A stretch of 64,000 nt of DNA from Candidatus Poribacteria bacterium. GTDB lineage: Bacteria > Poribacteria > WGA-4E > WGA-3G. Location: contig JAJEIE010000009.1 of NCBI GenBank assembly GCA_022827625.1, positions 62,001-126,000 on the forward strand. Direction: 5' to 3'. Made by a program: the position numbers and the translations under genes. Positions 1 to 64,000 of this stretch are shown piece after piece (position 1 is the first letter of the stretch; each line of letters starts with the position of its first letter). Under the pieces are notes generated by a model. The model did not search any database and was not told where the DNA came from. It saw nothing but the letters and a program-made list of their open reading frames with translations.

Positions 1-256
1 GATGGGTTTTACCTTAGTAGATGGTGTGTATGTTCCGATTTCAGCCGGTGTGGATGGCGGTCTGCACTCCTCTGCCCTCAGTTTAGATTTTCATGTTTCC
101 GACGCGGGTGATGTGGGTTTAAGGATCTATGATCCGGTTGCAGGTGCGTGGCTTCAAACGCCGGCGGAGGCAGCAACCACACGCGCAGAAAACGCAGAAG
201 CCGAAGCTGCACGCCTCCGAGAAGAACTCGCCCGCTTGCAAGCACGCGGCAATTAA
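1..256 (+). CDS. Uma2-type (DUF820) endonuclease family protein, C-terminal part only
   Basis: The left edge of the window cuts this gene, so only about 84 C-terminal residues are visible. They match the C-terminus of the complete gene at 4554-5348 almost word for word: a GFTLVDGVYVPI beta segment, a GLHSSALSLDFHV segment, and a tail rich in RAENAEAE heptads that should form a coiled coil. The catalytic part of the PD-(D/E)XK fold lies outside the window. Uma2-like proteins are widespread paralogues in Poribacteria-like and cyanobacterial genomes; their biological role is unsettled. It lies directly upstream of the Hen1-Pnkp operon. Confidence 0.8.
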   Translation, partial: MGFTLVDGVYVPISAGVDGGLHSSALSLDFHVSDAGDVGLRIYDPVAGAWLQTPAEAATTRAENAEAEAARLREELARLQARGN

Positions 257-286
257 CGCTTAGAAACTGACAAAAATGTCATATTA

Positions 287-412
287 AATTATTTTTTTCA
301 CAGCAAAAAAACCCGAAAGAAGGCTCTATAAATCCTTACAGGCACTGGGTTGAATGCAGGTAACCGCTGTACACCAAAATGTTACACCAGTGTAACATTT
401 TTAAGGAGAATT
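287..412 (+). repeat. Intergenic repeat, copy A (partner at 5600-5720)
   Basis: The sequence from the TTTTTTCACA run through CACTGGGTT to the palindrome and following T-run is repeated in diverged form after the second Uma2-type gene (about 5600-5720). Shared landmarks are in the same order: T-run plus CACA, an ACTGGGTT block, a TACAxxAAAAT block, a GTGTAACATTTTTAA block. Together with the Uma2 gene it forms a larger duplicated unit. Confidence 0.65.
380..397 (+). promoter_or_regulatory. Perfect palindrome TGTTACAC-CA-GTGTAACA upstream of hen1
   Basis: Two 8-bp arms separated by CA are perfectly complementary and are followed by five T residues. It sits 38 bases before the hen1 start. It could be an operator for a dimeric regulator or a weak intrinsic terminator; the AT-rich stem favours an operator. 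A degenerate copy is at 5687-5704. Confidence 0.45.
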
Positions 413-435
413 CCCATAAAATTTGAAACCCTGTT

Positions 436-1854
436 ATGCTTTTGACAATATCAACGACACATTCCCCAGCAACAGACATCGGTTATCTGTTACACAAACA
501 CCCCGCGCGGATGCAATCCTTTAAGATCGCTTTTGGTCAAGCGCACGTCTTTTACCCAGAAGCCCATGCCGAAAGATGCACAGTAGCACTGCTCCTCGAT
601 ATAGATACCGTTGGACTGACCCGCCGCCCACATGGACGATTCGGGGAGAATTTCGCACTCGCACCCTACGTCAGTGATCGTCCTTATGTTGCTTCGTCGT
701 TCCTGAGCGTCGCAATCGCGCAGGTGTTTAGCAGCGCGTTGTCCAGTAGAAGCAAAGAACGTCCAGAACTCGCCGAGACAGCGATTCCTTTAGAGGCAAA
801 ACTATCCATTCTTCCGTGTCAAGGTGGCGAACAATTGTTGCGGAGACTTTTCGAGCCACTCGGTTATAAGATAACAGTGGAAAGGCACATTTTAGATGCA
901 CAATTTCCGGCTTGGGGCGAGAGCCGCTACTTCACTGTCACCCTGCAAAACACGTGCCGTTTAAGCGAACTTCTCACGCACCTTTACGTTTTGATTCCGG
1001 TGCTTGACGATGAAAAACACTACTGGGTTGACGAGGCAGAAATTGAGAAACTCTTAAAACACGGTGAAAATTGGCTCGCCGCGCATCCAGAACATGAATC
1101 TATTGTCCGTCGTTACTTGAAACATCTACGTCCGCTTACCAATCAAGCACTCGCCCAATTATGCGATACAGATCCTCAACAAACCGACGAGACCATCCAA
1201 GCAGCAGAAGAAGCACAAGTCGAAGCACCAATCGGTTTGAACGAAGTCCGTTTGCAGAGGGTTACTGAAGCACTCAAACAGTGCGGCGCGAAACGCGTTC
1301 TCGATTTAGGGTGCGGTGAAGGGAAACTTCTTCGTAAGCTCTTGCATGAAAAGCAGTTTGAAGAGATTGTCGGCATGGACGTTTCACACCGTGCCTTGAA
1401 AATCGCGCATGAACGGCTTCATTACGATCGGTTGCCAGAGAACGAAAAAAAACGACTCCGCTTGTTCCAAGGATCGCTCAACTATCGAGATAAACGTCTC
1501 GCTGGATACGACGCAGCTGCGGTTATAGAAGTGATTGAACACTTAGATTTACCACGACTTGCCGCTCTTGAACGAGTCCTTTTTGAATTCGCCCGCCCCT
1601 GGACAGTTGTGCTGACAACACCCAACAGAGAATACAACGTCCAATTTGAGAACCTACAAGCGGGACGCTTCCGACATAAAGACCACCGTTTTGAATGGAC
1701 ACGGGACGAGTTTCAGTCTTGGGCAACCCGTATTTCCGAACGCTTCGGTTATGCCGTTACGTTTCACCCGATCGGACCAACAACTGAAGACGTTGGCGCG
1801 CCAACGCAGATGGCAGTCTTCACCCAAAAAGGTCAGGAAAAACATATAACATGA
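436..1854 (+). CDS. hen1: Hen1, 3'-terminal RNA ribose 2'-O-methyltransferase
   Basis: Bacterial Hen1 methylates the 2'-OH at the 3' end of a broken RNA so that the repaired junction resists renewed cleavage; it works with Pnkp. The 472-residue protein has the expected two parts. The N-terminal domain (about 1-245) is the Hen1-specific module known to activate the Pnkp ligase. The methyltransferase domain (about 265-472) carries the SAM motif VLDLGCGEG (288-296), the metal-binding EVIEHL (365-370), TTPNREYN (394-401) and RHKDHRFEW (413-421), all typical of HEN1 enzymes. An in-frame stop at 424 fixes ATG 436 as the first usable start. A good AAGGAG lies 27 bases upstream, too far to be ideal. 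The stop overlaps the pnkp start as ATGA, implying translational coupling. Confidence 0.95.
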   Translation: MLLTISTTHSPATDIGYLLHKHPARMQSFKIAFGQAHVFYPEAHAERCTVALLLDIDTVGLTRRPHGRFGENFALAPYVSDRPYVASSFLSVAIAQVFSSALSSRSKERPELAETAIPLEAKLSILPCQGGEQLLRRLFEPLGYKITVERHILDAQFPAWGESRYFTVTLQNTCRLSELLTHLYVLIPVLDDEKHYWVDEAEIEKLLKHGENWLAAHPEHESIVRRYLKHLRPLTNQALAQLCDTDPQQTDETIQAAEEAQVEAPIGLNEVRLQRVTEALKQCGAKRVLDLGCGEGKLLRKLLHEKQFEEIVGMDVSHRALKIAHERLHYDRLPENEKKRLRLFQGSLNYRDKRLAGYDAAAVIEVIEHLDLPRLAALERVLFEFARPWTVVLTTPNREYNVQFENLQAGRFRHKDHRFEWTRDEFQSWATRISERFGYAVTFHPIGPTTEDVGAPTQMAVFTQKGQEKHIT

Positions 1855-4415
1855 TGCTAAGAATCCCTGAACCTTCACTCGTCCTCCTCATCGGACCCTC
1901 AGGTTCAGGCAAGTCCACCTTTGCGAGCAAGCATTTTAAGCCGACCGAAGTCCTCTCATCCGATTTCTGTCGAGGTCTCGTTTCGGACGATGAAACCGAC
2001 CAAACAGCGACAAACGACGCGTTTGAAGTGCTACGGTTCATCGCTGCCAAACGGCTCGCCGCCGGAAAACTGACAGTCATTGACGCAACCAACGTCCAGG
2101 GGGACGCACGGAAACCGCTGCTTGCACTGGCGCGCGAATATCATTACCTAACCGTCGCCATCGTGTTCAACATGCCCACGAAACTCTGTCAGGAAAGAAA
2201 CGCAACACGCCCCGATCGCGACTTAAAACCGCACGTTATCCGACAACAGCACCAGCAACTGCGTCGTTCCTTGCGTCATCTCAAGCGCGAAGGTTTCCGG
2301 CAGTTCCTCTATGTGATGTCTACTCCCGAAACCGTTGCAGCCGCTCGCGTCGAACGACAACCCTTGTGGTCAAACCGTACAGACGAGCAAGGTCCATTCG
2401 ACATTATTGGTGATATTCACGGTTGTTTTGACGAACTGGTTGAATTGCTCCAAAAACTCGGTTATCAAATCTCAACACAATCCAACGGAGACATCACTGT
2501 TGAACCGCCAGAAGGCAGAAAAGCCGTTTTCGTGGGAGATTATGTTGACCGAGGTCCAAAGGTCCCTGAAGTCTTGCGACTGATCATGCGGATGCACGAA
2601 ACCGGTGCAGCGCTCTGCGTACCGGGGAACCACGATATAAAACTGGTGCGGGCACTCCGCGGGAGAAATGTGAAGCGGACACACGGACTAGCGGAATCAC
2701 TGGCGCAATTGACGGAAACATCAACAGAATTTAAAACACACATCGCAGAATTCTTAGACGGCTTAGTGAGCCACTATGTGCTTGACGACGGGAAGCTAGT
2801 TGTCGCTCACGCCGGAATGAAAGCGGAACTACAAGGACGCGCATCAGGACGCGTCCGGGAATTCGCAATGTACGGCGAAACCACTGGAGAAACCGATGAG
2901 TTCGGATTACCCATCCGACGCAACTGGGCAGAGGAATACCGCGGGACTGCAACGGTTGTTTATGGGCACACGCCAGTTACCGAGCCACAATGGGTAAACC
3001 GGACAATCAATATCGATACCGGATGCGTTTTCGGCGGCGAACTCACGGCGTTGCGATACCCTGAAAAAGAGTTGGTATCTGTCGCCGCTCACCGGACATA
3101 TTATGAACCCGTGAAGCCACTTCTTAATGAAACGGACAAACCATCTGCCATCAAAACACAGGAATACGACGACATCTTAGACATCAACGATGTGCTGGGA
3201 AGGCGCGTTATCAGCACGCGGTTACACGGCAACCTAACAATCCGCGAAGAGAATGCTATAACGGCGTTAGAAGCGATTAGCCGTTTCGCTGTCCACCCAA
3301 AATGGCTTATATATCTGCCACCCACGATGTCCCCAACCGAAACAACGAACAAGCCAGACCTGCTCGAACATCCCGCAGAAGCCTTCGCTTATTATCACAA
3401 GCAAGGGGTAACCGACGTTATCTGGCAAGAGAAACACATGGGGTCTCGTGCGGTTCTTGTTATCTGTCGCGACCCAGAAACCGCAAGAAAACGATTTGGC
3501 ATTGCAGACGATACGCTTGGTGTCTGTTACACACGTACCGGCAGGCCTTTCTTTAACGATGCCGCAGTTGAAACCGCTTTACTTGAACGCGTAAAAGCAG
3601 CGATGGACAAGGGGGGCTATTGGGAAACCCTTGATACAGATTGGATGTGCCTCGACTGTGAGTTAATGCCCTGGTCGGTGAAGGCGCAGGAGTTGCTAAA
3701 GCAACAGTACGCGCCAGTCGGGACATCAGCGCGTATCGCTTTAGAGGAAGCAGTTGTTTCCCTAAAAACCACTGCTGAACGAGGCGTTGATGTGGACGGT
3801 ATCTTGGAAAACTATCGCCAACGCACAGCGGCAGTAACCGAATACATCAAGGCTTATCAGCAATACTGTTGGTCGGTCGAATCCATTACAGATCTGAAGT
3901 TAGCACCGTTCCACCTGCTTGCAACGGAAGGGAAGGTGTATTTTGACAAAGATCATCTCTGGCATACGCAAACACTCACCAAACTCTGTCAAAGCTCTGA
4001 AGATGACGTATTGTTTGCAACCCGATACGGCATCGTAGACTTAACCGATGACGCGAGCCAAACAGAAGCAATTCGGGAGTGGGAGAAACTCACAACACAA
4101 GGGGGTGAAGGCATCGTCATCAAACCACTGAATTTCATCGTTCGAGGTAAGCGAGGACTGGTACAACCCGCTGTAAAGTGTCGAGGTCGTGAATACCTGC
4201 GGATCATCTATGGACCCGAATACACATTGCCGCAAAATTTAGAACGTCTCCGTTCCCGTGGTGTTTCTCACAAACGTTCTCTGGCACTTAGAGAGTTTGC
4301 TTTGGGTGTTGAGGCACTGGAACGTTTCGTTCGCCGTGAACCCTTATCTCGTGTCCACGAGTGTGTTTTCGGCGTTCTCGCACTCGAAAGTGAGGCTGTC
4401 GATCCAAGACTCTAA
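1851..4415 (+). CDS. pnkp: Pnkp, polynucleotide kinase-phosphatase-ligase of bacterial RNA repair
   Basis: This 854-residue enzyme heals and seals RNA cut by ribotoxins. The three catalytic modules are in canonical order. The kinase has the P-loop GPSGSGKST (15-23). The binuclear-metal phosphatase has GDIHG (187-191), GDYVDRGP (229-236), GNHD (259-262), VAHAGM (318-323) and YGHTP (371-375). The C-terminal adenylyltransferase/ligase has the nucleotidyl lysine in EKHMGS (Lys528), GGEGIVIKP (751-759) and VKCRGREYLR (775-784). Length matches the family norm of about 850. No inactivating change is seen. The start overlaps the hen1 stop by 4 bases, the usual operon arrangement. Family role is established; activity here is inferred. 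Confidence 0.96.
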   Translation: MMLRIPEPSLVLLIGPSGSGKSTFASKHFKPTEVLSSDFCRGLVSDDETDQTATNDAFEVLRFIAAKRLAAGKLTVIDATNVQGDARKPLLALAREYHYLTVAIVFNMPTKLCQERNATRPDRDLKPHVIRQQHQQLRRSLRHLKREGFRQFLYVMSTPETVAAARVERQPLWSNRTDEQGPFDIIGDIHGCFDELVELLQKLGYQISTQSNGDITVEPPEGRKAVFVGDYVDRGPKVPEVLRLIMRMHETGAALCVPGNHDIKLVRALRGRNVKRTHGLAESLAQLTETSTEFKTHIAEFLDGLVSHYVLDDGKLVVAHAGMKAELQGRASGRVREFAMYGETTGETDEFGLPIRRNWAEEYRGTATVVYGHTPVTEPQWVNRTINIDTGCVFGGELTALRYPEKELVSVAAHRTYYEPVKPLLNETDKPSAIKTQEYDDILDINDVLGRRVISTRLHGNLTIREENAITALEAISRFAVHPKWLIYLPPTMSPTETTNKPDLLEHPAEAFAYYHKQGVTDVIWQEKHMGSRAVLVICRDPETARKRFGIADDTLGVCYTRTGRPFFNDAAVETALLERVKAAMDKGGYWETLDTDWMCLDCELMPWSVKAQELLKQQYAPVGTSARIALEEAVVSLKTTAERGVDVDGILENYRQRTAAVTEYIKAYQQYCWSVESITDLKLAPFHLLATEGKVYFDKDHLWHTQTLTKLCQSSEDDVLFATRYGIVDLTDDASQTEAIREWEKLTTQGGEGIVIKPLNFIVRGKRGLVQPAVKCRGREYLRIIYGPEYTLPQNLERLRSRGVSHKRSLALREFALGVEALERFVRREPLSRVHECVFGVLALESEAVDPRL

Positions 4416-4451
4416 GCATCTGAAAAACGCTGACTGCGAAAATAAAACCCT

Positions 4452-4480
4452 TTGACATACCCGTTAATTTTTGCTACAAT
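4452..4480 (+). promoter_or_regulatory. Sigma-70-type promoter for the Uma2-type gene
   Basis: TTGACA (4452-4457), a 17-base spacer and TACAAT (4475-4480). It lies after the pnkp stop, so the following gene probably has its own transcript. Confidence 0.75.
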
Positions 4481-4553
4481 TAATACACATTGGAGACCTG
4501 AACCAAATACTTAATACCTGTTTTCACGCATCTTATGGAAAAGGAGAAATCCC

Positions 4554-5348
4554 ATGGGAATCTATACAAAAGAGGACCTCATCGCTTACGCACCTACAGA
4601 GGACGTGGAACTTTACCCAGACTCGGATGGAAAACCTATGGCAGTCAGCGACCTTCATAGACGTATCCTCACGCGGACGATAGATGTCCTCGACACATAT
4701 TTCCAAGACAGACCGGAAGTCTATGTCTCCGGTGATATACTGATGTATTATGTAGAGGGAGACCCGCGTAAATCGGTATCCCCTGATGTCTTGGTCGCTT
4801 TCGGTTTAGGCAAGAAACTCCGCCGGACGTATCTCGTCTGGAACGAAGGGAAGGTGCCTGATTTTGCGATGGAGTTTTCCAGCGAAAGCACGTATCGAAA
4901 CGACTTGGGCCGCAAGATGGAGCTCTACGCTTCACTCGGTATCCAAGACTACTTTTTATATGATGCGGAGGGTTTGTATCTACCTTCACCACTGATGGGT
5001 TTCACATTGGTTGATGGTGCGTATGCTCCGATTTCGGAAGGTTCAGATGGGGGTTTACACTCAAGTGCCTTGGGTTTAGACTTCCACGTGAGTGATGTCG
5101 GTTTAGGGATTTACGATTCTGCTTTGGATAAATGGCTGCAGACACCTGCGGAGTCAGCAGTTGCCCGTGCGGAATTGGCTGAAAACCGTGTGGAACAAGA
5201 AGCCGCACGCGCTGAGAACGCTGAAAACCGTGCTGAGAACGCTGAAAATCGTGCACAACAAGAAACCCAACGCGCCGAAAACGCTGAAGCCGAAGTCGCA
5301 CGACTCCGAGAAGCACTCGCCCGTTTGCAAACTGGAGGACGTAATTAA
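4554..5348 (+). CDS. Uma2-type (DUF820) family endonuclease-like protein
   Basis: A complete 264-residue member of the Uma2 restriction-endonuclease-like family. Candidate PD-(D/E)XK residues are Asp78 in SPDVLV, Glu107 in FAMEFSS and Lys121 in GRKMELYASLG. The C-terminal 60 residues are repeated ENRAENAE-like heptads that should form a coiled coil, as in the partial paralogue at 1-256. Start ATG 4554 is supported by AAGGAG seven bases upstream and by the consensus promoter at 4452. Function is unknown; these genes are usually multicopy. The two paralogues flank the RNA-repair operon in direct orientation, which suggests duplication of a gene-plus-leader unit. Confidence 0.85.
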   Translation: MGIYTKEDLIAYAPTEDVELYPDSDGKPMAVSDLHRRILTRTIDVLDTYFQDRPEVYVSGDILMYYVEGDPRKSVSPDVLVAFGLGKKLRRTYLVWNEGKVPDFAMEFSSESTYRNDLGRKMELYASLGIQDYFLYDAEGLYLPSPLMGFTLVDGAYAPISEGSDGGLHSSALGLDFHVSDVGLGIYDSALDKWLQTPAESAVARAELAENRVEQEAARAENAENRAENAENRAQQETQRAENAEAEVARLREALARLQTGGRN

Positions 5349-5367
5349 TCCTAAGATTCGCTATAAT

Positions 5368-5396
5368 TTGACAAATTTCTGTTTTCTTGCTATAAT
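5368..5396 (+). promoter_or_regulatory. Perfect-consensus sigma-70-type promoter with no obvious gene
   Basis: TTGACA (5368-5373), 17 bases, TATAAT (5391-5396). Both hexamers match the consensus exactly. No convincing gene begins within several hundred bases. The core TTTGACAAATTTCT recurs at 6096-6109. Confidence 0.65.
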
Positions 5397-5404
5397 CCTG
5401 TCGT

Positions 5405-6095
5405 GACTATTTTTATCGCGTAATTTCGGCAAATACCAAGGAACAACAAAAAACCTCTGACTTAGGCAGTTTCTCTTAAAGTCCCCCTAATAAATGGGGT
5501 TTAAAGGTTAAAAACGCTGTTTTTTGCATCCAAACATCCAATTTTACACAGTTTGCGTAAGTCCTAAACCCTCAAAATGTTCCGCTTTCCGCCAAATTAT
5601 TTTTTTTCACAACAGAAAATCGGGGACGAAACATCAACAAACCCTTATGACCACTGGGTTCTCTAACATTAACACCGCATACAAAATATTACAATAGTGT
5701 AACATTTTTAACGAAAATCAATCAAAAATATACCGTTAAGTTAAAACCTTATGCACGTATATTTTCACAAAGAATAGGTTTATTCAACATCAAAACAGAT
5801 CCACAGCACTTTCATAGTAACCCACCCAAAGGTGCTAAAAGTAGAAACCCGTCTAAACCCACACCACCAGTGGCGTTACAAGGGTAATGCTAAAAGACGA
5901 AAAATTCGGATTCATAGTAATCCTAAAAAAAACGACCCTTTCATAGATAGCCGACAAACCCACGTCACACCTGACTTTATGGGGGTTTTAAAGCCGCAAT
6001 TTTCAGAACGTTACTATGAAAACTATGAATCACTACTCCGCTCAACCCAACCTACAGCAATTTACCGTAAATGATCCTGTCCCCTCATTTTTTAA
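5405..6095. other. Long gap downstream of the Uma2-type gene, no supported gene
   Basis: It holds a weak CCCC/GGGG hairpin with a short T-run (5484-5502), repeat copy B (about 5600-5720) with its degenerate palindrome, and an 80-codon open frame at 5832-6074 that has no ribosome-binding site or recognisable domain and is not called. TTCATAGTAA occurs twice (5811 and 5911). A small RNA from the promoter at 5368 cannot be excluded. Confidence 0.5.
5600..5720 (+). repeat. Intergenic repeat, copy B, with degenerate palindrome at 5687-5704
   Basis: Diverged copy of 287-412: CACTGGGTT, a TACAAAATATTACA block and GTGTAACATTTTTAA are retained. The palindrome has lost two pairs (TATTACAATAGTGTAACA). 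In copy A the element leads into hen1; here nothing comparable follows, so this looks like a decaying leader left by duplication. Confidence 0.6.
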
Positions 6096-6096
6096 T

Positions 6097-6122
6097 TTGA
6101 CAAATTTCTCTTTTCGTATAAT
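6097..6122 (+). promoter_or_regulatory. Possible promoter upstream of the truncated lipoprotein
   Basis: TTGACA (6097-6102) is followed by TATAATAAT starting at 6117. The spacing to TATAAT is only 14 bases; to TAATAA it is 16. The -35 region repeats that at 5368 over 14 bases. Confidence 0.4.
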
Positions 6123-6225
6123 AATCATTGTAATTGTTTTTCGGTTAGAATTGCAGTATACTTTTCAAATAATCAAAACCTTGAGATAGATCGGCAAATT
6201 GAAGCGATAAAATTAGCGTGGTTAT

Positions 6226-6657
6226 ATGTTAGTACAGAAAATGCAAGAAAAAGAAATAAGGGAAAAAACAAACCTTCTACCCCTTTTCATCTACCCACTT
6301 TTTCTTATTTTTCTCATAAGTTGTGATCCTATAGATATCCCAAACCCTCCACAGCCCTCACCGGTCTTATCTCCCGTATCGGATAAACTTGTCGCGAGCA
6401 TTTATTTTGACGCGACACTTTCAATGCAAGGTTTTGTGGTCCCAAGTTCAACGCATTACACCCGAATCTGTCCCTATTTAGGAAGTGTTATTGTGAGCGG
6501 ATGGGATGATGAAACGGTGGATTTTTTTCGGTTCGGTGAACAGGTTGAGTCTCTCACAAAGTGTAGATACCTTACAATAATACCATCTCATGTCCTAAAA
6601 ATCAAGCACCTTTTTTCGACAGAATGCATTTTCATAACACAACATGCTCTCAGTTAA
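6226..6657 (+). CDS. Lipoprotein with the start of a von Willebrand A-like domain, probably truncated
   Basis: The 143-residue product has a charged N-terminus, a hydrophobic stretch and a lipobox ending in FLISC near residue 36, so it is likely a lipoprotein. After a proline-rich linker comes SIYFDATLSMQGF, which looks like the first strand and metal-site loop of a von Willebrand A domain. The rest of a ~200-residue domain is missing: after FRFGEQVESLTKCRYL the frame runs into low-quality sequence and stops. Another frame is open over about 6567-6711, so a frameshift or decay is likely. It precedes the membrane/nuclease gene, and a second VWA-like lipoprotein follows that gene. Confidence 0.55.
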   Translation: MLVQKMQEKEIREKTNLLPLFIYPLFLIFLISCDPIDIPNPPQPSPVLSPVSDKLVASIYFDATLSMQGFVVPSSTHYTRICPYLGSVIVSGWDDETVDFFRFGEQVESLTKCRYLTIIPSHVLKIKHLFSTECIFITQHALS

Positions 6658-6809
6658 CACAGCGAGTAGAGAAAAACAACTTTGATAAAAGTCAGATGTG
6701 TTACAATTTGGAATAGTATTTTCCTGATGTACTTGTAAACCGCACCCGTATCCTGAATATGGGAAGACTGCAAGCTGCACCTTACACTCAAAAATTCACA
6801 GGAAACTTT

Positions 6810-7961
6810 ATGACACCTGAAGGAATAGTGGTTGAGGCAGTTGAGCAATATTTCTCGCAACCTAAATTCCAGAAATTTTCTACAAAAAAAGAAGATCGAA
6901 TTCGGTTTGGTTCTCGTTTGGGCTTTGCCGATGTAGTTCTTATTGGCAGTAAAGGTAACCGCTCCGCTATTGTAGAGTGCAAGCGCCCTGGAGTCGAAGG
7001 AGGAGGACCCGATCAGTTGAAGTCTTACCTTTGTGCCACCGATACACCTTTCGGGCTATTCGCCAATAGTACAGAACCGAACGATTGGAAATTTTATGAA
7101 AATCTGGGGCGAAATCAGTTTAGCGATCTAACAAGATCCGAGTTTGAAAGTCAGGTTGTGAAGGATGAAAAGAAACTGATAAATCGCGTGTCAAATTTTT
7201 TCAGGCAGTTTTCTCAATCTAAACTTGATGAATCTGAGAAAATTAAATCTTATGAGGCACCTGCCGAGATAGAGATAGAGGGAGAACCGGATGCCTCCAA
7301 TCCGGTAGCAACATCTTGGAAACCACATATTATAATCAAGGACAGACCTTTGCAAAATGAATATAAAGAAAATAGGGTTGAGCCAAGTTTGAATGGCGGG
7401 CCTTATTATAGTGAGCAAAACGGTTTCTATTGGGCAGCAAACCATCAGGGTATTGCTGAATGTCTACCACAGCATATTAAGCGTATTATCCATAACGAGG
7501 AAGTAGAAATAGCAACAGCTCATGAGGAACTTGACGAAGAAATTGGTTTATTGCGCCAAGATATAACCAAATTAAACGAACAGAAGAACGAACTTAATGG
7601 AGAAATCGCCCAACGCACCCAAGAAATTGCTCAAAAGAAGGAAGAATTGGCTGGACTTGAGGTCCAATTTCAAGCTTTTATGGAAACCGAATCAGACCCG
7701 GAATTAAGCATTCCACTCGTCGAAGGTATACCTGATAATTCGGTCATACAACGACTTGAAAAAGAAATTGACGAACTGATTGAAGAAAAAGCCGCTCTAG
7801 AACAGGTAATTGGCGAGAAAAGCCAAACCTTAGTTCGCAAGAAAGAAGAACTGGCAGAACTTAACGCGCAACGTCACGTTCTCACTCACACTGACCCAGA
7901 GACTATTCCAGAGACTTTGCTTGAGGAAATTGACCAATTTCGCAAAGAAAAAGTGAATTAG
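6810..7961 (+). CDS. PD-(D/E)XK nuclease-like, coiled-coil protein, N-terminal part (frameshifted from 7964-9883)
   Basis: Start ATG 6810 is preferred over a TTG at 6759 because AGGAAA lies six bases before it. Residues 1-90 look like a PD-(D/E)XK domain as in type I restriction HsdR N-termini: Asp41 in FADVVLIG, Glu56 and Lys58 in IVECKRPG, and a QxxxY-like Gln69-Tyr73. About 200 residues later a long coiled coil begins, with recurring QKKEELAGL/RKKEELAEL units. The frame stops at TAG 7959-7961 just after an A5 run (7948-7952). Reading one base back at that run gives KSELEVQRRECEQEIGE, which continues the same coiled-coil pattern into the next frame. The two frames are therefore probably one gene, broken or joined by -1 slippage. 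Substrate and role are unknown. Confidence 0.6.
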   Translation: MTPEGIVVEAVEQYFSQPKFQKFSTKKEDRIRFGSRLGFADVVLIGSKGNRSAIVECKRPGVEGGGPDQLKSYLCATDTPFGLFANSTEPNDWKFYENLGRNQFSDLTRSEFESQVVKDEKKLINRVSNFFRQFSQSKLDESEKIKSYEAPAEIEIEGEPDASNPVATSWKPHIIIKDRPLQNEYKENRVEPSLNGGPYYSEQNGFYWAANHQGIAECLPQHIKRIIHNEEVEIATAHEELDEEIGLLRQDITKLNEQKNELNGEIAQRTQEIAQKKEELAGLEVQFQAFMETESDPELSIPLVEGIPDNSVIQRLEKEIDELIEEKAALEQVIGEKSQTLVRKKEELAELNAQRHVLTHTDPETIPETLLEEIDQFRKEKVN

Positions 7962-7963
7962 AA

Positions 7964-9883
7964 GTGCAAAGGCGTGAGTGTGAACAGGAAATCGGGGAGC
8001 GGACAGGGGAACTCGCCCAGAAAAAAGAAGAACTAGCTGAACTCCAAGTTCAATTCAACGCACTCGCTAAAACCAAACCGGAAACGGTATCAGACACATC
8101 CGTTGAAGAAACTTGGATCGGATGGTGGAAACAACGGGGGCGAGCGCGTCGTGAATTAGACCCAGCACCTATTCACTCATTATCTAATGACTCTGACCTC
8201 GAAGCTGTTGAGGAATTACCCAATGACTCACTCAACCAACATCTTGATGCAGAAATTGAGGAACTAATTCACCGAAAAGAGGTCCTACACCAAGAAATCA
8301 GGCAGAAAAATCAAGAATTAACACGTACACAAGAAGAATTTGCTGGACTGCAAGTCCAGTTGCAAGCACCAACGGAAACCGAATTAATCTCGCCACCCGA
8401 AGCTAGCACTCAGGCATCGGTCAATTGGCTTAATCGCTTATCTGCATTCTTTTCTCCTCGCCTCGTTGCCCTTATCGTTACGATTATCCTTAGTCTTCTG
8501 GTTGGTTATCTCTTTATTTTTTATGCTTCAGCTATTGATAAAGCTTTTTTCTTAAACGAAGATGCAATAAACAAAGAAATAAATGAAGATACAACTTATG
8601 GAGGTGGAATACGGGATATTGTTAACCCTAACGCTTTTAAAATATCCCAAGATAGGAGTTTACCTTTCCTTCTCTTCATCCTTCTTTTTCCTTCAGTCTT
8701 CTTAGCTTTTGCTCTTGCTCTTGATTATTTTTGGGAAAATGGAAAGAAGAGGTGGACATTTCTGCTCGCATTTCTCACTTTGCTGTTTGATGTACTACTT
8801 GGAATCCATATTTCGCGAAAGATACATCTGGCAGAACATGAAATTAAGAAATGGGATTCCCAGTATACTGAGAAGGTTTGGACTTTATTTGAACTTAACA
8901 CTATGCTTGAGGTCTTAACAGTCATTTTTTGTGGTTTCATGGTTTCACTTCTCGTCAGCATTTTGTTTCATGTTACCCGCAAACGATGGGAACAAGTAAA
9001 GCCTCGCCAACACCAATCTGTAGAAGGACTGATGCGTGATGCCCATATAAAATCTGAAAAGACAGAACGCGAAGCACAGATCGCTGTAGTGCAAACCAAA
9101 ATTGATAATCTAAGAAACGAGATTAAACTTCTTAAGGAGAAAGCTTTAACTACGGAACAGAAAATTGGCGAATATCAAACTAAAGTGGAAGTGTTTTCAA
9201 GGCAACAACAAGAAGTTGAAATTATATCTGTAAGGTTGCCAATTGAGACTCAAATTGCTGTGTTGAATGCTGAAATTGATAACTTGCAAAATGAGATCGA
9301 AACGCTTACTGAGAAGATGACAACCATTCAGCAGAAGATTGACGAATTGTCAAAGCAACAACGGGCAGTTGAAATCGAAACCACAAGGCTGCCAATTGAG
9401 ACTCAAATTGCTGTGTTGAATGCTGAAATTGATAACTTACAAAATGAGATTGAAACGCTCACTAAGCAGATGATAACTGCTCAGCAGAAGATTGATGAGT
9501 TTTTGAAGCAACAACGAGCGGCTGAGATTGAAGCTATAAGGTTGCCAATTGAGACTCAAATTGCTGTGTTGAATGCTGAAATTGATAACTTACAAAATGA
9601 AATTAATCAATTTGCTGAAAACGGATCTGCTCTTGAAAAGAAAATCAAGACGAACGAAGAAAAAATTGAAGAACTGCTACATCAACGAAACGAACGTGTG
9701 ATTAACCTTAGTAAGATGCAGGCACAAGTCCGCCAATTCTTAAATGGGTGGTTGCGCTTTATTGCTCACAGCACGGACAAGGAAACTGATGCATCCGATC
9801 AAATTGAGGAAATCAACCAAATCGCAGAGGACACGCTTGACCAATATTACCAAAATTCACCGGATTATTTTTCTCAAACTTAA
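7964..9883 (+). CDS. Coiled-coil membrane protein, C-terminal part of the frameshifted nuclease-like gene
   Basis: A GTG at 7964 opens 639 codons, but the coiled-coil register continues directly from the preceding frame, so the GTG is probably not a true start. The order is: coiled coil (GELAQKKEELAELQVQF); four predicted membrane helices near 8461-8530, 8655-8735, 8755-8815 and 8900-8975; then a cytoplasmic-type coiled coil containing tandem 51-residue repeats (RLPIETQIAVLNAEIDN units). The C-terminus is acidic. I do not recognise the family. With the N-terminal nuclease-like domain the full product would be about 1020 residues: a DNA- or RNA-cleaving domain tethered to the membrane by coiled coils. 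Confidence 0.6.
   Translation: MQRRECEQEIGERTGELAQKKEELAELQVQFNALAKTKPETVSDTSVEETWIGWWKQRGRARRELDPAPIHSLSNDSDLEAVEELPNDSLNQHLDAEIEELIHRKEVLHQEIRQKNQELTRTQEEFAGLQVQLQAPTETELISPPEASTQASVNWLNRLSAFFSPRLVALIVTIILSLLVGYLFIFYASAIDKAFFLNEDAINKEINEDTTYGGGIRDIVNPNAFKISQDRSLPFLLFILLFPSVFLAFALALDYFWENGKKRWTFLLAFLTLLFDVLLGIHISRKIHLAEHEIKKWDSQYTEKVWTLFELNTMLEVLTVIFCGFMVSLLVSILFHVTRKRWEQVKPRQHQSVEGLMRDAHIKSEKTEREAQIAVVQTKIDNLRNEIKLLKEKALTTEQKIGEYQTKVEVFSRQQQEVEIISVRLPIETQIAVLNAEIDNLQNEIETLTEKMTTIQQKIDELSKQQRAVEIETTRLPIETQIAVLNAEIDNLQNEIETLTKQMITAQQKIDEFLKQQRAAEIEAIRLPIETQIAVLNAEIDNLQNEINQFAENGSALEKKIKTNEEKIEELLHQRNERVINLSKMQAQVRQFLNGWLRFIAHSTDKETDASDQIEEINQIAEDTLDQYYQNSPDYFSQT
9081..9610 (+). repeat. 153-bp coding tandem repeat (51 residues per unit)
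   Basis: The unit beginning AGGTTGCCAATTGAGACTC starts at 9233, 9386 and 9539, a constant 153-bp period. A more diverged unit precedes it. The last copy is partial. Each unit encodes one coiled-coil segment and keeps frame, so copy number could vary without breaking the gene. Confidence 0.85.
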
Positions 9884-9953
9884 TTTAATAACGTTATAGG
9901 ATCAGTTCCGTACATTATTTCTATTGCAAAACAATTTCTCTGAAGGAGTTTAT

Positions 9954-10841
9954 ATGAAAAAAATAAAAATCTTAGGAACCATTTTTGTTGCTTTTTTGAT
10001 TTTAATGGTAGGTTGTGGCGGATGTTCAGACCCATCTCCACAGACTACTCGCCCTAAGCCTAAGCCCATGAATATCATTGTTATTCTTGACACCTCAGAT
10101 CGAATTTCTAATCGTGAGAATCCCATTCAAATTAAAAGAGATATCGTGATTGCTAAAGGTATCACTAACCTTTACTATGAGCATGTTCTTCGACAGAGAG
10201 GAGATTGGCGTAACCGAATCGCTTTTGTTGTTCCGCCTCAATTTGGTGCCGCTAAAATTCCATCGGAAATCGTAAGACAATTGGAAATTTGGCCCACGAT
10301 AGCGGATGAACGTGCCGGACGTAAGAGATTAGATGAAATGAAAAAAAAATTAGATGATGCAATTGATGAATTGTATCAAGAGTTGGGTAACACACAGGCA
10401 GCCTTTTTTACTGGATCAGATATTTGGAGTTGGTTTCGGGACAGCGCGGAAGTCTATCTAAAACCTAATGCTCGTAACTACGTTATTTGCCTTTCTGATG
10501 GTTATCTCGATTTTAATCGTAGTATTCAGATCGAACGACCTGAGAGAACCTATATCTCCTATCGGGAAGTTGCCAAATTGCGCGAAACTCCAAACTGGAA
10601 ATCGAAGTTTCACACCGAAGGACATGGCTTGTTAGGAATCGAAAAAGATTTCAGTGGCTATGGTGTAAGGTTCTTGATGGTCGAAATCAAACATCGACAT
10701 ATGCTTGATTTCGAGATTGTTAAAGAATATTGGCGAACATGGTTAAAGTCAATGGGAATTGCAGATTCTCAATTCTTGCCTACACAGGATGTTCCAGAAA
10801 TTGTCATAGAGAAGATTAAAGAATTCATTTCGACAGAGTAA
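9954..10841 (+). CDS. Lipoprotein with a von Willebrand A-like domain
   Basis: ATG 9954 is chosen over an upstream TTG because AAGGAG sits five bases before it and the N-terminus then makes a proper lipoprotein signal (MKKIKILG, hydrophobic core, LMVGC). The mature protein, about 275 residues, begins with a proline/lysine linker and then MNIIVILDTSDRIS, a VWA-like first strand with Asp-x-Ser. YVICLSDGYLDF resembles the later strand carrying the conserved Asp. The metal site is therefore not fully canonical. It follows the membrane coiled-coil gene by 70 bases and leads a small gene by four bases, so the three may form one operon. Function is unknown. Confidence 0.7.
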   Translation: MKKIKILGTIFVAFLILMVGCGGCSDPSPQTTRPKPKPMNIIVILDTSDRISNRENPIQIKRDIVIAKGITNLYYEHVLRQRGDWRNRIAFVVPPQFGAAKIPSEIVRQLEIWPTIADERAGRKRLDEMKKKLDDAIDELYQELGNTQAAFFTGSDIWSWFRDSAEVYLKPNARNYVICLSDGYLDFNRSIQIERPERTYISYREVAKLRETPNWKSKFHTEGHGLLGIEKDFSGYGVRFLMVEIKHRHMLDFEIVKEYWRTWLKSMGIADSQFLPTQDVPEIVIEKIKEFISTE

Positions 10842-10845
10842 TATC

Positions 10846-11040
10846 GTGAATATCCAAACAATACTTGGTAGAAAGATGAAAGAACTCCGCCACTCCGATC
10901 CTGAGTTTCACGCAATTTTGGATAAAATCCTTCAAGACAAAAGCAGTAAAGGCGATTACACCATCGACCGACACAAACTGCCTGAACCGGATATCAAAGC
11001 GATTCTCAAAGAAGTTCAGCAGGCACGGGAGCAAAAATAG
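10846..11040 (+). CDS. Small hypothetical protein, 64 residues
   Basis: The GTG start lies four bases after the preceding stop, suggesting coupling; ATG 10876 is an alternative giving 54 residues. The product is charged and helical (KMKELRHSDPEFHAILDKIL), with no membrane segment, signal or recognised domain. Its tight spacing to the VWA-like lipoprotein is the main argument that it is real. Confidence 0.5.
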   Translation: MNIQTILGRKMKELRHSDPEFHAILDKILQDKSSKGDYTIDRHKLPEPDIKAILKEVQQAREQK

Positions 11041-11358
11041 AGAACGGGAGTCATTGAACCCATTCACATAATGAATTGGCACCTCACGCCCCAGAGAAAG
11101 GTGAAGAGAAATGGCACCCTTAAAAATCAACTTCGATAAAGGCCCCTCGTCTTACAAAACATCCCGGAGACACTTTAATCTCAGCTGCTGGACCTTCGAT
11201 GAAGCGAATGCACGTTTACCTTCATATCTGCCTCGGCATCTCTACAATATATTTCCTGCATCGAGCCTTCAAAGAACAACGCGAATACTAACAACACGAA
11301 ACCCTTTTTTGAACACAGTTCTGTCACGCTTAAAATGATGCGTATCTGATTTGGAATA

Positions 11359-11385
11359 GGGCGAGGAGACCGTGCCCCTACGAGG
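11359..11385 (+). repeat. CCTACGA-tailed hairpin element 1
   Basis: GGGCGAGG, loop AGA, CCGTGCCC, then CTACGAGG. Stem of eight pairs with one A-G mismatch and one G-T pair. Confidence 0.6.
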
Positions 11386-11440
11386 AAATAATACCTGTCA
11401 AAATAACATTGACACAGCAACAGAAGCATCCATTTCAGGA

Positions 11441-11470
11441 CCGAGCAAGGCAATCTTGCTCCTACGATGA
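11441..11470 (+). repeat. CCTACGA-tailed hairpin element 2
   Basis: GAGCAAG, loop GCAAT, CTTGCTC, then CTACGATG. The seven-pair stem is perfect and its sequence is unrelated to element 1. Confidence 0.65.
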
Positions 11471-11586
11471 ACATATCCCGAAACGAAATCCAAAAATATT
11501 AATGAAAATTCACACAAATTGCAACAAACCCTACAAAATAGCGTTTTATTCTACATCACGATATGATTAAACCTGTACACACGAAA

Positions 11587-12501
11587 ATGAAAATTCGACA
11601 CTTAAAACACTGCCTGCTAATCCTCTGCATTAACTTAACCATAGGCATAGGCTGCACAACAGAAAACACCACCAACCCCGTAGACCCAATAGAAAGCACC
11701 GAGGTCGTCCTTGAAAACCATCAACTCACCCAAGACGAAACGTGGACACCTGAGAAGACCTACATCGTGAAAGGCACGCTGGAGATTCCACAGAATGTAA
11801 CCCTCAATATCCAACCCGGCACCACAGTCAAATTTGGACGAAATGCCCTGCTGACAGTGAGAGGTATTCTAAAGGTCGGAACCCCGTTAGCACAAGAAGA
11901 AGTAACCCAACTTGTCCATCTCACATCGGAGAACATCAAACCAGCACCCGCGGATTGGAACGGTATTCTTTTCGATCACACACACGATTTAGAAAGCTTC
12001 ATCAGAGGCGCGATCATCGAGTATGCCACAACCGCACTCGACATCAAAACAACCTCGCCGACTGTGGCGGCATGCACACTGCGTCTGAACGAAATCGCCA
12101 TCGCTTTAGATGGCAGCGACGCGCAGATCCAACACAACGATATTCTTGACAATAACACCGGTATCAGAACCATCGGTCGCCAAACACGTCCACAGATCGA
12201 AAAAAACAATATCACCAAAAACGAGATCGGCATCTTCTGTGAAAATGTCCAGTCTATCATCCAAAACAACAATCTGAATGCAAACATCTTTGCACTCCGC
12301 CTAAATGTAAAGTTCAACCTGATAGCGAGCAACAATTGGTGGGGCAATTCAGACGCTACGGAAATAGCCAATGGCATCATAGATGCCGCCGATCGAGAGT
12401 TAATTACCAAACAAGTTGGAACCGTCTATTACGAACCATTCATAGACGAACGAATTGCCGATGCAGGTTTCCCTTATTCTACACTCCTCACAGGGTTATA
12501 A
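11587..12501 (+). CDS. Lipoprotein with right-handed parallel beta-helix
   Basis: From ATG 11587 the product is 304 residues with a lipoprotein signal ending in TIGIGC; ATG 11563 would add eight residues. The mature part has a TPEKTYIVKGTLEIP segment followed by short repeating strands with Asn/Ile ladders (IQHNDILDNNTGIRTIG, IEKNNITKNEIGIFC, IIQNNNLNANIFALRL) and ends in NNWWGN, a common signature of secreted right-handed beta-helix proteins. Such proteins are often carbohydrate-active or structural, but no catalytic residues can be assigned. It is likely anchored in the outer membrane or periplasm. Confidence 0.75.
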   Translation: MKIRHLKHCLLILCINLTIGIGCTTENTTNPVDPIESTEVVLENHQLTQDETWTPEKTYIVKGTLEIPQNVTLNIQPGTTVKFGRNALLTVRGILKVGTPLAQEEVTQLVHLTSENIKPAPADWNGILFDHTHDLESFIRGAIIEYATTALDIKTTSPTVAACTLRLNEIAIALDGSDAQIQHNDILDNNTGIRTIGRQTRPQIEKNNITKNEIGIFCENVQSIIQNNNLNANIFALRLNVKFNLIASNNWWGNSDATEIANGIIDAADRELITKQVGTVYYEPFIDERIADAGFPYSTLLTGL

Positions 12502-12504
12502 AAT

Positions 12505-12627
12505 GGTTGTCCGTTGTTGGTAAAAGGCTATTGGTAACAATTCGCCTCATTCTGGAGGACTCCAACACATAATGAATTGTTACAAAGCATCTCTTAACCG
12601 AAAACCAATAACTAATAACCACTAAAA
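12505..12627 (+). repeat. Heptamer-phased repeat pair before the glycosyltransferase
   Basis: Two arms (about 12505-12543 and 12597-12626) read in seven-base steps: TTGTCCG-TTGTTGG-TAAAAGG-CTATTGG and later TAACCGA-AAACCAA-TAACTAA-TAACCAC. They are roughly inverted copies (TATTGGT against ACCAATA). The second arm ends just before the ribosome-binding site at 12629. Confidence 0.65.
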
Positions 12628-12642
12628 AAGGAGGCATTACCG

Positions 12643-13848
12643 ATGAAACGTACAATCCTGAACGTCTCACAAAATTACCATGTTCGCGGTGGTTCTGACC
12701 GGTACTTCTTCACCCTCGCTGAGCTGTTACGAAAGCACGGACACCGAGTTGTCCCATTTACAGCAGCGAGTCCTAATAACGAGCCGTCTGAATGGGAAAA
12801 CTATTTCCCAAGAGGTGCGGACTTCGAGCAGCCCGGCGCAGGAGACTTACTCCGTTTTTTGTATTCACACGATGCCGTTAAATCAATCCGACGGCTGTTA
12901 AAGGACACAGATATCAACCTCGCACACTTCCATATCTATTACGGTAAACTCACCGCCTCAATCTTGGAAGTCCTCAAAAGAGACGGAATTCCGCTTATTC
13001 AGACGTTACACGAGTACAAGCTGACCTGTCCCGTCTACAGCCATCTCTCAAACGACCAGATCTGTGAGGCGTGCGAAGGCAAACACTTTTGGCGCGCACT
13101 TCCAAAGCGATGCAATAGAGGCTCACTCGCCCGCACGGCGTTGAGTGTTACCGAGTCTTACGTCTCCAAGATGCTCGGTGCCGTTAAGAAATTTGACCAT
13201 TTCATCTCAGTCTCCCATTTCCTCCGAAAAAAGATGATCTCACACGGCATGCCTGAAGATAAAATCTCGACCGTTCACAATTTCGTCGATGTCTCCGACA
13301 TCACTCCGAACTTCTCCGAAGGGGATTATATTCTCTATTTCGGACGGGTGCATCGGAGCAAAGGCATCCTGACGCTTATAGAAGCAGCCGTCCCACTGAC
13401 GGACGTTCCGATCTATATCGTTGGTGACGGTGAAGCGATGTCAGAAGTCCAACAGATCATCGAACAAAACGGATGCAAACATATCCACCTTCTCGGCTTT
13501 AAGCAGGGCGACGAACTCCGCGAACTCATTCGGAACAGCATCTGTACAGTCCTACCCTCAGAGTGGTACGAAAACTGTCCAATGTCCGTCTTAGAATCTT
13601 ATGCTTACGGTAAGCCCGTCATCGGTGCCGATATCGGTGGAATTCCAGAACTCATCGTAGACAGCGTTGACGGATTCCTCGTCCCATCGGGTGAACCAGA
13701 AACACTACGAGACCGGCTACTGTGGATGTTCGCGCATAAAGACGATGCCGCAGAAATGGGACGCATCGGTCGCTACAAAATGGAAACGGAATTTAACGCC
13801 GACATTCACTATGAAAGAATTATGAATGTCTATCAACAATTTTTATAA
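12643..13848 (+). CDS. Glycosyltransferase family 4 protein
   Basis: A 401-residue GT-B enzyme, probably adding a sugar from a nucleotide donor to a surface polysaccharide. The N-terminal HVRGGSDRYFF motif is typical of GT4 acceptor domains. The C-terminal domain has ILYFGRVHRSKGILTLIEA and the Glu-x7-Glu donor-site motif in SEWYENCPMSVLESY. The start has AAGGAGG ten bases upstream. Specificity cannot be read from sequence. It stands apart from the main polysaccharide locus, but the preceding intergenic repeat type is shared with that locus. Confidence 0.9.
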   Translation: MKRTILNVSQNYHVRGGSDRYFFTLAELLRKHGHRVVPFTAASPNNEPSEWENYFPRGADFEQPGAGDLLRFLYSHDAVKSIRRLLKDTDINLAHFHIYYGKLTASILEVLKRDGIPLIQTLHEYKLTCPVYSHLSNDQICEACEGKHFWRALPKRCNRGSLARTALSVTESYVSKMLGAVKKFDHFISVSHFLRKKMISHGMPEDKISTVHNFVDVSDITPNFSEGDYILYFGRVHRSKGILTLIEAAVPLTDVPIYIVGDGEAMSEVQQIIEQNGCKHIHLLGFKQGDELRELIRNSICTVLPSEWYENCPMSVLESYAYGKPVIGADIGGIPELIVDSVDGFLVPSGEPETLRDRLLWMFAHKDDAAEMGRIGRYKMETEFNADIHYERIMNVYQQFL

Positions 13849-13923
13849 ACGCTGCCTCCGCGTTTCAACGCGATAAGTCAAGAATCGGATGACCTGAAAA
13901 AATCAAGGATAAGTAAGAAATTT

Positions 13924-13952
13924 TTGAAAATCAAGAGAAAATATGGTATAAT
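13924..13952 (+). promoter_or_regulatory. Sigma-70-type promoter for the lamin-tail lipoprotein
   Basis: TTGAAA (13924-13929), 17 bases, TATAAT (13947-13952). The gene starts 143 bases downstream, leaving a long leader. Confidence 0.65.
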
Positions 13953-14094
13953 TCATAGTGGGCTGTATGTTAGGATAATATCGCCCAAAGTGGATAGACC
14001 CCGTCGCTTTAACACCTGACAAATAGATATTTAATTTGTTGTAAACCTTGCAATTTACAATCTAAAATTTTCTTAAAATTAAGGAGCATTAAGA

Positions 14095-14721
14095 ATGCCA
14101 ACATCTCGAATACTTTTAATTCTGATTTTACTTGGCTGTGTTGCCTTTATATCCTGCGAACGCGTGCAGAACGTAGTGGGAGTCATGCCGGATGAGGGCG
14201 CGATAGAAAAGCCCGGTGATACAATGGAAGAACCCGGCGATACGATGGATATGACAGGTATGGATGAGGCACCTATGACAGGTCCCGCTGTTGTTATTAA
14301 CGAACTGATGGCAGATAACGACAATATCATTGCTGACCCACAAGGCGATTACGACGACTGGCTCGAGTTGCACAACCGTACCGATAGTCCTGTGACGCTC
14401 ACCGGAATGTATCTCAGTGACAAAGAAGACGAACCTACGAAATGGGCATTTCCTGAAAACACCGAAATTCCAGCAAATGGGTATTTGATCGTCTGGTTGG
14501 ATGAAGACGTAGATGATCCAGAAGGACTGCATGCTGATTTCAAGCTGTCTAAAGGGGGGGAAGCCGCCTTACTTGTAGATACCGATGCAAACGGGAATGC
14601 AGTGCTCGATAGCATTATTTTTCAAGAACAAGAGACAGATGTTGCTTTTGGACGCCTACCCGATGGTACCGGCGATTTCCAAATGGTACAGGCAACACCC
14701 GGGGCACCAAACATGCAATAA
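14095..14721 (+). CDS. Lipoprotein with lamin-tail (LTD) domain
   Basis: The 208-residue product has a short lipoprotein signal ending in FISC. A Met/Asp/Gly/Glu-rich linker (about 35-60) follows, then an LTD domain from VVINELMADN through DYDDWLELHN and LSKGGEAALLVD to FGRLPDGTG, with the final ATPGAPN typical of these domains. Bacterial LTD domains are usually found on secreted or surface proteins and are thought to mediate binding. ATG 14095 follows AAGGAG. The upstream promoter is clear and no partner overlaps, so it is probably monocistronic. Confidence 0.85.
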   Translation: MPTSRILLILILLGCVAFISCERVQNVVGVMPDEGAIEKPGDTMEEPGDTMDMTGMDEAPMTGPAVVINELMADNDNIIADPQGDYDDWLELHNRTDSPVTLTGMYLSDKEDEPTKWAFPENTEIPANGYLIVWLDEDVDDPEGLHADFKLSKGGEAALLVDTDANGNAVLDSIIFQEQETDVAFGRLPDGTGDFQMVQATPGAPNMQ

Positions 14722-14899
14722 CTTACTAAAGTATCGGATCCGCCGCGTGGGGTTGTAGATTGGTGATTTAGCGCAGATTTTAATGTGCAATGAACACACC
14801 ACTACAACTTACGCGGCATTCGGAATTTATACAACATTTAAAAAACACCTCATTTAATGCAGGAATGCCCATTAGTCCAAACACAGGAGTGGCAATTTC

Positions 14900-16834
14900 T
14901 TGAGATTTCTCACACATACCGAGTCAACGTACACACAGTTTAAAAGACAAAATATACGACTTGCCCAAGTTGCCAGTCTGATTTTTTTGGCATCGGTGCT
15001 CTTTTTAGCACCACACCCGATAGCAACCGCACAGACCGTCCAGATTCCAGATGCTAACCTGCGTACGCTTCTTGAATTAACATTAGATAAAGAGGTAGGA
15101 GCCGATATAACCCCAGCGGATATGGCAAGTTTGAAGCTGCTGCAAAACGGATGTCATTTTTTGACGTTATCGGAAAAAGGCGTGTGGTGGGTACCAGAAC
15201 GATGGATATGTCAGCCTACAGACGATACATTCGCCTACAGCATTGAAGATTTAACAGGTCTTGAATATGCAACAAATCTGACAGAACTGCATCTCGGTCG
15301 TAATCAGATAACTGATATCTCCCCCCTCAAAGACCTGACAAACTTGACACATCTTTCCCTTATAAACAACCGAGTTTCAGATGTATCACCACTCAAAAAT
15401 TTGACAAATCTGATAGAACTGGATCTTCTTGACAACCGGATATCCGACGTATCATCACTCGAAAATTTGACAAACTTGACACACCTTTCCCTTAGAAGCA
15501 ACCAAATATCGGATATATCATTACTTAAAAATTTGACAAATCTGACTTATTTCTCTCTTAGAGAAAACCAAACATCAGATATATCCTCGCTCGAAAATTT
15601 GACAAACCTCACATACCTGCATATTGGCTTTAACTATAGGATATCCGACGTATCTCCGCTCGAAAATTTGACAAACTTGATACATTTGCAATTAGATCAT
15701 AATCTCATATCGGATGTGTCCGCGCTCAGAAACTTGACGAACCTAAAACACTTAGATGCTTCCGATAACAAATTACCCGATCTTTCTCCACTCAAAGATC
15801 TGGAAAAACTTGTATGGCTTGACCTCGACACCAACGCAGGATTGGATATATCCACTCTCAAAGATTTGACAAATCTGAGGCATTTAGACCTCCACGACAA
15901 TGAATTATCGGATCTTTCCGTACTCAGAAATTTAACAAAACTCATATCACTTGACCTCGACGACAACGCAATATCAGATATTTCGCCCCTCACCGGTTTA
16001 ACAAACCTGAATGTGTTAGACCTTAGTGGCAACCAGATATCAGATGTCTCGCCTCTCAAAAATTTGACAAACCTGAAAACACTAAACCTTAACAACAATC
16101 AGATAGCAGATTTTTCTCCAATCGCTGGATTAATAGGGAATTTGGAAAAATATAGTAATCGGAATCAAACAACTCCGGCTCTCAATGCAGACGTGAATCG
16201 CGATAGCATTGTAAATGTAACAGACCTTGTTTTAGTCGCCCTCAACTATCGCAATCCCGATTTTGCGGCTTCCGCTGATTTCGATGTCTATCCGGATGTC
16301 AACAGTGATGGGGTCGTGGATATCAAAGATATCCTCGATGTCGCCGCGGAGATAGACGCTACCGTAGCCGCGCCGGCACTTAGAAAAAATTCAAGGGAAA
16401 TACACAATCTAACTGCCAGGAACCTCAAGCAGTGGATACGACTCGCAAAACAACTGGATATGGAAAAATCACACAGCCAAAAAGGGATTACTGTTTTGGA
16501 ACGACTCTTAGAAGCCTTAATCTCCACAGAGAGGCTACCACAAGAGACTGCACTGCTGGCGAATTATCCTAATCCCTTCAATCCTGAGACGTGGATACCC
16601 TATCAACTCGCAGAACCCGCCGCAGTGAGTGTTTCTATCTATGCTGCCGATGGAAAACTCGTTCGGACGTTAGTGTTAGGGTATTCGGCTGTGGGTGTGT
16701 ATCATAGCAAATCTCGTGCCGCATATTGGGATGGCAAGAATGAATTAGGTGAGTCTGTGGCAAGCGGTGTTTATTTTTACGCACTTACTGCCGGGGATTT
16801 CACGGCTACAAGAAAAATGATTATTGAAAAATAA
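14900..16834 (+). CDS. Secreted LRR-dockerin protein A (13 leucine-rich repeats)
   Basis: A 644-residue surface or secreted protein. A TTG start with AGGAG upstream gives a signal peptide ending near ATAQT. Next come a cap region (VQIPDANLRTLLELTL), 13 internalin-type 22-residue LRRs (about 108-415, NLTNLTHLSL units), two calcium-loop dockerin-like repeats (DVNRDSIVNVTDL and DVNSDGVVDIKDI, about 432-488) and a 93-residue C-terminal domain starting LLANYPNPFNPETWIP (552). That domain resembles the FlgD-like/type IX sorting domains of other phyla. The role is likely protein or glycan binding at the cell surface. It heads a tandem of three paralogues and stops 14 bases before the next start. Confidence 0.88.
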   Translation: MRFLTHTESTYTQFKRQNIRLAQVASLIFLASVLFLAPHPIATAQTVQIPDANLRTLLELTLDKEVGADITPADMASLKLLQNGCHFLTLSEKGVWWVPERWICQPTDDTFAYSIEDLTGLEYATNLTELHLGRNQITDISPLKDLTNLTHLSLINNRVSDVSPLKNLTNLIELDLLDNRISDVSSLENLTNLTHLSLRSNQISDISLLKNLTNLTYFSLRENQTSDISSLENLTNLTYLHIGFNYRISDVSPLENLTNLIHLQLDHNLISDVSALRNLTNLKHLDASDNKLPDLSPLKDLEKLVWLDLDTNAGLDISTLKDLTNLRHLDLHDNELSDLSVLRNLTKLISLDLDDNAISDISPLTGLTNLNVLDLSGNQISDVSPLKNLTNLKTLNLNNNQIADFSPIAGLIGNLEKYSNRNQTTPALNADVNRDSIVNVTDLVLVALNYRNPDFAASADFDVYPDVNSDGVVDIKDILDVAAEIDATVAAPALRKNSREIHNLTARNLKQWIRLAKQLDMEKSHSQKGITVLERLLEALISTERLPQETALLANYPNPFNPETWIPYQLAEPAAVSVSIYAADGKLVRTLVLGYSAVGVYHSKSRAAYWDGKNELGESVASGVYFYALTAGDFTATRKMIIEK

Positions 16835-16847
16835 GGAGTATGAATTC

Positions 16848-19121
16848 TTGAACCCTTTCATATATACCACATCAACACGCTTTCAGTCCTCAAGCCGAAA
16901 CCTGAGATTCCCCTACATTGCTAATCTATTACTCACGATATGCCTCTTCTTTTTCGGGGCTCACCCGATAGCAACCGCCCAGACTGTCCACATCCCAGAC
17001 CCCATCCTCCGTGGATTCCTTGAGTCGGCGTTAGGCAAAGCACCAGGCACCGACATTACGCAGGAAAACATGGCGAGTTTGAAAGCCCTTCAAGCCAGTA
17101 GATGTCGATTTTTAACCCTACAAGACATAGGGACGTGGGGAGTTCCAAGTCGGTGGAACTGTGATCCCATTGATGATACGCCTGGATTTAAAAAAGTCCG
17201 AGATCTAACAGGTCTTGAGTTTGCAACAAATCTGACAGAACTCCACCTCGGTCAAAACCTGATAGAAGATGTAACACCGCTCGAAAATCTGAAAAACTTG
17301 ACATATCTCGATCTCGGAATCAACGCGCGCATAGTAGATGTAACGCCGCTCGAAAATTTGAAAAACTTAACATTCCTAAACCTTCGCGGGAACCGAATAT
17401 CAGACCTGGAACCCCTTAAAAACTTGAACAATCTCATAGAACTAGATCTTCAACTCAATCGCATATCCGACCTGACACCCCTCAAAGATCTAACAAACCT
17501 AATATTTCTGGCTGTCCGTGACAATCAGATATCGGATATAACACCGCTCGAAAATCTGAAAAACTTGACCCATCTCAGCCTTAGAGGTAATCAGATATCC
17601 GACCTGACACCCCTCAAAGATCTAACAAACCTGACGGCGATAACGCTCCAACTCAACGAGGTATCGGATCTGACGCCTCTTAAAGACTTGACAGAACTGA
17701 CATGGCTGGACCTCGATAGTAACCTGATACCGGATATAACACCGCTCGAGAAATTGACCAAGTTGTACCGCTTGGATATTTCTGACAATCAGATATCAGA
17801 TGTGACACCACTCAAAGATTTGATAAATCTGAACCGCTTGGATATCGACGACAACCCAATGTCGGACGTGGAACCGCTCAAAAACTTGAAGAAACTGAGA
17901 TGGTTAGACCTTGACGATAACCAGATAGTTGATGTGACACCGCTCAAAGATTTGACAAAACTGACATGGTTGGATGTCGATGATAACCAGATAACGGATC
18001 TATCCCCACTCGGAAATTTGAAAAGACTCGGCTATCTCGACCTTGACGGAAACGGAATATCGGATATATCGCCGCTTAGCAACTTGACGAGACTCAGAGA
18101 ACTCGACCTTGACGGAAACGAAATATCGGACCTGACACCCCTTAGTGAATTGGTGAATCTGAGAATCCTCGATCTCCACGATAATGAAATAGCAGATATA
18201 TCTCCTCTCAAAAACTTGGTGCTCCTGAAAGACCTGGATCTCGATGGAAATGAAATATCAGATGTCTCCGCGCTTAGCACTTTGTTAGATCTAATGATAC
18301 TCGATCTTGATGACAACAAAATATCAAATGTGTCTCCTCTTAAAAATCTGACGAATCTGACGATCTTAGATCTTAGCAACAATCAGATATCGGATTTCGC
18401 CCCAATTGCCGGGTTAATAGAGAACCTCGTAGAGTATGATAACAGCAACCAGTCGGCACCTTCTGTCAGAGCAGCAGATGTCAACCGCGATGGCGTTGTG
18501 AATGTGAGAGACCTCGCTTTAGTCGCATCTTACTTTCGCAATCCCAATTTTGCGAATGCCGCGAGTACCGAGGTCTACCCAGATGTCAATACGGATGGGA
18601 TTGTAGACGAGAAGGACCTGGTCGCTGTCGCTGCGGAGATAGATACTACCGCAGCCGCTCCGACACTTAGAAAGCATCTAAAACAGATACCCAACCTAAC
18701 TGCTGAGAATCTCAAACAGTGGATCCAACTCGCAAAGCAACTTAGGATCCAAAAACCGCACACCCAAAAGGGGATTATTGTGCTTGAGCAGCTCCTCGCA
18801 ATTCTGACCTTCACAGAAGCGTTACCCCAAGAGACCGCACTCTTGGCGAATTATCCAAATCCATTTAATCCGGAGACGTGGATACCCTATCAACTCGCAG
18901 CACCCGCCGTCGTGAGTGTTTCTATCTATGCTGCCGATGGAAAACTCGTTCGGACGTTAGTATTAGGGCAGCTGCCCGCCGGGGTCTATCGCCATAAATC
19001 CGATGCAGCATATTGGGACGGTAAAAATGAGGTAGGTGAGGCTGTCGCAAGTGGCATCTACTTCTACACACTCACTGCCGATGATTTCATGGCTACGCGA
19101 AAAATGATTATTCGGAAATAG
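16848..19121 (+). CDS. Secreted LRR-dockerin protein B (18 leucine-rich repeats)
   Basis: About 757 residues with the same order as protein A: signal peptide ending at HPIATAQT, cap, 18 LRRs, dockerin pair (DVNRDGVVNVRDL, DVNTDGIVDEKDL) and the NYPNPFNPETWIP C-terminal domain. TTG 16848 is preferred to TTG 16824 because AAGGAG ends nine bases before it and the leader GGAGTATGAATTCTTG parallels the AGGAGTGGCAATTTCTTG leader of gene A. The central LRRs are Asp-rich (LDLDDNQI, LDLDGNEI). One stretch is almost identical to gene C, pointing to conversion or recent exchange. Confidence 0.88.
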   Translation: MNPFIYTTSTRFQSSSRNLRFPYIANLLLTICLFFFGAHPIATAQTVHIPDPILRGFLESALGKAPGTDITQENMASLKALQASRCRFLTLQDIGTWGVPSRWNCDPIDDTPGFKKVRDLTGLEFATNLTELHLGQNLIEDVTPLENLKNLTYLDLGINARIVDVTPLENLKNLTFLNLRGNRISDLEPLKNLNNLIELDLQLNRISDLTPLKDLTNLIFLAVRDNQISDITPLENLKNLTHLSLRGNQISDLTPLKDLTNLTAITLQLNEVSDLTPLKDLTELTWLDLDSNLIPDITPLEKLTKLYRLDISDNQISDVTPLKDLINLNRLDIDDNPMSDVEPLKNLKKLRWLDLDDNQIVDVTPLKDLTKLTWLDVDDNQITDLSPLGNLKRLGYLDLDGNGISDISPLSNLTRLRELDLDGNEISDLTPLSELVNLRILDLHDNEIADISPLKNLVLLKDLDLDGNEISDVSALSTLLDLMILDLDDNKISNVSPLKNLTNLTILDLSNNQISDFAPIAGLIENLVEYDNSNQSAPSVRAADVNRDGVVNVRDLALVASYFRNPNFANAASTEVYPDVNTDGIVDEKDLVAVAAEIDTTAAAPTLRKHLKQIPNLTAENLKQWIQLAKQLRIQKPHTQKGIIVLEQLLAILTFTEALPQETALLANYPNPFNPETWIPYQLAAPAVVSVSIYAADGKLVRTLVLGQLPAGVYRHKSDAAYWDGKNEVGEAVASGIYFYTLTADDFMATRKMIIRK
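18037..18108 (+). repeat. LRR coding segment nearly identical to 20497-20570
   Basis: CTCGACCTTGACGGAAACGG through AGAGAACTCGACCT differs at about one base between genes B and C, while flanking LRRs differ freely. Confidence 0.7.
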
Positions 19122-19194
19122 CCTAATAACTACAGGCTTTCGGTAACGCATGCGAAAATCACTATCATTATTCCTCGCCACAACACGCTTTAGC

Positions 19195-19230
19195 CGAAAC
19201 CGATAGTCGATGACTGATAACCGTCAAAAA
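19195..19230 (+). repeat. Heptamer-phased repeat overlapping an apparent start codon
   Basis: AACCGAT-AGTCGAT-GACTGAT-AACCGTC in seven-base steps. The ATG at 19210 lies inside it, so that start is doubtful. Confidence 0.6.
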
Positions 19231-19245
19231 GGAATACAAATCTCC

Positions 19246-21582
19246 ATGAAACTTTTTACATCGTATAAGAAATCACTCGGCACATATTTCTCAAATCAGA
19301 ACCTAAAATCTATCAGTCGTGCCATTCTTGTCTTTACAGTGTGTATGCTCCTCGGAGGACCACATCAGACCGCAACCGCAGAGACTGTTCATATCCCGGA
19401 TCCGATCCTTCGTGCCGCCCTTGAACTCGCATTGAACAAAAAAGCAGGGGACGACATCACCCAGGAAGACATGGCTGGATTGAATTCCCTTCAAGCCAGT
19501 AGATGCCGCTTTTTGGGTTTGGAAGAAGTAGGACTACGAGCACCTGAGCGGTGGGTATGCGCGCCTGTATACGACACGCTCACATCTGGTATTCAAGACC
19601 TAACCGGTCTTGAATTTGCCACTAACCTGAGGGAGCTGCGTCTCAACCGTAACCGACTCTCTGATCTGACCCCTCTCAAAAATTTAACAAAACTGACCTA
19701 CCTCGATCTTGGAGCCAATCGGCGGATATCGGATGCAACACCGCTCAAAGATTTAACGAATTTGACACATCTCTATCTCAGAGCCAACCGACTATCAGAC
19801 GTAGAACCCCTCAAAAATTTGATAAACTTGATAGAACTCGACTTTAACACGAACAAGATATCAGACGTAGAACCCCTCAAAAATTTAACAAATCTGATCT
19901 ATCTCGATCTTGGCCACAACCAACTATCAGACGTAGAACCCCTCAAAAATTTAACAAATTTGAAAGTCGTGAATCTCCGCGACAATGAACTACCAGATAC
20001 AACACCGATCAAAGACCTGATGAACTTGACACATCTCTATCTTAGAGGGAATCAGATATCAGACCTAACGCCTCTTAAAAACCTCACAAAACTTATAGAA
20101 TTGGATACTGAAAGTAACCAAGTATCAGATGTAGAACCACTCAGAGATTTAAAAAACTTGACATGGTTAGATCTTGATAGCAACATGATATCAGACGTGC
20201 AACCCCTCGAAAACTTGGCAAAACTGAGATACTTGGACGTCTCCGACAACCAGATACAGGATGTAACACCCCTGAGAAACATGACGAATTTAAGTCGGTT
20301 GGATCTTGACGACAACCCAATGTCGAACGTGGCTCCCCTCGAAGGTTTGAGAAAACTAATAGAGCTGGATCTTGACGATAACCAGATAGTGGATATATCG
20401 CCGCTCAAAAACTTGACAAGACTGACATGGTTGGATCTTGACGACAACCAGATAACGGATCTATCCCCACTCGAAAATTTGACAAACCTCACATACCTCG
20501 ACCTTGACGGAAACGGAATATCGGATATATCGCCGCTTAGCAACTTGACGAGACTTAGAGAACTCGACCTGGACGGAAACGAAGTATCAGATCTGACACC
20601 TATCCATGGATTGGTACGCTTGAGAATACTCGACCTCCACAATAACCAGATAACCGATATAGCCGTACTGAAAAACTTGACGAGCCTGACAGACCTGGAT
20701 CTTGATGACAACAACATTTCAAACATCTCGCCTCTCAGCGGTTTGGTCAACCTGACAATATTAGATCTTGATGGAAACGACATAGCAGATGTCTCTCCAC
20801 TTAGCGGTTTGGTCAACCTAATGACGCTGGATCTTAGCAACAACCAAATAACTGACTTTTCTCCAATCGCCGGACTGATAGAGAACCTCGTAGAATATGA
20901 TAACAGGAACCAAACACCCCCGTCTATCAGCGTAACAGATGTCAACCGCGATGGCGTTGTGAATGTGCAAGACCTTGCTTTAGTCGCAGCCTACTATCGC
21001 AATCCCAACTTTGCGGACGCCCCCAATCCTGGTACCTATCCGGATGTCAACAGTGATGGGATCGTCGATATCAAAGATCTCGTTCTCGTCGCGGCGGAGA
21101 TAGATGCTGCCGCTGCCGCGCCTACATTTAGAACGAATTCAAAGGAGATACCTCAACTAACCGCCAAGAATCTCAAACAGTGGATACAGACCGCAAAGCA
21201 ACATGGCACACAAGAACCATATACACAAAAGGGAATTATTGTGCTGGAACAACTCCTCGCAATTTTGACCTTCACAGAGGCGTTACCCCAAGAAACAGCA
21301 CTCCTGACGAACTATCCGAACCCCTTCAATCCGGAGACATGGATACCTTATCAACTCGCAGAACCCGCAGCGGTGAACATCTCTATCTATGCTGCTGATG
21401 GAAAACTCGTTCGGACGTTAGCATTAGGGCATTTGGAAGCGGGCGTATATCACAGCAAATCCCGTGCAGCATATTGGGATGGTGGAAACGAGGTAGGTGA
21501 GGCTGTCGCAAGTGGCATCTACTTCTACACACTCATTGCGGGGGATTTCACGGCTACAAAAAAAATGATTATACGAAAATAA
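19246..21582 (+). CDS. Secreted LRR-dockerin protein C (19 leucine-rich repeats)
   Basis: ATG 19246 is chosen; the in-frame ATG 19210 falls in a dispersed heptamer repeat and would put MTDNRQKG before the signal peptide. The 778-residue product has a signal ending near ATAET, cap (VHIPDPILRAALELAL), 19 LRRs, a dockerin pair (DVNRDGVVNVQDL, DVNSDGIVDIKDL) and the C-terminal NYPNPFNPETWIP domain. Some adjacent repeats share the identical block ISDVEPLKNL, evidence of recent internal duplication. Like A and B it is likely secreted and surface-displayed. Confidence 0.88.
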   Translation: MKLFTSYKKSLGTYFSNQNLKSISRAILVFTVCMLLGGPHQTATAETVHIPDPILRAALELALNKKAGDDITQEDMAGLNSLQASRCRFLGLEEVGLRAPERWVCAPVYDTLTSGIQDLTGLEFATNLRELRLNRNRLSDLTPLKNLTKLTYLDLGANRRISDATPLKDLTNLTHLYLRANRLSDVEPLKNLINLIELDFNTNKISDVEPLKNLTNLIYLDLGHNQLSDVEPLKNLTNLKVVNLRDNELPDTTPIKDLMNLTHLYLRGNQISDLTPLKNLTKLIELDTESNQVSDVEPLRDLKNLTWLDLDSNMISDVQPLENLAKLRYLDVSDNQIQDVTPLRNMTNLSRLDLDDNPMSNVAPLEGLRKLIELDLDDNQIVDISPLKNLTRLTWLDLDDNQITDLSPLENLTNLTYLDLDGNGISDISPLSNLTRLRELDLDGNEVSDLTPIHGLVRLRILDLHNNQITDIAVLKNLTSLTDLDLDDNNISNISPLSGLVNLTILDLDGNDIADVSPLSGLVNLMTLDLSNNQITDFSPIAGLIENLVEYDNRNQTPPSISVTDVNRDGVVNVQDLALVAAYYRNPNFADAPNPGTYPDVNSDGIVDIKDLVLVAAEIDAAAAAPTFRTNSKEIPQLTAKNLKQWIQTAKQHGTQEPYTQKGIIVLEQLLAILTFTEALPQETALLTNYPNPFNPETWIPYQLAEPAAVNISIYAADGKLVRTLALGHLEAGVYHSKSRAAYWDGGNEVGEAVASGIYFYTLIAGDFTATKKMIIRK
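20497..20570 (+). repeat. LRR coding segment nearly identical to 18037-18108
   Basis: Partner of the segment in gene B. It covers roughly one complete repeat plus both neighbours' edges. Confidence 0.7.
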
Positions 21583-21689
21583 TAATCCTTTGATTTGAAA
21601 TGAGATAGTCTTTCTGAAAGAATACCCGCTTTTTCTGTTTTTTGCCCAAATTATTAAAATCGCCCAAACGCCAGTAAGTAGTCTTCGGA

Positions 21690-22349
21690 ATGAACATACT
21701 ATTTGACTTCTTAGTTCTGCCATCGCTTGGAACACTCGGCACTCATGCCCTTAGGCTGTTATGCGCATTTGTGCTAAGTGTTTTCATTGTTAACATCTAC
21801 CAGTTAACCCATACCAAAATCCCACAAAAATCCTTTACTGACACACTCATCATTCTGTGTATGCTGATTTCGGTCGTAATGGTAATCATCGGTGATAGCA
21901 TCGCGCGTGCCTTTAGTTTAGTTGGAGCATTGTCCATTATTCGGTTTCGGACCGCCATTCAAGACCCGCGCGATATCGGTTTTGTTTTCTATGCCTTAGC
22001 CGTAGGTATGGCAGTCGGAGTGGGAAACCCATCTATCGCGATTTTGGCGACATTTCTCATCGGTATTATTATCCTCGGTATCCACAATTGGCATCAGTCC
22101 CTCGGAAATAATAACGAATTTAGCCTGGAATTCTGCTTCCCACCGAGCCAAAATCCCGAATCTGTTTATCGTCCTATTTTCAATAGGCACTTGGCTCACA
22201 AATGCCTGATTAAAAAACGGGCAAAAAAAACACAACTGGTTGAACTGACGTTTCGAGTTAAATTGGTGAACCCAAACGAATGGCTCGCTTTTTACAACGA
22301 ACTATTACGTATTGAAAACGTCACAGACGTGAAAATAGATAAGGTATAA
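21690..22349 (+). CDS. DUF4956 family membrane protein
   Basis: A 219-residue protein with three to four membrane helices in the first 135 residues and a soluble C-terminal domain ending LLRIENVTDVKIDKV. The block SLVGALSIIRFRTAIQDPRD followed by IGFVFYALAVGMAVG is characteristic of DUF4956. In other bacteria the family sits next to CotH-like or polyphosphate-related genes, but its function is not established. Here it follows the LRR genes and precedes a DUF5916 outer-membrane protein by 35 bases, so those two may be co-transcribed. Confidence 0.8.
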   Translation: MNILFDFLVLPSLGTLGTHALRLLCAFVLSVFIVNIYQLTHTKIPQKSFTDTLIILCMLISVVMVIIGDSIARAFSLVGALSIIRFRTAIQDPRDIGFVFYALAVGMAVGVGNPSIAILATFLIGIIILGIHNWHQSLGNNNEFSLEFCFPPSQNPESVYRPIFNRHLAHKCLIKKRAKKTQLVELTFRVKLVNPNEWLAFYNELLRIENVTDVKIDKV

Positions 22350-22384
22350 TATCTGAATTCCTCTATGCCCGATGAGTCTAAAAA

Positions 22385-24589
22385 ATGATAAATCTGTTGA
22401 AACCTACTAAGGTCTGTCTGATCCTAATTCTTGTTTTCTCTACGAACGCCACAAATGCCCAAGCCCCCCTACAACTAACCTATTTAACAGAACCTATTCA
22501 AATTGATGGCTTAAGCAACGAACCCGGATGGCAGCGAATTGAACCGCTGCCGATGGTCATGTACAAACCGACTTATAAAGGCGAACCGACCGAGAAAACT
22601 GAAATCAGAGTCGCTTATGATAAAGATTATCTCTACTGTTCAGCACGGTGTTATGATACCAATCCCTCCCGGATTCGTGTCAACTCGCTCTATCGGGATA
22701 GATCCAGCAAGGACGACAAATTTGGAATTATTCTCGATACCTTCAATGATAAGGAAAGTGCCTTGTCGTTTTGGACAACCCCCGCTGGCGTCCGAGGTGA
22801 CGAAGCCATCTTTAATGATGGAAAATCGGATAACAAGCACTGGAATACCTATTGGGATGTCGCCACGGTTCAGAATGAAGAAGGTTGGTTCGTTGAGATG
22901 CGCATTCCATTTTCCAGCCTGAGTTTTCAGGACGAAAACGGCAGGGCAGTCATGGGGTTAATTGCTTACCGAAATATCGCCCGAAAAAACGAGCGTGTTG
23001 TTTTCCCTGAACTATCTCCCGATCGCGGTATTGACACCCCATCCCGAGCGTATCCCTTGGTATTAGAGGGAATTTACAGTCAAAAACCTGTTTACTTTAC
23101 GCCTTATATTGCCGGAGGACTTGAACAAATCCCCACATTAAACAACGCCGAGACTGTCTATCATCTCAAGAATGAGTTGGCGAGAAATGCTGGCGTCGAT
23201 ATTAAATACAATGTTACCAGCAACCTCACTCTGGATACAACATTAAACCCGGACTTTGCCCAAGCAGAAGCCGATGATCAAGAGGTTAATTTAAGCCGGT
23301 TTTCGCTCTTCTTCCCAGAAAAGCGGCAATTTTTTCAAGAGCGTTCCGGGATTTTCGCTTTTAATTTTATTGATCGTGCCCGACTCTTTCATAGCCGCCG
23401 AATCGGTATCCAGGACCGTGAACAAATTCCTATCATTGGCGGGGCAAGACTCGTCGGGCGTATCGGAAATTGGGACTTCGGTTTCCTTGATATGCAAACC
23501 GCACGTAAGGGAGATGTACCAACAGAAAACTTCGGAGTCCTACGCATGCGGCGGCAAATCCTTAATCCATATTCCTACGCTGGTATCATGCTAACAAACC
23601 GTATTGATGAAAAAGGAAATTACAACTTTGCGTATGGCGTTGATAGCATTGTGCGCCTCTTTGGGAAAGAATATTTGACGCTTAAGTGGGGACAAACTTT
23701 CAAAGCTCAAGACACTCAAAAACAGACCTCTAATTTTTTCGATACGGCGATGTTTCTCGCAGAATTGACTCGCCGCACAGATGTTGGATTCGATTACGAA
23801 CTCGTTGTCGCTCGGAGCGGCAAAGACTTTGTGCCCGGAATCGGGTATACAAAACGAGAAGATTTCACACAACTACAGTGGGGGGCTCGGTATGACTGGC
23901 TAATGGGAAAGGGAACCTCAATTAGACAAGTAAGTCCCCTACAGTTTTCAGGGTTCGTTGTACTTCGCAATGAAGATGCATCTGTGGAATCCGCCCAGCT
24001 TGACTATAAGACTGATCTGGAATGGAAGTCTGGAGCGGCCGTGTCAATGGATCTTCAAATGGATCATGAAGACCTCACCAAAGATGAGGATTTTCCTGAA
24101 GATACAGTAGTTCCAGCAGGGAGTTATACGACTTTCAAAACTGAAGGCGGTTTTGATATGCCCGGTGGAAACTTATTCCGTACTGACTTCGATTGGGCTT
24201 TTGGCGGTTTTTTCGATGGATGGCGATTTGAATTCCAAGCTAAACCCACTTGGAACGTCTCCCGACATTTGGAAATGAGCGGTGAATACGAAGTCAATGT
24301 CGTTCGCTTCCCAGAACGCAAGCAGGGATTTAACGCACACATCGTTCGGCTTCGGACCCGAGCCGCTCTCAACACAAAGGTCTCCCTGAATGCATTTGTC
24401 CAGTACAATAATGCAAGCGATCGGTTCTCAACGAATATTCGGTTTCGGTATAATTTCCGTGAAGGAAACGACTTATGGTTAGTGTATAACGAAAATCTCA
24501 ACACATATAGAGACGATGAAATACCGAGACAACTGCTGACGAGAGGACGCACAGTATTACTGAAGTATACAAATACCTTTGGCATATAG
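22385..24589 (+). CDS. DUF5916 outer-membrane protein with N-terminal CBM9-like domain
   Basis: The 734-residue protein has a signal peptide (to about residue 25, ATNAQA) and a CBM9-like domain (about 30-220: IQIDGLSNEPGWQ, YCSARCYDTNP, WFVEMRIPFSSLSF). A DUF5916 region carries the hallmark NPDFAQAEADDQEVNLSRFS and FFPEKRQFFQE. The remainder has alternating strands of a probable beta-barrel and ends in an aromatic-rich strand. The family is common in Bacteroidetes-like and marine bacteria and often annotated as a putative glycan-binding outer-membrane protein; substrate unknown. Confidence 0.85.
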   Translation: MINLLKPTKVCLILILVFSTNATNAQAPLQLTYLTEPIQIDGLSNEPGWQRIEPLPMVMYKPTYKGEPTEKTEIRVAYDKDYLYCSARCYDTNPSRIRVNSLYRDRSSKDDKFGIILDTFNDKESALSFWTTPAGVRGDEAIFNDGKSDNKHWNTYWDVATVQNEEGWFVEMRIPFSSLSFQDENGRAVMGLIAYRNIARKNERVVFPELSPDRGIDTPSRAYPLVLEGIYSQKPVYFTPYIAGGLEQIPTLNNAETVYHLKNELARNAGVDIKYNVTSNLTLDTTLNPDFAQAEADDQEVNLSRFSLFFPEKRQFFQERSGIFAFNFIDRARLFHSRRIGIQDREQIPIIGGARLVGRIGNWDFGFLDMQTARKGDVPTENFGVLRMRRQILNPYSYAGIMLTNRIDEKGNYNFAYGVDSIVRLFGKEYLTLKWGQTFKAQDTQKQTSNFFDTAMFLAELTRRTDVGFDYELVVARSGKDFVPGIGYTKREDFTQLQWGARYDWLMGKGTSIRQVSPLQFSGFVVLRNEDASVESAQLDYKTDLEWKSGAAVSMDLQMDHEDLTKDEDFPEDTVVPAGSYTTFKTEGGFDMPGGNLFRTDFDWAFGGFFDGWRFEFQAKPTWNVSRHLEMSGEYEVNVVRFPERKQGFNAHIVRLRTRAALNTKVSLNAFVQYNNASDRFSTNIRFRYNFREGNDLWLVYNENLNTYRDDEIPRQLLTRGRTVLLKYTNTFGI

Positions 24590-24800
24590 GGCACCAACTC
24601 GGATTGAAAGGGCGTGTTCCTAACCTTCCAATTCTTCAGCCTTGCATCCGTCCACTGATATTCTCATTATCCATTTCGCGGACAAAAGATCGAAGAAATG
24701 ACACGGAACACAACACAAATAGGATTAATCAAACGCCTTTTTTACCCTATATTAAATTTCAACACGGAAAAAATCGTAATGAGGTCCATTAGTTAAAAGT

Positions 24801-25796
24801 ATGAAAAGAAAAGCATTAGTCACAGGGGGTGCGGGCTTTATGGGCACGCACGTCGTTAATGAGCTTCTCCGCCAAGGAGACACAGATGTCGTTGCACTTG
24901 ACGATCTCAGCGGCGGTTTCCGTGAAAATCTCAATTCAAACGTAACCTTTGTTGAAGGCAGCATTCTTGACGTTACGCTGATAAACCAACTCTGTGAGCA
25001 GCATCAATTCGACTACATCTATCACCTCGCTGCCTATGCGGCAGAGGGATTGAGCCACTTTATCAAACGATTCAACTATCAGAACAACCTCATCGGCAGT
25101 GTAAACCTTATAAACGCCGCCGTAAATTATAACGTCAAACGCTTTGTGTTTACCTCGTCTATCGCCGTCTACGGTGAGAACCAACTTCCAATGCATGAAG
25201 GACTTCAACCGATGCCGGAAGATTCTTACGGTATCGCCAAATACGCTGTAGAACAGGAACTCGCCGTCTCTAAACGGCTCTTCGGCTTGGAGTATACCAT
25301 CTTCCGACCCCATAACGTCTACGGTGAACTCCAGAACATCGGGGATAAGTATCGAAACGTCATCGGCATTTTCATGAACAACATCATGCAAGAGGAACCT
25401 TTAGTAATTTTTGGAGACGGAGAGCAGACGCGTGCCTTTACGCATATTGCAGATGTCGCCCCACATATCGCTCGCGCCGTGGATATCCCGGAAGCATCGG
25501 GAGCAGTATTTAACGTCGGCTCCGATAAATACGTGACTGTCAACGAATTGGCGGATCTGGTGATGACAGCAATGGGAAAAGAGGTGAGTGTTATCAATGT
25601 ACGTGCCAGAGAAGAGGTGAAACACGCCTACTGTTCACACGAAAAATTTCACAGTGTCTTCGGAAACACAGCGCAAGTCGAACTTCCAGAAGGCTTGAAT
25701 AGAATGGCGGCTTGGGCAAAATCTGTAGGACCGAGGGCTTCCAACCCATTCACCAACATCGAAATTCATAAAAATCTACCCGATAGCTGGAAGTAA
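24801..25796 (+). CDS. NAD-dependent sugar epimerase/dehydratase (extended SDR)
   Basis: A 331-residue Rossmann enzyme with TGGAGFMGTH (8-17) for NAD(P) binding, the catalytic Ser region FTSSIAVYG (118-125) and Tyr143-Lys147 in SYGIAKYAVE. It most resembles UDP-glucose 4-epimerase-like proteins. It probably makes a nucleotide sugar for the polysaccharide locus that follows. The exact reaction (4-epimerase, dehydratase or reductase) cannot be fixed from sequence. Confidence 0.88.
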   Translation: MKRKALVTGGAGFMGTHVVNELLRQGDTDVVALDDLSGGFRENLNSNVTFVEGSILDVTLINQLCEQHQFDYIYHLAAYAAEGLSHFIKRFNYQNNLIGSVNLINAAVNYNVKRFVFTSSIAVYGENQLPMHEGLQPMPEDSYGIAKYAVEQELAVSKRLFGLEYTIFRPHNVYGELQNIGDKYRNVIGIFMNNIMQEEPLVIFGDGEQTRAFTHIADVAPHIARAVDIPEASGAVFNVGSDKYVTVNELADLVMTAMGKEVSVINVRAREEVKHAYCSHEKFHSVFGNTAQVELPEGLNRMAAWAKSVGPRASNPFTNIEIHKNLPDSWK

Positions 25797-25832
25797 ATAG
25801 CCGTCGGCTATTGGCAGTCAGCCATCAGCGCA
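25797..25832 (+). repeat. Heptamer-phased repeat
   Basis: TAGCCGT-CGGCTAT-TGGCAGT-CAGCCAT-CAGCGCA in seven-base steps immediately after the epimerase stop. Confidence 0.65.
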
Positions 25833-25841
25833 AGAAGGTGA

Positions 25842-25976
25842 ACTAAAGTCTGTAAAGTTGGGAAGTGTGCTAAAGTCTCGTAAAGTCTGTAAAGTTGTTA
25901 AAAGGTATATGGTGAACCAAAGGTTCCTCTTACAACTTTGAACTTGCAAACTTTCAACTTGCAAACTTTGCGACCA
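25842..25976 (+). repeat. CTTTA-type repeat, inverted partner at 29285-29385
   Basis: CTAAAGTCTGTAAAGTTG and GCAAACTTTCAACTTG motifs recur here. The reverse complements AACTTTACAGACTTTAG and AGTTTGCAAGTTGAAAG occur at 29285-29385. The pair brackets the flippase and two sulfotransferase genes. Confidence 0.7.
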
Positions 25977-25978
25977 CT

Positions 25979-27340
25979 ATGCCATCAAGAAATACGCAAC
26001 AGCCACAAGGAGTTACCGACAACCGACAACCAACAACCGACAACCGTTACAAAACCCTTTGGGTAATGGTCATTACGTGTGCTGGCATGGGATTGAGCCT
26101 CCTCGTCCGTGTTCTGTTGATTCCAAGACGGTTCGGCTTCAGCGATACAGCAGACGCGCTGATAACAGCATTGACGGTAGTGTTCGTTGTTGATACAATT
26201 GTCCGAGAAGGTGCTAAATTCAGCCTTGTCCCCCTCTTTGTTACGCGTGAAAAGGAGATGCCTCGCGCAGCGTACCAATATTTCACCAATAACCTTCTAT
26301 TCGCTTTAATAAGTATCGGATTCGGAATTTTTATCCTAATCGAACTTCTCGCGCCGTGGATAGCAGGCGGACTATTAGCGCGATCAACTGTCGATGTCGA
26401 AAAAGGAACAACCCTGTTACGACTCTGTGCACCGATCCTTGTCTTCGGATCCGGTAGCACCGTCCTCGGTGCCTTCCTGAACAGCCAACAACGCTTTAAA
26501 ACGGTAGCACTCCGAAACGCGCTACCTGCCGGCACCGCAGCGGTTATATTTTTAGTTCTATGGAATACCGAGAACCTTGAAAACTGGATTGCGGTGGCAT
26601 ACACCGGCGGCTTTGCCGTATACTTCGGAGGGTTGTGTATCGGGACGTATCGAACGGGACATCGGTATACCCTCACAGGCATCTCTGTAGATACACTCCG
26701 CGCTTTGAAGAACACGGTCACCTTACCAACCCTCGGTTTCGCAATTCGACAAGTCACAAACCGTCTGTTGGTCGAGATATACCTCGTCTCGCAGCTCGGA
26801 GGCGGCGCGATTACACTTTATAAATCCGCTTTCCAGATTTTCTCGGCGTTACAAACACTCATCGGGATTAGTATTGCAACAACAGGGCTGCCCGATATGG
26901 CAACAGACCACGCAGCAAACGATAAAAAGAAGTTAGGACGCACGCTCAACCGAAATGTCCGCACCGCCATAATCATCGGCACCCCAATCATCCTAATCTT
27001 GCTGATATTTCACGGAAAGATCAGTTGGCTCTTGTATGGGAGAGGCACGACCGATCAAGCCTCTATCGAATTAATTGGCCAACTCCTCTTTTGGCTCAGC
27101 GCAGGATTGATATTTTCATGTCTGATACCCGTGCTGAATGCCGGACTTTACGCACAAAAGGCGTACAAAGCCATCTTCGCAAATATGGTAACGATGGCGT
27201 TCCTTAATTTCATTGCGGCTTATGGATTGATTGAAATAAGAGGACTCACAGGGGTCGCACTCGCTGTCCCAATCACCGCACTCCTCGCCGTTGGAAATCT
27301 GACGCGCCTCCTCCGAAAAACAAAGGTTTCTTGGTTTTAG
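25979..27340 (+). CDS. MurJ/MVF-like polysaccharide flippase
   Basis: A 453-residue integral membrane protein with about 12-14 hydrophobic segments and the MOP-superfamily pattern of MurJ-type flippases: RRFGFSDTADALI near the N-terminus, APILVFGSGSTVLGAFLNSQ and YTLTGISVDTLRALKNTV. It probably moves a lipid-linked glycan across the inner membrane. The first ~28 residues (VTDNRQPTTDNRY) are coded by a heptamer repeat, so the real start may be ATG 26066 (MVITCAGMG). MurJ proper is usually about 500 residues; its place among sulfotransferases favours an exopolysaccharide role. Confidence 0.8.
   Translation: MPSRNTQQPQGVTDNRQPTTDNRYKTLWVMVITCAGMGLSLLVRVLLIPRRFGFSDTADALITALTVVFVVDTIVREGAKFSLVPLFVTREKEMPRAAYQYFTNNLLFALISIGFGIFILIELLAPWIAGGLLARSTVDVEKGTTLLRLCAPILVFGSGSTVLGAFLNSQQRFKTVALRNALPAGTAAVIFLVLWNTENLENWIAVAYTGGFAVYFGGLCIGTYRTGHRYTLTGISVDTLRALKNTVTLPTLGFAIRQVTNRLLVEIYLVSQLGGGAITLYKSAFQIFSALQTLIGISIATTGLPDMATDHAANDKKKLGRTLNRNVRTAIIIGTPIILILLIFHGKISWLLYGRGTTDQASIELIGQLLFWLSAGLIFSCLIPVLNAGLYAQKAYKAIFANMVTMAFLNFIAAYGLIEIRGLTGVALAVPITALLAVGNLTRLLRKTKVSWF
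26013..26050 (+). repeat. Heptamer-phased repeat inside the apparent flippase N-terminus
   Basis: ACCGACA-ACCGACA-ACCAACA-ACCGACA-ACCGTTA. The reading frame through it yields TDNRQPTTDNRY. Confidence 0.75.
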
Positions 27341-27378
27341 ATGGCAGTCAGCAATCAGCAATCAGCGGTCAGCGCGTG
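27341..27378 (+). repeat. Heptamer-phased repeat
   Basis: GGCAGTC-AGCAATC-AGCAATC-AGCGGTC-AGCGCGT directly after the flippase stop. Confidence 0.7.
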
Positions 27379-27455
27379 GCAGGTACAATTTGCTAATCAC
27401 CACAGGCTGATTTTACTCATGGTGGACACCAATAAAAAAAAAAGAGATAAATGAG

Positions 27456-28394
27456 ATGGGAATGAAAAATGTTGCGGATTACCACTATCTTATTGTAGGC
27501 GGCACAACAAAGGCGGCAACAACGTCACTATTCACCTATCTCGCCGACCATCCGGCTATCTGTGCCGCTACCTATAAAGAGACCCGTTTCTTCCTCAACA
27601 CCGACTACCCACTCCCTTCAAAATACCGATACAAAGGCGATGTGGAAGAATACAATCACCTATTCCCCAACACTGATGAAAAGCAGCTACGGGTTGAATC
27701 AACACCAGACTATCTCTATTGCGACAAGGCGCGTGAACGAATCGCAGCATCGCTCCCACACGCGAAGTTAGTCTTCAGTCTGCGCGAACCCATCTCAAGA
27801 CTTATCTCTTGGTATCGGTTCGCAAAGCAAATCGGCAAATTGCCAGAAACGCTAAGTTTCGACGCTTACGTCGATCTGCTCTTTGCCGCTGGGCAGCAGG
27901 AAGAACAACACTTGCAAACACTCCAACAGGGCTGCTATACTATCTATTTGGAACCCTATTTTAATCTATTCGGTCCAGCACGCATCCACATCCTTTTTTA
28001 TGAAGAACTCGCGGCGCAACCGTTGAACATTATGACAGAGTTGTGCAACTTCGCCGAGATAGATGCCGATTTTTATAACAACTACGCCTTTAAAATAACA
28101 AACCGTTCCGAGAATATGAGAAACTCTGAACTGCATCGGAAATATCGAGACTTCCGATTCCGACTGCGACAGTGGACGCATAACAAACCGATTGTCCATA
28201 CACCGCTGCGGAGAATCAAAAAAACAATTGAACCGCTTTATCTCCGTCTAAACACGCAACCTGATAAGAAAACTCAGATGTCAGAAGAGACGCAGCATCG
28301 CCTAAGGGATTATTACAAATCTGACGTTCATGCCCTCAGTGAACTCATAGGGAACCCATTACCATGGAAACCTTTAGAAAAATCCAACTCATGA
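27456..28394 (+). CDS. Sulfotransferase 1 (P-loop, PAPS-dependent family)
   Basis: The 312-residue protein starts with the 5'-phosphosulfate loop in LIVGGTTKAATTSLF (12-26) and has the 3'-phosphate segment SLREPISRLISWYRF, both hallmarks of sulfotransferases that move sulfate from PAPS to a sugar hydroxyl. The P-loop reads KAATTSL rather than the common KSGTTSL, with Ala at the usual Gly. The 31-base overlap with the next gene indicates coupled expression. It probably acts in the cytoplasm on a polysaccharide precursor or lipid-linked glycan. Confidence 0.88.
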   Translation: MGMKNVADYHYLIVGGTTKAATTSLFTYLADHPAICAATYKETRFFLNTDYPLPSKYRYKGDVEEYNHLFPNTDEKQLRVESTPDYLYCDKARERIAASLPHAKLVFSLREPISRLISWYRFAKQIGKLPETLSFDAYVDLLFAAGQQEEQHLQTLQQGCYTIYLEPYFNLFGPARIHILFYEELAAQPLNIMTELCNFAEIDADFYNNYAFKITNRSENMRNSELHRKYRDFRFRLRQWTHNKPIVHTPLRRIKKTIEPLYLRLNTQPDKKTQMSEETQHRLRDYYKSDVHALSELIGNPLPWKPLEKSNS

Positions 28395-29326
28395 TTGTTG
28401 GAGCGCAAAAATCCGGTACATCTTCACTGCTCCGCTACTTGGCACAACACCCAGATATTCATACGCATCCACAGTCAGAGATGACCTTTTTCCTTCAAGC
28501 ACACGAATACACACAAGGGTATGAACGGGCTTTCGCGAAATACTTTGCAGGCGAAGGTCCCGACGAGGCAATTGAAGATAAACAACTCATCGCTAAGAAC
28601 GTGATGGTGATGCACTTCCCAGAAGTTATGCAACGGATTTACGAACACAATTCAGAGGCACATCTCGTCGTGCTTTTACGGGAACCCGTTGCCCGTGCCT
28701 ATTCCGCCTATTGGTGGGCGCGCCGGCGGGGTTGGGAAAACATCAAAACCTACGAAGCAGCACTCGCCGCTGAGGAAGCACGCCTGAACGAAGACCGGTT
28801 TAAATGGAGACAGTGCGCTTATCAGTACAACGGTATCTACTACCCACACGTCAAGAATTTGATAGATCAATTCGGTTCAGATCGTGTCCATTGCTTCTTA
28901 ACCGACGATTTGAAGGAAAAGGCTGAAGCCGTCTGCCAACAGGTTTTCAATCACATGCGGATCCGCGCCGATTTCAAACCTTCAATAGGGGAACGACACA
29001 ATCAAGCCACGATGCCGCGTTCGGAAGGATTCAACTTCCTCTTCACACAATTCCTGGCATCGCACAATCCACTCAGAAAAGCCATAAGGAAACTTGTGCC
29101 GGACGCAGCTGCTTACAAACTCAGAAAAGCCATCCTCAATTGGAGCGAAAAACCTCAGAAGGATAAGAATTGGACACCGCCACCGCTGGACCCAGAAACC
29201 CGCAAACAACAGATGGCGTACTTCAAGCCGTTTAACGAACAATTAGCTGAATTATTAGGACGTGACCTGACGCACTGGTCGGCACCGAAAAGTTTGCAAG
29301 TTGAAAGTGTAACTGAAGTGAACTAA
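28364..29326 (+). CDS. Sulfotransferase 2
   Basis: A 320-residue sulfotransferase with VGAQKSGTSSLLRYLAQHP (phosphosulfate loop) and LLREPVARAYSAYWW (3'-phosphate segment); sequence family is that of heparan-sulfate-like sulfotransferases. ATG 28364 lies inside the preceding gene. The last 11 residues (SLQVESVTEVN) are encoded by the CTTTA-type repeat that continues into the gap, so the repeat appears to have replaced or extended the native C-terminus. Confidence 0.88.
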   Translation: METFRKIQLMIVGAQKSGTSSLLRYLAQHPDIHTHPQSEMTFFLQAHEYTQGYERAFAKYFAGEGPDEAIEDKQLIAKNVMVMHFPEVMQRIYEHNSEAHLVVLLREPVARAYSAYWWARRRGWENIKTYEAALAAEEARLNEDRFKWRQCAYQYNGIYYPHVKNLIDQFGSDRVHCFLTDDLKEKAEAVCQQVFNHMRIRADFKPSIGERHNQATMPRSEGFNFLFTQFLASHNPLRKAIRKLVPDAAAYKLRKAILNWSEKPQKDKNWTPPPLDPETRKQQMAYFKPFNEQLAELLGRDLTHWSAPKSLQVESVTEVN

Positions 29327-29385
29327 AGTTGTTAGAAACCCAACCTAACTTTACAGACTTTAGCACACTTTACGGACTTTATACC
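29285..29385 (-). repeat. CTTTA-type repeat, inverted partner of 25842-25976
   Basis: It contains AGTTTGCAAGTTGAAAG and AACTTTACAGACTTTAG, reverse complements of motifs at 25842-25976, and runs up to the next start codon at 29387. Confidence 0.7.
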
Positions 29386-29386
29386 T

Positions 29387-30751
29387 ATGTTAATCTATTT
29401 TCTTACAGGATACGTCGCTTTTGAAGAATTTATACTGAAGTTCCTACCCGTTAGCGATGCCCTTTATTCCTACTTAAGATTCTTCGGCGAGATGCTCATC
29501 TATGTAGCTTTTGGGAAACTCGTCATCCATAAACTCTACAGAGGCATCCCTTTCGTCAAAACAGCAATCGACTTACCAATTATTGGCTTTTACAGCGTCG
29601 TACTGCTGTCAATGTTAGTCAATGGATCCCCACTGATAGGGAGCCTTTACAACATCCGTCCATTCGCGCGATACATCGTTCTTTTCTATCTGGTCGCGAA
29701 TTCCAACCTCTCAGAAAAACGAATTGCGACTTTTTTACGCATAATCCTTGGTGTCGGTATCTTCCAAATCGGGGCAGGTATCATCCAGTGGGCGGGTGGA
29801 CCCGCTGCATTCAATTTCTTCCTACCGCGCGAAACCACACTCACCATAGGTGGGTTCACAAAAGAATACAGACTCCTTGAACTCGGCAGAGAAATTGGGA
29901 GCGTCTACGGAACTTTAGGCGACACGGTGATTTACGGGGTCTTCATGATTCTCGTCCTTGTCATCTATCTCTCCCGTATTAGACGACTGGAATACCTGAA
30001 CCTACTCGGTGCGGCGATACTGTTTTTCTTTATCGCCCGCTCATACTCACGAGCGGCTACCTTCTCAGCACTCCTTGCCGGTGGTGCGTGGTTCTACTTC
30101 CAGTACGGTTGGAAAAAGACACTGCAATTAGCATTATCAATCGCGCTGGTCTTTGGGATCCTTTTAGCAATCGTTAACCCCTTTAACCTTGAGTACATAA
30201 ACCCGCGCAAAGCAAGGGTAGGACTTATCGGCAACGTAACAGGAGTATTCTCCGGTTCCTACGTCCGTGTCGCCCAGAAACAACGACTCGGCGCCTTAAT
30301 AGGAAACGTTCCAACAGTTCTCGTGAACAAACCCATCTTAGGCTACGGCGCAGATCAAAACACCACAATTGAAAGGCTGAATGCCAGCCAACGTTCCTTC
30401 CTCTTGAAGATACTCAGCAAAAACGGTTTCAAGGACGTGTATTGGGTCGCAATCCTCTGTTTCTACGGCTTATTGGGATTAGGCTTTTTCGCGCTAATAT
30501 TCTACCGGCTCTTCCGTGCCGCTTTAGACCTCTACAGGAGATCCGTTAGCACACCATTGGCTGCGTCGCGTCTGACCCAGCAGATCTCAATCATTATGCT
30601 CTGCCTCGTTGTCATTACCGCCTTTTTACTCTTCTTCAATCGAACCCTTGAATTCCGAGGTTACGGATTCTATTTCTGGCTCTGCGCCGGTCTCATGTTC
30701 GCCAGCGACAGATCGCTTTCAACCTATAGACCTTTGAAGATCACCCTATGA
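29387..30751 (+). CDS. O-antigen ligase/Wzy-like polymerase, membrane protein
   Basis: A 454-residue protein with about ten to eleven hydrophobic helices and a large loop around residues 270-330, the layout of Wzy polymerases and WaaL-type ligases. Motifs such as FFIARSYSRAATFSALLAGG and ILGYGAD fit the O-antigen ligase family. It probably polymerises or attaches the locus polysaccharide on the periplasmic side. The stop overlaps the next start as ATGA. Polymerase versus ligase cannot be decided. Confidence 0.8.
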   Translation: MLIYFLTGYVAFEEFILKFLPVSDALYSYLRFFGEMLIYVAFGKLVIHKLYRGIPFVKTAIDLPIIGFYSVVLLSMLVNGSPLIGSLYNIRPFARYIVLFYLVANSNLSEKRIATFLRIILGVGIFQIGAGIIQWAGGPAAFNFFLPRETTLTIGGFTKEYRLLELGREIGSVYGTLGDTVIYGVFMILVLVIYLSRIRRLEYLNLLGAAILFFFIARSYSRAATFSALLAGGAWFYFQYGWKKTLQLALSIALVFGILLAIVNPFNLEYINPRKARVGLIGNVTGVFSGSYVRVAQKQRLGALIGNVPTVLVNKPILGYGADQNTTIERLNASQRSFLLKILSKNGFKDVYWVAILCFYGLLGLGFFALIFYRLFRAALDLYRRSVSTPLAASRLTQQISIIMLCLVVITAFLLFFNRTLEFRGYGFYFWLCAGLMFASDRSLSTYRPLKITL

Positions 30752-32445
30752 ATACGTCACATAAGTCGCCCCGACGGGGTTTGCTATACAGAATCGCCAT
30801 TATCCATCGTAGGGGTTGGGTTACCCAACCCCCTGACCAACGGGCAGGGAGCCCCTATCTCTACTATCTGTTATCCGCTATTTACAAACCGCTGATAGCC
30901 GTTACGATACTGTTGTCTCTGAACATCGGCTGTCGAGAGGAAACACCACCGCCTGATGCGCTCCGCTTAGAAATTGACACGCACACCGCGCAACCGCTCC
31001 GGCACGCACTTCATGGGTTCAATACAAACATGATAAGCGGTGATTATGGTTACCTTGACACCGATTTTGTTAACTTAACCAAAACACTCGCGCCGAAGAC
31101 CTTACGCTTTCCAGGGGGTACGGTCGGCAATTTCTATCACTGGGAAGCCAGCGGCTTTTTTGAGAGTGAAATGGCCTCAACTCTCAATCCGAAACTTAAT
31201 AAACGAAACACAGACAATTACGTTAAACTTCAGAGGCGAAGGAACGGTAAAATCGATTTTGACGACTTCATGCAGTTGTGTAATACATTACAGGTAACGC
31301 CTGTTGTCGTCGTGAATCTATGGACAGGCAGTCCAGAAGAGAGCGCAGCATGGGTCGGCTACGCCAAAAGCAAAGGGTATCACATTACACACTGGGAACT
31401 CGGTAACGAATATTATCTGCCACACTACCTCAACAAATACCAGACAGTCAAAAACTACATCGCCGAAGCCAAGAAACACGCCGCAGCGATGAAAGCCGTT
31501 AACCCCGATATAAAGGTATCCGTCTGTGCCACACCCTTCGGATTCCACAAAGAAGGGTGGTTGGTAAAAAGACAGCAACGGAAATGGGACGAAGGGCTTG
31601 CAGCGGACAGCAGTTTCTACGACGCTTACACCGTCCATGCTTATGCTTACAAAGCAGTTCAGAAAAAAGAGATAGAGGAGATGCGGCGCTATCTCATGGG
31701 ATGGATTCATTTCGGAGTCGCAGAGGCTCTCGATTACTATCAGAAACTTTTTCCAAACAAGGAGATGTGGATAACCGAATGGAACATCGCGAATCCTGCG
31801 AACCGCGTCGCCAATACACAACTTCATGCAATGTATGCTGGCGATTTTTTCTTAAGAATGCTAACGATACCTAACATCACGCAGGCAAACTTTCACGTCA
31901 TCGCTGGGCCCGGTAAAGGATTTCCCGTATTTTCCCCCGTAACACCCATAACACCCGGGACTTTTTGGAAATACGGTGGCGAACCAGAATCGGACTTCGG
32001 TAACACCATCCGGCGCGCCGTCTATCCTACTTTCCAACTTATCGGCGAAGCATTCGCGCAAGCAGACACACAGTTCAGGATGTCAATCGAAAACCCGCCT
32101 CTCTTTGAAGGTGCTATCACTTATGCAAAGCAACAGATGCCCGGTATTCAGGCACAAGCCGTTGGTAAGAAGAACGACGCAAATGAAACGGAACACCTTG
32201 CCATCTTCATCAGCAATCGCACAGGTGAACAATACACGCCACACATCATGATTGATGGCACATATTATAAAGGTGATGTCACGTATCGTTATGTCGCCGA
32301 TGAAAGACTCAAGGCAACAAACGGAGGTAATGCCGAAATGGAAGGATCCGGCGAAATCGAAGTACGTATTCAGGAATGGTCAGGGAAAACAACAGATTTT
32401 GTTATCCCCAAAAATAGCTTCGGCGTTTTAAAAATAAAGAGATAA
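30748..32445 (+). CDS. Lipoprotein glycoside hydrolase, alpha-L-arabinofuranosidase-like (clan GH-A)
   Basis: The 565-residue frame contains a lipoprotein signal with Cys62 (SLNIGC) and a TIM-barrel hydrolase. RFPGGTVGNFYHWE, the acid/base Glu221 in WELGNEYY and the probable nucleophile Glu344 in MWITEWNIANP are typical of GH51-like and related clan A enzymes. A C-terminal beta domain follows. It likely trims a glycan in the periplasm or at the surface. Codons 5-40 are built from two dispersed palindromes (30768-30778 and 30812-30832). The true start is therefore unclear, though the ATGA overlap with the Wzy-like gene may still drive translation. Confidence 0.78.
   Translation: MNTSHKSPRRGLLYRIAIIHRRGWVTQPPDQRAGSPYLYYLLSAIYKPLIAVTILLSLNIGCREETPPPDALRLEIDTHTAQPLRHALHGFNTNMISGDYGYLDTDFVNLTKTLAPKTLRFPGGTVGNFYHWEASGFFESEMASTLNPKLNKRNTDNYVKLQRRRNGKIDFDDFMQLCNTLQVTPVVVVNLWTGSPEESAAWVGYAKSKGYHITHWELGNEYYLPHYLNKYQTVKNYIAEAKKHAAAMKAVNPDIKVSVCATPFGFHKEGWLVKRQQRKWDEGLAADSSFYDAYTVHAYAYKAVQKKEIEEMRRYLMGWIHFGVAEALDYYQKLFPNKEMWITEWNIANPANRVANTQLHAMYAGDFFLRMLTIPNITQANFHVIAGPGKGFPVFSPVTPITPGTFWKYGGEPESDFGNTIRRAVYPTFQLIGEAFAQADTQFRMSIENPPLFEGAITYAKQQMPGIQAQAVGKKNDANETEHLAIFISNRTGEQYTPHIMIDGTYYKGDVTYRYVADERLKATNGGNAEMEGSGEIEVRIQEWSGKTTDFVIPKNSFGVLKIKR
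30812..30832 (-). repeat. CCTACGA-tailed hairpin element 3, within the hydrolase N-terminus
   Basis: GGGGTTGGGT, centre T, ACCCAACCCC: a perfect ten-base-arm palindrome. On the minus strand it is followed by CTACGATG, the same tail as element 2. Confidence 0.75.
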
Positions 32446-32524
32446 TCACAGATAGCGGGATAGGTCTTGTACCTACCCTCTTAGAAACCGTACATCTTCC
32501 CAGTCGCGTTGGAATTCATCAGAT

Positions 32525-32624
32525 ACCCGGGGAATGCCATAAGGCATTCATACCCGGTTCATGCCACACGGCATGAATACCGTTGATTCTGATTTGTGGA
32601 ACGTAGTGGAACGATGCCCAGATT
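32525..32624 (+). repeat. 100-bp inverted repeat, left arm, next to sulfotransferase 3
   Basis: Runs from ACCCGGGGAATGCC to GATGCCCAGATT. Its reverse complement occurs at 33644-33743 with two mismatches. It contains two nested hairpins, ATGCCATAAGGCAT and TTCATGCCACACGGCATGAA. Confidence 0.9.
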
Positions 32625-32638
32625 TAATAGTTAAAAAC

Positions 32639-33643
32639 ATGGTATTTGTTGTCGGTAACAGTCGCAGTGGCACAACGATGATGGGACGGATTTTAGGAAA
32701 ACATCCGGACGTTTACACCTTTGGCGAACTCCATTTCTTTGGACAGTTATGTGCACCACCCTTTTCATTTAAACTACCGAAAGCAGACGCATCAAAACTC
32801 GCCGCAGCACTCCGCTGCGTCCAACGGGAAGGTTACCGCACGCATGGAAACCCGCGTCGGTTTCTAAAAGAGGCAGCGATATTTCTCGACGGTTTAACCG
32901 CATATCCCGAAACACCGGCGCGCCTCTTTTCGGCATTCCTTCACCATGAAGCAGCTGAAAACGGCAAAACTATCCCGTGCGACCAGACACCGCGCAACGT
33001 ATTTTACATCAAGGACCTCCTTGAACTTTATCCAGAGGCACGAATTATCAACATGATCCGAGACCCGCGCGATGTCCTGTTATCCCAAAAGCGGAAGTGG
33101 AAACGCCGATTCCTCGGCGGCAGCGATATGCCGATGAAAGAAACGTTTCGCGATTGGATGAATTACCATCCAATCACCATCAGCCACATCTGGCGGACCG
33201 CTGTCAACGCTGCAGATCAGTTTGCAAATCATGAGCGGGTCATTTCTATCTACTTTGAGGAACTTCTTACACGTCCAGAAGCCACCGTCAAAGCAGTCTG
33301 TGACTTCGCCAATATTTCATACACCCACACAATGCTCCAAGTCCCGCAGGTCGGTTCTTCCGTCGCAGAAGACAAACCGCAGGAATTGGGGATAAACCCA
33401 CATCGTGCCCACAGTTGGCAAAAAGGGGAGCTCAGTTCCGCTGAAATTTATCTCAATCAGACCATAACCGCAGCCCTTATGAAGAAACATAACTATAGCC
33501 GTGTGTCAATCCAGCCGAATATCGCAAGTTTGATACTCCATCTATTAACATTTCCCGTCAAATTGGGAGGGGCGTTCCTCTTTAATCTCGATCGCATGAA
33601 GAGTATCCCGCAAACCCTAAAAAGACGAATTTTTAACGATTAG
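32639..33643 (+). CDS. Sulfotransferase 3
   Basis: From ATG 32639 the product is 334 residues, beginning MVFVVGNSRSGTTMMGRIL (phosphosulfate loop) and carrying NMIRDPRDVLLSQKRK (3'-phosphate segment). An in-frame ATG at 32561 would add 26 residues encoded by the inverted repeat. ATG 32639 is preferred because its leader (GTAGTGGAAC, then ATTTAATA and TAAAAAcATG) also precedes the next sulfotransferase. The gene is bracketed by 100-bp inverted repeats and so may be or have been a mobile cassette. It probably sulfates a polysaccharide sugar. Confidence 0.85.
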   Translation: MVFVVGNSRSGTTMMGRILGKHPDVYTFGELHFFGQLCAPPFSFKLPKADASKLAAALRCVQREGYRTHGNPRRFLKEAAIFLDGLTAYPETPARLFSAFLHHEAAENGKTIPCDQTPRNVFYIKDLLELYPEARIINMIRDPRDVLLSQKRKWKRRFLGGSDMPMKETFRDWMNYHPITISHIWRTAVNAADQFANHERVISIYFEELLTRPEATVKAVCDFANISYTHTMLQVPQVGSSVAEDKPQELGINPHRAHSWQKGELSSAEIYLNQTITAALMKKHNYSRVSIQPNIASLILHLLTFPVKLGGAFLFNLDRMKSIPQTLKRRIFND

Positions 33644-33743
33644 AATCTGGGCATCGTTCCACTACGCTTCACAAATCAGAATCAACGGTATTCATGCCGT
33701 GTGGCATGAACCGGGTATGAATGCCTTATGGCATTCCCCGGGT
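33644..33743 (-). repeat. 100-bp inverted repeat, right arm
   Basis: Reverse complement of 32525-32624 (98 of 100 bases). It begins within two bases of the sulfotransferase stop. Confidence 0.9.
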
Positions 33744-33848
33744 TTTTGGTGAAGTCAGAAACCTTTGAACACCCAAAGCAGGTCAAAATTCACTGAAAAC
33801 CACTGCGAAACATAGTGGAGCAGAGACCATATTTAATAACTAAAAAAA

Positions 33849-34850
33849 ATGATCGCACAAATCAATCCACTTTACATCAAAACCCGTCCCACAAAGGTAA
33901 TAACACGCCTCATGAGTTACGCCTTCTTTGAAGGACGCCCCGTGACAACAAAAGGACGCTGGATAAATCCGCTCGTCTTTTCCATCCTGAAAAAGGTCGC
34001 CGCAAACAATAGTAAATACAAACCCGTTAAAAAGCCGATCTTCATCTTAGGGACCGGACGCAGTGGTACCACAATACTCGGCATCGTTCTCTCCATGCAC
34101 AGAGAGGTCGGTTACCTTAATGAACCTAAAGCGATATGGCACCTCATTCATCCCCATGAAGATGTCATTGGAAACTACAGCCAAAGCAACGCAAAATACC
34201 GTCTCACCGCTGAAGACGCAACAGACCAAATGCAACGACGGGCAGCGCAGATGTTCGGTGCCTATTTGACAACAACCCGTTCTGAACGTCTCGTCGATAA
34301 ATATCCAGAACTCATCTTCAGAGTAGATTTTGTGCGTGCCTTATTCCCAGACGCACGTTTTATTTTTCTTGTCCGTAACGGTTGGGATACCTGTCAGTCC
34401 ATCGCAACTTGGTCAAAGCGACTTGGGGTTCACCGCAACGGAGAGAAACACGACTGGTGGGGGGTCGAAGACCGGAAGTGGCGACTCATGGTCAAACAAC
34501 TCGTTGAAACAGACGCCGCCCTTTCCGGGATCGCTGATAAGGTTAAGCATTTCGAGCGACACCTCGATAGAGCCGCTGTAGAATGGATCGTCACCATGCA
34601 GGAAGGGATCCGTCTCATCGATACCTCTCCAGATTGTACGCATCTTGTCCGTTTTGAGGATTTAACCGCAAAGCCAGACGAAACACTTTCAGCGTTATGC
34701 GATTTCTGTGAACTACCAACGGATACTATATTCCAAGAATATGCTCGACAGACGCTGCATCCTGTGCCAGCACGAAAGCCCTTTGACATTCATTGGGAAA
34801 TCGCTCCGATTTTCCTTGAAATCATGGAAGAATTACAGTATAATGCTTAG
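33849..34850 (+). CDS. Sulfotransferase 4
   Basis: A 333-residue sulfotransferase. The phosphosulfate loop FILGTGRSGTTILGIVL lies around residues 62-78, after a longer N-terminus than in the neighbours. FLVRNGWDTCQSIATW is the 3'-phosphate segment, although it lacks the usual Arg-Asp-Pro. The leader at 33804-33848 aligns with that of sulfotransferase 3. It precedes a small lipoprotein gene by 31 bases. Confidence 0.87.
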   Translation: MIAQINPLYIKTRPTKVITRLMSYAFFEGRPVTTKGRWINPLVFSILKKVAANNSKYKPVKKPIFILGTGRSGTTILGIVLSMHREVGYLNEPKAIWHLIHPHEDVIGNYSQSNAKYRLTAEDATDQMQRRAAQMFGAYLTTTRSERLVDKYPELIFRVDFVRALFPDARFIFLVRNGWDTCQSIATWSKRLGVHRNGEKHDWWGVEDRKWRLMVKQLVETDAALSGIADKVKHFERHLDRAAVEWIVTMQEGIRLIDTSPDCTHLVRFEDLTAKPDETLSALCDFCELPTDTIFQEYARQTLHPVPARKPFDIHWEIAPIFLEIMEELQYNA

Positions 34851-34881
34851 ATACATTTTTTCCTGGGAGTCAACTGTCACA

Positions 34882-35415
34882 ATGAAATTGTTAGGGAAAT
34901 TGACCGCGTTTATACTTTGTGTATCTGCGTTGTTGATCGGGTGTGACCCAGAAATGAAACAACCCATTATGCAGGTTGTCACCCGTTCAGAGAGTCCCTC
35001 AGAAAAAGCACGAACGGCAATGGAGAGAGTCAACGAAAAACGAACTAAAATTCATGAAAATGCAGAAGAAACGGACGATTTTTCTATTGTATTCACTGCC
35101 TCTGAAGACATCTTTAAAGAAGAACTCGGTTTTAGAAAGGGATTTTGGGTTGATTTAGTGGAGATATATCGTCAGGAAAACCTTAAAAATGCTGCAAGGT
35201 TGGAAGGTCTTGAGAATCTTCAAGATGCCTTCGCTAAAAAATTAGAAGCCGGTACACTTGGCATGTTTTATTTTACGTACATAAGCGCCTTTGATGATAT
35301 AATCACTGAATATCTCCGTCTCTCTTTTGAATTCCCTGAGAAACTTGAGACAGAACGCCTCGCGCTATTCAGAGAATCTATAAGGAATGGAAAAATCCTT
35401 ATCCTATTCCCGTAG
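34882..35415 (+). CDS. Small lipoprotein of unknown function
   Basis: ATG 34882 gives a 177-residue protein with a clear lipoprotein signal (MKLLGKLTAF, hydrophobic core, LLIGC). The mature part is charged and helical (KARTAMERVNEKRTKIHENA; EIYRQENLKNAARLEG). No domain is recognised. It sits 14 bases before the first sulfatase and after sulfotransferase 4. A periplasmic or outer-membrane accessory role in the polysaccharide locus is possible but speculative. Confidence 0.7.
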   Translation: MKLLGKLTAFILCVSALLIGCDPEMKQPIMQVVTRSESPSEKARTAMERVNEKRTKIHENAEETDDFSIVFTASEDIFKEELGFRKGFWVDLVEIYRQENLKNAARLEGLENLQDAFAKKLEAGTLGMFYFTYISAFDDIITEYLRLSFEFPEKLETERLALFRESIRNGKILILFP

Positions 35416-35429
35416 GAGTCGTTTGCTGT

Positions 35430-37472
35430 ATGCAAAAAAAGTTATCAATACAACGCCCTTTTACGCGGCGCGATTTTCTCTCAACAAGTTTGAAAGCAGG
35501 CACCGCAGCCTTTACAACCCAAATCTTCCCGAAACAAAAAGCTATTGCCCAAGGACGGTATAACGTTTTATTTATCATCGTTGATGACCTACGTCCTCTG
35601 CTCGGTTGCTATGGCTACCCACAGATGCACACGCCTAATATTGATAAAATCGCTGAACGCGGAATGCTTTTCAACAGGGCTTATTGTCAATTCCCGGTTT
35701 GTAATCCTTCGCGGGCTTCTATACTTACGGGGTTGCATCCGGAAACAAATGGCGTGCTGAATAATCGAACACATTTTCGAGAGACAGTGCCGGAGGCAGT
35801 AACTTTCCCACAGCATTTTAAAACACACGGTTATCACACGCGTTCCATCGGTAAAATTGTACACGGTCCCAAAACTTTCGCGGATTTCCAGGCTCAACTT
35901 TCATGGAGCGTTCCAATTTGGAGGGCAAAATTACCACCATACAGTGGGATCCCTTCTTGGCAGGCGCTCGATGTTGAGGATGACGCACTCAGAGACGGTC
36001 AAATCGCGAAGCAGGCTATCAAGACTTTAGAGGAAATTCAGGATCTACAGTTCCTTCTTGCCGTTGGGTTTCGCAAACCGCACATGCCTTTTCACGCCCC
36101 GACAAAATACTACGACTTGTATGAGACACCAATCTTCAAAGATGTCCCATCTGTAGCACCAAACTCGAAAAATGAAATAAGACAGTATTATTCAGATATC
36201 CCTCCTGGAAATGTCCCGTTTTCTGAGGAGCAAACGTTAGCGTTAATTCGCGGGTATGCTGCATCAATAAGCTATATGGATGCACAAGTCGGCCGGGTCT
36301 TAGATCAATTAGATACACTTAGACTCACGGAAAAGACAGTGATTATTTTTGTAGGTGACCACGGGTTTCATCTTGGCGAACATGGAACATGGGCTAAGAG
36401 AACCCCTTTTGAAGTCTCTCTCCATTCACCGTTGATTGTTAACTTCCCCGGGCAGGCCCCCACTGGCGTTAAAACAGATGCCCTCGTCGAACTCGTTGAC
36501 ATCTATCCAACGCTCTGCGATCTGTGTCAACTCCCCACTCCTCCGCAACTGGAAGGTATCAGCATGGTCCCAGTACTTCGTCAACCGACACGCCCGTGGA
36601 AAACCGCTGCCTTTAGCAGAATTGATGGGAAACACTCCATGCGCACGGAGCAATACCGATATACTGAGTACGGATACAAAGGTGTGTACGGCAGAGTACT
36701 TTACGATTATGAGACTGACCCAGACGAAACCGTCAATATTGCTAATCTTCCAGAAAACAGAAAACTCGTTGCCCGCCTCAGAGAGCAGCTGCACGCTGGG
36801 TGGCGCGCAGCGTTGCCAGATGCCTCCGAACAGATCCACGCACCGAAAACGTTGGTGTGGGATGTAAATAACGATCATGTTGTTGATATCCAAGACCTTA
36901 TCTTGGTTTCAAGTAGTTTTGGTGTCTCAACCCCAGAACACCCCAAAGTAGATGTCAACAAAGATGGGAGCGTTGACATCATCGACCTGCTTCTGGTTGC
37001 CGCACATTTTGGTAAATCCAGTGATCCCACTGCCCCACCAGCACGCCCTAACATTCATCCAGAACATCTGAGCAGCATAGAAGAATGGTTGACTGAAGCA
37101 CGCAGGATAGATGACGGCTCAGACCTTTTTCGACGGGGCATTGCGAACTTAGAACTCCTGATTAAAACAGCCTCACCTACAGAAACCGTGCTCTTGCCTA
37201 ACTATCCAAATCCTTTTAATCCTGAGACGTGGATCCCTTATGATTTGGCAGAAGATGCAGAGGTCTCTATTCATATCTATAACGCAAAAGGTGAATCTAT
37301 TCGGCGATTATCCCTGGGTTTCCAGACTGCTGGTCCCTATCGCACCCCATCTCGTGCTGTGTACTGGGATGGGCGGAATACGTCTGGCGAAATTACAGCG
37401 AGTGGGCTCTATTTTTATACGCTCCAGGCTGGAGATTTCAAAAAAACACGTCAAATGGTAATTATAAAATGA
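35430..37472 (+). CDS. Tat-exported sulfatase 1 with dockerin and C-terminal sorting-like domain
   Basis: A 680-residue type I sulfatase similar to iduronate-2-sulfatases. The Tat signal has FTRRDFLSTS (11-20). The metal-site DDLRPLLGCYG (52-62) and sulfatase signature CNPSR (91-95), with Cys91 as the formylglycine precursor, are intact, as is VGDHGFHLGEHG. After about residue 470 come two dockerin-like loops (DVNNDHVVDIQDL, DVNKDGSVDIIDL), then the NYPNPFNPETWIPYDLAED domain. It probably removes sulfate from extracellular polysaccharide. It needs a formylglycine-generating enzyme or anSME encoded elsewhere. Confidence 0.93.
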   Translation: MQKKLSIQRPFTRRDFLSTSLKAGTAAFTTQIFPKQKAIAQGRYNVLFIIVDDLRPLLGCYGYPQMHTPNIDKIAERGMLFNRAYCQFPVCNPSRASILTGLHPETNGVLNNRTHFRETVPEAVTFPQHFKTHGYHTRSIGKIVHGPKTFADFQAQLSWSVPIWRAKLPPYSGIPSWQALDVEDDALRDGQIAKQAIKTLEEIQDLQFLLAVGFRKPHMPFHAPTKYYDLYETPIFKDVPSVAPNSKNEIRQYYSDIPPGNVPFSEEQTLALIRGYAASISYMDAQVGRVLDQLDTLRLTEKTVIIFVGDHGFHLGEHGTWAKRTPFEVSLHSPLIVNFPGQAPTGVKTDALVELVDIYPTLCDLCQLPTPPQLEGISMVPVLRQPTRPWKTAAFSRIDGKHSMRTEQYRYTEYGYKGVYGRVLYDYETDPDETVNIANLPENRKLVARLREQLHAGWRAALPDASEQIHAPKTLVWDVNNDHVVDIQDLILVSSSFGVSTPEHPKVDVNKDGSVDIIDLLLVAAHFGKSSDPTAPPARPNIHPEHLSSIEEWLTEARRIDDGSDLFRRGIANLELLIKTASPTETVLLPNYPNPFNPETWIPYDLAEDAEVSIHIYNAKGESIRRLSLGFQTAGPYRTPSRAVYWDGRNTSGEITASGLYFYTLQAGDFKKTRQMVIIK

Positions 37473-39538
37473 AAAAAACAACGCAACACGGAATACAATT
37501 ACGCGCCTTTAGCCGACGCGATTTTCTCTCAACGAGTTTGAAAGCAGGCACCGCAGCCTTTACAACAAATCTATTTCCCAAACTCGGTGCCAGAGCCGAA
37601 GGGCAATACAATGTGTTATTCATCATTGCTGATGACCTGCGGCCCCTGCTCGGGTGCTACGGACATCCACAGATGCACACACCCAACATAGACACCTTAG
37701 CCCAACGCGGCACACTTTTCAATCGTGCCTACTGTCAGTACCCGCTCTGCAGTCCCTCCCGGACTTCAATGATAACAGGATTACGCCCGGAAACAACGGG
37801 AGTCCAAAATAATTCAGCGGATTTTCGGCAGAAATTGCCGGACGTAGTAACACTCCCCCAGCATTTCAAAACACACGGATATCATACACAATCTGTCGGT
37901 AGAGTCCTTCATCTGCCAACACTCCAAGACGATAAAAACTCATGGAGCAGCCCATCCTGGCGGCCTGCGTGGGTCCCTTACGATAAAGAGACGACTCCAT
38001 CTTGGCAGGCACTTGATGCTGAAGACGATGAACTCAGAGATGGAAAAGCTGCAAAGCGCGCAGTCGAAGTTTTGAAGGAAATACACAATACGCAGTTTTT
38101 TCTTGCTCTCGGTTTCTATAAACCGCATCTGCCCCTACAAGCTCCAAAGAAGTACTATGAATTATACAAAGATGCAAACTTCAGTCTCCCAGCCTCCTCC
38201 GATCCACCCGACGCTGTCCCAGCCATTGCCAGTGGTTGGTCAGAACCGATCAGAGAATTCCAAGATATTCCCGATAGCGGTCCGCTTCCGGATGAGAAAA
38301 TGTTAGAAGTAATTCAGGCGTATGCCGCATCAGTTAGCTATATAGATGCACAGATCGGACGCGTCCTTAGTCAATTAGATGCCCTTAACCTCACTGAGAG
38401 GACAGTTATCGTGTTTGCAGGCGACCACGGGTTTCATCTTGGAGAACATGGAAAATGGCGAAAGAAGACGCTTTTCGAGGCTTCTCTCCACTCACCCCTG
38501 ATTATTAGCGTTCCAGGGCAGACGCATCAAGATGTGAAAACGGATGCCCTCGTCGAACTCGTTGACATCTATCCAACATTGTGTGACACTTGCCGACTTC
38601 CGACCCCTTCGCAATTAGAAGGCCTGAGTCTGATGCCCGTCATTCGGCAACCGACCCGTCCGTGGAAAACGGCTACTTTTAGCAAACTGAACTCTGGACG
38701 ATCTATGCGGACAGCACAATATCGCTACACGGAGTGGGGAAATGGCGGAAGACTTGGACGAGAACTTTACGATTATTATTCCGATCCAGATGAAACCGCT
38801 AATATTGCCAATCTTCCTGAAAATGAAAAACTCGTAGCAGATCTCAGCCAACAGCTGCACGCTGGATGGCGAGCAGCATTGCCGGAGTTATCCAGACAAA
38901 TCCACCCTTCAAAAACGTTACCGTGGGATATAAACAACGATGGCGTTGTTGATAACTACGATCTCATTTTAGTGGCCGAAAACTATGATAGAAAAAACCC
39001 AACACACCCGAAAACTGATGTCAATAAAGACGGTCAGGTGGATATTACTGATTTACTTCTTGTCGCATCGCACTTCGGTGAATCCGTCAATCCAGAGGCA
39101 CCAGCAGCCGACTTCAAGATCCCTCCAGCGCATCTCAGTTTAGTGGAAGGCTGGCTCACCGAAGCACGCTTGGCAGATGATGGTTCCGATGTCTTTCAAC
39201 AAGGAATAGCCGTATTAGAACAACTCATCAACGTCTCTTCACTTACAAAAACGACGCTCTTACCTAACTATCCCAATCCTTTCAATCCGGAGACATGGAT
39301 CCCTTATGATTTGGCAGAAGATGCGGAGGTCCATATCCATATCCATAACCTAAAAGGGGAATCTATCCGAGAACTCTCTCTCGGTTTCCAGCCTGCCGGT
39401 ACCTACCGAACGCAGACACGCGCGGCACACTGGGATGGCCGTAATTCCATGGGTGAACCCGTGGCAAGTGGCATCTATTTTTATACATTCCAGGCAGGAT
39501 CCTTCAAAGCGATCCGCCAAATGGTAATTATAAAATAA
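37469..39538 (+). CDS. Tat-exported sulfatase 2 with dockerin and C-terminal sorting-like domain
   Basis: 689 residues, paralogue of its neighbours. Tat motif FSRRDFLSTS, signature CSPSR with Cys94 as formylglycine precursor, AGDHGFHLGEHGKW, dockerin-like DINNDGVVDNYDL and DVNKDGQVDITDL, and the C-terminal NYPNPFNPETWIPYDLAED domain. The ATG overlaps the preceding stop by four bases (ATGA), so sulfatases 1 and 2 are coupled. A ~120-bp block near 38520-38637 is almost identical in sulfatase 3. Substrate is likely a sulfated uronic-acid polysaccharide by family resemblance; not provable here. Confidence 0.93.
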   Translation: MKKTTQHGIQLRAFSRRDFLSTSLKAGTAAFTTNLFPKLGARAEGQYNVLFIIADDLRPLLGCYGHPQMHTPNIDTLAQRGTLFNRAYCQYPLCSPSRTSMITGLRPETTGVQNNSADFRQKLPDVVTLPQHFKTHGYHTQSVGRVLHLPTLQDDKNSWSSPSWRPAWVPYDKETTPSWQALDAEDDELRDGKAAKRAVEVLKEIHNTQFFLALGFYKPHLPLQAPKKYYELYKDANFSLPASSDPPDAVPAIASGWSEPIREFQDIPDSGPLPDEKMLEVIQAYAASVSYIDAQIGRVLSQLDALNLTERTVIVFAGDHGFHLGEHGKWRKKTLFEASLHSPLIISVPGQTHQDVKTDALVELVDIYPTLCDTCRLPTPSQLEGLSLMPVIRQPTRPWKTATFSKLNSGRSMRTAQYRYTEWGNGGRLGRELYDYYSDPDETANIANLPENEKLVADLSQQLHAGWRAALPELSRQIHPSKTLPWDINNDGVVDNYDLILVAENYDRKNPTHPKTDVNKDGQVDITDLLLVASHFGESVNPEAPAADFKIPPAHLSLVEGWLTEARLADDGSDVFQQGIAVLEQLINVSSLTKTTLLPNYPNPFNPETWIPYDLAEDAEVHIHIHNLKGESIRELSLGFQPAGTYRTQTRAAHWDGRNSMGEPVASGIYFYTFQAGSFKAIRQMVIIK
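38518..38637 (+). repeat. Sulfatase coding block nearly identical to 40601-40720
   Basis: From AGACGCATCAAGATGTGAAA to GGCCTGAGTCTGATGCCC with about one difference, far higher identity than the surrounding coding sequence. Confidence 0.75.
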
Positions 39539-39550
39539 AGGAAGCAACCA

Positions 39551-41617
39551 ATGAAAAAAATAGCCCGACAGGGAACATTCACGCAACCTTTTAGTCGCCG
39601 CGATTTCCTTTCAACGAGTTTAAAAGCAGGTGCAGCTGCCTTTACCACTGGGCTGTTTCCTAAACTTTCTGTTAATGCCCAAAAGCCCGACAACATACTA
39701 TTCATTATTGCTGATGACCTGCGGCCCCTGCTCGGATGCTATGGGTATCCACAGATGCACACACCCAATATTGATGCCTTAGCCCAACGCGGCACACTTT
39801 TCAATCGAGCATATTGCCAATATCCTTTGTGCAATCCATCTCGGACATCAATCCTTACTGGGTTAAGACCCGAAACAACAAGGACACTTTCTAACTCAGC
39901 AATATTTCGGGAGGAGTTCCCGAACATTGTGACCCTCCCACAACACTTTAAAGCACACAGTTATCATACACAATCTGTCGGTAAAGTTTTCCATAGACAG
40001 GACGAGAAGGATGATCCTGCCTCGTGGAGCGTGCCTTCCTGGACAAAGTCAGCTTACTATAAGCGGGAAGAACTTCCTACTTGGCAAGCCCTTGATATCA
40101 AAGACGATGAACTTCCAGACGGGAAAACTGCCAAGCGCACAGTCGAAGTTTTGAAGGAAATTCAAAACGCACAGTTTTTTCTTGCCGTCGGTTTCTATAG
40201 GCCACATCTGCCCTTTTATGCACCAAAGAAGTATTACGAATTCTACGAAAATAAAAACTTCAATCTGCCATCCCCTTCCAGTCTTCCCCAGGGTACCCCC
40301 GCTGCCGTCAGCAGCAAGTTAGGAGAGGCATCAAACTTCCAAGATGTTCCTGACAGCGGCCCCCTTTCAGACGCGAAAGCGTTGGAATTGATTCGGGCGT
40401 ATGCTGCATCAGTGAGTTATGTTGATGCTCAAGTCGGACGAGTTCTAAACCAGTTAGACGCGCTGAGGTTAACTGAAAGAACAGTTATTGTTTTTGCGGG
40501 AGACCACGGATTTCACCTTGGGGAGCAGGGAAAATGGGGAAAGAACACTCTTTTTGAAACCTCCCTCCGCTCCCCGCTGATTGTTAGCGTCCCAAGGCAG
40601 ACGCATCAAGATGTGAAAACGGATGCCCTCGTCGAACTCGTTGACATCTATCCAACATTGTGTGACACTTGCCGACTTCCGACACCTTCGCAATTAGAAG
40701 GCCTGAGTCTGATGCCCATCATTCAGCAACCAGCACGTCCATGGAAAACTGCTGCTTTCAGCCAAACTGGAAACGCCAATTCTATACGAACGGAACGATA
40801 CCGATATACCGAATGGGGACACAAGGGATGGCTGGGGATAGAACTTTACGATTACGAGGCGGATCTAAACGAGACCGTCAATGTCGCACATCTACCCGAA
40901 AACGCGAAACTTGTTGCAGCTCTCAGCAAGCAGCTGCACGCCGGATGGCAAGCAGCTCTCCCGAATAAAACAGAATACACCTCCGCTAAACAAACTTTAC
41001 CTTGGGACATCAACAGCGACGGCATTGTTGATAGCCACGATCTCGTTTTAGTGTCTGAAAACTATGGCACAAAAAACCCAGCACATCCTAAAATTGACGT
41101 GAATAAAGATGGTTCCGTTGATATCATTGACCTGCTTATCGTCGCAGTGCACTTCGGCGAATCCGGTGATTTAGCGGCACCGCCAACACATACCAAGATC
41201 CTGCCACAACACCTCAGCTTAGTAGATGGTTGGATTACTGAAGCCCGGTTAGCAGACGACGGTTCCCACATCTTTCGTCTCGGCGTTGCAGCCTTAGAAA
41301 ATCTGCTGAGTAACGCAGCCCCGCAAAAAACGGCACTGTTACCGAACTATCCAAATCCTTTTAACCCAGAGACATGGATCCCTTATGATTTGGCAGAAGA
41401 CGTAGAGGTCCACATCCATATCCATAACCTAAAAGGGGAATCTATCCGAGAACTCTCTCTCGGTTTCCAAACCGCCGGCACTTATCGGACCCGAACACGC
41501 GCGGCATACTGGGATGGTCGTAATTCTACCGGTGAACCCGTGGCAAGTGGTGTCTATTTGTACACACTCCAAGCAGGGAAAACCAAAATCGCACGTCAAA
41601 TGGTGCTTCTCAAATAG
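39551..41617 (+). CDS. Tat-exported sulfatase 3 with dockerin and C-terminal sorting-like domain
   Basis: 688 residues with the same architecture: FSRRDFLSTS Tat signal, CNPSR with Cys94, AGDHGFHLGEQGKW, dockerin-like DINSDGIVDSHDL and DVNKDGSVDIIDL, then NYPNPFNPETWIPYDLAED. It starts 12 bases after sulfatase 2 with AAGGAAG upstream. Differences in the lid regions (residues 135-160 and 230-265) suggest different substrate preference from the other two. Confidence 0.93.
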   Translation: MKKIARQGTFTQPFSRRDFLSTSLKAGAAAFTTGLFPKLSVNAQKPDNILFIIADDLRPLLGCYGYPQMHTPNIDALAQRGTLFNRAYCQYPLCNPSRTSILTGLRPETTRTLSNSAIFREEFPNIVTLPQHFKAHSYHTQSVGKVFHRQDEKDDPASWSVPSWTKSAYYKREELPTWQALDIKDDELPDGKTAKRTVEVLKEIQNAQFFLAVGFYRPHLPFYAPKKYYEFYENKNFNLPSPSSLPQGTPAAVSSKLGEASNFQDVPDSGPLSDAKALELIRAYAASVSYVDAQVGRVLNQLDALRLTERTVIVFAGDHGFHLGEQGKWGKNTLFETSLRSPLIVSVPRQTHQDVKTDALVELVDIYPTLCDTCRLPTPSQLEGLSLMPIIQQPARPWKTAAFSQTGNANSIRTERYRYTEWGHKGWLGIELYDYEADLNETVNVAHLPENAKLVAALSKQLHAGWQAALPNKTEYTSAKQTLPWDINSDGIVDSHDLVLVSENYGTKNPAHPKIDVNKDGSVDIIDLLIVAVHFGESGDLAAPPTHTKILPQHLSLVDGWITEARLADDGSHIFRLGVAALENLLSNAAPQKTALLPNYPNPFNPETWIPYDLAEDVEVHIHIHNLKGESIRELSLGFQTAGTYRTRTRAAYWDGRNSTGEPVASGVYLYTLQAGKTKIARQMVLLK
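40601..40720 (+). repeat. Sulfatase coding block nearly identical to 38518-38637
   Basis: Partner block in sulfatase 3; encodes VELVDIYPTLCDTCRLPTPS and its flanks. Confidence 0.75.
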
Positions 41618-41632
41618 GACAAACTGAAAAAT

Positions 41633-43294
41633 ATGAAGACCTTACATGCCAGGTTCATCGTTTTCGTCACCATGTTAGTCCTGGCCTCCCCGTTCACTCA
41701 AGCCGCTTCACTTATTAACGTACCACTTAAATCGGAGCTTTCTGATTTTAACCGTGAAACCTATCGTTTCATTCATCGTTTACTTAATAAGAGGGTTTTG
41801 CCCGGTATATCGCGCGGGTCGTTACCACTCACCCGCAAACAGGTTGTGTCTTATCTCTTGGAAGTACATCAGAAACAAAAAAACGGCGAAATCACACTCA
41901 GCACTATCGACCAAGAACGGCTAAACACACTTTTAGCATTTTACCGGGAAGCCCGCGAGTTTTCAAATAAGCGTCAGCAAAATAGCGATCAGCAGAATGG
42001 CGGACGGTTGCACGTGATGACCCTTGCAGGCGATGACTATCGCTTCTCTTTCGATCTCAGGGGCTCACAACAGGTCATTACACACCTCGTTGATAACCTA
42101 TCGGATGAGCAGCCCGTTGAAGGGAACATGCTTGTTACAACGCTCTATCCACACCTTTATGGACAAGCTGGCGAAACTTTCGCTTTTACGACTGATATAG
42201 CACATAGATTCGTATACGGCGAAATTTTTGACGATTTCTTTCCGGATGAAACAAAAATTAGGCAGGCGGAGGGTAGACTCAAAAATCGAACGGCAATTAA
42301 TGCTTATCTGAAATTTAACTTACCGTGGTTTGAACTGCAGCTTGGACAAGAGACGCTTCAATGGGGACCCGGCTACCACGATAGCCTCCTAATCTCCAAA
42401 AATCCGTTAGCCATGGACATGATCAAGTTGCAAGCGAATTATGGATCTGTCACCTTTACCGCATTTACCGGTATATTAGAGGATATGGCGGAGGATATTA
42501 ACGATAAGTATATTTCGGGACACAGAGTTGAAGGGTATTTCTGGGATAGGTTCGGCTTCGGCATCTCTGAAGTCGTCGTCTACGGCAACCGTTTTGAGCC
42601 GGGGTATCTCAACCCAGTCAATATCTATCTCATCAACGAACAGCCGATCTCACGTGCCGATGGTCGTGTCGGTGGCAGCGGCGACAACGTTCTCATGAGC
42701 GTAGATATGCGATTCCGTCCGGTAGACGATTTTGAAATTTACGGCGAACTGATGGTTGATGACGGGAACCCAGCGGCGAATTTTAAACATTGGGATACAA
42801 AGTTTGGTATCCTCGGTGGCATATACCTTACAGATCCTTTCGGTATTCCAAATACCGATCTCCATGCCGAGTATGCCTTTATCAACCAATACGCGTATAC
42901 GCATGTGAATCCGGTAAATGTCTACAAACACTTTACCACACCGATTGGACATCAAATCGGTTCCGACGCTGACAACCTATGGTTAGAACTGCGTCACCGG
43001 TGGACAGATAGACTTGAAACGGTTTTCGGCTATGAATTAGAACGCCACGGGTCAGGCAACATTGATAAGGAACACCCGCCCGAGGCGCCGAAAGATGATG
43101 TATGGACACCCTTGTCGGGAATTACACAAAGCGAACATCGTTTGTCAGTCGGTGCCAACTGGGTCGTGATTGGAAAATACTCACTCTATGCAGAATGGGC
43201 GCGGGTCTGGCGACGGAACTGGGGAAATCGCTGGGATGTATACGAAAACGCAAATGAAATCGAAGCCAAATTTCTCACTCGAATTCCGTGGTAA
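41633..43294 (+). CDS. Wzi-like capsule assembly outer-membrane protein
   Basis: 553 residues with a signal peptide (to about SPFTQA, residue 24), a short helical N-terminal part with a protease-like pro-region look (LPLTRKQVVSYLLEV), and then beta-barrel strands including LQLGQETLQWGPGYHDSLL and LELRHRWTDRLETVFGYE. The WGPG motif is typical of Wzi-related proteins that hold or organise capsule at the surface. The C-terminus ends in an aromatic Trp. It follows the sulfatases by 15 bases, tying them to the exopolysaccharide locus. Confidence 0.78.
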   Translation: MKTLHARFIVFVTMLVLASPFTQAASLINVPLKSELSDFNRETYRFIHRLLNKRVLPGISRGSLPLTRKQVVSYLLEVHQKQKNGEITLSTIDQERLNTLLAFYREAREFSNKRQQNSDQQNGGRLHVMTLAGDDYRFSFDLRGSQQVITHLVDNLSDEQPVEGNMLVTTLYPHLYGQAGETFAFTTDIAHRFVYGEIFDDFFPDETKIRQAEGRLKNRTAINAYLKFNLPWFELQLGQETLQWGPGYHDSLLISKNPLAMDMIKLQANYGSVTFTAFTGILEDMAEDINDKYISGHRVEGYFWDRFGFGISEVVVYGNRFEPGYLNPVNIYLINEQPISRADGRVGGSGDNVLMSVDMRFRPVDDFEIYGELMVDDGNPAANFKHWDTKFGILGGIYLTDPFGIPNTDLHAEYAFINQYAYTHVNPVNVYKHFTTPIGHQIGSDADNLWLELRHRWTDRLETVFGYELERHGSGNIDKEHPPEAPKDDVWTPLSGITQSEHRLSVGANWVVIGKYSLYAEWARVWRRNWGNRWDVYENANEIEAKFLTRIPW

Positions 43295-43407
43295 GTTTGA
43301 ATAGCAAGTTTCGGCTTGCAAGCTGCACGAAAAAATGAAGATTTATCGTCACCGAATCATCAAAAGGCATAAAGTGTTGCGCATAGGCTATCCGTCGTTA
43401 AAAGAAA

Positions 43408-43437
43408 TTGGACTTTCGCACCTAAAGTGAGTATAAT
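43408..43437 (+). promoter_or_regulatory. Sigma-70-type promoter for the DUF1972 glycosyltransferase
   Basis: TTGGAC (43408-43413), 18 bases, TATAAT (43432-43437), followed by heptamer repeats in the leader. Confidence 0.6.
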
Positions 43438-43448
43438 ATATACATAAT

Positions 43449-43560
43449 GGCTGTTAGTTGTCAGTCGTCAGTTGTCGGTTAACCCTTGTGGCGATTGCGT
43501 TTTGGTTTCCTACCACCAAACCTCTCTTGTCTGAAAACCGATAATCGATAACTATTAAGA
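43449..43560 (+). repeat. Heptamer-phased repeat pair in the leader of the glycosyltransferase
   Basis: First arm TGTTAGT-TGTCAGT-CGTCAGT-TGTCGGT (43449-43485). Second arm AACCGAT-AATCGAT-AACTATT (about 43534-43558), roughly the inverse. About 50 bases separate them. Confidence 0.65.
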
Positions 43561-43574
43561 GGTAAAACGCAAGG

Positions 43575-44693
43575 ATGAGAATTCGGGTATTGGGTATACG
43601 CGGGCTCCCTGCCACCTATAGTGGTCTGGAAACTATTATGGGTGAACTCGCTCCCCGCTGGGTAGAAGCCGGACATGAAGTCATCGTTTACTGTCGTAAG
43701 GCACTCTTCAAAGAGAGACCGGCGGAATGGAAGGGCATCAAACTCGTTTACCTACCGAGTATAGAACATAAGATGTTCAGTACCCTCAGCCATAGTTTTC
43801 TGGCAACCCTGCACGCCTCATTTGCAGCATCGGACGTTATTCTAACATGGAATGCAGGTAACGGTCCCTTCGGATGGTTCTTCCGTATCGCAGGTAAAAC
43901 TGCCGTTATCAATGTTGACGGAATGGAGTGGTTACGTCCAAAATGGAAAGGGATCGGTGCCATCTACTTCAAATGGGCGGCAAAAATGGCAACCGCTGCA
44001 TTCCCAGTCGTGATTACTGACGCTTCTGAAATGAAGCGACTCTACCTTGAAGAACTCGGCGCAGAAACAACGTATATCGCTTACGGTGCTAACATCGAAC
44101 CCTCAGCGCATCCAGAAATTTTGGAGACTTACGGGCTTGAATCCCGAAACTATTATCTCATCGCCAGTCGGCTTGTCCCTGACAACAACGCCGACCTGAT
44201 CTTACAGGCATTCGTTGATTCAAAAAGCCAAAAGCAACTCGCCATAGCAGGGGGTGCTGATTACAAAGGCAATAAACTCGAAAACGAATTCTTAGATAAA
44301 TTGAAAAGTATTGCCAACGAAAACGTCAAGTTTCTCGGACACATTGACGATTCCGAACACATTAAAGAACTTCACCACCACTGCTTCGCCTATATTCACG
44401 GCCACCAGTTCGGAGGCATCAACCCTTCGATTCTTAAGGCGTTAGGTTTCTCCAACTGTATTCTGGCACTGAATACACCTTTCAACGATGAAGTCCTTGA
44501 AGGCGGGCATTACGGTGTACTCTTTGATAAAAACGTCGAATCGCTAAAAGAAAAAATCCTAACTTTAGAACAAAACCCAGAGATGGTCGAAAATTTTCGA
44601 CACCGTGCCCCGGAACAGATACGAAAACGATTCAATTGGGAAAACATCGCCCAACAATACCTTGATGTCTTTGAACAACTCCAGCAGAACTAA
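43575..44693 (+). CDS. DUF1972 glycosyltransferase (GT4, rhamnosyltransferase-like)
   Basis: A 372-residue GT-B enzyme whose N-terminus MRIRVLGIRGLPATYSGLET is diagnostic of the DUF1972 family, often annotated as rhamnosyltransferase. The C-terminal half has YYLIASRLVPDNNADLILQA and HGHQFGGINPSILKAL (donor site). It probably adds a sugar to the lipid-linked repeat primed by the next gene's product 54 bases downstream. Confidence 0.9.
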   Translation: MRIRVLGIRGLPATYSGLETIMGELAPRWVEAGHEVIVYCRKALFKERPAEWKGIKLVYLPSIEHKMFSTLSHSFLATLHASFAASDVILTWNAGNGPFGWFFRIAGKTAVINVDGMEWLRPKWKGIGAIYFKWAAKMATAAFPVVITDASEMKRLYLEELGAETTYIAYGANIEPSAHPEILETYGLESRNYYLIASRLVPDNNADLILQAFVDSKSQKQLAIAGGADYKGNKLENEFLDKLKSIANENVKFLGHIDDSEHIKELHHHCFAYIHGHQFGGINPSILKALGFSNCILALNTPFNDEVLEGGHYGVLFDKNVESLKEKILTLEQNPEMVENFRHRAPEQIRKRFNWENIAQQYLDVFEQLQQN

Positions 44694-44746
44694 TTAGAGC
44701 GACACACATTATATCGAAGATTATACTGTAATTAGAGGAATTAACT

Positions 44747-45463
44747 ATGCCATTCCTATCAAGAAACATAGAGCCGATAGGAAACGATGTAGGCGAAAGT
44801 CAGAGGCATCAAGATGACAGCTTAACAGCAAGTTTTGGCTCGCAAGCTTCGCCAAAAATACGACAAACAGGAACCCCAGTGGAACGACTCTCCTCTTTCT
44901 ACGCAAGGCGTGGCAAATATTTGTTTGATGCTATCGCATCATTTTTCCTCATCATTCTTTTTGCCCCGCTGATGGTGCTAATTGCGATTCTCATCAAATT
45001 AACCTCGCATGGACCCGTCTTCTTCTCTCACAAGCGGGTCGGGCTAAACAACGAACTGTTTGTCATTCACAAGTTTCGGAGTCTTCATATCGACACCCCC
45101 TCTTATTCAGAAAAACCGGGTTCAACGGACGATAAACGCATCGCGCCGTTCGGTAAATGGCTCCGCAAAACGAGTTTAGATGAACTCCCCCAACTTTTTA
45201 ACGTGCTCAAGGGTGAAATGAGCCTTGTCGGACCGCGTCCAGAGATGCCTTTCCTCGCTGAGAATTATGAAGCTTGGGAAAATCAACGCCACCATGTCCG
45301 ACCCGGGATGACAGGACTCTGGCAGCTCAGCCCACGTCGTCAAGGCACAATCCGAGACGGGATCTCTGTTGATCTTGAATATATTGAGAATCTATCCTTC
45401 TGGAACGATTTCAAAATACTGATTCGCACTTTCAAAGTTTTTTGGGACAACAACACCTACTAA
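44747..45463 (+). CDS. Bacterial sugar transferase, priming enzyme (WcaJ/PglC-like)
   Basis: A 238-residue polyprenyl-phosphate sugar-1-phosphate transferase. One membrane segment (FDAIASFFLIILFAPLMVLI) precedes the catalytic motifs KRVGLNNELFVIHKFRS, KTSLDELPQLFNVLKGEMSL, VGPRPEMP and RPGMTGLWQLSPR. It lacks the extra N-terminal membrane domain of full WcaJ, so it is the short PglC-type form, with an odd 45-residue hydrophilic N-terminus. GAGGAA precedes the start. It begins repeat-unit synthesis on undecaprenyl phosphate. Confidence 0.93.
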   Translation: MPFLSRNIEPIGNDVGESQRHQDDSLTASFGSQASPKIRQTGTPVERLSSFYARRGKYLFDAIASFFLIILFAPLMVLIAILIKLTSHGPVFFSHKRVGLNNELFVIHKFRSLHIDTPSYSEKPGSTDDKRIAPFGKWLRKTSLDELPQLFNVLKGEMSLVGPRPEMPFLAENYEAWENQRHHVRPGMTGLWQLSPRRQGTIRDGISVDLEYIENLSFWNDFKILIRTFKVFWDNNTY

Positions 45464-45471
45464 CCCACCAA

Positions 45472-45828
45472 ATGAAACTCACCCTCAAAAACCTCACTCG
45501 AACGCTGCGATGTAGCTTTCGGCTGAAATGCCCCCGGTGTGATAAAGGTGCGTTGTTTCAAACATTCTTCAAAATGTTTACGCATTGTACAGCGTGCAAT
45601 TTGAAGTTTGAACGAGAGTCCGGTTATTTCATCGGCGCGATGTACCTCAACTACGGCGCGACTGTCCTCATCGCTTTCCTAAGCTACTTCCTCTTTGAAA
45701 AGTTCACCACTATTCCCTTCTTCTTAAATCTAAGCGTCTGGGGCATCTTTTCCGCCATATTTCCGATTATTTTTTATCGTTATTCAAAGAGCCTTTGGCT
45801 CAACTTCGATTATATGTTTTCCTCTTAA
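45472..45828 (+). CDS. DUF983 family small membrane protein with zinc-ribbon-like cysteines
   Basis: ATG 45472 gives 118 residues. Two CxxC pairs (CPRCDKG and CTACNLKF) form a likely zinc ribbon, followed by GYFIGAMYLNYG and two membrane helices, the DUF983 layout. Function is not known. The start lies nine bases after the sugar transferase stop, suggesting the same transcript. It is convergent with the downstream minus-strand dehydrogenase. Confidence 0.82.
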   Translation: MKLTLKNLTRTLRCSFRLKCPRCDKGALFQTFFKMFTHCTACNLKFERESGYFIGAMYLNYGATVLIAFLSYFLFEKFTTIPFFLNLSVWGIFSAIFPIIFYRYSKSLWLNFDYMFSS

Positions 45829-45869
45829 TCAGGACCTATAAAAGACAACGCCTACTGCGCCTATAAAAT

Positions 45870-46616
45870 TTACCGCGTGAAAATCTGTCCGCGTGTATAC
45901 GAACCCGCATCAGAAGCGAGAAATGTGAGTACCCGTGCAACACCCGCCGGGTCCCCGAGCGATTTGCGAGCATCGGCGACAGCAGCATCCGGATCTCGGC
46001 CTTCGCGCCTTGCCGACTCTGCGATCTGCCCTAACTTCAACGGCGTCGCAAGGCCCCCCGGACAGATGGTATGGATACGGATTGGCGAAATCTGGTTTTC
46101 CACCACCATTACAAGCCCATTGACGCCACCTTTGCTCGAACCGTAAGCAACCGAAGAACTCCCACCGCGCACCCCTGCACCTGACGCAATACACAGGATA
46201 ACACCGCCTTCACATCCTCTCATTATCGGCACAGCATGCTTGAGGGCGAAAAAGGTACCTTTCAGGTTCACGTCAATAACCGAGTCAAAAGTCGCCGTCT
46301 CAAACTCATCAATACGGACGTTCGGCCCACGTAGAATACCCGCTGCCGTCACCAAGATATGAATACCGCCAAATTCTGTATTAGCAGTTTTCATCAGGTC
46401 TGCTACCTCAGCTTCGACCATAACATCCGTACGTAGAAACCGCGCAACGCCACCCACTTCACGAATCGCACGGACCGTTTCCTCAGCATCTGTCTCATTA
46501 ATATCACCAAAGACAACCTTCGCGCCTGCTCTGGCATATTCGATCGCCGTTGCTGCACCAATGCCAGTAGACCCGCCAGTAATCACAGCGACTTTATCAT
46601 TAAGTCGAATATCCAT
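45870..46616 (-). CDS. Short-chain dehydrogenase/reductase (classical SDR)
   Basis: A 248-residue Rossmann enzyme with the cofactor motif TGGSTGIG (13-20), the AAG core (91-93), Asn117, Ser145, and catalytic Tyr158-x3-Lys162 in YGSSK. An Asp at the end of the second strand (FGDIN) favours NAD over NADP. It is probably a sugar or polyol oxidoreductase or a FabG-like enzyme; substrate unknown. GGGAG lies before the start. It diverges from the selenoprotein gene. Confidence 0.9.
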   Translation of the reverse strand: MDIRLNDKVAVITGGSTGIGAATAIEYARAGAKVVFGDINETDAEETVRAIREVGGVARFLRTDVMVEAEVADLMKTANTEFGGIHILVTAAGILRGPNVRIDEFETATFDSVIDVNLKGTFFALKHAVPIMRGCEGGVILCIASGAGVRGGSSSVAYGSSKGGVNGLVMVVENQISPIRIHTICPGGLATPLKLGQIAESARREGRDPDAAVADARKSLGDPAGVARVLTFLASDAGSYTRGQIFTR

Positions 46617-46782
46617 ATTTCTTATCTCCCTCGCACCACTTAGATTTTGTAGAAAAGATTATAAGTGGAATGCGTTCACAGCGCAAGCCTTTTGTTTCCA
46701 TCTAAAATAACCTGAGATTCGGGAACCACGCCGATGCAAACTAACAGTTTACGCGACAAAACGCTTCCGAATCGCGAAAAAT

Positions 46783-46811
46783 TTGCAATTTTTCAGTATG
46801 TATGATAGAAT
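46783..46811 (+). promoter_or_regulatory. Sigma-70-type promoter for the SelW-like selenoprotein
   Basis: TTGCAA (46783-46788), 17 bases, TAGAAT (46806-46811), 68 bases before the start codon. Confidence 0.55.
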
Positions 46812-46878
46812 TTTAAAAGGAAGAATCGAAATTCGCTTTGACAGGTAACGTCAAGAAATGAATCAGGAGGAGAAACCC

Positions 46879-47112
46879 ATGGAAGTCAGGATTGAATACT
46901 GCACCGCTTGAAACTACCAACCACGGGCAGCCAGTTTGGCAGATGCCTTGAAACAGAAATATGGTGCCGGGGTTATAACTGTCGATTTAATTCCGGGTAG
47001 CGGCGGGGCTTTTGAAGTTTCGTTAAACGGGACACTGCTCTATTCAAAATTAAAAACTCGAGAGTTTCCGACGACAGAGCAGATAACAAGTGCTATAGAC
47101 GCAGCGGCGTAA
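46879..47112 (+). CDS. SelW/Rdx-family selenoprotein (UGA 46909-46911 read as selenocysteine)
   Basis: A 77-codon frame with AGGAGG eight bases before ATG. Codon 11 is TGA and the frame then runs without a break to TAA 47110. Reading TGA as Sec gives MEVRIEYCTAUNYQPRA, the CxxU redox motif of SelW/Rdx proteins. The rest is family-typical: ASLADALKQKYG, IPGSGGAFEVSLNG, LLYSKLKTREFPT. Length fits the family. These thioredoxin-fold proteins act in thiol redox; bacterial substrates are unclear. A hairpin lies at 46927-46947. A random stop inside such complete homology, exactly at the catalytic position, is unlikely. A plain stop codon would leave a meaningless 10-residue peptide. Confidence 0.93.
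46909..46947 (+). promoter_or_regulatory. Sec codon plus SECIS-like hairpin in the SelW-like gene
   Basis: UGA (46909-46911) is followed by GGCA-GCCA-GTT-TGGC-AGA-TGCC (46926-46947): an upper stem of four pairs, a three-base bulge on the 3' side and a lower stem of four pairs. Read as GCC-AGTTT-GGC, the apical loop has G at its second base, 23 bases after the UGA. That fits the known bacterial rule of an apical-loop G about 16-37 bases from the codon. Confidence 0.7.
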
Positions 47113-47173
47113 CGGCTATCGGCGGTTGGCTATCGGCGGTCGGCTCTGACCGCTGACTGCTGACCGCTGACTG
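47113..47173 (+). repeat. Heptamer-phased repeat between selW-like gene and lpxI
   Basis: CGGCTAT-CGGCGGT-TGGCTAT-CGGCGGT-CGGCTCT and then GACCGCT-GACTGCT-GACCGCT-GACTGTT, nine seven-base units filling the whole gap between two convergent genes. Confidence 0.8.
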
Positions 47174-47977
47174 TTATTCCACAGCAACAAGCGCGATCTT
47201 ACACCGATCCGCTTCCTTGACAAGCACATCAACGTCCATAACAAAAGTGCGTCGTGCTTCCACCGCAAGCACACTCGCTTCAACCTGATGCAACACCTTT
47301 AGCGTTTGCATACCGACCGTCGGCACATCAATACGGAAATCGTGGTGCCCCGCCGATGCCTTCGCAACCACAACTCCTTTCTTTCCCAAATTGCCACCCC
47401 TCTGAATCGTTACATCCGTCCCTTCAATGGCTTCCATAGCAAGCACAATCTGATTTTTAACGACAACCGTCTGCCCGATATCCATATTTGCTATCTGGCG
47501 AGCAGTACGAATACCGAGTTCAACATCCGCCCATTGATTTGCTGTAGGATGTCGCGCCGTTAAAACGCCGGGTTGTAGGAGAAGATGGTGGAGATACTGA
47601 TCTTGGGTGAGGACTGTCAGCCCAACAGATTCAAGATAGGCAAGTGCTGCGCTAACAATAGCGGAGGGTCTCTTACGTCGGTTTTGTACTAAAATCCTGA
47701 TAGTGGTCGCATCAATCTGAAATGGACGGAGTAGAATATTTTTCTCGACTTTCCCGATAATTACAACCTCTTTTACATCTGAATCAAGAAGTGTCCGGGC
47801 AATCTTTTGAATCTGACCAACGCCATAGGTATGAAGCTCATCTGTGATCCCAGCAAAACGCTGCGCGTCGGACTTCGTAATTTGGATGATAACAGGTTGT
47901 CGTTCATGAGCAACAGCGGCACGTGCCAACAGCACCGGCAGCTCGCCCGCGCCTGCAATAATACCGAGTTTTTCCAC
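47174..47977 (-). CDS. lpxI: LpxI-type UDP-2,3-diacylglucosamine pyrophosphatase
   Basis: LpxI hydrolyses UDP-2,3-diacylglucosamine to lipid X and UMP in lipid A synthesis, replacing LpxH in many bacteria. The 267-residue product begins MEKLGIIAGAGELPVLLARA, the family's N-terminal signature, and contains VGQIQKIARTLLDSDVKEVV and the C-terminal VGMQTLKVLHQVEASVLAVE segment. It is the last gene of the minus-strand lipid A run, 38 bases after lpxA. Confidence 0.93.
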   Translation of the reverse strand: MEKLGIIAGAGELPVLLARAAVAHERQPVIIQITKSDAQRFAGITDELHTYGVGQIQKIARTLLDSDVKEVVIIGKVEKNILLRPFQIDATTIRILVQNRRKRPSAIVSAALAYLESVGLTVLTQDQYLHHLLLQPGVLTARHPTANQWADVELGIRTARQIANMDIGQTVVVKNQIVLAMEAIEGTDVTIQRGGNLGKKGVVVAKASAGHHDFRIDVPTVGMQTLKVLHQVEASVLAVEARRTFVMDVDVLVKEADRCKIALVAVE

Positions 47978-48015
47978 CGCTTACGCTCCCAGTATCGGTG
48001 TCGTACCAAGAGAAA

Positions 48016-48840
48016 TTAGCTGCTCAAGACACGATTGGGTTGGCTGAATCCAATACCACGTTTAGAAGTTTCAATAAATTCGAGTAGATATTCGACTTCC
48101 GGAGTCGTTTCAAGTGTTTCCCTGACTCTGGCGACAGCATGTCTGAGAGGCAGCCCTGATCGGAACAAAATACGAAACGCTTTTTTGAGTGCCGCCAATG
48201 CTTCAGGCGTGAGTTGCGATAAAGGATTAATCCTTGAGGTCCGAATCCCGATCCGGTTGAGACTCCGCACACGCGCCGGTTGTCCAGCAGAAAGCGCAAA
48301 CGGCGGAATATCTTGAACAATTTTCGAGAAACCCCCTGCCATCGCCATCTTACCAACGCGGACATACTGGTGTAACGCCGCATGCGCCCCCAATCGCACA
48401 TCATCTTCAATTACAACATGCCCAGCCAGTGAGACGAAGTTCGCCATGATTATCCTATTCCCGACGATAGTGTCGTGCGCAAGGTTAACCCAATTCATCA
48501 ACAGATTGTTGTCCCCAACGACCGTTGCACCCTCCTCAAATGTTGATCTGGAAATAGAGACGTACTCACGAAGTGTATTGCGGTTGCCAATCTTGACATA
48601 ACTCCGCCACCCCCCGTATTTCAGGTCTTTAGATTCATTACCGATGGTCGCACCGAAGTAGATTTTACATGCCTCACCGATAGTCGTCCACTTCTCAATC
48701 TGAACATGTGGACCAATCTCAGTGCCGCGCCCGATATGAACATCTTCACCGACAAGACTGTACGGTCCAACCTTAACCCCTTCTTCCAATGTCGCTTTTG
48801 GAGAGATAATAGCCGTAGGGTGAATGTTAGTTTCTATCAC
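48016..48840 (-). CDS. lpxA: LpxA, acyl-ACP:UDP-N-acetylglucosamine O-acyltransferase
   Basis: First enzyme of lipid A synthesis. The 274-residue protein is a left-handed beta-helix of hexapeptide repeats (IHPTAIISPKATLEEG and onward) with the catalytic His122 in NLAHDTIVGN, then the C-terminal helical domain with GIRTSRINPLSQLTPEALAA. Length is slightly above the 262 of E. coli. It follows the lpxC/fabZ fusion by 70 bases, as in many FCB-type genomes. Confidence 0.95.
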   Translation of the reverse strand: MIETNIHPTAIISPKATLEEGVKVGPYSLVGEDVHIGRGTEIGPHVQIEKWTTIGEACKIYFGATIGNESKDLKYGGWRSYVKIGNRNTLREYVSISRSTFEEGATVVGDNNLLMNWVNLAHDTIVGNRIIMANFVSLAGHVVIEDDVRLGAHAALHQYVRVGKMAMAGGFSKIVQDIPPFALSAGQPARVRSLNRIGIRTSRINPLSQLTPEALAALKKAFRILFRSGLPLRHAVARVRETLETTPEVEYLLEFIETSKRGIGFSQPNRVLSS

Positions 48841-48910
48841 AAAATTTCCCTCCTAATCTCGCCATCCCATACAAAAAGGCCTGCCAGTTAATCTTAATAA
48901 GGACTACGGT

Positions 48911-50197
48911 TCAAACAGACGCTAATACGATTGAGAGTTCCGCCTCTGTGGCAAGTTGATCACCGACATAAACGCGCCCTTCGATACGTGCAATCCTACT
49001 CCTTAGCTGCGCCACCTCTATCTCCAACCGAAGCTGATCCCCCGGAACAACGGCACGACGAAACGTCGCCTTGCTGATAGAGCGAAAGTAACCGAGTTCG
49101 CCTTCTTTACCGATGTCCCGTAGCACAAGCCACGCCGCAAGTTGCGCAAGTGCCTCAATCTGTAGCACGCCCGGCATCACAGGCTGCGTCGGGAAATGTC
49201 CTTCAAAAATAGGCTCGTTATACGTCACGTTCTTGATGCCGACGGCGCGTTTTTTACTCTCATACGCAATGACCCGATCAACCATACACATCGGATGACG
49301 GTGCGGTAACACTTCATAAATATCCATCACCTCAATAGGTTCTTGAACGGGAACTTGTTGAAGATGTCCAGCTTCAGCGAGGGCTTGCACAAATTCCGCA
49401 TGGAACGTATGTCCCGTCCGCATCGCGATAACCTGTGCCTTCGGCAGACGACCCGCCAAATAAAGATCCCCAATCAAATCAAGGATTTTGTGTCGGACAA
49501 ACTCATCTTCAAACCGGAGTGGGACACTGGGTTCTCCCTTCTCATTGATAACGAGAACGTTATCATAACTCGCGCCTTTGCCGATACCGAGTGCCTGAAG
49601 TGCTTCAATTTCATTCTCAAAACAGAAACTTCGAGCCGGTGCAATATCACGTGCATAAGACTCCGGCGTTATTTCAAGAGTTAAGACTTGCGAGTTCGTT
49701 TGCGGATGCGCATAAACAAAAGTTACCTCCAGCGCGTCAGCGGGAAGTAAAACGAGCTGCCTATCCCCAGCAGAAAGTGAAAACGGTTCAGCAACCTCAA
49801 TATAGTTGCGTTGGGCATCCTGTGGAACAAGCCCTACGGCTTGAATATCTTCAACATACCGACCCGCACCCCCATCAAGCCCCGGCGGCTCTGGTGCGTC
49901 CAATTCGATTATTGCGTTATCAACACCTAAGCCACCAAGTGCAGAGAGGATATGTTCCACACTGCTAACCGTCGCCTCACCACTGCGTAAACTGGTGCAT
50001 CTCGGTAGAACGTCTGCCCAATTATCGGGACATACCTGTATCTCTGGTGCGTCCGCTATATCTACACGCCGAAAGACAATCCCAAAGTCTGCTGCTGCGG
50101 GTTTCAAGGTTAGTGTTACAGGTTCCCCTAACATTAACCCCTTTCCCGTAATTGTTATTTCCCCTTGAATCGTCTGCTGTGAATCTGCCTTTGTCAT
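48911..50197 (-). CDS. lpxC/fabZ: LpxC-FabZ fusion: UDP-3-O-acyl-GlcNAc deacetylase / 3-hydroxyacyl-ACP dehydratase
   Basis: A 428-residue bifunctional protein. The LpxC part (1-280) has zinc ligands His82 (SSVEH), His236 and Asp240 (RHKILDLIGD), and catalytic His263/His266 in TGHTFHAE. The FabZ part (about 285-428) has LPHRHPMCMVDRV, catalytic His334 in EGHFPTQPVMPG and Glu348. This joins the committed step of lipid A with the dehydratase that competes for hydroxyacyl-ACP. Such fusions are known in Bacteroidetes and relatives. A gap of 144 bases separates it from mltG. Confidence 0.95.
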   Translation of the reverse strand: MTKADSQQTIQGEITITGKGLMLGEPVTLTLKPAAADFGIVFRRVDIADAPEIQVCPDNWADVLPRCTSLRSGEATVSSVEHILSALGGLGVDNAIIELDAPEPPGLDGGAGRYVEDIQAVGLVPQDAQRNYIEVAEPFSLSAGDRQLVLLPADALEVTFVYAHPQTNSQVLTLEITPESYARDIAPARSFCFENEIEALQALGIGKGASYDNVLVINEKGEPSVPLRFEDEFVRHKILDLIGDLYLAGRLPKAQVIAMRTGHTFHAEFVQALAEAGHLQQVPVQEPIEVMDIYEVLPHRHPMCMVDRVIAYESKKRAVGIKNVTYNEPIFEGHFPTQPVMPGVLQIEALAQLAAWLVLRDIGKEGELGYFRSISKATFRRAVVPGDQLRLEIEVAQLRSRIARIEGRVYVGDQLATEAELSIVLASV

Positions 50198-50341
50198 TTT
50201 TCCCTATTCAATATGGGCCGTGCCCCCGTTGTCGGCACGGACACAAAATTGGTAAAATCTATTTCAGGTTTTAGACGGTTCGTTAACGATTAAAAAACTG
50301 CAAGGACAACGGACCCAGCAGCTCAGAAGCAATCGTTTAAA

Positions 50342-51403
50342 TTACCGGTTCCGAGAGGCACGCCGCATTTTTCTCACCATCCTATTATGTTCTGAAAGCG
50401 TCTTTGAAAAATGATGTTTTCCCTCGCCTATTGCCACAAAATAGAGATAATCTGTTTTTTCGGGACGCAGCGCTGCCATGATTGAATCAATCCCCGGATT
50501 CGCAATCGGACCCGGTGGTAAACCTTTATACTTGTATGTGTTATAAGGCGAATCCACACTCAGATCCGCTTTCGTCAGAAGCCGTTCCGGGTTTCCTAAG
50601 GCGTAAAGCACCGTTGGATCCGCCTGAAGCCGCCAATTCCGTTCGAGCCGGTTATGAAAAACGCTCGAAATCCGAGGTCGTTCTGATGCGGACTGTGCCT
50701 CTTTTTCAATAATTGAAGCAAGCGTCACAATCTCATGACGGGTAAGTTCCAAATCGCGCGCCTCAGCATCAAACGTCTCAATCCAACGCTTTTCAAATTC
50801 ACCAAGCATCATCTCAACAACTTTCTCTACCGTTGTGCCTTTCGCAAATTTGTAGGTATCCGGAAATAGATACCCCTCCACCGTTTTGTCTTCAGGGATC
50901 CCATACCGTTCCAATAAACCATCGGCTTCGGCGGCTTCCTGAAACGCCGTAGCAGTCCCAAAACCAGTGGTTTCCCAGAGCTCAGCGATGGCGGCCATTG
51001 TTAAGCCTTCCGGCACCGTCCAACTCACAAGCGTAACCTGTCCCTTTTCAAACGCATCGAGTATCTCTGATAGAGACATATTCCGCTGCAAGGTATAAGT
51101 TCCCGCCTGCAAACGTCTACCTATTTCCCTGTGTCGAACAAGCAAACGAAAAGCGGACTCACTTCGGATTAAATTTTCTGCAGCCAACCGCTTCGCGATC
51201 GTTCGTGAATTGCTCCCAGTCGGTATATCGAAATTGACAACAGCCCCTGAAGGAGACGGAGCGGACATCAAAAACACCCCTATCAACGAGACAACAAGAC
51301 AAAGAATAGCAAGGCTACACAACGTCAATATGGCTATTCTCATCTTTCCGATTCTTCTCATCGTCAACATTTGTCTCGCAGGAGCGACATCCCAATAGCC
51401 CAA
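50342..51403 (-). CDS. mltG: MltG, endolytic murein transglycosylase (YceG family)
   Basis: MltG cleaves nascent peptidoglycan and limits glycan strand length. After one membrane anchor (ILTLCSLAILCLVVSLIGVF) come a LysM-like region (VNFDIPTGSNSRTIAKRLAA) and the YceG domain with IIEKEAQSASERPRISSVFH (catalytic Glu), LQADPTVLYALG, DSPYNTYKYKGLPPGPI and YLYFVAIGEGKHHFSKT. The coordinate covers the longest frame, from a TTG. ATG 51370, 51361 or 51343 (minus strand) are likelier starts, since none of the extra N-terminal residues is family-like. It overlaps closely with ruvX upstream (13 bases). Confidence 0.92.
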   Translation of the reverse strand: MGYWDVAPARQMLTMRRIGKMRIAILTLCSLAILCLVVSLIGVFLMSAPSPSGAVVNFDIPTGSNSRTIAKRLAAENLIRSESAFRLLVRHREIGRRLQAGTYTLQRNMSLSEILDAFEKGQVTLVSWTVPEGLTMAAIAELWETTGFGTATAFQEAAEADGLLERYGIPEDKTVEGYLFPDTYKFAKGTTVEKVVEMMLGEFEKRWIETFDAEARDLELTRHEIVTLASIIEKEAQSASERPRISSVFHNRLERNWRLQADPTVLYALGNPERLLTKADLSVDSPYNTYKYKGLPPGPIANPGIDSIMAALRPEKTDYLYFVAIGEGKHHFSKTLSEHNRMVRKMRRASRNR

Positions 51404-51416
51404 TATCCAAATGAAA

Positions 51417-51863
51417 TTAGACGTTCTCTACCGATGCTGGAGAAGCACTCTCCTGACAGCGATTCATATAATCTTTGAGAATAAGGACCGCCGCCACCTC
51501 ATCTATGATTCCCTTTTGTTCCCTCGCGTCTTTGCCAAGTTCACGCAGAATCTCTTCCGCTTCAGCCGTTGTGAAGCGTTCGTCCTGAAACGCAATCGGA
51601 ACGTTAAGCACACCTTCCAAGCGTTTCGCAAACTTCTGAACCGTCTCTGCCTGCGTACCCAGAGAGCCATCAAGTGAAATAGGGAGCCCGATAACCACAC
51701 ACTCGACCTCGTGGATAGAGACGAGGTCTGAGATAACAATTAGATCGACTTGACGATTTTTCCGAGTGAGCGTACACAGCGGGTGCGCTGCAACGCCAAG
51801 TGCATCACTGATTGCGACCCCAATGCGTGTATCTCCGATGTCTAAGCCAAGTAAAATCGCCAT
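51417..51863 (-). CDS. ruvX: RuvX/YqgF putative pre-16S rRNA nuclease / Holliday junction resolvase family
   Basis: The 148-residue protein has the RNase H-like signature LLGLDIGDTRIGVAISD with the first catalytic Asp (residue 8), GLPISLDGSLG and FQDERFTTAEAE, matching YqgF/RuvX. In E. coli the protein matures the 16S rRNA 5' end; the resolvase assignment is older. The pair ruvX-mltG is a common conserved neighbourhood. It is the first gene of this minus-strand run. Confidence 0.95.
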   Translation of the reverse strand: MAILLGLDIGDTRIGVAISDALGVAAHPLCTLTRKNRQVDLIVISDLVSIHEVECVVIGLPISLDGSLGTQAETVQKFAKRLEGVLNVPIAFQDERFTTAEAEEILRELGKDAREQKGIIDEVAAVLILKDYMNRCQESASPASVENV

Positions 51864-52450
51864 AACCGTTTCCTCTATCTCAATTTTCGAGGCATTCTTC
51901 TAACGCCATCAAGAAATTATAAGTCCGACAATATCACTTTTAAAAATTTTACACTAAAAGTTGTGTGTAGTCAAGAAAAATCTCAAGAAGGGTGCCTAAA
52001 CATTTTGGCAGCGGATTATCAGCGTCAGAATTGCACATAGTTGTTGGTTATTGGTTAGCAGTTAGCGGTTGGCGATTTTAGTGTCTAAACCGAAATTTAT
52101 GAGATTGCTGTGAGTTGTGTTGTCTGCATCAGGGTTGGGCGGATTATAGGATTTTCAGGATGTAGGTGTTGCTTAGGGGGATAGGCGAGATTAGGAAACC
52201 TTATCAGGGCAGAAGGTCTAAATAATTCAGGTTGGGGCATAAATATTTCACGTAGGGGTTGGGTCTCCCAACCCACAAGGCTACCAGAATAGTTTGAATA
52301 CGAAGGCACCTACAATTGCGATTACCAAAATTGCTAGCGTTTTTTTACGAGTTTATAACTATCCTCGCTTGTATTCGTCGTACACCGCTTCGGTATATAG
52401 CGAGTATGGGAAGATAGCCCTTCTCCTGTCGTTTAACTGTATCCTGAAAC
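51864..52450. other. Divergent gap between ruvX and the methyltransferase, repeats only
   Basis: No supported gene. It contains heptamer-phased TTGTTGG-TTATTGG-TTAGCAG-TTAGCGG (52037-52074), an imperfect ATTATAGGATTTTCAGGATG repeat-like block (52132-52162), and hairpin element 4 (52256-52274). A 70-codon minus-strand frame at 52097-52309 runs through these repeats and is not called. Confidence 0.55.
52256..52274 (-). repeat. CCTACG-tailed hairpin element 4
   Basis: GGGTTGGG, loop TCT, CCCAACCC. On the minus strand it is followed by CCTACGTG. The stem resembles element 3. Confidence 0.65.
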
Positions 52451-52479
52451 TTGATAAATTAACATAAGGCTGCTATAAT
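52451..52479 (+). promoter_or_regulatory. Sigma-70-type promoter for the DNA methyltransferase
   Basis: TTGATA (52451-52456), 17 bases, TATAAT (52474-52479). Confidence 0.65.
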
Positions 52480-52560
52480 CTTACCAAAAAACATAGGACA
52501 AATACCAGAATCCGTAAGGGCAATAGCGGCCCACTAACCTAAATAGAACAGGATTTCAGT

Positions 52561-53424
52561 ATGCCCAAACACCACCTCTATTATGGCGATAATCTCTCAA
52601 TTCTTCAGGCGTATATTTCTGACGAGAGCATCAACCTAATCTACATTGATCCGCCATTTAATACAGGGAAACGCCAACAACGCACAGAGATCCACGTTGA
52701 ACCTGATGCGCAAGGCGACCGAGTCGGCTTTAAAGGTATAACATACCGAACCCATAAAGGTAAAACCACACACTACACCGATAAGTTTGAAAGTTCAGAT
52801 GCCTATTTACAGTTTTTGCGTCCCCGTTTTGAAGAGGCGTATCGGGTGCTGCATCCACACGGGAGCTTCTTTCTCCATATTGACTACCGAGAGGTACATT
52901 ACTGTAAAGTGATGCTCGATGAGATTTTCGGGCGGGAATCGTTTATGAACGAGATTATCTGGGCTTACGATTACGGGGGTCGATCAAAATCGCGGTGGTC
53001 GGCTAAACACGACAACATCTTATGGTACGCCAAAACACCAAAACACTACACCTTCAATTTCGATGAAATGGATAGGATTCCCTACATGGCACCGGGTTTA
53101 GTCAGCAAAGAGAAGGCGGCGCGTGGCAAAACACCGACAGATGTCTGGTGGCACACTATTGTTAGCACAAATAGTAGTGAAAAAACGGGTTATCCGACAC
53201 AAAAGCCACTCGGAATTCTAAACCGCATTGTCAAGGTCCATTCATCACCAAAAGATACACTTTTAGACTTTTTTGCTGGCAGTGGAACTTTCGGAGAAGC
53301 CGCAGCACTACACAACCGTTCCTCAATCTCAATCGATAACAATACATCCGCAATCAGACACATCATGGATAGGTTAGCACTTTATGGCATCGAACTCGTC
53401 AATGCTAATTATGACGCGCTATAA
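52561..53424 (+). CDS. Site-specific DNA methyltransferase (beta-class, adenine-N6 or cytosine-N4)
   Basis: A 287-residue type II/III-like methyltransferase. The catalytic motif DPPFNTG (30-36) precedes the SAM-binding LLDFFAGSGTFGEAA (about 236-250), which is the beta-class order. SGYPTQKPLGILNRI-like text (TGYPTQKPLGILNRI) is also typical. DPPF favours adenine-N6 methylation. No restriction gene adjoins it, so it is an orphan, or its partner is elsewhere. An inserted segment with RTEIHVEPDAQGDRVGFKG may be part of target recognition. Confidence 0.92.
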   Translation: MPKHHLYYGDNLSILQAYISDESINLIYIDPPFNTGKRQQRTEIHVEPDAQGDRVGFKGITYRTHKGKTTHYTDKFESSDAYLQFLRPRFEEAYRVLHPHGSFFLHIDYREVHYCKVMLDEIFGRESFMNEIIWAYDYGGRSKSRWSAKHDNILWYAKTPKHYTFNFDEMDRIPYMAPGLVSKEKAARGKTPTDVWWHTIVSTNSSEKTGYPTQKPLGILNRIVKVHSSPKDTLLDFFAGSGTFGEAAALHNRSSISIDNNTSAIRHIMDRLALYGIELVNANYDAL

Positions 53425-53755
53425 AAGTATCTAATTTCTCCATTTATGGTAGATTTTAGGATTACTTTTACATCACAGATCGGCACGTAGAAGCCGTCGG
53501 GATTTGGAAAAAATCAGAATCAACGGTATAAAGCCTATAAAGGCTTTACCGGGTATGAATGCCTTAGGGCATTCCCCGCCTCCTACAAGTATCCCTGAAA
53601 TGTAAATGTATTTTCATAATTCACCATAGAAGGAAAAATCAAAATAGCATTTTTCTCCTATCTTTTACAGAAACGAGGTCTCTATAAGGGTGAGTGCTAC
53701 ATCGAAGCGGTAGGATTTGAAGAAAACAGAACACCTCAGAAGGCAACAGGTTGGC
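53425..53755. other. Gap with a third copy of the 100-bp repeat family
   Basis: No gene seen. The repeat at 53510-53580 is the main content; the rest is unremarkable up to the promoter at 53756. Confidence 0.5.
53510..53580 (-). repeat. Third copy of the sulfotransferase-flanking repeat, with a changed hairpin
   Basis: It shares AATCAGAATCAACGGTAT and ACCGGGTATGAATGCCTTA with the right arm at 33644-33743. The first hairpin reads AAAGCC-TATAAA-GGCTTT instead of TTCATGCC-GTGT-GGCATGAA: the stem sequence changed but stays self-complementary. Confidence 0.8.
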
Positions 53756-53784
53756 TTGATTCGCACCGAAAAACCGTGTATAAT
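53756..53784 (+). promoter_or_regulatory. Sigma-70-type promoter for the pspA-ABC operon
   Basis: TTGATT (53756-53761), 17 bases, TATAAT (53779-53784). It overlaps a possible upstream GTG start and so rules that start out. Confidence 0.7.
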
Positions 53785-53805
53785 AGACGTACGGAGGCAC
53801 ACAAA

Positions 53806-54474
53806 ATGCGAAAACTCAAGGAAATTTCAGAACAGATTCGAGACAGTATCACGCAATTCGTAGAGGCGGCTAATGGTCCTGAATCTGACCTCGATAAAAC
53901 CGTTGTCGATATGAAAAAGCGGATTGCCGTAGCAAAAGAACTTGTCGCCGGAGCAATCGCTGAAAAACAAAGACTTAAGCGCACCCATCAGGCGGCAGTC
54001 GATGCCGTCGAGGTATGGGCTAAAAAGGCAGATGCTGCTTTGCAAGATGGAGACATCGCAGCGGCGCGAGAAGCACGGCAACGCAAACAACAGCAGTCGC
54101 AACGCGCAGACGACTATGAACGCCAAATCCAGACCCAACACGCCGTTATCGCCTCCCTCAAAACTGCGCTGAACGATTTCTACCAACAGTTCCAAAACAC
54201 TGTCCAGCGGGCTGAAACGCTACACCACCACCAAAAACAGGCAGAAACGCGCCTTGAACTCCATAAATTGCTTGGAGAAATAGAACCCTATCTGTCGAAC
54301 ACCTTCAAACAGGCTAAAGAAAAAATAAAAAAAACCGAAGCAGCAGCAGAACTTTGGGAAAAACGGAACCCCCGAACCGAAATCGCATCGGAAACACACG
54401 GCGCGGCATTTAATTTGGACGAGGCACTCGCGAAACTCAAAGAAGACATCTTGGGTAGAAAAAAAAATGATTGA
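53806..54474 (+). CDS. PspA/IM30-family protein
   Basis: ATG 53806 is chosen: GGAGG ends eight bases upstream, and the in-frame GTG at 53776 overlaps the -10 box. The 222-residue product is almost entirely helical: LKEISEQIRDSITQFVEAAN, then DLDKTVVDMKKRIAVAKELV, AADAALQ-like and long coiled-coil segments, the ESCRT-III-like fold of PspA. PspA binds and stabilises stressed membranes. A nine-A run precedes the stop. The stop overlaps the ABC ATPase start by eight bases, so PspA is coupled to the transporter. Confidence 0.85.
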   Translation: MRKLKEISEQIRDSITQFVEAANGPESDLDKTVVDMKKRIAVAKELVAGAIAEKQRLKRTHQAAVDAVEVWAKKADAALQDGDIAAAREARQRKQQQSQRADDYERQIQTQHAVIASLKTALNDFYQQFQNTVQRAETLHHHQKQAETRLELHKLLGEIEPYLSNTFKQAKEKIKKTEAAAELWEKRNPRTEIASETHGAAFNLDEALAKLKEDILGRKKND

Positions 54475-55234
54475 GACCTCGAACCTGACGAAATATTTCG
54501 GCAAATTGTGTGCCGTAGATGCCCTCACATTACAGGTAAATTCTGGTGAAATATTTGGGTTTCTGGGACCCAATGGGGCAGGGAAGACAACAACTATCAA
54601 CATGCTCACAGGTTTGCTCCGTCCTACATCGGGGACAGCCATGCTCAGTGGGTACGACATTCAGAAACAGAGTTTACAAGCAAAAGCAATTCTCGGATTA
54701 ATGCCGGATACACCCCAACTTTATGAAACTCTGACAGGTAGGCAGTTCGTCCGTATGGTCGCCGATCTATATGAAGTGCCACCCAAAAAAGCCGAAAGTG
54801 AAATGGCGTCCCTGCTCGAACAACTTGAACTTGCTGATGCTGCTGATGACCAGATCAAGGCTTATTCCTACGGTATGCAGAAGAAAATTCTGCTCATTTC
54901 GCTCCTCGTGCATCACCCACAAATCCTTTTTCTTGATGAACCCACCAGCGGCTTAGATCCCAGAAGCGCGCGCACCGTCAGAGAAATTTTACGAGAACGC
55001 TGTGAACAGGGATGTACTGTCTTTATGACGACACATATCCTCGAAATCGCTGAACGTATCTGCGATCGGGTCGGTATTATTAGCAAAGGGCAGCTTATTG
55101 CTGTCGGAACGCTCGCAGAATTACAGCAAAAGCAGCGGGAACTACGCGCACAACCGACAGATACGAATCAGCACCAAACCGAGACCCTCGAGGATATTTT
55201 TCTTGATCTCACATCAGATTTTTCTAAGGATTAA
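54467..55234 (+). CDS. ABC transporter ATP-binding protein
   Basis: A 255-residue ATPase with Walker A GPNGAGKTT (about 35-43), Q-loop near GLMPDTPQLYETL, signature SYGMQKKILL (unusual; typical is LSGGQ), Walker B ILFLDEPTSGLDP and switch His in TTHILEIAERICDR. It resembles NatA/ABC-2 exporter ATPases. It is sandwiched between pspA and the permease (12 bases). Substrate unknown; the PspA link hints at a role in membrane or cell-envelope export or stress. Confidence 0.93.
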   Translation: MIETSNLTKYFGKLCAVDALTLQVNSGEIFGFLGPNGAGKTTTINMLTGLLRPTSGTAMLSGYDIQKQSLQAKAILGLMPDTPQLYETLTGRQFVRMVADLYEVPPKKAESEMASLLEQLELADAADDQIKAYSYGMQKKILLISLLVHHPQILFLDEPTSGLDPRSARTVREILRERCEQGCTVFMTTHILEIAERICDRVGIISKGQLIAVGTLAELQQKQRELRAQPTDTNQHQTETLEDIFLDLTSDFSKD

Positions 55235-55246
55235 ATCTGAATTCAA

Positions 55247-56881
55247 ATGTTAAAAAATATTAAAATCCTCCTAAAAGCCGATTGGCAGGGGTGGTTGAAT
55301 AGCCTTAAATACAACCAAGAGGCATGGCGTAAGGGCATTTTGAAAGGCATCGGTTATCTTGTCCTCGTCGTTGCGTTATCGGTGTTGGGTAGCTCGTTAT
55401 TCAGACATCTACGGTTGACCGAGGCTGAGCCTACACTCATGTTGGGCGTAATTAACGGATTCATGACCTTCGGCGTTATCATCGTCGCAAAGGAGTTGAT
55501 GGAAAGTTCGTTAAAGATCTTGTATGAAGCACCAGAAACAGCACTCTTACACGCCGCGCCGATTCAACCGACCACAATTTTCGGGTACAAGTTCATTTAC
55601 CTCATCATCACGCGCTTCCTGAGTATCCTCTGCTTCTTAGGACCGCCATGGGTTGCGTTTGGTGTGATATTCGGACTCCCGTGGCATTTTTACATAGGCC
55701 TCTTGCCAACATGTTTGTGTCTTCTGACAATCATCGCAAGCTACGTTACGATTAGCATGATGGTGATCGCACGCTTCTTTTCATCAGGGGGCTTGATCAC
55801 AACCCTCAAGGCACTCGGTACCGCAATAGGCGTGACGATGGGTTTCCTCATATCGTTAGTATTGTTTACTGGGCTTGAGTCAATACCAGCCAAGCAGTTT
55901 CTGCTCAACTGGGTTTCTGCTGGAACAACGGACACGGCTGCTATAGGGTATCCACACGAATGGATGGGGAGACTCTTATTAAGTTGGACCCCTGAAACTA
56001 CAATCGAAACCCGATTGCGATGGGTACTGGGGGGCAGCGCAATGAGTCTCGCCTCCATAGGATTCGCAATGCTCATTGCACAACGAATTTATCAGCGCGG
56101 CTGGGAAAATATCCGGCAACTAAAAGCCAAGCGCAAACCCGCACCGAGCGATTCAGAGCCTACATCCTCGAACCTAAAAAGAACAGCACTGATACTTGGA
56201 CGCGGCAAGATACGCGCCATGATGCTAAAAGATTTTCTCATTTTCGCCAGGCATAGTGGACGACTGATTGCTATCGCGATGCTCACGCTCTATTTGGTCG
56301 TTCACATCGGCATCTTATTTGTGCGTGGCGGTGGGGCAGAAACAAATGCAGCCGAGATTCTTACCGTTCAGATCGCCCTTTATAGCATTCTTATCACCTT
56401 TGGTATCAGTTGCAACGGACTTCGGGACGAAGCAAAAACATGGTGGATGCTGAAATCCGCGCCTGTTACACCGAGGCTGGTATTCACAAGTAAATTTCTG
56501 ACTGCCCTGCTCTGTGCCTTGGTCTATGCGGAATTCTGGTCTCTAATCGTCATTTATCTGCTCCGAATTCCACGGGACAGTTGGATACCAGTGCTACTCA
56601 TCCCTATTATAACGCTGCCAGCAGGTTGCACCGTGAATACAATGATTGGCACTTTCTCATGGATGGCAGAACTGACACAACAACCGAAACCGTTCTTGCG
56701 AATTTTAACCTTCACTGTAACACTCATTGTTGATATAATACTCATCATGGCACCCATAATAGCGTGGTATACACAAAATCTAATCGTGCTTATTGCCGTG
56801 ATACTCCTCCTCGCGAGTGCTTTTGTGCTGTCTTACAAGTGGGGAATAAGTAATCTTGGCAAGTTGTTAGTCGCACAATAG
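55247..56881 (+). CDS. ABC transporter permease, large membrane protein
   Basis: 544 residues with about 12 hydrophobic segments, for example GYLVLVVALSVLGSSLF, AMLTLYLVVHIGILFV and LTFTVTLIVDIILIM. It matches the pattern of putative ABC-2-type exporters with a duplicated six-helix half and a linker (QLKAKRKPAPSDSEPTSSN) between them. It partners the preceding ATPase. Confidence 0.85.
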   Translation: MLKNIKILLKADWQGWLNSLKYNQEAWRKGILKGIGYLVLVVALSVLGSSLFRHLRLTEAEPTLMLGVINGFMTFGVIIVAKELMESSLKILYEAPETALLHAAPIQPTTIFGYKFIYLIITRFLSILCFLGPPWVAFGVIFGLPWHFYIGLLPTCLCLLTIIASYVTISMMVIARFFSSGGLITTLKALGTAIGVTMGFLISLVLFTGLESIPAKQFLLNWVSAGTTDTAAIGYPHEWMGRLLLSWTPETTIETRLRWVLGGSAMSLASIGFAMLIAQRIYQRGWENIRQLKAKRKPAPSDSEPTSSNLKRTALILGRGKIRAMMLKDFLIFARHSGRLIAIAMLTLYLVVHIGILFVRGGGAETNAAEILTVQIALYSILITFGISCNGLRDEAKTWWMLKSAPVTPRLVFTSKFLTALLCALVYAEFWSLIVIYLLRIPRDSWIPVLLIPIITLPAGCTVNTMIGTFSWMAELTQQPKPFLRILTFTVTLIVDIILIMAPIIAWYTQNLIVLIAVILLLASAFVLSYKWGISNLGKLLVAQ

Positions 56882-56888
56882 TCAATCT

Positions 56889-57437
56889 ATGCAACAGAAA
56901 GTAGATAAAATGTTAATAGAATATGAAGGCATAACACCGAATGTACATCCATCTGTCTTTGTCGCGCCGGGGGCGATGATTATCGGCGATGTGACAATTG
57001 GTGAAGCATCAAGTATCTGGTTCAACACTACCCTCCGTGGCGATTTAGAGCCAATCCGAATCGGGTGCCGTACCAACGTTCAAGACGGTGCGGTGATACA
57101 CATGGACAAAGAGATTCCGTGCCTTATCGGTGATGATGTCACAATCGGGCATGGTGCGATTCTCCATAGCTGCACCATCGGTAACGAGGCACTTATTGGT
57201 ATGGGTGCGATTCTCTTAACAGGTTCGATCATTGGCGAACGCGCCATTATCGCTGCCGGTACGCTTGTACGCGAAGGGCAAGAAATTCCACCCGGAACCA
57301 TCGCAATGGGAGTCCCTGCAAAAGTGCGACGTGAGGTCACAGAAGCCGAACTTGAACGCGTTCGATGTGGGAAAGACGATTACGTTCTCCGTGGGAGCCT
57401 CATGCAAAAATCTACACAAGAACATTCCTCACATTAG
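56889..57437 (+). CDS. Gamma-carbonic anhydrase family protein
   Basis: A 182-residue left-handed beta-helix protein with family motifs FVAPGAMIIGDVTIGEASSI, DGAVIHMDKE, and IGHGAILHSCTIGNEALIGM, which hold the three zinc-binding histidines. It may be a real carbonic anhydrase or a YrdA/CaiE-like homologue lacking activity. It starts eight bases after the permease stop; ATG 56910 is a possible later start. A structured leader-like element follows the gene. Confidence 0.93.
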   Translation: MQQKVDKMLIEYEGITPNVHPSVFVAPGAMIIGDVTIGEASSIWFNTTLRGDLEPIRIGCRTNVQDGAVIHMDKEIPCLIGDDVTIGHGAILHSCTIGNEALIGMGAILLTGSIIGERAIIAAGTLVREGQEIPPGTIAMGVPAKVRREVTEAELERVRCGKDDYVLRGSLMQKSTQEHSSH

Positions 57438-57444
57438 AAGTTAA

Positions 57445-57542
57445 TCAGCGCGCGAAAGCCCAAGCATCGCGCCGGGCTGAATATACGGAGAAGATTACTC
57501 CTGCAAAATCAGCCTTATCGAACCGCAAGGAAAGTTAAAAAT
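57445..57542 (+). promoter_or_regulatory. Candidate structured leader RNA, copy 1 (before the oxidoreductase)
   Basis: From about GCGCGCGAAAGCCC to the start codon. GGCTGA (57474-57480 region) can pair with TCAGCC 28 bases later, enclosing GGAG-loop-CTCC; GGGCT can instead pair with the upstream AGCCC. CCTT after TCAGCC can pair with AAGG of the ribosome-binding site. The same block recurs before the E2 gene without gaps, with one compensatory change. It fits no riboswitch family I know. Confidence 0.55.
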
Positions 57543-58583
57543 ATGGCAAAACGAACGTGTTTAATGATTGGTGGCAGTGGTATGGCAGGTGGCTGGATCC
57601 ACAATTTCACCAGTAATTTCAGCGACCGAATCGAAATCGTCGGCTTAGCAGATGTGAATACAGACGTACTTGCAGCACAGGGCGAGACATTAGGACTCGA
57701 CAAGTCACAACTTTTCACAGACTTCAATGAAGCGTGTGCGAGTGTGAAAGCCGACTTCTGTGGTATCGCTGTTCCACCGCAATTCCATAGTCCCGCTGCG
57801 ATTGCGGCTATGGAAAACGGGATGCCTGTTATCTGCGAAAAACCGATCGCCGATACCTTGGATGCAGCGAAAGCAATGGTGCGCACCTCGCAGAAAACCG
57901 GATTGCCCTGCGCCATCATCCAAAACTATCGCTACGCCGACAACAAACAGGAATTGATCCGCATCCGTGACGAAGGTAGATTGGGACGACTTCAGCATAT
58001 TGTAGGCAGATACGCCTGCGACTACCGCCGCTATCTCTCGTGGGGTAAAGCATGGCGACACGACATGGACTTCGGGCTCCTGTTTGAAGGCTCTGTCCAC
58101 CACTTAGACATGCTTCGGTTTCTCTCTGGCGGAGACTGTGAAACTCTCATAGGATTCGGATGGAACCCCGAATGGTCGAGCTTTCAGCACTACTCCAGCG
58201 GTTTCTATATGATGCGGATGGACAATGGTGTACACACCTCTTACGAAGGCAATAGTTCATCCGCGGGCATCGTCAACTGCTGGAACCATGAACACTATCG
58301 CGCTGAGTTTGAAGAGGGTGCCGTTGAGATCGCCGGTGGAAATCAGATGACGATCCACCGCGTCGGCGGTGAAACGGAAGTCTACGAAGCACCCGCAATC
58401 CCTTATCAAGCGCATCAGCATCTGTTTGACGAATTCCTGAATTGGCTTGACGGCGGTGAACCCTCTGACACACGGATCGAGGATAACATCAAAAGTTTCG
58501 TTTTGGTCATCGCTGCAATGGAAACAACCCTTGATGGACAGCCGAAACAGATTGCTGAGTATCTCAGTGACTTGGCGCTTTAA
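57543..58583 (+). CDS. Gfo/Idh/MocA-family oxidoreductase
   Basis: A 346-residue NAD(P)-dependent dehydrogenase. The N-terminal nucleotide-binding motif is LMIGGSGMAGGWIHNF; the GVP-like GIAVPPQFH and CEKPIADTLDAAKAM (Lys-Pro) are the family hallmark. The C-terminal half has DMDFGLLFEGSVHHLDML, with the active-site His. Such enzymes oxidise sugars, inositols or amino-sugars; specificity is not readable. It is preceded by the candidate leader RNA, so its expression may be under translational control. Confidence 0.92.
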   Translation: MAKRTCLMIGGSGMAGGWIHNFTSNFSDRIEIVGLADVNTDVLAAQGETLGLDKSQLFTDFNEACASVKADFCGIAVPPQFHSPAAIAAMENGMPVICEKPIADTLDAAKAMVRTSQKTGLPCAIIQNYRYADNKQELIRIRDEGRLGRLQHIVGRYACDYRRYLSWGKAWRHDMDFGLLFEGSVHHLDMLRFLSGGDCETLIGFGWNPEWSSFQHYSSGFYMMRMDNGVHTSYEGNSSSAGIVNCWNHEHYRAEFEEGAVEIAGGNQMTIHRVGGETEVYEAPAIPYQAHQHLFDEFLNWLDGGEPSDTRIEDNIKSFVLVIAAMETTLDGQPKQIAEYLSDLAL

Positions 58584-58620
58584 GGCACGCAGTCAGACTG
58601 TGCCTCGACAGACATAAATC

Positions 58621-58917
58621 ATGCTCAGTCCAAACAACGAAATACCCGTCGTCCTTGAGGATATTCCTGAATCTGAACAGCGCGCCCTCCTTGAGAAGGT
58701 GGCAACATGGATTGTCCGGCGCGGTTTGACAACACCCGCAATTCTCTTCTTAGAGACCGGCAAACCGCTTAACTTCTTGGGCAGTCAACTTCTGATCGGA
58801 TTTAGTCCGTTTATTCAGGCAATCTTCAAAGGCGACGAATACCAGAAATTCGCGCTCATCCTTGAAAAGGATGCCAATGTCGAGCTGCTGATTGAATTGA
58901 TTGAGGCACACTCATGA
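58621..58917 (+). CDS. Conserved-looking small hypothetical protein
   Basis: 98 residues beginning MLSPNNEIPVVLEDIPESEQ. The middle (RRGLTTPAILFLETGKPLNF, then QLLIGFSPFIQAIF) looks amphipathic to hydrophobic; the end is acidic. No domain recognised. It lies between the oxidoreductase and the second leader copy, 37 bases after the former, and may be co-transcribed. Confidence 0.65.
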   Translation: MLSPNNEIPVVLEDIPESEQRALLEKVATWIVRRGLTTPAILFLETGKPLNFLGSQLLIGFSPFIQAIFKGDEYQKFALILEKDANVELLIELIEAHS

Positions 58918-58956
58918 TTTTTTAACGATTGCTACGGAAAGTTAAAAACAAAAGTC

Positions 58957-59054
58957 AGATAGCGCGTAAGCCCAAGCATCGCGCCGAGCTGGAGATACGG
59001 AGATGATCTCTGCTGTAAAACCAGCCTTATCGAACCGCAAGGAAAGTTAAAAGT
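58957..59054 (+). promoter_or_regulatory. Candidate structured leader RNA, copy 2 (before the E2 gene)
   Basis: Aligns base for base with copy 1 over about 95 bases. The main stem here is GCTGG/CCAGC instead of GCTGA/TCAGC, so an A-U pair became G-C. CAGCCTTATCGAACCGCAAG and the downstream GGAAAGTTAAAA are invariant. Ends at the E2 start. Partial sequence CGGAAAGTTAAAAAC also occurs just upstream (58935-58949). Confidence 0.55.
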
Positions 59055-60428
59055 ATGGCAATTGAATTGCGAATGCTTCAGATGGATCAGACAATGACAA
59101 AGGGAAAAATCGGTAAATGGCTCGTCAAGGAAGGGGACACCGTCACGCAGGGACAACCCTTACTTGAGATTGAAACCGATAAGGTCGTCCATGAACAAGA
59201 ATCCCCCACTGACGGTGTTATCGCCCAGCTGCTTGCTGAAGAGGGTACCAACGTCCCTGTCAACGCCATTTTAGCAATTATCGGGGCACCGGGTGAAGAG
59301 GTGGCACGCGTTGAAGTAGGTGTCTCCCCAGAACAACCAACGCCGGTACAACCTGAGCAACCGAAGGCAACGCCATCGACAACACAGGAAAAGCAGGGAG
59401 CCCCCGCCTCTACGCTAAAAGCCTCGCCAGCAGCGCGTCAACTCGCTGAAAAACTCGCCATCGACCTCACAGAGGTCAAAGCCTCTGGACCCGGTGGACG
59501 TATCCTTGAAAGCGACGTACAGCGGTATATCGACTTAAGGGGAGAGGCACCCGCTGCCGAAACCGCACGCCTGAAGGCATCTCCGCTCGCACGCCGCTTA
59601 GCGAAAGAACACGGCCTCGACCTCAGTTCAATTATCGGTTCCGGTCCCGACGGCAGAATTGTCCGAGATGATGTGTTGCAAGCAGCCAGTGCAGTGCCGA
59701 CTCCGACCGCGCCTGTTGTAGAGACAACACCACCGCAGCAGGCAACGGAAGTTATCTCTATGAGCGGTATCCGTGAAATCATCGCAGAACGGATGACCTT
59801 GAGCGTCCAGACGAATGCCAGCGTCACGCTCCATACAGAGGCTGACGCAACAAACTTTGTCGAATTACGTGGAATGCTCAACGATAAACTACAAGCGAGA
59901 GAGGTAAGCCTCACCTATACAGATCTACTCGTGAAAGTTGTGGCAAACGCTTTGGGAGAACACCCGCGACTCAATGCGACCCTCACAGATGATGGGATTC
60001 ACCTACTATCGGAGATTAATATTGGGGTCGCAGTCGCTTTGGAAGATGGTTTGGTGGTACCGGTCGTCCGAAATGCAGACAAGGAGAGATTATCAGAGAT
60101 TTCCGCGCAGGTGAGAGATTTCGCTGAACGGGCACGGCGTAATCAACTAACACCCGGAGAACTTCAAGGTGGGACTTTTACGATTACAAATCTTGGAAAC
60201 TTCGGGATTGATGCGTTCACGCCTATCATCAATCCACCGGAAAGTGCTATTCTCGGGGTGGGAAGGATTCTGAAGAAGCCGGTCGTTCACAACGATGAGA
60301 TCGCTATTCGGAGTATGTTGACGCTAAGCCTGACGTTCGATCACCGTGTAATAGACGGTGCGCCTGCAGCACAGTTCTTGCAAACGGTTGTTGGCTATAT
60401 TCAAGATCCGTATCTTTTGTTGGTGTGA
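59055..60428 (+). CDS. Dihydrolipoamide acyltransferase (E2) of a 2-oxo acid dehydrogenase complex
   Basis: 457 residues. The lipoyl domain (1-80) has Lys43 in ETDKVVHE. Two E3/E1-binding domains follow: SPAARQLAEKLAIDL to GGRILESDV (about 122-158), and SPLARRLAKEHGLDL to DGRIVRDDV (about 172-208). The catalytic domain (about 225-457) ends with the His430/Asp434 motif DHRVIDGAP. It transfers acyl groups to CoA. Two peripheral-subunit-binding domains are unusual; most E2 proteins have one. E1 and E3 genes are not adjacent. It is convergent with a minus-strand gene 20 bases away. Confidence 0.94.
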   Translation: MAIELRMLQMDQTMTKGKIGKWLVKEGDTVTQGQPLLEIETDKVVHEQESPTDGVIAQLLAEEGTNVPVNAILAIIGAPGEEVARVEVGVSPEQPTPVQPEQPKATPSTTQEKQGAPASTLKASPAARQLAEKLAIDLTEVKASGPGGRILESDVQRYIDLRGEAPAAETARLKASPLARRLAKEHGLDLSSIIGSGPDGRIVRDDVLQAASAVPTPTAPVVETTPPQQATEVISMSGIREIIAERMTLSVQTNASVTLHTEADATNFVELRGMLNDKLQAREVSLTYTDLLVKVVANALGEHPRLNATLTDDGIHLLSEINIGVAVALEDGLVVPVVRNADKERLSEISAQVRDFAERARRNQLTPGELQGGTFTITNLGNFGIDAFTPIINPPESAILGVGRILKKPVVHNDEIAIRSMLTLSLTFDHRVIDGAPAAQFLQTVVGYIQDPYLLLV

Positions 60429-60448
60429 TGTGATTGTGAAAACGATAT

Positions 60449-60712
60449 TCACCAACGTTCTGTTTGGAGAGATTCAACTTCATCAAAATGTGACTTATCA
60501 ACCCGTCCACAATCTTCCTCAATTGCTCGTTTTATTTCCTCAAGGTCTTCGGGTGGGAAGAGACCTACAAATTCAAGAAGTTCCTTACCAGATATTCCCT
60601 TTGGGGACTCTCCAGATAACTCGAGTGTGAAATCTAAAACCTGTCGCTGTTGTCCAGGTGTAAGTTTGTCTAACCGTTCCACAATCTCTTGGATAGTCGT
60701 TGATTTTTCCAT
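60449..60712 (-). CDS. Small antitoxin-like protein
   Basis: 87 residues beginning MEKSTTIQEIVERLDKLTPG. The phrase LDKLTPGQQRQVLDFTLEL and a C-terminal GKELLEFVGLFPPEDL resemble small antitoxin-like proteins that precede PIN-domain toxins. No toxin gene follows; the E2 gene ends 20 bases away on the other strand. A strong AGGAGG is seven bases before the start. It could be an orphan antitoxin or a solo regulator. Confidence 0.7.
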   Translation of the reverse strand: MEKSTTIQEIVERLDKLTPGQQRQVLDFTLELSGESPKGISGKELLEFVGLFPPEDLEEIKRAIEEDCGRVDKSHFDEVESLQTERW

Positions 60713-60801
60713 CGTGTCGCCTCCTTCCTGATAAAACCTAACAAAGGTCTCACATCTAACAAATCAACTGGAAATAGTTTATCATCAACCTTACCAAAAA
60801 A

Positions 60802-61779
60802 TCAATAGAAAACCCGAACCGAAAATAGCGAAGACTGCGAACCTACGTTCCTCCCATTCACGAAGGCGTAATCTAACCCAATATTGCCGCGTTGGTAACC
60901 GAACCCCGCAGTGGGTCCATGCGTAAACCGCCAACCCAACCGCAGCGCAAATTCGCCGAGCCTTGCCCCGTAGCGGTATTCGCCGCCAATGAGAGGCATC
61001 CCGTTAGTTATCTCAAAAGCCGCCAATAGCGTATCCGATTCTCTGTCTGGTACATCAATCTCTATAGCAGTCCCAATACGCCATTCACGCAAAAGCGACT
61101 CGTTATAGGCTGCCGTCTCATGCCGACGATAAGACAAATTCGAGAGCAGGTTCGGAAACATTACCCCAACGCTAACCTTTTCCCTCATAAAAGCATACTG
61201 GATACCGAAATCTACGCCCCATCCACTTCCCTGTCCTAAAGGCATCCTTTCGAGATTCACCGAGGTAGAAAAATATTTGGCACTCATACCTACGTTCAAC
61301 TTTTTCCACAGACGTGTCGCAGCCGACAGGAGCACAATCCGTTCGTATGAGAGTCCTTCTGTATCGCTCGAACTTAGGATCGCCGCGCCGACGGTCTGTC
61401 CTGTCTGAATCGGATGCGCTACACCTATGAAACTATAATTGAGCAGGCCGTACAGATCGAGATAGCCGATACCGATTTCTCGGGTAGGCAGTCGTGCCAG
61501 ACCCGCTGGATTCCATATCAGTGCGCTGGTATCATCTGTCGCCGCTGCATAAGCACCCCCTATCCCCATTGGTCCTGCCATGAGTTCAATATTTTCAAAC
61601 GCAGCATTAGCCGTTCCGATCAGCAGAAAAATTAGTGTGAACAGAAGGCTTCGGCAAAGTACAATAACAGAATAAGAAGCGCGACCCGTATTTTTCGTAT
61701 GTCTGTCTCCAGAGATTTTAGGTATTGGTAAAGTAGAAACTACTTTACCACAAGATAATGGCATTGTCAATCTGCACAC
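60802..61779 (-). CDS. PorV/PorQ-like outer-membrane beta-barrel protein
   Basis: Up to 325 residues with a signal peptide (LLFTLIFLLIGTANA). The mature N-terminus AGPMGIGGAYAAATDDTSAL and WNPAGLARLP are the recognisable signature of PorV/FadL-like barrels. The rest is alternating strands ending in SLFSVRVFY. In other phyla PorV works with type IX secretion; the NYPNPFNPETWIP C-terminal domains in this window make that link interesting but unproven. The start is uncertain: the first ~40 codons overlap a TTGACA-N17-TAAAGT motif. Confidence 0.8.
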   Translation of the reverse strand: MCRLTMPLSCGKVVSTLPIPKISGDRHTKNTGRASYSVIVLCRSLLFTLIFLLIGTANAAFENIELMAGPMGIGGAYAAATDDTSALIWNPAGLARLPTREIGIGYLDLYGLLNYSFIGVAHPIQTGQTVGAAILSSSDTEGLSYERIVLLSAATRLWKKLNVGMSAKYFSTSVNLERMPLGQGSGWGVDFGIQYAFMREKVSVGVMFPNLLSNLSYRRHETAAYNESLLREWRIGTAIEIDVPDRESDTLLAAFEITNGMPLIGGEYRYGARLGEFALRLGWRFTHGPTAGFGYQRGNIGLDYAFVNGRNVGSQSSLFSVRVFY

Positions 61780-61829
61780 ATTCAGTCAACTGAAAACTGA
61801 ATGCCCCTGATTAACCGTGACGTTTCGAT

Positions 61830-61859
61830 TTGACACACGTTCATTATGAGTGGTATACT
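61830..61859 (+). promoter_or_regulatory. Sigma-70-type promoter for the LamG-selenoprotein operon
   Basis: TTGACA (61830-61835), 18 bases, TATACT (61854-61859). Confidence 0.6.
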
Positions 61860-62015
61860 ATAGCATAAAAAACGTGCATTCGATATTTCAACCACTCGTA
61901 ACTGCCCCTTTTCGTGCGCGCTGGAACGAGAATTGTTCGATTTCGTGCAAAATCTCACATTTGAGACAGAAAAACGGATGGCATAGAAATTGCTTTATTT
62001 TTAGGAGGAACCGTA

Positions 62016-62813
62016 ATGTTTTTATTTAACAATGTCCGCGTAACGCTCGCAAGTTTTATGACAGTCTTTTTGCTGATAGCACTGCCGACCCTCGCCAAGA
62101 TTGACCCGGAAAATATTATGGGGATGTGGCTTTTTGACGAAGGGAAAGGCGGCGTTGCCGTTGATTCGTCAGATCAAGGAAACGATGGCGAAATTCATGG
62201 CGCAAAATGGGTAGACGGAAAATTCGGCAAAGCCCTCGAATTTGATGGTGTTGATAATTGGGTTGAGGTGCAACATTCGCAAACCGTCGGTTTCAAAGCG
62301 GGGGTCTCATTCACAATCACCCTCCATTACAAAGGCACGAAAGTCGGCGGTGCACTCGTCGGAAAGAACTATGAGGACACATCACAAGCACTCCCGTGGT
62401 ACTTACTCTGGGACGACGGTTCTTCCAACAAGGTAACGCTCTATCTGCGTGATAGTGCGTCAACCAGTTTTCGAGCAGACGGCACAACCGTTATTGGCGA
62501 TGACAAATGGCACTTCATCGTTGGTAGAGCCGATGCCGACACGGGTAAATCCTCAATATGGATAGATGGCGAAATGGAAGCCGAGGCAGATTTCAACGCA
62601 AAAGACGGTTATGGCACGAGTGATGGCGTGTTCCATATCGGACGGCACTATGAAAGATTTACTGCTGGCATCATCGACGATGTCGCCCTCTTTAACGTCG
62701 CTTTATCAGAAGAAGATATGGAAGAGATCATGAACAACGGCGTTGAAACTGCTGCCGCAGTTGATCCTGTGAACAAATTGGCGACGACGTGGGGCAGAAT
62801 CAAACGGCAATAA
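62016..62813 (+). CDS. Secreted LamG/concanavalin A-like protein
   Basis: 265 residues with a signal peptide (to about PTLAK) and one LamG-type jelly-roll: MWLFDEGKGGVAVDSSDQGN, GKALEFDGVDNWVEV, TITLHYKG, WIDGEMEAEADFN and IIDDVALFNVALSEEDMEEI are standard for these domains. It probably binds a glycan or protein outside the cell. AGGAGG precedes the start, and the selenoprotein gene follows after 10 bases. Confidence 0.9.
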   Translation: MFLFNNVRVTLASFMTVFLLIALPTLAKIDPENIMGMWLFDEGKGGVAVDSSDQGNDGEIHGAKWVDGKFGKALEFDGVDNWVEVQHSQTVGFKAGVSFTITLHYKGTKVGGALVGKNYEDTSQALPWYLLWDDGSSNKVTLYLRDSASTSFRADGTTVIGDDKWHFIVGRADADTGKSSIWIDGEMEAEADFNAKDGYGTSDGVFHIGRHYERFTAGIIDDVALFNVALSEEDMEEIMNNGVETAAAVDPVNKLATTWGRIKRQ

Positions 62814-62823
62814 AGGAAAAACA

Positions 62824-63933
62824 ATGAAACAGATACACGTATGTCTCGCTTTAGCACTCTTGCTATTCGCGGGACTGAATTGTGGAACAGAAAATCCGGT
62901 TACAGAGGAAACAGTAGACACCTCCGTAGTCGAGACACCAACAGGCACACTACGTGGAGAGGTGCAATCCGTTGAAGGTGTCCTGATTCAGGTACGCCTG
63001 CTGAAAGACGGACAACTCTTAACGCAAACTGAGACCGAGGCAATCTACGAACTTGGATCGCTTGAAGCCGGGAATTATACCTTGCAAATATCAGCGAAAG
63101 GTTATGAAACCACAGAGATTAATGTCACAGCTATCGCTGGACAAACCGTTTCCGTAGATAAGGTAACACTCGTTGCATTGGCGACTCCCGTCTCGCATCT
63201 ACGCGGAATTCTAACCGATGTAGCAACCGGCGCACCGATCTCCGAAGTGCATCTTCAACTCACCGATAAAACCGGTAAAATCTACGAAACACTCACAACA
63301 GCAGCGGGTGCTTTCACCTTTGAAAACCTACCGGTAGAACAAGCTTTCGCCTTGAAAATTGAACACGCGGATTATGAAAACACCGAGGTTGCTGTGCAAC
63401 CGATACCCGCCGCTAACACATTTGAACTCAACCTCAAACTCATCCCGCTGCCGGAAGTAGAAGAATTGGATCCCGGTCAAGGTCTGAGTATTGGGAGCCA
63501 AGCCCCCGACTTTGAACTATCTGATGGCAACGGCAAACTGCACACGCTCGGCGATTATATCGGCAATAAAAACGTGGTGCTCGGCTTCTTCCGCGGTGTC
63601 TGGTGACCCTTCTGCAGAGATCAACTCGTTGAGTTGCAAAAGAACTATGCAGCGATTCAAGCCGCTGGCGCAGAACTCGTCGGAATCAGTTCTGATGGTG
63701 AAGCCGCAACCCGGCAGAACGTTCAAAACCAAGGGCTCAAGTTCACGCTCCTGTCCGATCCAGACGTAGCAACGATTTCTGACTATAACGTCGTCGATCT
63801 GTTTAATCCGAGAATCGCGCGTACGTCATACTACGTTCTCAAGAAAGATGGAACAATCACTTGGAAGTCTATTCACAATAAGGCTGATAAAGTACCGATG
63901 GCACAAATCCTCCAAGAATTAGGTAAACTTTGA
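62824..63933 (+). CDS. Lipoprotein peroxiredoxin-like selenoprotein (UGA 63604-63606 read as Sec), with two carboxypeptidase-regulatory-like domains
   Basis: A 370-codon frame interrupted only by TGA at codon 261. The lipoprotein signal ends LLFAGLNC (Cys20). Two beta-sandwich domains follow (about 40-115 and 122-195), with GNYTLQISAKGYETTEINV and FAFENL-like text typical of carboxypeptidase D regulatory domains. The redoxin/AhpC domain (about 215-369) starts GSQAPDFELSDGNGKLHTL. Its catalytic motif reads FFRGVWUPFCRDQL, where related proteins have RGxWCPFCRxQL. The frame then continues VELQKNYAAIQAAGAELVGI and TLLSDPDVATISDYNV to TGA 63931. A hairpin follows the UGA at 63622-63636. A stop here would discard most of the redox domain, including the catalytic pair. 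Confidence 0.92.
63604..63644 (+). promoter_or_regulatory. Sec codon plus SECIS-like hairpin in the peroxiredoxin gene
   Basis: UGA (63604-63606), then CAACTC-GTT-GAGTTG (63622-63636), a perfect six-pair stem with G first in the loop at 63628, 22 bases after the codon. Read as CAACT-CGTTG-AGTTG it has a five-base loop with G second. TTCT (63610-63613) can pair with AGAA (63641-63644) as an outer stem. Confidence 0.7.
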
Positions 63934-64000
63934 TGAAACCTTACGACCCAGTTATAGCAAACATCATCGCTGACAGCCAAGAGGCGAAACACGACCGAGA
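63933..64000 (+). CDS. Partial gene running off the right edge, N-terminus only
   Basis: ATG 63933 overlaps the selenoprotein stop (TGATG), the usual sign of translational coupling. Only MKPYDPVIANIIADSQEAKH and two further codons are visible. The text gives no secure family. Confidence 0.6.
   Translation, partial: MKPYDPVIANIIADSQEAKHDR

Follow-up and report, generated by a model that had tools for sequence, protein, structure and literature searches.

A predicted SelW-like selenoprotein gene with a conserved in-frame TGA and a covarying SECIS hairpin in Candidatus Poribacteria

We detected an intact 77-codon SelW-like gene in a 64,000-nucleotide stretch of a Candidatus Poribacteria contig, called the window here (Table 1). 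Its frame holds one TGA, at codon 11, and the 77-residue read-through product is MEVRIEYCTAUNYQPRAASLADALKQKYGAGVITVDLIPGSGGAFEVSLNGTLLYSKLKTREFPTTEQITSAIDAAA. The Shine-Dalgarno sequence, the ATG, the 77 codons to TAA and the single TGA are all as the original prediction had described them, and a GGAGG-type ribosome site stands at the equivalent place in the Poribacteria relatives of the gene. An ATG at 46858 was rejected as the start, with AGGAGG lying between 46858 and 46879 and conservation starting at 46879. Stop-to-stop open reading frames give only a 58-aa fragment starting with TTG at 46936, so that stop-terminated gene finding misses or truncates the gene, as had been anticipated. The neighbours on either side, encoding a short-chain dehydrogenase (SDR) and LpxI, are both on the minus strand, and the SelW-like gene therefore stands alone as a monocistronic unit. 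Across the genus (L023-L054), almost every locus whose flank is long enough keeps the order of its flanking genes, namely the SDR gene, lpxI, lpxA and lpxC, and the distant Poribacteria loci L055-L057 are without SDR/lpx neighbours in their 3-kb flanks.

Table 1. Features of the SelW-like locus and of the second predicted selenoprotein gene (positions in the window)
Feature	Position	Strand	Evidence or remark
Short-chain dehydrogenase gene, upstream neighbour	45870-46616	-	
Sigma-70-like site, TG before second hexamer	46782-46811		consensus match only
Shine-Dalgarno AGGAGG	46865-46870	+	sequence; 8 nt upstream of the ATG
ATG of SelW-like gene	46879	+	sequence
SelW-like selenoprotein gene (predicted), 77 aa + TAA; Rdx family, CxxU active site	46879-47112	+	PF10262, TIGR02174, NF041051, AlphaFold, purifying selection on either side of TGA
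In-frame TGA, codon 11, predicted Sec (CTAU)	46909-46911	+	TGA in 95/96 aligned loci; the family's conserved Cys/Sec column
Bacterial SECIS hairpin (predicted)	46925-46948	+	predicted fold, covariation, scripted bSECIS criteria, depleted synonymous diversity
TAA stop of SelW-like gene	47110-47112	+	sequence
lpxI, downstream neighbour	47174-47977	-	
Second selenoprotein gene (predicted)	62824-63933	+	TGA at codon 261 (63604-63606) in GVWUPFC; final stop also TGA

Directly 3' of the gene lies a GC-rich, hairpin-capable imperfect repeat (CTGACCGCTGACTG..., 47113-47173). A related copy was found at 27345-27372, where none is expected by chance, and the repeat possibly belongs to a family of intergenic repeats in this genome. 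Searching the whole window against Rfam gave no match at gathering scores; weak microRNA matches on the repeat, from a permissive scan of the locus, were well below gathering scores and were taken as chance.

The family search with the read-through translation gave PF10262 (Rdx) at E = 1e-24 (87 bits against a cut-off of 22.6, model positions 1-73 of 74), with no second Pfam family at E <= 1. TIGR02174 (SelT/SelW/SelH) matched at 6e-21 (74.5 bits, cut-off 34.2) and NF041051 of NCBIfam at 3e-25 (88.3 bits, cut-off 88), and all PDB sequence matches at E < 1e-3 were SelW-related proteins or MIEN1. The AlphaFold model, built from 31 sequences, has a mean pLDDT of 93.6, and its best structural match in the PDB is a SelW-related protein (TM 0.86-0.93); Foldseek ranked the SelW-related crystal structures (2fa8, 2ojl, 2obk, 2p0g) first, then MIEN1 and mouse SelW (2npb), then thioredoxins. 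The modelled CxxU lies between strand 1 (residues 2-8) and helix 1 (14-28), and in C8-T-A-U11 the Cys8 and the Cys/Sec11 columns are invariant in the 31 sequences. Broadly similar TGA-read-through frames number 196 in the window, 16 of them with a CxxU or UxxC motif; against this background the Rdx match and the genus-wide conservation demonstrate that the SelW-like frame is not a chance one. The proposed assignment to the SelW/Rdx family, with Sec in CxxU, is supported by the family searches and the PDB matches.

The gene was found in 54 of 60 relatives from several families of the class, each match with exactly one internal TGA. The nearest loci belong to Candidatus Poribacteria MAGs (up to 99% identity), protein identity within the genus is about 81-99%, and homologues with the TGA extend to Gemmatimonadota, Acidobacteriota, Chloroflexota, Planctomycetota and one Rossellomorea. 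TGA occupies codon 11 in 95 of 96 aligned loci, a set that includes repeat fetches of some genomes, and the remaining locus, from a distant alphaproteobacterium, has TGC (Cys). pN/pS is 0.13 before the TGA and 0.13 after it. Compared across these genomes, the TGA at codon 11 is a selected codon and not an accident. A lone TGA in an otherwise open frame has, in a single genome, the look of a recent nonsense mutation, so that a Cys-type SelW pseudogene or a sequencing error could be suspected; the identical TGA in every Poribacteria homologue and in several phyla, the constraint downstream of it and the conserved SECIS that follows it make this extremely improbable, and conservation of the codon and of the downstream protein already refutes it. 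An ordinary stop or a frameshift in sister genomes had been named as the finding that would speak against a selenoprotein, and the sisters carry TGA, with no sense codon, other stop or frameshift.

We additionally detected a putative SECIS hairpin, which was absent from the original prediction, 21-22 nt downstream of the TGA. It has an upper stem at 46930-46940, an apical A-G-U-U-U loop at 46933-46937 and a lower stem with a 3-nt bulge, and it is predicted to fold at -10.5 kcal/mol within the 45 bases that start with the TGA. The loop GUU (or AGUUU) fits the published bSECIS model, and all 70 distinct TGA homologues pass scripted criteria drawn up after the model in PMC13188914 (core stem, loop G then G/U, MFE <= -7.5). 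Taken by itself, the window hairpin shows no significant gain in stability over shuffles (z -0.86), and its stability does not count among the evidence; the SECIS is supported by covariation and by codon conservation. The apical GCC-AGTTT-GGC is replaced in other phyla by GCG-AGTCT-CGC, ATC-GGTCT-GAT and others, with changes on both sides of the stem in five of the seven pairs across 36 sequences, counts that do not represent independent events. The covariation score of 0.280 compares with 0.106 +/- 0.018 in shuffles, none of 500 reaching it, and sliding the stem partners by 1-3 columns lowers it to <=0.108. Change is often synonymous, with the covarying columns 24/30 and 21/33 falling on the third position of their codons, and so compensation acts at the RNA level. 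Within the genus, pS is 0.13 in codons 15-25 vs 0.50 in codons 26-70, about fourfold lower inside the hairpin, and no synonymous variation was found at P15, R16, A18, S19 and L20 in 38 sequences. The Poribacteria SelW SECIS carries its 3-nt bulge in the 3' arm, and its lower stem pairs shifted partners, in contrast to the continuous stem of most other phyla.

The genome from which the window comes (5.02 Mb, 41 contigs, 95% complete, about 4% contamination) encodes the Sec machinery that the original prediction had expected elsewhere in it. Profile scores are 348 bits for SelB, 595 bits for SelA and 362 bits for SelD, and tRNA-Sec (78 bits, ARAGORN anticodon TCA) adjoins selB; these genes are located on contigs other than that of the window, and the genome is a binned one with the contamination given above. 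SelD (L019:1399-2442 (-), contig C40) is itself a selenoprotein, with KCAGU read through TGA. Absence of selB and tRNA-Sec from a closed genome would have counted against Sec insertion, and both are present, above curated cut-offs, in five single-contig relatives (G005, G010, G021, G028, G044). This complete decoding system and the conserved selenoprotein genes support the prediction that Poribacteria use selenocysteine. A genome-wide reassignment of TGA to sense, for instance to Trp, would likewise keep the frame open. TGA ends 9 of the 43 long open reading frames in the window; one of these nine encodes Sec in the second selenoprotein gene and the rest are ordinary stops, which argues against global reassignment, and the second selenoprotein gene itself terminates in TGA. 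In the Cys homologue a Cys rather than a Trp stands opposite codon 11, and tRNA-Sec and SelB are present. Reassignment, which is vanishingly improbable, is already refuted by the ordinary TGA stops.

The locus is almost certainly a monocistronic SelW-like (Rdx) selenoprotein gene of Candidatus Poribacteria, its UGA being predicted to be decoded as Sec via SelB and the hairpin; this reading, a hidden SelW-like selenoprotein with a CTAU motif, is that of the original prediction, and the family, the machinery and the TGA of the sister genomes favour it. Genome comparison establishes the gene, the conserved TGA, the SECIS, the decoding machinery, the family and the fold as predicted from sequence. 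SelB binds the SECIS and brings Sec-tRNA-Sec to the UGA (PMC13188914). Here SelB with Sec-tRNA-Sec would bind the hairpin just 3' of codon 11, the UGA would be decoded as selenocysteine, and translation would then continue as far as the TAA. This would yield a small thioredoxin-like protein whose Cys8-Thr-Ala-Sec11 motif sits in the loop behind strand 1, most probably a cytosolic thiol/selenol oxidoreductase, judging from family and motif. We infer Sec insertion in the cell and this redox role, the latter because the SelW-like family is predicted, not experimentally characterised, in prokaryotes (PMC13188914). The nearly absent Cys-codon homologues (1 of 96 loci) suggest that Sec itself is selected, and SelW-like proteins rarely have Cys forms in Sec users (PMC1794560); both points stand against the idea that the UGA is read only in part, or as Cys under selenium shortage, with the working protein often a Cys form or truncated. 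In favour of that idea, UGA is rarely decoded as Sec in full, and other systems have been reported to insert Cys at Sec-UGA. We consider it very improbable for this gene, and decoding as Sec is the preferred reading.

The second selenoprotein gene of the window is predicted to encode a lipoprotein fused to a UxxC (UPFC) AhpC/TSA domain, with a SECIS-like hairpin. The AhpC-TSA match (4e-28) follows two carboxypeptidase-regulatory-like (CarboxypepD_reg-like) stretches, and visual inspection pointed to a possible lipoprotein signal. Among the relatives with a long match to the redox domain, nearly all retain the TGA, and alignment showed 20 loci in which UPFC is accompanied, about 22 nt further downstream, by a GCAACTC-GGN-GAGTTGC-like hairpin. 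Stop-terminated calling truncates this gene at 63606. Elsewhere in the same genome we noted three AhpC/TSA-type matches, each interrupted exactly once by an internal TGA (C14:171152-171664, C11:101939-102394, C33:194380-194754), which on that basis are probably further Prx-like selenoproteins.

SelW-like (SELENOW-like) proteins are a predicted selenoprotein family in bacterial surveys (PMC1794560, PMC9312934, PMC13188914) and the most abundant selenoprotein family in ocean metagenomes (PMC2398784). SelW-like CxxU selenoproteins are long known in bacteria, many marine ones among them, and the Poribacteria gene adds a member to a known family with a known mechanism. It shares with bacterial SelW-like proteins (PF10262/TIGR02174) the CxxU after the first strand, the thioredoxin-like fold, the single Sec and the SECIS just after the UGA, and differs in its host lineage, Poribacteria. 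The Cys-type SelW-related structures (2fa8, 2ojl, 2obk, 2p0g, 2oka, 3dex) have the same fold and family at 27-33% identity and a TM-score of about 0.85-0.93, and in the alignment with 2fa8 the Sec position is Cys (YCTQC). Mouse selenoprotein W (2npb) shares the Rdx family, CxxU and the thioredoxin-like fold at 28% identity and a TM-score of 0.72, whereas the eukaryotic SECIS lies in the 3' UTR (PMC13188914).

A text search of the selenoproteome review PMC13188914 did not find Poribacteria named, and a literature search on Poribacteria and selenocysteine yielded passing mentions of selenocysteine only, so that the lineage may be undescribed in its selenocysteine use. Whether Poribacteria form a selenoprotein-rich lineage that is largely undescribed, with a Sec-form SelW in nearly every genome among several selenoproteins, including the lipoprotein CarboxypepD_reg/UPFC AhpC/TSA fusion, is in our estimate evenly balanced. 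If true, a cell-envelope selenoprotein built as this fusion would have a new architecture. The covarying SelW SECIS hairpins across several phyla offer a clean comparative case. Poribacteria are a sponge-associated bacterial lineage, and stop-terminated calling, which misses or truncates their predicted selenoprotein genes, matters for the annotation of sponge-associated genomes. Selenocysteine use by Poribacteria would also bear on selenium use in sponge symbioses.
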